Assembly: GCA_016763955.1 (NCBI GenBank)
Contig: JAESSU010000201.1
Location: 1-15,136 of the forward strand
Length of the DNA: 15,136 nucleotides
Source: Phycisphaeraceae bacterium
Lineage (GTDB): Bacteria > Planctomycetota > Phycisphaerae > Phycisphaerales > Phycisphaeraceae
Direction of reading: 5' to 3'
Part shown: positions 1 through 15,136 of the stretch, one piece after another
Layout of the letters: every line of letters begins with the position of its first letter
Numbering within the stretch: the stretch's first letter is position 1
Position numbers and translations under genes: made by a program
The notes under the pieces: generated by a model
What the model was told of the DNA's origin: nothing
The model's input: the letters and a program-made list of their open reading frames with translations, nothing else
Databases searched by the model: none

Positions 1-510
1 CGGCGCGGTGGGCCATGCGTTTGCGGCTGCGAATGTGCAGGAACGCGTTGCACCTGTGTATGTGGCGATGGGTTGCGGTGGCATGCCCGCGTTGACACCA
101 GTCAAAAATACGACGTAGCCGCCGACCATTACGGTATCTGTCGATGGTGCTCCGGAGTCCAACGCAAAGGTGGTGGTGGTCGGCGTGACAGTGGCGGTAT
201 CGACCGTGAACTCAAGGCCGAGCGATTCACTAAGCACCACCCCAAAGACATACTCCGCGTCTGTATTGCTGGCGACCATTGCATTGATGAGTATTTGCAC
301 CACGTCTCCGCGTGCCCATGTTGCGGGCAGTGTGGCTGCCGCTTTGTAATGGCCGGTGGTGCCGGTGGATGTGATGGTTACTGTGACGGCCCCATCGAGT
401 GTGCCATTGCGGTAGACGCTGCCAGTGGGCAGTGCATCTGCGTCACTGAGTACACTCGCTGCGGTACGCAAGGTAAAAAGGGCCGTGATTGTGTCGCCGG
501 GAATAATCAT
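1..510 (-). CDS. Partial beta-rich phage appendage/structural protein, C-terminus beyond window
   Basis: An open frame of 170 codons starts with ATG at 510-508 and runs to the first base of the window without a stop, so only the N-terminal part is visible. The start overlaps the stop of the LamG-like gene (ATGA), which indicates translational coupling. The translation begins MIIPGDTITALFTLRT and is rich in Thr, Val, Gly and Ala with alternating beta-strand character. It contains a segment of the type 'TGSVYRNG...GAVTVTIT' and a later 'GGYVVFLTG...IATYTGATRSCTF' segment. In my recollection such segments occur in phage tail or baseplate-associated proteins with Ig-like beta-sandwich modules. 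Position downstream of LamG and other small beta proteins fits a virion appendage. No enzyme motif is seen. Family assignment is inference; the reading frame itself is well supported. Confidence 0.75.
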   Translation of the reverse strand, partial: MIIPGDTITALFTLRTAASVLSDADALPTGSVYRNGTLDGAVTVTITSTGTTGHYKAAATLPATWARGDVVQILINAMVASNTDAEYVFGVVLSESLGLEFTVDTATVTPTTTTFALDSGAPSTDTVMVGGYVVFLTGVNAGMPPQPIATYTGATRSCTFAAANAWPTAP

Positions 511-1301
511 GCGAAGTACCTCGCAGGTGTGAAATGTTTAGATCGGAACAAGGGGCCGCCGGGGAATGGTGCTATTGCACCGCCCCAAAAAGTGCTTTGA
601 AACGGCATATAAATTTGGTTGGGATCATCGCGGAGGGAGATGATTTCAGCGGTACTCAGACCACGGTTGTAAAGCAGTACGCGGGGGATCACGCCTGTCC
701 AAAAGCGATTTGCTCCATCATCGCCGATTCGTGCATAGCCAGATGTTGTGGTCGGGAATCCGCTCATGGTCGTGGTGCCATCAGACACGCCGTCAAGCCA
801 GACTTCTGATGGTTTGTTTTCCCGAACCGTTCCCGCCACCATCCTAAAACCCGTGCCAACGTTTGTGGCCCCAGTCAACGTGACTGTGCCCGAGCTGTAA
901 CAATCAAGCCGAAGTTTATTGGTGTTATTAACACTCAGCCCATAACCTTGGCTGCCGCCAGCGTCCCAACACGACAAATACGGTCGATAATTATTCGTTC
1001 CTAGATGCGTTCCCCATGCGACGATTGTAAACGCCCCGGTTATCCGCACAGTGTTGGACGTGCCAATGTCAATGTACGAATTCGCAAACTCATACTGTGG
1101 CCCAAACTCATCCCATGTTCTCGTCACGCCAGCTTGCGGCGCGCCATCAGCGTCAAGACCCGCGCGATTGTATGCAGGCCCAGTCGGTTCGCGAGCATCC
1201 CACAGACCTACTAATCCGCGCGTTAACCAGTTGTCTTTGTTAAGCGGCACGTGCATAGGCGGTGTTGATTGCCATGGAATTCGTTTATCAATTTTAATCA
1301 T
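507..1301 (-). CDS. LamG/concanavalin A-like lectin domain protein (phage appendage)
   Basis: The 264-residue protein has one domain that looks like a LamG/concanavalin A-like jelly roll, about residues 28-240. It shows the typical opening GLVGLWDARE, alternating strands such as 'GAFTIVAWG' and 'RMVAGTVRENKPSEVWLDGV', and the family-typical end 'RVLLYNRGLSTAEIISLRDDP'. Such domains bind carbohydrate and in phages sit on tail fibres, tail spikes or decoration proteins; LamG proteins are common among tail and head appendages. There is no signal peptide. The ATG at 1301 overlaps the TAA of the upstream gene by one base, and its own stop overlaps the ATG of the downstream gene. The three genes therefore form a tightly coupled cassette. 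Carbohydrate binding is a family expectation, not shown here. Confidence 0.8.
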   Translation of the reverse strand: MIKIDKRIPWQSTPPMHVPLNKDNWLTRGLVGLWDAREPTGPAYNRAGLDADGAPQAGVTRTWDEFGPQYEFANSYIDIGTSNTVRITGAFTIVAWGTHLGTNNYRPYLSCWDAGGSQGYGLSVNNTNKLRLDCYSSGTVTLTGATNVGTGFRMVAGTVRENKPSEVWLDGVSDGTTTMSGFPTTTSGYARIGDDGANRFWTGVIPRVLLYNRGLSTAEIISLRDDPNQIYMPFQSTFWGGAIAPFPGGPLFRSKHFTPARYFA

Positions 1302-1660
1302 TACGCCACCGCCGTAACGTGCGACCCATCTGCTTCAACCGTTACGGATTGCGCTGTGTTGCCGGTAAACACGGTGCGCGCGAATTGATGAGCCATTGGG
1401 ATATCTACGCCTTGCTCGACCACAGCACTATTGGCAGTCGATCCATAAATCGTGCGGTAGAGGTAGTAGTCTGTATTGTCGTTTGAAACTTCGATATCAC
1501 AACGGCAAGCCACTGTTGGCCCGGTGCCTCCGTTGGTGATCCGCACGTTTATAGATGCACCATATCCTGCCGACAGGTCAATGCCTGTGCCAGTGGCGGT
1601 CGAACCAGCTGTGTTAGTTGCGGATGCTTGAAATGTGAGATCTGTTTTTGTAACGGGCAT
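1301..1660 (-). CDS. Small beta-rich hypothetical phage protein
   Basis: A 119-residue protein rich in Thr, Ala, Val and Gly with a predicted all-beta character (for example 'ASINVRITNGGTGPTVACRCDIEVSNDNTDYYLY'). It begins MPVTKTDLTF. The start is well supported: AAAGGAG lies at 1668-1674 (minus strand), 7 bases before ATG at 1660. The stop overlaps the start of the LamG-like gene. I do not recognise the family. Size, composition and position suggest a virion or tail-associated beta-sandwich protein (inference). No catalytic motif, membrane segment or signal peptide is visible. Confidence 0.75.
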   Translation of the reverse strand: MPVTKTDLTFQASATNTAGSTATGTGIDLSAGYGASINVRITNGGTGPTVACRCDIEVSNDNTDYYLYRTIYGSTANSAVVEQGVDIPMAHQFARTVFTGNTAQSVTVEADGSHVTAVA

Positions 1661-1667
1661 ATAATTG

Positions 1668-1674
1668 CTCCTTT
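1668..1674 (-). promoter_or_regulatory. Strong Shine-Dalgarno for the 119-aa gene
   Basis: Minus-strand AAAGGAG with a 7-base spacer to ATG at 1660. It sits in the 20-bp gap after the stop of the upstream gene. Confidence 0.75.
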
Positions 1675-1680
1675 AATTAT

Positions 1681-2280
1681 TTACGTTGCGTTCCAAACAC
1701 TCTGAGGCACATGTCCATCCACAAACGCAATTGCATCTGCAACACTGACCATGATCTGGCCCCGGAGTCCCGTGTGTTTACTGCCGATCACAGGCAAGTG
1801 CTGGCTTAACTGGCTAATTAGCGATTCCATGCTCGTCGCGTGGCAGGGCGGTGTTAGAATGCGAACTGGGGCAGATTCTTTGCCTCTAATCGCCCAGCGT
1901 CGCAGAGCTCCAGCCAGTACGACGCAAGCTGTCTGCTGATCTATGCGTATGTCCAGTGGCAGCCGTTTCCCCGCGTCCTGATACCAGCGGTTGTAAGCAC
2001 AGACCAGCAGGGGGTTGTGGGTGCTTGAAAAGGTGATAGACCCTTGGCGCACGGTTGACTGGATGCCACGGATCCGCATCTCGATCCCGTGACTATGTAC
2101 CAGGACCATGTACCAATAGAGCAGCGGCCAACTGTGTCGCCGCCTGCTGATGCTGATCCTCGCTTGTCTGCTGCCGCCTTTGCCCATGGACATCTCAGCA
2201 CCACTGAGCATCACAGCGTCAAGCAGCTGATACAAGTCGTCGAAGATCAGTGAGTGTGTGGACAATTTCTCGTCGATCAA
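1681..2280 (-). CDS. Unrecognised 199-aa protein with TTG start overlapping the sigma-factor gene
   Basis: The frame starts with TTG at 2280-2278. A strong GGAGG (2290-2294, minus strand) lies 9 bases upstream, which makes this non-ATG start more credible than the later ATG at 2211, which has no visible Shine-Dalgarno. With the TTG start the gene overlaps the 3' end of the sigma-like gene by 62 bp. The protein is basic in places (SRQARISISRRRHSW) and has one moderately hydrophobic stretch (WPLLYWYMVLVHSHG, about residues 51-65). I do not recognise it and see no catalytic motif. The stop lies 20 bp before the next start, consistent with a polycistronic unit. Confidence is moderate because the ORF is an orphan to me. 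Confidence 0.55.
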   Translation of the reverse strand: MIDEKLSTHSLIFDDLYQLLDAVMLSGAEMSMGKGGSRQARISISRRRHSWPLLYWYMVLVHSHGIEMRIRGIQSTVRQGSITFSSTHNPLLVCAYNRWYQDAGKRLPLDIRIDQQTACVVLAGALRRWAIRGKESAPVRILTPPCHATSMESLISQLSQHLPVIGSKHTGLRGQIMVSVADAIAFVDGHVPQSVWNAT

Positions 2281-2794
2281 TGTGTAGTACCTCCGAAAGT
2301 TGACGTGATGTCAGATTGGTAAGCATGGCACCCAAGCCTATGAGCCGCCGCCGCATGGGTTGACGATCAATAAAATCAAGGACAACGAGATACTCATCAG
2401 CATCCTCAGCATTGAGTTGGTCGGGCGTGATGGTGTTAGAAAGAAGGGCAGTCGTCTCAGCAATGGAAGCCTGTTGGTCATAATCTTCGAACGTAACGCT
2501 ACTGGCCATGCTCTCGTGCTTGTCTGTTCCGGGGGCCCCGTACATTTGACGCAACCCGCGAGCAGCTGTGCGACGGATCACCGTAGCAGCAAATCCACGG
2601 AATGAATCGCCCCGGTCAGGATCGAAGCTGCGGCATGCTGCGAGTAAGCCCTCGCCCGCCCATTCGACAGCGCGTTTGCCGTAGTGCTTGCGCAGTAGAT
2701 TTTCAGCCCAACCGAGGTTGTCGGTGCAGAGCGTGTTCTCTTCGATAGGTGTGAAGTGGTGGCGTGTGGGTGCTACACCTTGAGACAATGACAT
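2219..2794 (-). CDS. Sigma-70-like RNA polymerase sigma factor (phage-encoded)
   Basis: The 191-residue protein has the layout of a minimal sigma-70 family factor. Residues about 25-86 match region 2: an acidic-aromatic helix 'RAVEWAGEGLLAACRSFDP' followed by 'GDSFRGFAATVIRRTAARGLRQMYG', equivalent to the core-binding and -10-recognition helices. Residues about 136-188 (LDFIDRQPMRRRLI...LTSRQLSEVLHIDRREIVHTLTDL) resemble region 4 with a helix-turn-helix that would contact the -35 element. It should bind host core RNA polymerase and redirect it, plausibly to late promoters, since structural-type genes follow downstream in the same direction. The ATG at 2794 has only a weak purine-rich site upstream. 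A 151-bp gap separates it from the preceding gene, so it may have its own promoter. The target promoters are unknown. Confidence 0.75.
   Translation of the reverse strand: MSLSQGVAPTRHHFTPIEENTLCTDNLGWAENLLRKHYGKRAVEWAGEGLLAACRSFDPDRGDSFRGFAATVIRRTAARGLRQMYGAPGTDKHESMASSVTFEDYDQQASIAETTALLSNTITPDQLNAEDADEYLVVLDFIDRQPMRRRLIGLGAMLTNLTSRQLSEVLHIDRREIVHTLTDLRRLVSAA
2290..2294 (-). promoter_or_regulatory. Shine-Dalgarno deciding the TTG start at 2280
   Basis: GGAGG on the minus strand, 9 bases before TTG at 2280, inside the coding sequence of the sigma-like gene. It is the main reason for choosing the overlapping upstream start. Confidence 0.5.
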
Positions 2795-2945
2795 GAATGT
2801 GCTTCTCTGCGGTGTTGACTACCCATAATCAACAACAGGATTGATACACACATCATATCGACAAGGTGTGTGCTGTGTCTACAGCATATTGTGGTGGGGC
2901 GGTGTTATTCTTTAACTGTAAATAATCTATAGAACGATTTATAAT
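2795..2945. promoter_or_regulatory. Intergenic region upstream of the sigma-like gene with two inverted repeats
   Basis: The 151-bp AT-richer gap between two minus-strand genes holds an inverted repeat TGTTGA (2813-2818) / TCAACA (2829-2834) with a 10-base spacer. It also holds a second complementary pair, ACACAC and GTGTGT, around 2847-2873. Both could be operator sites or weak hairpins controlling the sigma-like gene. No convincing -35/-10 pair was found and there is no T-run for a terminator. Confidence 0.3.
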
Positions 2946-3458
2946 TTATAGTTCGCCGTCCAGAGTTTTTTGCTGTGCAAGCACTATCGCTTCCTCTTCT
3001 GCTTCTTGCTCGCGTCGGCGTGCTGCTTGATCAGGTGTGTCCTCGTACATCCACGACTCATCCTTGGCGTGCTTGGCTGCTTCTTGGAGAGCCGCCAGCA
3101 TTCCGATCATCATGTCATGCTCCCAGCCATAGAACTTGCCGATCAGGTCAGCGTGCTGCATGGTGATGCTCAACGCTTCCATGCGAGACAGGTAATCATC
3201 CTTGAGACTCAGCCGCCGCAACTGTGCTTCCCATAGCCGAAGTTGGGCATCTGCCTCATCCATCTTTAGTGCAAGGTCTTCATTGATCTCGTCGCGTAGT
3301 TCCGGGTCAAAGCCTGAGCGGGGGATGAGTCGGATCGAGCATGCGTCAACCATCTCGTCGAGGTCTTGGAACTCCGCTCCCTCACGGGTGTCGATTCCCC
3401 AGCGATAAGCGTTGTCATCGCCAATGGGTCCAGTACGCTTGGTTTGGGTGTCAGCCAT
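2946..3458 (-). CDS. Acidic, largely helical hypothetical phage protein
   Basis: A 170-residue, strongly acidic and predominantly alpha-helical protein. The middle part (LRDEINEDLALKMDEADAQ onward, about residues 55-105) has coiled-coil character, and the C-terminus (RRREQEAEEEAIVLAQQ) is a charged helix. I do not recognise the family; no nucleic-acid-binding or catalytic motif is visible. It is the first gene of the minus-strand run that leads into the sigma-like and structural-type genes. The ATG at 3458 lacks a clear Shine-Dalgarno. A perfect TATAAT lies 6 bases upstream on the same strand, so a leaderless or nearly leaderless transcript is conceivable. Confidence 0.65.
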   Translation of the reverse strand: MADTQTKRTGPIGDDNAYRWGIDTREGAEFQDLDEMVDACSIRLIPRSGFDPELRDEINEDLALKMDEADAQLRLWEAQLRRLSLKDDYLSRMEALSITMQHADLIGKFYGWEHDMMIGMLAALQEAAKHAKDESWMYEDTPDQAARRREQEAEEEAIVLAQQKTLDGEL

Positions 3459-3464
3459 GCCGCC

Positions 3465-3470
3465 ATTATA
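3465..3470 (-). promoter_or_regulatory. Perfect -10 hexamer immediately upstream of the 170-aa gene
   Basis: Minus-strand TATAAT ends 6 bases before ATG at 3458, placing the expected transcription start at or within a base or two of the A of the ATG. No good -35 hexamer was found at 16-18 bp, so activity is uncertain. Confidence 0.35.
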
Positions 3471-3564
3471 GGCACAGCTATTGTGTCACGCGCGAGACAA
3501 ATACGACAAAACTTAGCAGTCTCACATATTGAGGCTGGGTAAAAAAACTAAAATAACAGCTGCA

Positions 3565-3583
3565 AGGGTACATTTCATACCCT
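3565..3583. repeat. Inverted repeat / hairpin in the divergent promoter region
   Basis: AGGGTA (3565-3570) and TACCCT (3578-3583) form perfect 6-bp arms around a 7-base loop, between the divergently transcribed 170-aa gene and the ImmA-like gene. It may be an operator for one or both promoters. No T-run follows on either strand close enough for a terminator. Confidence 0.4.
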
Positions 3584-3623
3584 CGTTGTCCGATGTTATA
3601 AGGCATGACGATTTGTACTTGCT

Positions 3624-3634
3624 AAGGGGAATCC
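3624..3634 (+). promoter_or_regulatory. Ribosome-binding site for the GTG start of the ImmA-like gene
   Basis: AAGGGGAATCC with the AAGGGG core a few bases before GTG at 3636. The same 11-base string precedes the GTG start of the DUF4041 nuclease gene (5660-5670, minus strand). Confidence 0.6.
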
Positions 3635-3635
3635 G

Positions 3636-4010
3636 GTGGAATTATCTATAGGTCCGTTCGACTATCGTGTATACATGGTGCCTAATCTTGTTGACCCAGC
3701 GACAGGTGAAAAGCTGGATGGCGGGATCAGCTTCAAAAAACAAGAGCTGTATCTCGACACATCTGTCATCCATAGGCGACGGCGGACGGTCTTGCTCCAC
3801 GAATACTTTCATGCATGGGCGTATCACTTAGGCAGGCCAGACGACGAAGAAACACAGTGTGACCACTTCGCAGCAGCCTGCTTACAATTCGAAAAATCAC
3901 TTGAACCATGGGGTGGCAAAGATGCGTTGAAGTGTTTGGAAGTGAAGGTTGATATGGAAGGATCAATCCCCGTCCTGAAGATCCCCCGGAGCGACTGGGG
4001 CTCTCAGTGA
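3636..4010 (+). CDS. ImmA/IrrE-family zinc metallopeptidase
   Basis: The 124-residue protein carries the gluzincin-type motif HEYFH (residues 55-59) in the context 'RTVLLHEYFHAWAYHLG'. It is followed by 'DDEETQCDHFAAACL' (69-83), where Glu71 or Glu72 is the likely third zinc ligand and 'DHFAA' matches the family helix. In ImmA/IrrE (DUF955) proteins this fold cleaves a phage or mobile-element repressor or acts in stress signalling. In other phages it is a small lysogeny-module protein. The start is GTG with AAGGGG just upstream; an in-frame stop lies further upstream, so no longer version is possible. Its usual partner, an adjacent ImmR-type HTH repressor, is absent. The nearest repressor candidate is the RHH protein at 5690-6034, beyond the nuclease gene. 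The substrate is unknown. Confidence 0.8.
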   Translation: MELSIGPFDYRVYMVPNLVDPATGEKLDGGISFKKQELYLDTSVIHRRRRTVLLHEYFHAWAYHLGRPDDEETQCDHFAAACLQFEKSLEPWGGKDALKCLEVKVDMEGSIPVLKIPRSDWGSQ

Positions 4011-4075
4011 TGCTGACGGTAAGGTTAACAAGCATGAGGGCCCCTTGGTTATGGTGTTATTGATTCAATAAATGG

Positions 4076-5659
4076 TTAATCTTCTTCATCGTTCCAGCCA
4101 ACAGTCACAGTCTCCCCAGCCAAACGTCTTTCCAGCAGATCAGGGTTAGCTTCCAGTGCTTTGGTTTCACGGTACTGGGCGGCTTCTGCGGCCATGGTCC
4201 ATTTTGCTTCCATTCCCATTTCGTCAACCAGCTTGCGGATCTCTGCCAGAGTCAGTCGAAAGAATTCCTTACGGGGGTTGACCTTGTTGACTTTGGCTGA
4301 GTGGAATTCCTGGTGTAATCTGTATTCCAGTGCAGGTGCATCCTCACTGTAAAGCAATGTATGCACATCAAACTCAAATGGCACACTGGCATCTCCTAGT
4401 TCCTTGACTCGCTCCAATGGTTTAAGCCGACGGGTCAAGCCGATCTTATAAACGTTTTCACCAAACGAACCAATATTAGAGATGACATAGACGTGGCCAC
4501 ATTTGGTCAGTTGGGCTTGTGATTGTGCCCGCTGGCTTCTGGCTTCTGCCTCTTTCCACTTGACTTCCAACTCAGCAAGTTGCTGCTCGTATTTGTCACG
4601 TTCACCAGCGTGAGCCCCTTCGAGATGTTGACGGGCTTTGGCCATGGCATCTTCGAGCATTTTTTCTTCTTTTTCAGCATCTTTTTGAATTTTTTCCAAT
4701 TCAATTCTACGGCGGTTTTCCTCTTGCATGCGTGCTCGAATTGCTCGTTGTTCCTCACGCTCTTCAAGTTGCAGCACTAAAACCTTGACTCCCCAGTCCA
4801 ATTCGTCGAGTCTAGCCTGTAAATATTCAGGCAGAATTCTAGCGTTACGGAATGCGGACCCATTGAGATTAACAAGGTTGTACACATCCTGAATCTTCTT
4901 TTGCATCTTGCCATAGTTATCGTGTTTGATGTCTGACAGGATGCTATCCACGCCACCATTAAAAGCGTCAGTGATGAATGAAACAGCAGTGTCTCTACGA
5001 ACATTCTCTGCATACTGACAGTCGGCAACTCGATTTAATTTGACCAGTTGCTTGGTACGTTCGCGGGCAAGTTTTAGTTGTTTGCCAGCTTCTTTGTAAG
5101 AGTATTCTTCAGCTAGTTCATCGAAAGCACTGTGATTAGGAATAAGCCATTCATCTCCATAGCCGCGAACCTTGCGTTTCATGGCGGCAAGTCCATTGGT
5201 ATAAATCCTGTGATTTTTTTGGGCATCTAAAACATCTTCACCAACTTGCTTGGCTTGATCATTAGCGTTGTCGATGATTTTTATTGCGCTATGTGAGGCT
5301 TCGTCAAGGACGAGTTTTCTTTCCTTGCGGGCATCGGACAGGGTTTGTTTAGATTCTTTGGTGAGATTGTCGATTTCGGCGTTGATGTTTGTCAGGCGGG
5401 ATCGCATCTGGGCTTCTTCGGCATTCAAAGCTCTTTGTTTGTCTGCCGCTTTATGTTCGAGTTGCCTCTGTGCATCTTGGATTTGTATCGCCAATTCTCG
5501 CTTTTTGCTGGCAATTTCAGCTTCTACGTCAACAATTGGCTCGTACTTGCGAAGCGATTCAACATGATGATTAAGCTCTTCGTTTTTACGATAGATTAGG
5601 CCTGCAAAAACGATCAAGCCGACACATACGAGCAGCAGAATGATTACAACTATTCCCAC
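4076..5659 (-). CDS. Membrane-anchored DUF4041 + GIY-YIG (T5orf172) nuclease, SNIPE-like
   Basis: The 527-residue protein has four parts. An N-terminal transmembrane helix spans about residues 2-23 (GIVVIILLLVCVGLIVFAG). A long coiled coil spans about 40-150. A DUF4041-type region spans about 165-300, marked by 'RGYGDEWLIPN...FDELAEEYSYKEAG'. A second coiled coil (about 295-385) leads to a GIY-YIG nuclease of the T5orf172 type (about 388-470). In the nuclease I see GHVYVIS (388-394), YKIG (404-407), Arg410/411 and a probable metal-binding Glu445 in 'ALEYRLHQEF'. From memory, this architecture is that of SNIPE, an inner-membrane nuclease that cuts incoming phage DNA during injection. Here it would be a prophage superinfection-exclusion gene (inference). 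The start is GTG with AAGGGGAATCC directly upstream. It lies 30 bp behind the RHH gene, probably in one transcript, and converges with the ImmA-like gene. Confidence 0.85.
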   Translation of the reverse strand: MGIVVIILLLVCVGLIVFAGLIYRKNEELNHHVESLRKYEPIVDVEAEIASKKRELAIQIQDAQRQLEHKAADKQRALNAEEAQMRSRLTNINAEIDNLTKESKQTLSDARKERKLVLDEASHSAIKIIDNANDQAKQVGEDVLDAQKNHRIYTNGLAAMKRKVRGYGDEWLIPNHSAFDELAEEYSYKEAGKQLKLARERTKQLVKLNRVADCQYAENVRRDTAVSFITDAFNGGVDSILSDIKHDNYGKMQKKIQDVYNLVNLNGSAFRNARILPEYLQARLDELDWGVKVLVLQLEEREEQRAIRARMQEENRRRIELEKIQKDAEKEEKMLEDAMAKARQHLEGAHAGERDKYEQQLAELEVKWKEAEARSQRAQSQAQLTKCGHVYVISNIGSFGENVYKIGLTRRLKPLERVKELGDASVPFEFDVHTLLYSEDAPALEYRLHQEFHSAKVNKVNPRKEFFRLTLAEIRKLVDEMGMEAKWTMAAEAAQYRETKALEANPDLLERRLAGETVTVGWNDEED

Positions 5660-5670
5660 GGATTCCCCTT
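5660..5670 (-). promoter_or_regulatory. Ribosome-binding site for the GTG start of the DUF4041 nuclease
   Basis: Minus-strand AAGGGGAATCC directly abuts GTG at 5659, with 5 bases between the AAGGGG core and the start. It is identical over 11 bases to the site before the ImmA-like gene at 3624-3634. Confidence 0.6.
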
Positions 5671-5689
5671 AATTCCAAACTATTCTCGC

Positions 5690-6034
5690 TCAATCACGTT
5701 TAGGCGTACCTTTAAAACCCGCTGCTTTCTTGGCGGCGAAGCTCCGTTTGGGACGTCCGGCAACATCGGGGGCAATCTGCCCGGCTGGACGTGATGCGGG
5801 GTCTTCTTGGGCCTCAAGTCGCTCCAGCATCAATCTGACATAGTCTTGACGGATTGAATCGGGCACATTCATCATGATGGCAGCTTGAAGTTCTTCTGGA
5901 ACCCTTCCATACCACTTGAGCAGACGATCCATAATCAACTTGCGGTCCATGCCAGACCAAGTGTTGATTTGATCCAAGCATTCCTTTGCTTCTGGACTGA
6001 TCGAAATGCTGATGTTGTTCTTGTTGGTTGCCAT
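5690..6034 (-). CDS. Ribbon-helix-helix DNA-binding protein, probable repressor
   Basis: In this 114-residue protein the N-terminal half fits a ribbon-helix-helix fold. A short beta strand with alternating residues 'NISISISPE' (7-15) is followed by helix A 'AKECLDQINTWSG' (16-28), a turn, and helix B 'RKLIMDRLLKWYG' (31-43). A further helical region continues to about residue 75, and the tail (93-114, 'GRPKRSFAAKKAAG...') is Lys/Arg-rich and may contact DNA non-specifically. RHH proteins of this size typically dimerise and bind short repeats in their own promoters. The divergent intergenic region just upstream (6035-6185) is full of short repeats, so autoregulation and control of the rightward operon is likely (inference). 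It is probably cotranscribed with the membrane nuclease downstream. ATG at 6034 has only a weak Shine-Dalgarno. Confidence 0.7.
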   Translation of the reverse strand: MATNKNNISISISPEAKECLDQINTWSGMDRKLIMDRLLKWYGRVPEELQAAIMMNVPDSIRQDYVRLMLERLEAQEDPASRPAGQIAPDVAGRPKRSFAAKKAAGFKGTPKRD

Positions 6035-6090
6035 TTAATACATAGTCTCAAAATTTTTTCTGCTTGTAAACCTTTGTCTGCTATTTATAT

Positions 6091-6176
6091 AACGTAGAAA
6101 CGTATTAGAAACGCGTAGTTATGTATTAATAAAACGCAGTTACGTTTTACAATGTACTCAGTACATCAACGAAACG
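6091..6176. promoter_or_regulatory. Repeat-rich divergent operator/promoter region
   Basis: AAACG occurs at 6098, 6109, 6132 and 6172, with CGTTT at 6143. The spacings of 11 and 23 bases are close to whole helical turns. TAAAACG (6130-6136) and CGTTTTA (6143-6149) form a 7-bp inverted repeat with a 6-base centre. A second inverted repeat, ATGTACT-C-AGTACAT, covers 6152-6166. A rightward -10 candidate is TACAAT at 6148-6153 with a weak -35 (TTAATA at 6126-6131). The region separates the RHH gene from the winged-HTH gene, exactly where a phage genetic switch would lie. Confidence 0.5.
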
Positions 6177-6185
6177 AGGTTAATC

Positions 6186-6395
6186 ATGCAGACGATCAGC
6201 ACAGCAGGGAATATTGCCAGAGACTTGGGGGTCGAATACCACCAGGTCGATCATGTGATTAAAAAGCTGCAAATCAAGCCCACTGGGCGAGTCGGCATCA
6301 TCCGTATCTTTAGCCCGCAGGATGTCGAACGCATTGCAAGAGAATTTCAAGCACGGCAAACAACCCCTCACCCAACATCCCCGCAGGCCGGGTGA
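6186..6395 (+). CDS. Small winged helix-turn-helix (MerR/excisionase-like) protein
   Basis: A 69-residue protein. Residues 3-33 (TISTAGNIARDLGVEYHQVDHVIKKL) read as a helix-turn-helix in which 'IARDLGVEYHQVDHVIKKL' gives the two DNA-contacting helices. Residues 34-46 (GRVGIIRIFSP) fit a small wing, and 'QDVERIAREFQ' is a final helix. This is the layout of MerR-type and excisionase-like DNA-binding domains. It is the first rightward gene beyond the divergent control region, where Cro- or excisionase-type regulators commonly sit. The ATG at 6186 has GAGG 7 to 8 bases upstream. Its last codons form the 5' arm of a terminator. Whether it is a lytic-switch regulator or an excisionase cannot be told; no integrase is in the window. 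Confidence 0.7.
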   Translation: MQTISTAGNIARDLGVEYHQVDHVIKKLQIKPTGRVGIIRIFSPQDVERIAREFQARQTTPHPTSPQAG

Positions 6396-6448
6396 CCCCA
6401 AACCTATTCTTCTAGCCCACCGCCAGAAGTCCGCCCGGCCTGTTTTTT
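6384..6448 (+). terminator. Rho-independent terminator with a long loop, overlapping the end of the winged-HTH gene
   Basis: CAGGCCGGG (6384-6392) and CCCGGCCTG (6434-6442) are perfect 9-bp arms, extendable by G-U and G-C pairs on the inner side, followed directly by TTTTTT (6443-6448). The loop is 41 bases. The 5' arm ends at the stop codon of the preceding gene, so translation through the stop could control formation of the stem. Confidence 0.6.
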
Positions 6449-6473
6449 AAACCATCAAACGTGAGATACGAAT

Positions 6474-6809
6474 ATGACTGACACAGACGTAAAAACTCAG
6501 CATTCGCCCGGGCCGTGGAAGGCAATGCCAAGCAGCGACCGAACAGAGTGGTGGATAGACTCGCAAGACGGCGAAGATCTGGCATTAATCTACGAACTGC
6601 CAAACGCAGAAGCCAACGCCCGCCTGATCGCCGCTGCACCGGAGTTGCTGGAACGATTGCGTGAACACGTCCTCCACAGTCCCGGAATCTGTGGTGACAA
6701 CTGCCCGTCTTGCGGGCGCGACAATAAAGATTTCGGCGGCATCTGTGACGCAGAAGACTGTATCGGCGTAATGGATCGCGCCGCCATCGCCAAAACCACC
6801 ACTTGTTAA
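6474..6809 (+). CDS. Phage protein with NARLIAAAPELL motif and a Cys cluster
   Basis: The 111-residue protein has the widespread phage signature 'HSPGPWK' near the N-terminus (residues 10-16) and 'AEANARLIAAAPELLERL' (46-62). From memory, this signature is common in small early phage proteins of unknown function. The C-terminal part contains five cysteines at 73, 77, 80, 91 and 96 (CGDNCPSC...CDAEDC), which could form a zinc site. The start ATG at 6474 is preceded by a weak purine-rich stretch. It is the first gene after the terminator. No activity can be assigned; zinc binding is inference from Cys spacing. Confidence 0.7.
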   Translation: MTDTDVKTQHSPGPWKAMPSSDRTEWWIDSQDGEDLALIYELPNAEANARLIAAAPELLERLREHVLHSPGICGDNCPSCGRDNKDFGGICDAEDCIGVMDRAAIAKTTTC

Positions 6810-6853
6810 TCCGATATTTTTCATCACTCCAATTTACGGGAAGACACACAATC

Positions 6854-7450
6854 ATGGATGACACACGATACACAAACCATCACACCGCCGGTGACGAAGC
6901 CAGCCGCGTCCTTGCTCAGATTCAAGCTCAGGTTCGTGACGCAATGGAATCCGGCAATCTGCCCCCCAAAATGCTGTATGCCCAGCCGGGCGTAAGTCGA
7001 TCAACCGTCGCTCGGATGCTCAGCAATGAAACACCCTCATCGGGCGACCAGCAGTTCTCGACCATCTTCCACATCATCGACCGCCTGCCAGAAGACCTGC
7101 GTTTGCCGGTGATTCAAACGCTCGTGCGGAACTGGGATGTCAAAGTCATTCCCGTGCAGGACATCGATCTCGACCTTAACGGTGACAACATTGTTGACGC
7201 GACCGACGAACGCATGGCCACGATGCACCTTAATGAAACAGTGACTCGCATGGTCAGCCACATCATTAACGCTGTCGAGGATGGCAAGGTGGATGAGAAC
7301 GAACAGGCCGTTGCACAACGATTGCGGTCTGAGATCAACGCCAGCGTTAGCCAGGTGGTTGAAATCGCAGTCACGATGGCAAAACAAAGTACCCAACGGC
7401 GTAAGGCAAGGATGCCGCAAGGGCCACGGTTGGCCCGCGCCGGTTTTTGA
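6854..7450 (+). CDS. HTH regulator-like protein with two EF-hand/dockerin-like loops
   Basis: The likely start is ATG at 6854 (MDDTRYTNHH), giving 198 residues. An upstream TTG at 6803 would add 17 residues but has little support. Residues about 35-57 (LPPKMLYAQPGVSRSTVARML) read as a helix-turn-helix, followed by a helical region to about 95. This resembles phage CII-like regulators in layout. Residues 107-118 (DLNGDNIVDATD) match a calcium-loop pattern of the dockerin/EF-hand type (D-x-N-x-D...D-x-x-D). Residues 139-150 (NAVEDGKVDENE) are a second, degenerate loop. The C-terminus is basic (QRRKARM...PRLARAG). A terminator-like hairpin overlaps the 3' end. A transcriptional role is inference; calcium binding is a motif-level guess. 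Confidence 0.6.
   Translation: MDDTRYTNHHTAGDEASRVLAQIQAQVRDAMESGNLPPKMLYAQPGVSRSTVARMLSNETPSSGDQQFSTIFHIIDRLPEDLRLPVIQTLVRNWDVKVIPVQDIDLDLNGDNIVDATDERMATMHLNETVTRMVSHIINAVEDGKVDENEQAVAQRLRSEINASVSQVVEIAVTMAKQSTQRRKARMPQGPRLARAGF
7415..7448 (+). terminator. Probable terminator at the end of the HTH gene, just before the tmRNA-like RNA
   Basis: CCG (7415-7417) pairs with CGG (7441-7443), and GGGCCA (7421-7426) with TGGCCC (7431-7436) around a CGGT loop, with a small internal loop between the two stems. TTTTT (7444-7448) follows directly. It overlaps the last codons of the HTH gene and ends 12 bases before the tRNA-like RNA. Confidence 0.45.
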
Positions 7451-7459
7451 TTAGAGGCA

Positions 7460-7541
7460 GGGGCCGAGACAGGCGTTCGATTGGCGACAAAGCCCCATGT
7501 GGGACGTTGCCAAGACGGGAGTTCAAATCTCCCCGGCTCCA
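7460..7541 (+). ncRNA. Minimal tmRNA-like (ssrA-like) RNA lacking the tag region
   Basis: GGGGCCG (7460-7466) pairs with CGGCTCC (7534-7540) as a 7-bp acceptor stem with G3:U70 (7462/7538), the alanyl-tRNA synthetase identity pair found in tRNA-Ala and tmRNA; the discriminator is A7541. A T-arm follows the norm: GGGAG (7517-7521), TTCAAAT loop, CTCCC (7529-7533). The 5' part, GGGGCCG-5 nt-GG(CG)TTCGA(TT)GG, resembles the conserved tmRNA start (GGGGCNG-5 nt-GG-N-TTCGA) and not a normal tRNA D-arm. Where tmRNA has P2, pseudoknots and message, there is one hairpin. Its 8-bp stem is TTGGCGAC (7481-7488) / GTTGCCAA (7506-7513), with an inner CCC/GGG stem and an ATGT loop. There is no anticodon arm, tag frame or encoded CCA. 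It may be a tmRNA mimic, a decayed ssrA copy, or part of an attachment site. Confidence 0.6.
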
Positions 7542-7592
7542 TTGAAACCATATCGAGCATGTCCTCGTGATGGTCAAAAAAGGAATACACCC

Positions 7593-7919
7593 ATGCACAC
7601 AGCATCCAATGAACATCACAGCCCTATCGACAGCGTCCAGATCAGTGAGAAGGCCCAGCAAGCTAGCACTCGCGAAATGTTGGAACAGGCTAAGAGAGAA
7701 GGTAAGCCGGTCGTGCAGGACATCGACGCAGCTATGACCGTCTACGTGTTTGCAGTCGTGTTAATCGTCGTTGCTTTAATTGGCGGGGTAATTGGGTTGT
7801 GTTACTGGGCGGCTGGTAACGCAGGGCGATGTTTATTCCTTGTGTCGTTACTGCTGGTTGCAGCTGCTCTGGTAGGTGCGATGTGGGATAAGACAAATAG
7901 GCGGGGGATCAAATTTTGA
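7593..7919 (+). CDS. Small protein with two transmembrane helices
   Basis: The chosen start is ATG at 7593 (MHTASNEHHSP) because AAAAAGGA lies 9 bases upstream; the frame is open further back but that part overlaps the tmRNA-like RNA. The 108-residue product has a polar N-terminal half of about 48 residues. Two hydrophobic segments follow, VYVFAVVLIVVALIGGVIGL and CLFLVSLLLVAAALVGAMW, and then a short basic tail (KTNRRGIKF). Two helices with a charged tail could suit a holin-like or superinfection-related membrane protein, but no endolysin is nearby and I do not recognise the family. The stop overlaps the TTG start of the next gene. Confidence 0.65.
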   Translation: MHTASNEHHSPIDSVQISEKAQQASTREMLEQAKREGKPVVQDIDAAMTVYVFAVVLIVVALIGGVIGLCYWAAGNAGRCLFLVSLLLVAAALVGAMWDKTNRRGIKF

Positions 7920-8122
7920 ACCAACCTAAAGCCATCCAAGTCGCCATGCATCTCGTTGAACACGGCTACATCAATCAACATCAAGTCGAAGCGGTAGCCC
8001 GGCATATCGATAACGAATACGGCACAGAGACTTTTCTGCTCGACAGGATCAAAGAACTGGAATGCGAAATCGAAACCATGCGGGTGAACCATCGCCTGCA
8101 ACTTACATGCGGGAGCAAATGA
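7916..8122 (+). CDS. Small helical protein of unknown function (TTG start)
   Basis: A 68-residue protein starting at TTG 7916, overlapping the stop of the membrane protein gene (TTGA), with GGGGG at 7903-7907, 8 bases upstream. The sequence (MNQPKAIQVAMHLVEHGYIN...LLDRIKELECEIETMRVN) is mostly helical, with a coiled-coil-like C-terminal half. The stop is 2 bases before the ATPase gene. Its tight coupling to the SMC-like ATPase suggests a role in the recombination operon. The family is not recognised. Confidence 0.6.
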   Translation: MNQPKAIQVAMHLVEHGYINQHQVEAVARHIDNEYGTETFLLDRIKELECEIETMRVNHRLQLTCGSK

Positions 8123-8123
8123 G

Positions 8124-9629
8124 ATGATACAGCAAGCACAACAAGCGGTGACAATCCAAAACGTGGGGCCAATCGAACAACTTAAAATCACCTGCCCACC
8201 CGACGGCGGTGTGGTGGTATTGCGGGGCCGAAATGGGTCTGGCAAATCAACCGCACTTAAATCAGCGGAATCATTGGCAGGCAGTAAAGGCAAGCTATCG
8301 TCACGCGACGAGTCACGTCAAAGCGGCCACGTTCAAGGTTTTGGTGTCAGACTTAATATCGGCAACAAGACCACACGTGCTGGTGAGATCGAAGTGGCAA
8401 GCCTTGAGGGTAAGCTCAATATTGCTGACCTGGTAGAACCACTGCTTAAAGATCCCGCAGCCGCAGACCGCCAGCGGATCAAAGCATTGGTCAGCTTGAC
8501 CGGCGATGCTCCGACTTGTGCCCAGTTCGCCAGTGTGATCGGTGATGACATGGCTGATTTTATTGGCGGCGCAACATGGTCAAGCAAAGACACGCTGGAA
8601 GTCGCTGTCAAAGCCAAACGTGATCTGGAAGGTGCTGCCCGGCTCAAAGAAAACGAAGCTAATCTGCGAGAAGGGCAGGCGAAAGGGCTGGAGGAATCTG
8701 CTAAGGACATTGACATGTCTGGCGAGTCAGATGAGCAGGTGTTGCGTGAAGCTCACATGCAGGCATCTGGCAATATGCGGGTGCTGCGTGAGCGTCAGGA
8801 TGCTGCGGTACAGTCGGCTGGTAATTTGGCCAAAGCTCGCATTGCTTTGCATGATGTGAAGACGGCATACACTGGGCCGACTGTGGATGAAGCGACGCAG
8901 GAAGTTCTTGCCAAAGATCGTTCTGTTGGATTCTCTGTCAGCATCGTCAGCCAGCTAGAAAAGGAACTTGCCAAGCTTGAAAAAGAGCTTGCCGAGGCGC
9001 GTGCAAACGCAAAACATTGCGATATTCAACGTGATGCTGCAAAAACAACCCTTAAAGCCGCCGAAGAATACACCGAAGCCGTGGCCATGTATGAGGCGGT
9101 ACTTGAAGGTACTGCGACCAAAGCACCAGATCAATCCGAATTAGATGTCGCTCAACAAGCATTAGACGAAGCAAGTATCGCACTAGAAACCGGGGCGATC
9201 ATCCGCATGGCACAAGCCAAACTGGCCGAAGCCGAATCGGTACGTAAAATCGCCAACGACGCTGCAATCATCGCTGACCGCCTGCGTCTTGCTGCTGCTC
9301 AGATCGATGACGTGTTAAGTGCCGCCATCAAGACACCTCAGTTGTTTGTCCGTGATGGCCGGTTGTACACCATGCACGCTACTCGTGGCGAGATGCTGTT
9401 TCATGAACTCTCTGAGGGTGAACGTTGGACTCTGGCATTTGAAATCGCCGCTCCAATCGTGGGTGAACGCGGGATTATGATTTTGCCTCAAGGTGCATGG
9501 GAATCGCTAGATCCTGACAACCGCCGTCATGTTGCAAGCCTTGCGATTCATTACAAGATCATCGTGCTGACCGCCGAAGCAACTAGCGATGAACTGCGGG
9601 CTGAGTTGTTTGAAGGGCAGGTGGCGTGA
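8124..9629 (+). CDS. SMC/Rad50-like AAA ATPase (phage recombination)
   Basis: A 501-residue protein with an ABC/SMC-type split ATPase. The N-terminal Walker A GRNGSGKST (residues 35-43) follows 'GVVVLR'. A long coiled coil fills the middle (about 155-400; for example ELEKELAKLEKELAEARA). The C-terminal head has a signature-like 'ELSEGERW' (428-434) and a D-loop-like 'ESLDPDNRR' (460-468). The Walker B strand reads IMILPQGAW (451-459), without the usual Asp-Glu pair at its end. Proteins of this type accompany phage exonuclease/annealing genes and probably work in DNA end processing or recombination. The head lacks the size and zinc hook of full-length Rad50. ATG at 8124 has GGGAG 8 bases upstream. 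A YqaJ exonuclease gene lies two genes downstream, supporting a recombination role. Confidence 0.8.
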   Translation: MIQQAQQAVTIQNVGPIEQLKITCPPDGGVVVLRGRNGSGKSTALKSAESLAGSKGKLSSRDESRQSGHVQGFGVRLNIGNKTTRAGEIEVASLEGKLNIADLVEPLLKDPAAADRQRIKALVSLTGDAPTCAQFASVIGDDMADFIGGATWSSKDTLEVAVKAKRDLEGAARLKENEANLREGQAKGLEESAKDIDMSGESDEQVLREAHMQASGNMRVLRERQDAAVQSAGNLAKARIALHDVKTAYTGPTVDEATQEVLAKDRSVGFSVSIVSQLEKELAKLEKELAEARANAKHCDIQRDAAKTTLKAAEEYTEAVAMYEAVLEGTATKAPDQSELDVAQQALDEASIALETGAIIRMAQAKLAEAESVRKIANDAAIIADRLRLAAAQIDDVLSAAIKTPQLFVRDGRLYTMHATRGEMLFHELSEGERWTLAFEIAAPIVGERGIMILPQGAWESLDPDNRRHVASLAIHYKIIVLTAEATSDELRAELFEGQVA

Positions 9630-9901
9630 TGGATTACATGAAAATCGCCATCTGGATCGGCATCATTCTTGGATCACTTTTTATTATCAAAATCATCGTT
9701 CAATTAATCATGGCCGTGATCGAATTTGTCAAGATATCGAACAGCTTTGATGAAGTGAAATCACCTGACAATACGGCTGTTTATCAAGAACTGTTTAGTC
9801 TGCGAAACGAGATTGATTGCCGAATTGACCACGGAGCAAATGGATCGGCGCATCTTGAATACGTCAAAAAACAACTCACAAAAGTTATGAAACAATGCTA
9901 A
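9629..9901 (+). CDS. Small single-pass membrane protein
   Basis: I chose ATG at 9629, overlapping the stop of the ATPase gene by one base (TGATG); the alternative GTG at 9626 adds one residue. The 90-residue protein starts with a strongly hydrophobic helix (IAIWIGIILGSLFIIKIIVQL, about residues 6-27) that should span or dock on the membrane. A soluble helical part follows (EVKSPDNTAVYQELFSLRNE...LEYVKKQLTKVMKQC). The function is not recognised. Its 3' end overlaps the start of the YqaJ gene by 7 bases, so it belongs to the same polycistron. Confidence 0.65.
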   Translation: MDYMKIAIWIGIILGSLFIIKIIVQLIMAVIEFVKISNSFDEVKSPDNTAVYQELFSLRNEIDCRIDHGANGSAHLEYVKKQLTKVMKQC

Positions 9902-10869
9902 CTGAACAAGAAATACAAGCCCGTCATTCCCGCATCGGCGCATCTGACGTTGCCACCATCCTCGGCATGCCCACCTTCAAAGGTCGAAACGCTTACACGA
10001 CCTATCTTGAGAAGTGCGACATGCTTGAGCCAGAGAAGCGGACTACTGCGTCGATCAATGCGGGCAACCGTCTTGAGCCGACGGTGTTGGACTACGCTGA
10101 GGAACAACTTGGCGAGCTCAAACGCAATGTGGTGGTATGGGATCCGCAAGGTGGCCCCATCGCTTCAACGCTTGATGGTCAAGTGATCGCAGACAGCGTG
10201 CCGGTCGAAGCTAAGACTAGCGGCATCGAAGGTCCAATCCACGGCAATTGGGGGGACGAGGGGACTGACGAAGTTCCCGACGCATATTTGATCCAATGCC
10301 AAGTCCAGCTGTTATGCACCGGCGCTGATATTTGCCACCTAGTCGCACTGCTTGGTGGTCGCGGCTTTAAGGACTTCCAAATTGAACCCGTGCCGCAGCT
10401 TCACAAGCTGATCCGCGATGTATCAATTGACTTCTTTGAACGGTACGTCACTGCTCGCAAAGACCCACGTGAAGACTGGGCTGATCGCTTGGCCAACAAA
10501 CATGGCGTGACACTGGATGGTGACCCATGCGAACCACAGTTGGAGATCGTTAAGCGATTCCGCAAGGTTCCGGGGAGCGTCACGACGTTTGAAGACCCCA
10601 CACTGATTATCACATGGCAGCGACTCCGTCAGGAACGCCTTGACGTTGAGAAGGAAGAGCAAGCGTCGCTGGCCAAAGTGCTCGCCGGGCTTTGTGAAGC
10701 TGAAGCTGCTGATCTACCCGGCGGCGGGATGCTCACTTACTTCGAGCAGAACGGGGCACCGCTTATTAATCGTGAACAAATGAAAACCGATGGCGTGTGG
10801 GATAAGTACACCACGCCGAACCGATTTCGTGTGCCTAGACTAAAAACGCCTAAGAAAGGACGTGGATGA
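9895..10869 (+). CDS. YqaJ/lambda-Exo-family viral recombinase exonuclease
   Basis: The 324-residue protein has the ordered motifs of the YqaJ/lambda-Exo branch of PD-(D/E)XK nucleases. These are RIGASDVATILG (13-24), the N-terminal substrate motif; AGNRLEPTVLDYAEEQL (56-72) with conserved Glu61; STLDGQV (91-97) with metal-binding Asp94; VEAKTSG (104-110), the E-x-K pair Glu105/Lys107; and AYLIQCQVQL (130-139), the Q-x-Q helix. It should degrade double-stranded DNA ends 5' to 3' to expose 3' single strands for the annealing partner, presumably the next gene. A lambda-Exo-type toroid is the family expectation. All core residues seem present. It is coupled to the downstream gene by an ATGA overlap. 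The C-terminal 100 residues are less recognisable and may be a phage-specific extension. Confidence 0.9.
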   Translation: MLTEQEIQARHSRIGASDVATILGMPTFKGRNAYTTYLEKCDMLEPEKRTTASINAGNRLEPTVLDYAEEQLGELKRNVVVWDPQGGPIASTLDGQVIADSVPVEAKTSGIEGPIHGNWGDEGTDEVPDAYLIQCQVQLLCTGADICHLVALLGGRGFKDFQIEPVPQLHKLIRDVSIDFFERYVTARKDPREDWADRLANKHGVTLDGDPCEPQLEIVKRFRKVPGSVTTFEDPTLIITWQRLRQERLDVEKEEQASLAKVLAGLCEAEAADLPGGGMLTYFEQNGAPLINREQMKTDGVWDKYTTPNRFRVPRLKTPKKGRG

Positions 10870-11963
10870 TGACCGTAATAGCGACAAGACGACAGGATAA
10901 TTTAATGGAACTCAAAGGACCGCCCGCAGTCCCTGTGCAGCGAGTCCAAACCAACTACACAACTGCAATGGCTGTGCAGCAGCCACGTGAATTGGTGCGT
11001 GTGGAACAGTCATCGATTCAAGAATCGGAGATGATCGGATCTGATGGTTTTTATGCATGGGGCGTTGGCAAAGATCGTATTGAAGGCCCGTCCAAAGACC
11101 TAGCTATGACGCTGGTTCGTTGTTGGGGTAACTGCGCGATTGACCTTGGTGAGATACAAGACCTGCCTGATTCATGGATCTTTACCGCAACGTTTATTGA
11201 TCTGGAAACCGGCTTCACATTGGCCCGTCAATTCCGGCAAAGCAAGAGTTGGACAATCTACGGCAAAATGGATGCTGCACGCAAGGAAGATATCCGCTTC
11301 CAAATCGGTCAATCCAAAGCTGTTCGCAACGTCGTACTTAACGTCCTGCCGAAGTGGCTTGTTCGCCGTGCGATGGATGCCTGCAAAGGTGGCGTGCGAG
11401 AAAAGATTGAAAAAGCTGTTGATAAACATGGCATGGATGTGGTCATCACTCGATCGATGGAACGGCTGCAGAGACTTGGCGTTGATGAACACCGATTGCT
11501 CACAGCAATGGGACGCAAGGCACTGCCAGCATTGACCATTGAAGATATGGTCATTATTCATGGCAGTATTGCAGCCCTTGAATCCGGTGCTGACACTATT
11601 GACGCAGTCTTTCCAATGCAAAAATCTGATGTCATTGATGACGGCAAGTCCAAAACTGAGTCGCTGACCAGCCGGTTAACAGGCAAGCCCGTTGTGGCTG
11701 ATGGGACAAGTGAGCCTAGGCAACAAGACGCTGGGGCTGCTGAACCTATTGCAGATCAGCCCGTCACGCATGACACCGCCGCACCCTCACCGCTTGATCA
11801 GATGATTGATCATGCCGTCGCTTCATTGGATGGCACACAAGGTGCAATCAAGCGTCGCTTACTCGATTACGCTCGTCAGGCATTTGGGGTCAACTCACTT
11901 AGTGAACTCAACCCTGATCAATTGTCTGCGATGCACGGGATGATTGATGAAGGGAATATTTAG
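10866..11963 (+). CDS. Candidate single-strand annealing protein of a poorly described family
   Basis: A 365-residue protein starting at ATG 10866 (or the adjacent ATG 10869) with AAAGGA just upstream. The core (about 55-190) contains 'FYAWGVGKDRIEGPSKDLAMTLVRCWGN', 'GEIQDLPDSWIFTATFIDLETGFTLARQF' and 'RKEDIRFQIGQSKAVRNVVLNVLP'. I recall these patterns from a phage protein family often annotated hypothetical. A low-complexity acidic linker follows (about 255-310), then a short C-terminal helical domain (MIDHAVASLDGTQGAIKRRLL). It is not RecT, Redbeta, Erf or Rad52 by motifs I can see, but a YqaJ exonuclease nearly always has an annealing partner next to it and no other candidate is present. 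The function is therefore inferred from position. The 206-bp gap downstream has a strong secondary structure. Confidence 0.55.
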   Translation: MMTVIATRRQDNLMELKGPPAVPVQRVQTNYTTAMAVQQPRELVRVEQSSIQESEMIGSDGFYAWGVGKDRIEGPSKDLAMTLVRCWGNCAIDLGEIQDLPDSWIFTATFIDLETGFTLARQFRQSKSWTIYGKMDAARKEDIRFQIGQSKAVRNVVLNVLPKWLVRRAMDACKGGVREKIEKAVDKHGMDVVITRSMERLQRLGVDEHRLLTAMGRKALPALTIEDMVIIHGSIAALESGADTIDAVFPMQKSDVIDDGKSKTESLTSRLTGKPVVADGTSEPRQQDAGAAEPIADQPVTHDTAAPSPLDQMIDHAVASLDGTQGAIKRRLLDYARQAFGVNSLSELNPDQLSAMHGMIDEGNI

Positions 11964-11972
11964 CATACCCAC

Positions 11973-12090
11973 CCGGCCCAACGTCACTGGCGTTCGGTGG
12001 CGGCCGGTCTTAGCCCCGCATTGGTGAGCATGACGTGGACTTAATGCTGCCGCAGATTGTTTTCGGGATCGTTGCCCGAACGGGGTTTTT
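11973..12090 (+). ncRNA. Structured intergenic RNA ending in a terminator-like fold
   Basis: CCGGCC (11973-11978) and GGCCGG (12002-12007) enclose an inner AACG/CGTT stem (11980-11983/11991-11994). A second unit closes with CCCCG (12014-12018) and CGGGG (12081-12085), immediately followed by TTTTT (12086-12090). It contains GCATT/AATGC (12018-12022/12043-12047) and TTCGGG/CCCGAA (12062-12067/12075-12080). This could be a terminator of the upstream operon with an unusually elaborate multi-branch stem, or a small RNA or leader upstream of the RdgC-like gene. No known riboswitch class is recognised. Confidence 0.45.
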
Positions 12091-12155
12091 AAGTAAGCCT
12101 TGATAACAGGAAAAACGACCACGCAACAAGCGTACCAATGTTGGTGCGCACATTT

Positions 12156-12164
12156 AAAAGGAGG
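12156..12164 (+). promoter_or_regulatory. Strong Shine-Dalgarno for the RdgC-like gene
   Basis: AAAAGGAGG ends 5 bases before ATG at 12170. It is among the strongest ribosome-binding sites in the window. Confidence 0.75.
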
Positions 12165-12169
12165 ATCAG

Positions 12170-13411
12170 ATGATCCCTAAAACCACGACCGTCTTCTCGG
12201 TCCACGGCGATGCACCAGTATTGGTAACGCAATTAGAACTCGACATTTTAGCCGACAACGCATTCAAGTCTCAATCCATTGGTGTACCCCAGCGTATCGA
12301 AAATGGATTCGTCACGGGTGAGCATATTTACGATATCGATTTCACCTATGAAAAAAATGGGTTTGATTCTGTGTTGCTCTTTGCTTTGAGGATTGACACG
12401 CATAACGTGCCGAGCAATATCAAGCTTGCTTACAAACGAATGCACGAAAAAGCTGTCGTATCACAAAAAGAGGATTCACTGGGCTTTCTATCCAAACAGG
12501 AAAAACGTGAAGCCACCGAACTAACCAACCGTCAGATTCAAGAAGAGCTCGCAGCAGGTAAGTATCGCAAGTCCACCGTGATCCCGGTTCTCTGGGATCT
12601 TTATCGCCGCCAAATCATCTTCGGCACATCGAGTATCAGTGCAGTCGATCAGCTACACAAGATCATGCGTGAGAGTTTTAACATCGAACTTGACCAACTG
12701 CCCGCTGGAGCAACTGCCCGCAGGTTAGACAACATGCAAATCACTGGTGATGCGTTTAATGATCTAAGGCCCACAGGATTCACCGAAGGCCCGCACGAAG
12801 CGGTTGACACCGCCGAACTCACAGATGATCTGTCGATTCCGTTCGTCCCATGGGTGTTATCCAGTGTCGATCCAAAGGATTTTCTAGGCAATGAATTTCT
12901 GCTCTGGCTCTGGTGGATGTGTGAAACGCATGAAGGCATGGTTGAAATCAACAACCCAGACAGGCATTGCAAGGATAGGATTGGCGTGGTGTTTGATAAG
13001 TCCCTGCAAATGGAATGCGCTTGGGGTGTTGGTGGTCGGCAAGTATTAACCAGCGATGGTCCCACACGTCTCAAAGAAGCGTCCGAAGCTCTAAGCACCG
13101 GCAAATGGCCGCGTAAAGCAGGGCTGATCATTGCAGACCTCGATTCCTCTGAACAATGGACATTGACATTACAAGCTGACCTAATGGTTGCTGGTGGGAT
13201 CAAGTTGCCCTCCACCAAAGAAGTCCAGTCTCCGCGTGAACTCATTGAATATCAAATCACTTCACTGCGTCGCATTCGAACCATCCTTTTTGGCTTGCTC
13301 GTTAAATTCTTAGATACACGGATGAGCCCAGAGTGGGATGTAACCAAGGATGAAATGTCAGGCTGGATTAAAAAGCGGCATGAAGCCGTTTCGCAAACCG
13401 CCACCGTTTAA
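12170..13411 (+). CDS. RdgC-like recombination-associated protein
   Basis: The 413-residue protein is longer than E. coli RdgC (303 residues). Residues about 105-180 match the most RdgC-like part: a charged helix 'SKQEKREATELTNRQIQEELAAG', then 'KYRKSTVIPVLWDLYRRQIIFGTSSISAVDQLHKIM'. This aligns in pattern with the RdgC segment 'SLKDEVLHSLLPRAFSRF...LIMVDCASAKKAEDTL'. The later block 'FLGNEFLLWLWWMCE' (about 239-253) is seen, in my recollection, in larger RdgC-like homologs. RdgC proteins form DNA-encircling dimers and modulate RecA or phage recombination. Here it sits between exonuclease/annealing genes and replication genes, fitting a recombination role. ATG at 12170 has a strong Shine-Dalgarno. 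The family call is moderately sure because homology is distant. Confidence 0.65.
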   Translation: MIPKTTTVFSVHGDAPVLVTQLELDILADNAFKSQSIGVPQRIENGFVTGEHIYDIDFTYEKNGFDSVLLFALRIDTHNVPSNIKLAYKRMHEKAVVSQKEDSLGFLSKQEKREATELTNRQIQEELAAGKYRKSTVIPVLWDLYRRQIIFGTSSISAVDQLHKIMRESFNIELDQLPAGATARRLDNMQITGDAFNDLRPTGFTEGPHEAVDTAELTDDLSIPFVPWVLSSVDPKDFLGNEFLLWLWWMCETHEGMVEINNPDRHCKDRIGVVFDKSLQMECAWGVGGRQVLTSDGPTRLKEASEALSTGKWPRKAGLIIADLDSSEQWTLTLQADLMVAGGIKLPSTKEVQSPRELIEYQITSLRRIRTILFGLLVKFLDTRMSPEWDVTKDEMSGWIKKRHEAVSQTATV

Positions 13412-13454
13412 CACCGCCAGACACCAATATTCACAGCTAGGAGTCAATCACATC

Positions 13455-14306
13455 GTGCAAGACTTTGCGTACAAAATAATCAAGTGGCAGGAGCGTCATA
13501 GCAACGACGCTCAAAGACGCTGCGGAGGACGATGGGTTGCCGTACCCACATCATTCGACAGTGTCGGCCTGAAGGTCTTGATGGGTCACGCCGATGGCCC
13601 ATCAGCATTCGGCTGCTACGTATTACTTGCGGAACTCGCTGCCAGGATGCCAACTCCTGGAGTGCTAGCTAATGCTGAGCTGGCACTGGACGCAGGTACT
13701 ATGGCCTCAATTTTTGGCATATCTGATCACGCGCTTCAGACTGCCATCGATCTAATGATGTTGCCGCACATCAAATGGATCGAACATGTTTCGTATCCGG
13801 ATTGTATCCAAGTGCCGACCTTGGACAATCCGGAACTACTCCGGAATGACTCCGTATCAGCTACGGAACCACTCCGTACTGATTCCGTCCTCGCGCATGC
13901 GTGTTTGCAGCAGCAGCAAGCTAGCAAGCAAGCAGAGGGGGGAGTGGGGGGAGAAATCCACGCACTGCTTCGGCGAGTCCGTGGAAAATCAAGTCACGTG
14001 CCGACCGTGGCAAATGCTCTGCGATCCACCGCACAAGTCGTGACGCTCTGGTTTGACGTGACCCAGGACGAAACGGTCAAAGCGCCACTTGGCGTGATGG
14101 CAGCGAGAGTGGCTGACGGCAACGTTGGGGATATTCCCGGATTGACCTGCAAAATGATCGTGCATGCAATCGAGAAGCAGTTTGTTCACACCATTAACGG
14201 CACTGACGTCACCAACACCAAACTCACACACAACAAGCTCGGTATGTACATCAACGGCGAACTGGCTGTGCCTGTCGCTCAACTCGGAGAGGCTATTTAC
14301 GCATGA
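13455..14306 (+). CDS. Putative phage replication-organiser protein
   Basis: I chose GTG at 13455 (MQDFAYKIIKWQ), 283 residues, because AGGAG lies at 13439-13443 and this avoids overlapping the RdgC-like gene. ATG at 13380 or 13350 would give longer products overlapping that gene by 32 or 62 bp, so the start is uncertain. In the full-frame sequence, 'RWVAVPTSFDSVGLKVLMGHADGPSAFGCYVLLAELAA' followed by 'LDAGTMASIFGISDHALQTAIDLMMLPHIKWIEHV' reads as a winged-helix domain of the phage replisome-organiser type. A Gln/Lys-rich linker (QQQQASKQ) and a helical C-terminal domain follow. It lies directly before the DnaB-like gene with an ATGA overlap, a usual place for a replication initiator or helicase loader. 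The function is inferred from layout and position. Confidence 0.6.
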   Translation: MQDFAYKIIKWQERHSNDAQRRCGGRWVAVPTSFDSVGLKVLMGHADGPSAFGCYVLLAELAARMPTPGVLANAELALDAGTMASIFGISDHALQTAIDLMMLPHIKWIEHVSYPDCIQVPTLDNPELLRNDSVSATEPLRTDSVLAHACLQQQQASKQAEGGVGGEIHALLRRVRGKSSHVPTVANALRSTAQVVTLWFDVTQDETVKAPLGVMAARVADGNVGDIPGLTCKMIVHAIEKQFVHTINGTDVTNTKLTHNKLGMYINGELAVPVAQLGEAIYA

Positions 14307-15136
14307 CTTCCAAACGCGACAACCGCAAACCTATAAATTTTGATTTATCGAAAATATTCGATCAATTGCCACCCAATAGCTATGAAGCAGAATGCGCTTT
14401 ACTTGGCTCAATGATCCTAGACAAGAGCGTGATCGGCGATGTGATGGAGATCGTTGCTAGCCATGAAGATTTGTTTAAGCAGTCACATCAGGCGATCTAC
14501 GCCGCAGTGGTGGATATGTTTGATAAAGCTGAACCAGTCGATCTGGTCGGCTTGAAAAACCGGCTCGAACTTAGTGGCCAAATCGAACATGTGGGCGGAG
14601 TGCAAGGACTGCTTGAACTTGTCGAGGCAGTACCCTCAGCAGTGAGTGCGCCGTACTACGCCAAGATCATCCGTGACCATGCGATCCGCCGCCGTGCTGT
14701 TGACGCATTGTCTAAGAGCCTGCACACAGCCCATGAACAACGTGAGATGCCTGTGCAAGAGTTGATGGATCAGATTGAGGCAGACATCTTCGCAGTGGCT
14801 AGCAAGGTGATGACAGGAGCATCCAATGAACCAACAACAATAGCTACTGAAGTTGTGCGAATGTTTGATCTGCTTGATAGCGGGCAGCGTGTCGCAGGTG
14901 TCTCGTCTGGTTTTATCGACCTTGACGACATGACCAGTGGATTACAGCCCGGCGACATGGCCATCCTTGCTGCACGGCCATCGATGGGCAAGACTGCGTT
15001 GACTGAACGCATCTTATCATCCCGCAGTGGCGTGGACTCAATGAAGATACGCCGTCGCATGATCGGGCCAGATGATTACAAGGAACTACGTAATGCCAAA
15101 GACGCGATTGGCAATTCGCCATTACTCATTGATGAC
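14303..15136 (+). CDS. DnaB-like replicative helicase, partial at window edge, internal segment missing
   Basis: ATG at 14303 overlaps the previous stop. The frame is open for 278 codons to the last base, so the C-terminus is not visible. Residues about 20-125 are the DnaB N-terminal domain (LPPNSYEAECALLGSMILDKSVIGDVMEIV...FKQSHQAIYAAV). A linker follows, then the RecA-like domain start 'GVSSGFIDLDDMTSGLQPGDMAILAARPSMGKTAL' with Walker A Lys230. The next residues, 'TERILSSRSGVDSMKIRRR', correspond to E. coli DnaB sequence lying about 28 residues further on. The strand and helix carrying the 'FSLEM' motif with the catalytic Glu are thus absent, in frame. The product would be a hexameric 5'-3' fork helicase if intact; as read it should not hydrolyse ATP normally. 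This may be a true deletion, a defective prophage or an assembly error. Confidence 0.85.
   Translation, partial: MTSKRDNRKPINFDLSKIFDQLPPNSYEAECALLGSMILDKSVIGDVMEIVASHEDLFKQSHQAIYAAVVDMFDKAEPVDLVGLKNRLELSGQIEHVGGVQGLLELVEAVPSAVSAPYYAKIIRDHAIRRRAVDALSKSLHTAHEQREMPVQELMDQIEADIFAVASKVMTGASNEPTTIATEVVRMFDLLDSGQRVAGVSSGFIDLDDMTSGLQPGDMAILAARPSMGKTALTERILSSRSGVDSMKIRRRMIGPDDYKELRNAKDAIGNSPLLIDD

Follow-up and report, generated by a model that had tools for sequence, protein, structure and literature searches.

Here we report an 82-nt RNA gene predicted to encode a complete message-less tmRNA, in which the tRNA-like domain and the P2 connector are closed by a hairpin, on phage-like DNA of a Phycisphaeraceae bacterium. 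The gene occupies positions 7460-7541 of the plus strand in the window, by which we mean the whole 15,136-nt stretch of DNA analysed, and its 3' CCA is not encoded. Sequence comparisons indicate that such mini-tmRNAs are widespread in phages. We consider it probable, at roughly 0.6, that the phage mini-tmRNA becomes alanylated, is bound by SmpB and diverts stalled ribosomes from the host tmRNA without tagging.

Structure and identity of the message-less tmRNA

The acceptor stem comprises 7 bp, evident in both sequence and fold, between GGGGCCG at 7460-7466 (G3 at 7462) and CGGCTCC at 7534-7540; it includes a G3:U70 pair (U70 at 7538), and the 3' part ends with the discriminator A at 7541. A tmRNA-type D-loop, assigned by alignment to the Rfam tmRNA model RF00023, spans 7467-7480, with GG at 7472-7473 and a terminal UCGA at 7477-7480. 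The P2-like stem has 8 bp between 7481-7488 and 7506-7513, supported by the fold and by covariation in five sequences. Its strands are separated by only 17 nt, and a 3-bp inner hairpin at 7493-7503 (7493-7495 with 7501-7503; fold and alignments) replaces the message and the pseudoknots. The linker GAC (7514-7516) precedes the T-arm GGGAG-TTCAAAT-CTCCC (7517-7533). We take positions 7479 and 7515 to be the equivalents of G19 and A334 in E. coli tmRNA numbering. A first-pass annotation, made from the letters alone, had described the acceptor with G3:U70, the tmRNA-like 5' pattern, the stem with its inner hairpin in place of P2, pseudoknots and message, and the T-arm, and we recovered each of them where it had been placed.

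Two of the checks proposed in that annotation, Infernal with the Rfam models and ARAGORN, bear on the identity of the element. With cmscan, positions 1-374 of RF00023 aligned to 7460-7544 at 44.8 bits (E 3.6e-15), a score just below the gathering score of 47. Since the alignment covers both termini of the model, the element has both tmRNA ends and lacks the message; 304 model positions are replaced by 13 nt. RF00023 was the best Rfam match, and one weaker match from the same clan was found besides. The acceptor, D-loop, P2 position, linker and T-arm are shared with standard tmRNA, which gives the element a tRNA-like domain (G3:U70, D-loop, T-arm) joined to a P2 connector helix, whereas it has no tag frame or pseudoknots and is about 300 nt shorter. 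No reading frame for a tag, with its resume and stop codons, was found in 7460-7541, and pseudoknots PK1-PK4 are absent from the RF00023 alignment. ARAGORN called neither a tmRNA nor a tRNA in the window, and neither it nor the fold gave an anticodon arm in 7460-7541, so that the element is not a tRNA-Ala and its reading as an ordinary tRNA, already doubted in the first-pass annotation, was rejected.

The minimum free energy of the segment is -35.1 kcal/mol (z -2.48), and 2 of 200 shuffles folded as low, so the folding energy by itself sets it only moderately apart from chance. The element as a whole goes far beyond what chance would account for, because a second copy carries compensatory T-stem changes and 101 family members keep the pairing. 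A chance fold was rejected on the fold together with the pairing of the 101 aligned sequences relative to controls.

Genomic context and the source assembly

A gap of 142 bp holds the mini-tmRNA; it is bounded by an ORF ending at 7450 upstream and by a gene with its likely start at 7593 downstream, both in the same direction. The upstream ORF (6803-7450, plus strand, 215 aa from TTG) has no Pfam or PHROG match. The downstream gene (7593-7919, plus strand), taken from the ORF list with its likely ATG at 7593 after AAAGGAA, looks by eye like a small membrane protein. Further along the same strand are an AAA ATPase (8124-9629, Pfam AAA_23) and, by profile matches, a YqaJ/RecE-like phage exonuclease (9895-10869) and a DnaB-like replicative helicase cut by the window end (14303-15136), so that phage recombination and replication genes share the contig with the mini-tmRNA. 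A scan of 7380-7640 found no sigma-70 promoter; it gave one terminator-like site in the end of the upstream gene, no more than shuffles allow. Elsewhere in the window, a minus-strand protein at 4076-5659 matches DUF4041, T5orf172/MUG113 and phrog_1847. Two overlapping minus-strand ORFs lie at 1681-2280 and 2219-2794; the latter matches sigma-70 region 2, and the former has only a weak LAGLIDADG match below the cut-off.

The source assembly consists of 559 contigs, is 78.5% complete, and contains the window as contig C77. It also holds a full-length tmRNA on contig C91 (157 bits, tag ANDNVIGRIGFASAQPLRMAA), an SmpB gene on contig C457, and a second mini-tmRNA on the phage-like contig C25 (1819-1903). 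Between the two minis, 6 of 82 mature positions differ: four of them make up two T-stem pairs altered in both strands, and the other two are inner-hairpin bases. An Erf-like annealing protein is encoded downstream of the C25 copy, whereas C77 has instead the YqaJ/RecE-like exonuclease and DnaB helicase. The first-pass annotation had held that the segment is not a simple attP copy of ssrA, and the longest exact run that it shares with the host ssrA is indeed only 13 nt. This shortness, together with both halves being intact, the strong covariation described below and the lack of any integrase match among the 19 window proteins (PHROGs), already contradicts the reading of the mini as a relic or attachment-site fragment of host ssrA, to which we assign next to no probability. 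Taken together, the comparisons support the proposed identity as a minimal tag-less tmRNA that is neither a tRNA nor an attP scrap.

Relatives in the same genus and order

A search for relatives and covariation had also been suggested in the first-pass annotation, and both were found. The covariance model R1, built from the C77 and C25 copies, recovered both in the assembly. Over 101 genomes it gave 13 matches, which were classified as 5 minis, 6 full tmRNAs, 1 tRNA and 1 doubtful locus (L018). The three further clear minis, L010 (genome G002) and L012 (G003), both from the window's genus, and L011 (G008), scored 59.9, 51.1 and 40.6 bits with RF00023, the first two above the gathering score of 47 and the third below it; ARAGORN labels L010 as tRNA-Phe. 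Locus L012 is the corresponding site of a related element, since homologues of the upstream gene (64% identity over 196 aa) and of the downstream ATPase (67% over 252 aa) flank its mini. The mini of L011 lies within a phage recombination module, with an SSB-like gene on one side and a helicase gene on the other.

In the alignment of the five sequences, 99.1% of the cells pair, compared with 36-54% in slid controls. Both-side changes occur in 12 of 23 pairs, including 7 of the 8 in the P2-like stem, and the seven acceptor pairs, G3:U70 among them, are identical in all five. A scan of 400 genomes of the order matched 157 and added one more mini, L021 (G342), among the loci classified; the other new loci classified were full tmRNAs, a tRNA, a class of about 70 nt, and two unclear cases (L033, L034).

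A wider family of mini-tmRNAs

Pattern scans of IMG/VR collected 26, at least 120 and at least 120 stretches, and a GTDB scan collected 86. Of the earlier patterns, the first gave no match in IMG/VR and the second a single one (L009), rejected as a chance match; blastn of window positions 7400-7600 against phages and of the element against plasmids also returned no match. A strict filter, requiring the D-loop motif, 7/7 acceptor pairs and 5/5 T-stem pairs, left at least 174 distinct sequences in at least 101 clusters at 80% identity (IMG/VR and genome contigs), after removal of 15 tRNAs called by ARAGORN and 18 distinct sequences of a 72-nt class. One of these 15, L369, is a true mini called tRNA-Phe, from the same locus as L010. 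Three clusters that had passed the filter (L057, L196 and L119) were judged false by eye and removed, leaving at least 98 clusters with at least 171 distinct sequences. At least 186 viral loci carry a mini-tmRNA.

A second model, R2, was run over 100 chosen loci and yielded 101 aligned sequences, fitted to a model that favours pairing. In this alignment 96.9% of the pair cells pair, with slid controls at 42-54%. Both-side changes fill 733 cells against a shuffle mean of 211, a value reached in none of 500 shuffles; for the number of additional pair types, 13 of the 500 shuffles came as high. Of 99 sequences parsed without an alignment, 86 yielded the P2 stem; since the other 13 did not, a minority of the clusters may lie outside the family. 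The inner part often approximates AAAGCC-GCACGC-GGAAC, and CCA is encoded in 39 of the 192 distinct sequences listed, a count that still includes the 72-nt class.

Cellular genomes are also represented, as an 83-nt mini (GGGGGTGAAAGGATTCGAC... or near) occurs in eight Candidatus Poribacteria assemblies (L287, L290, L304, L306, L319, L333, L345, L348), six of which have, elsewhere in the assembly, a full-length tmRNA match as well. In L319 the gene next to the mini encodes a pyridoxal-dependent decarboxylase. We know of no earlier case in which a cell retains a tag-less tmRNA alongside its normal one.

Conservation of the charging and SmpB-contact signals

Two of the collection patterns (one in the IMG/VR scans, one in the GTDB scan) forced U70, so that their sequences cannot test the conservation of G3:U70. 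In an IMG/VR scan free of acceptor constraints, G3:U70 was present in 93 of 94 distinct filtered sequences among the matches listed, and in 70 of the 71 first brought by that scan; the sole exception in both counts is L196, judged a false member. The A334 equivalent, a position left unconstrained by the patterns, is A in 95 of 98 clusters and in 168 of the 171 distinct sequences listed. In E. coli tmRNA, A334 and U17 hold Trp122 of SmpB, and G19 is another SmpB contact (PMC8363625). Since the collection patterns demanded UCGA in the D-loop, it provides no independent evidence. Five minis found without this demand (L011, L021 and those of phages BRock, Alone3 and Riptide) vary in UCGA and keep the G and A aligned with G19 and A20. 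The AlaRS signal G3:U70 and the putative SmpB-contact base are thus conserved across the family.

Mini-tmRNAs in viral records and cultured phages

Among 44 mini-bearing viral records, the tmRNA model matched all, 37 of them above the cut-off. In 43 of the 44 the best match covers about 80 nt, and in the remaining one, the record with L179, it is a 13-nt piece. A full-length tmRNA was seen in none of the 44, the longest other match being 122 nt at 20.5 bits. ARAGORN called a tmRNA in 4 of the 186 viral loci listed; for two of these, L178 and L220, which belong to the 44 records, the best Infernal match is the stretch of about 80 nt. SmpB (PF01668) was found in none of these 44 records, possibly fragments, nor in the seven cultured phage records with a mini, so that across the 51 carrier records host SmpB would be needed.

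The seven cultured phages, all of Streptomyces, are pSt2308, BRock, LuckySocke, GiJojo, Shaeky, Alone3 and Riptide, from a phage collection in which 17 records were examined (L371-L378, L384-L392). Their minis, found by similarity to other members, lie in tRNA clusters and carry G3:U70 and the A334 equivalent in all seven cases; no RNA is annotated over any of them, and that of GiJojo is overlapped by an annotated hypothetical protein. In LuckySocke (OR725497.1) the mini occupies approximately 17977-18054. The tmRNA model finds six, five above the cut-off, and misses that of Riptide (L373), which is divergent. Riptide alone among the seven also encodes a full-length tmRNA with a tag, ANSKFAFALAA (L393 1501-1767; PV654398.1 94862-95130). 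Three further phages, SM1 (L371), cr50_1 (L391) and Wakanda (L390), have a tmRNA by call or annotation and were not counted as minis, their R2 matches being weak (25.1, 18.7 and 19.9 bits). The other records of the collection gave tRNAs, a full tmRNA (L375), weak matches (L374, L377, L378, L392) and, for L389, no match.

Relation to known tag-less tmRNAs

The closest precedent is the tmRNA of mycobacteriophage DS6A, termed 'TLD only' (PMC4131195) and presumably one of the nine 'standard, no CDS' forms in the 2025 tmRNA database (PMC11915505). Like the window element, which sits on phage-like DNA and has the tmRNA's tRNA-like domain but no tag frame, it is phage-borne and consists of roughly that domain with no tag frame (PMC4131195, PMC11915505); it differs in being a single phage on record rather than a widespread family, and the likeness is one of description. 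A molecule similar to that of DS6A strongly inhibits tmRNA whether or not it can be charged (PMC4131195), an effect observed in E. coli (PMC11915505). Mitochondrial tmRNA (RF02544) apparently also has no tag reading frame (PMC11915505), but it is organellar, with a gene that is permuted as a rule; Mallomonadaceae plastids have a CDS-less tmRNA of about 65 bp, likewise organellar and apparently tag-less (PMC11915505). The tRNA-like fragment in PDB 2CZJ is nearly identical in design, joining the 5' 25 nt and the 3' 34 nt by a UUCG loop, and it binds SmpB; unlike the window element it is laboratory-made, engineered from Thermus thermophilus, and it was built without the 3' CCA (PMC3985003). Phage involvement with tmRNA has been considered before, as the Lacusarx phage paper suggests, citing Mao, that phage tmRNA may counteract tagging by host tmRNA (PMC5648845), and CP4-57 excision is another precedent for prophage control of tmRNA (PMC10107115).

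No report of a wider message-less tmRNA family came up in searches limited to open-licence PubMed Central. The kind itself is already on record for DS6A, as is the inhibition of tmRNA by such a molecule; what is added here, at the level of sequence, is the breadth of the family, its conserved P2 connector and its conserved charging signal.

Proposed role and alternatives

Nearly all bacteria rescue stalled ribosomes with tmRNA, and phages may use the mini-tmRNA to interfere with the host's clearance of stuck ribosomes. We infer its transcription, processing, charging, SmpB binding and outcome on the ribosome along the following lines. Host RNase P and 3' nucleases would excise the mini from the early transcript, CCA would be added, and host AlaRS would charge it with alanine through G3:U70. 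Host SmpB and EF-Tu would then bring the alanyl-mini to stalled ribosomes, in competition with host tmRNA. The nascent chain would be transferred onto the alanine, no resume codon would be offered, and the chain would be left without a proteolysis tag. The conserved charging and SmpB signals suggest that the mini enters the first half of trans-translation, and the second half could not follow because there is no message. The first-pass annotation proposed an RNA that could be alanylated and compete with or divert ribosome rescue, and this role is consistent with G3:U70, the putative SmpB-contact base and the DS6A precedent. Because the published inhibition is independent of charging and G3:U70 is almost invariant, simple titration of SmpB does not explain the conservation; a charged substrate, whether dead-end or tag-free, seems to us more likely than a passive SmpB sponge, as titration alone would not be expected to keep G3:U70.

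The full-length tmRNA of Riptide and the minis of Poribacteria mean that the role need not be phage-specific or directed against the host. More tentatively, and at slightly less than even odds, phages of many hosts may use an alanine-charged message-less tmRNA to commandeer SmpB and EF-Tu for tag-free capture, with Poribacteria keeping their own version beside the normal tmRNA.

The mini could instead replace tmRNA in a tag-free form of rescue, freeing stalled ribosomes after a single alanine has been added and without marking the chain for degradation. The conserved G3:U70 would speak for this, arguing that charging and hence peptide transfer matters; we know of no route, however, by which the chain would be released without a stop codon on the RNA, and we regard this reading as unlikely. 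A similar function has been proposed for the tag-less mitochondrial tmRNA, which is retained with a mitochondrion-targeted SmpB (PMC11915505), but the TLD-only molecule that was tested inhibited tmRNA (PMC4131195, PMC11915505).

It is quite improbable that the mini serves apart from ribosome rescue as a decoy for a host nuclease, a toxin or AlaRS, sparing the tRNAs of phage or host. Minis of the cultured Streptomyces phages do sit in tRNA clusters, and at least one ordinary tRNA occurs elsewhere in 38 of the 186 viral loci listed, but the other 148 have none in the stretch examined, and such a decoy would not need the conserved SmpB-contact A334. Very little probability is likewise left for transcript punctuation, in which the tRNA-like fold would direct cutting of the early operon by RNase P and 3' nucleases with no role at the ribosome. 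The window mini is intergenic between same-strand genes, and neighbours on both sides are co-directional in 80 of the 141 viral loci listed, by a rough ORF tiling in which 46 of the 141 minis fall inside an ORF of at least 100 aa on either strand; against this, an ordinary tRNA would suffice for cutting, and G3:U70, A334 and the conserved inner hairpin would be unneeded.

If the preferred reading of an alanylated, ribosome-diverting mini-tmRNA is true, a common phage RNA that copies only the entry half of tmRNA would amount to RNA-based viral control of translation quality control. It would also be a natural probe of a tmRNA that delivers alanine and no message, and the cultured phages make its role directly testable. 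Such RNAs are easily overlooked, as ARAGORN misses the window copy and mislabels a relative, and seven cultured phages are unannotated for their minis.

Other small tRNA-like elements

Several further elements were encountered during the searches. The doubtful locus L018 (1501-1662) contains a 71-nt mini-like RNA adjoining a tRNA to which ARAGORN assigns the anticodon UUA, for the stop codon UAA. The class of about 70 nt, with a long D-stem and one hairpin, is represented by L025 (1501-1572), L029 (1501-1572) and L041 (1501-1573), from three genomes of the window's order, and is preceded in all three by a similar GC-rich stretch. The 72-nt class is a tRNA-like element with a short D-arm (L295, L314, L321, L353, L361 and others), mostly from Eremiobacterota/WPS-2. 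It carries G3:U70, with U70 forced by the pattern, is present in two copies on several contigs, and is assigned conflicting anticodons by ARAGORN.
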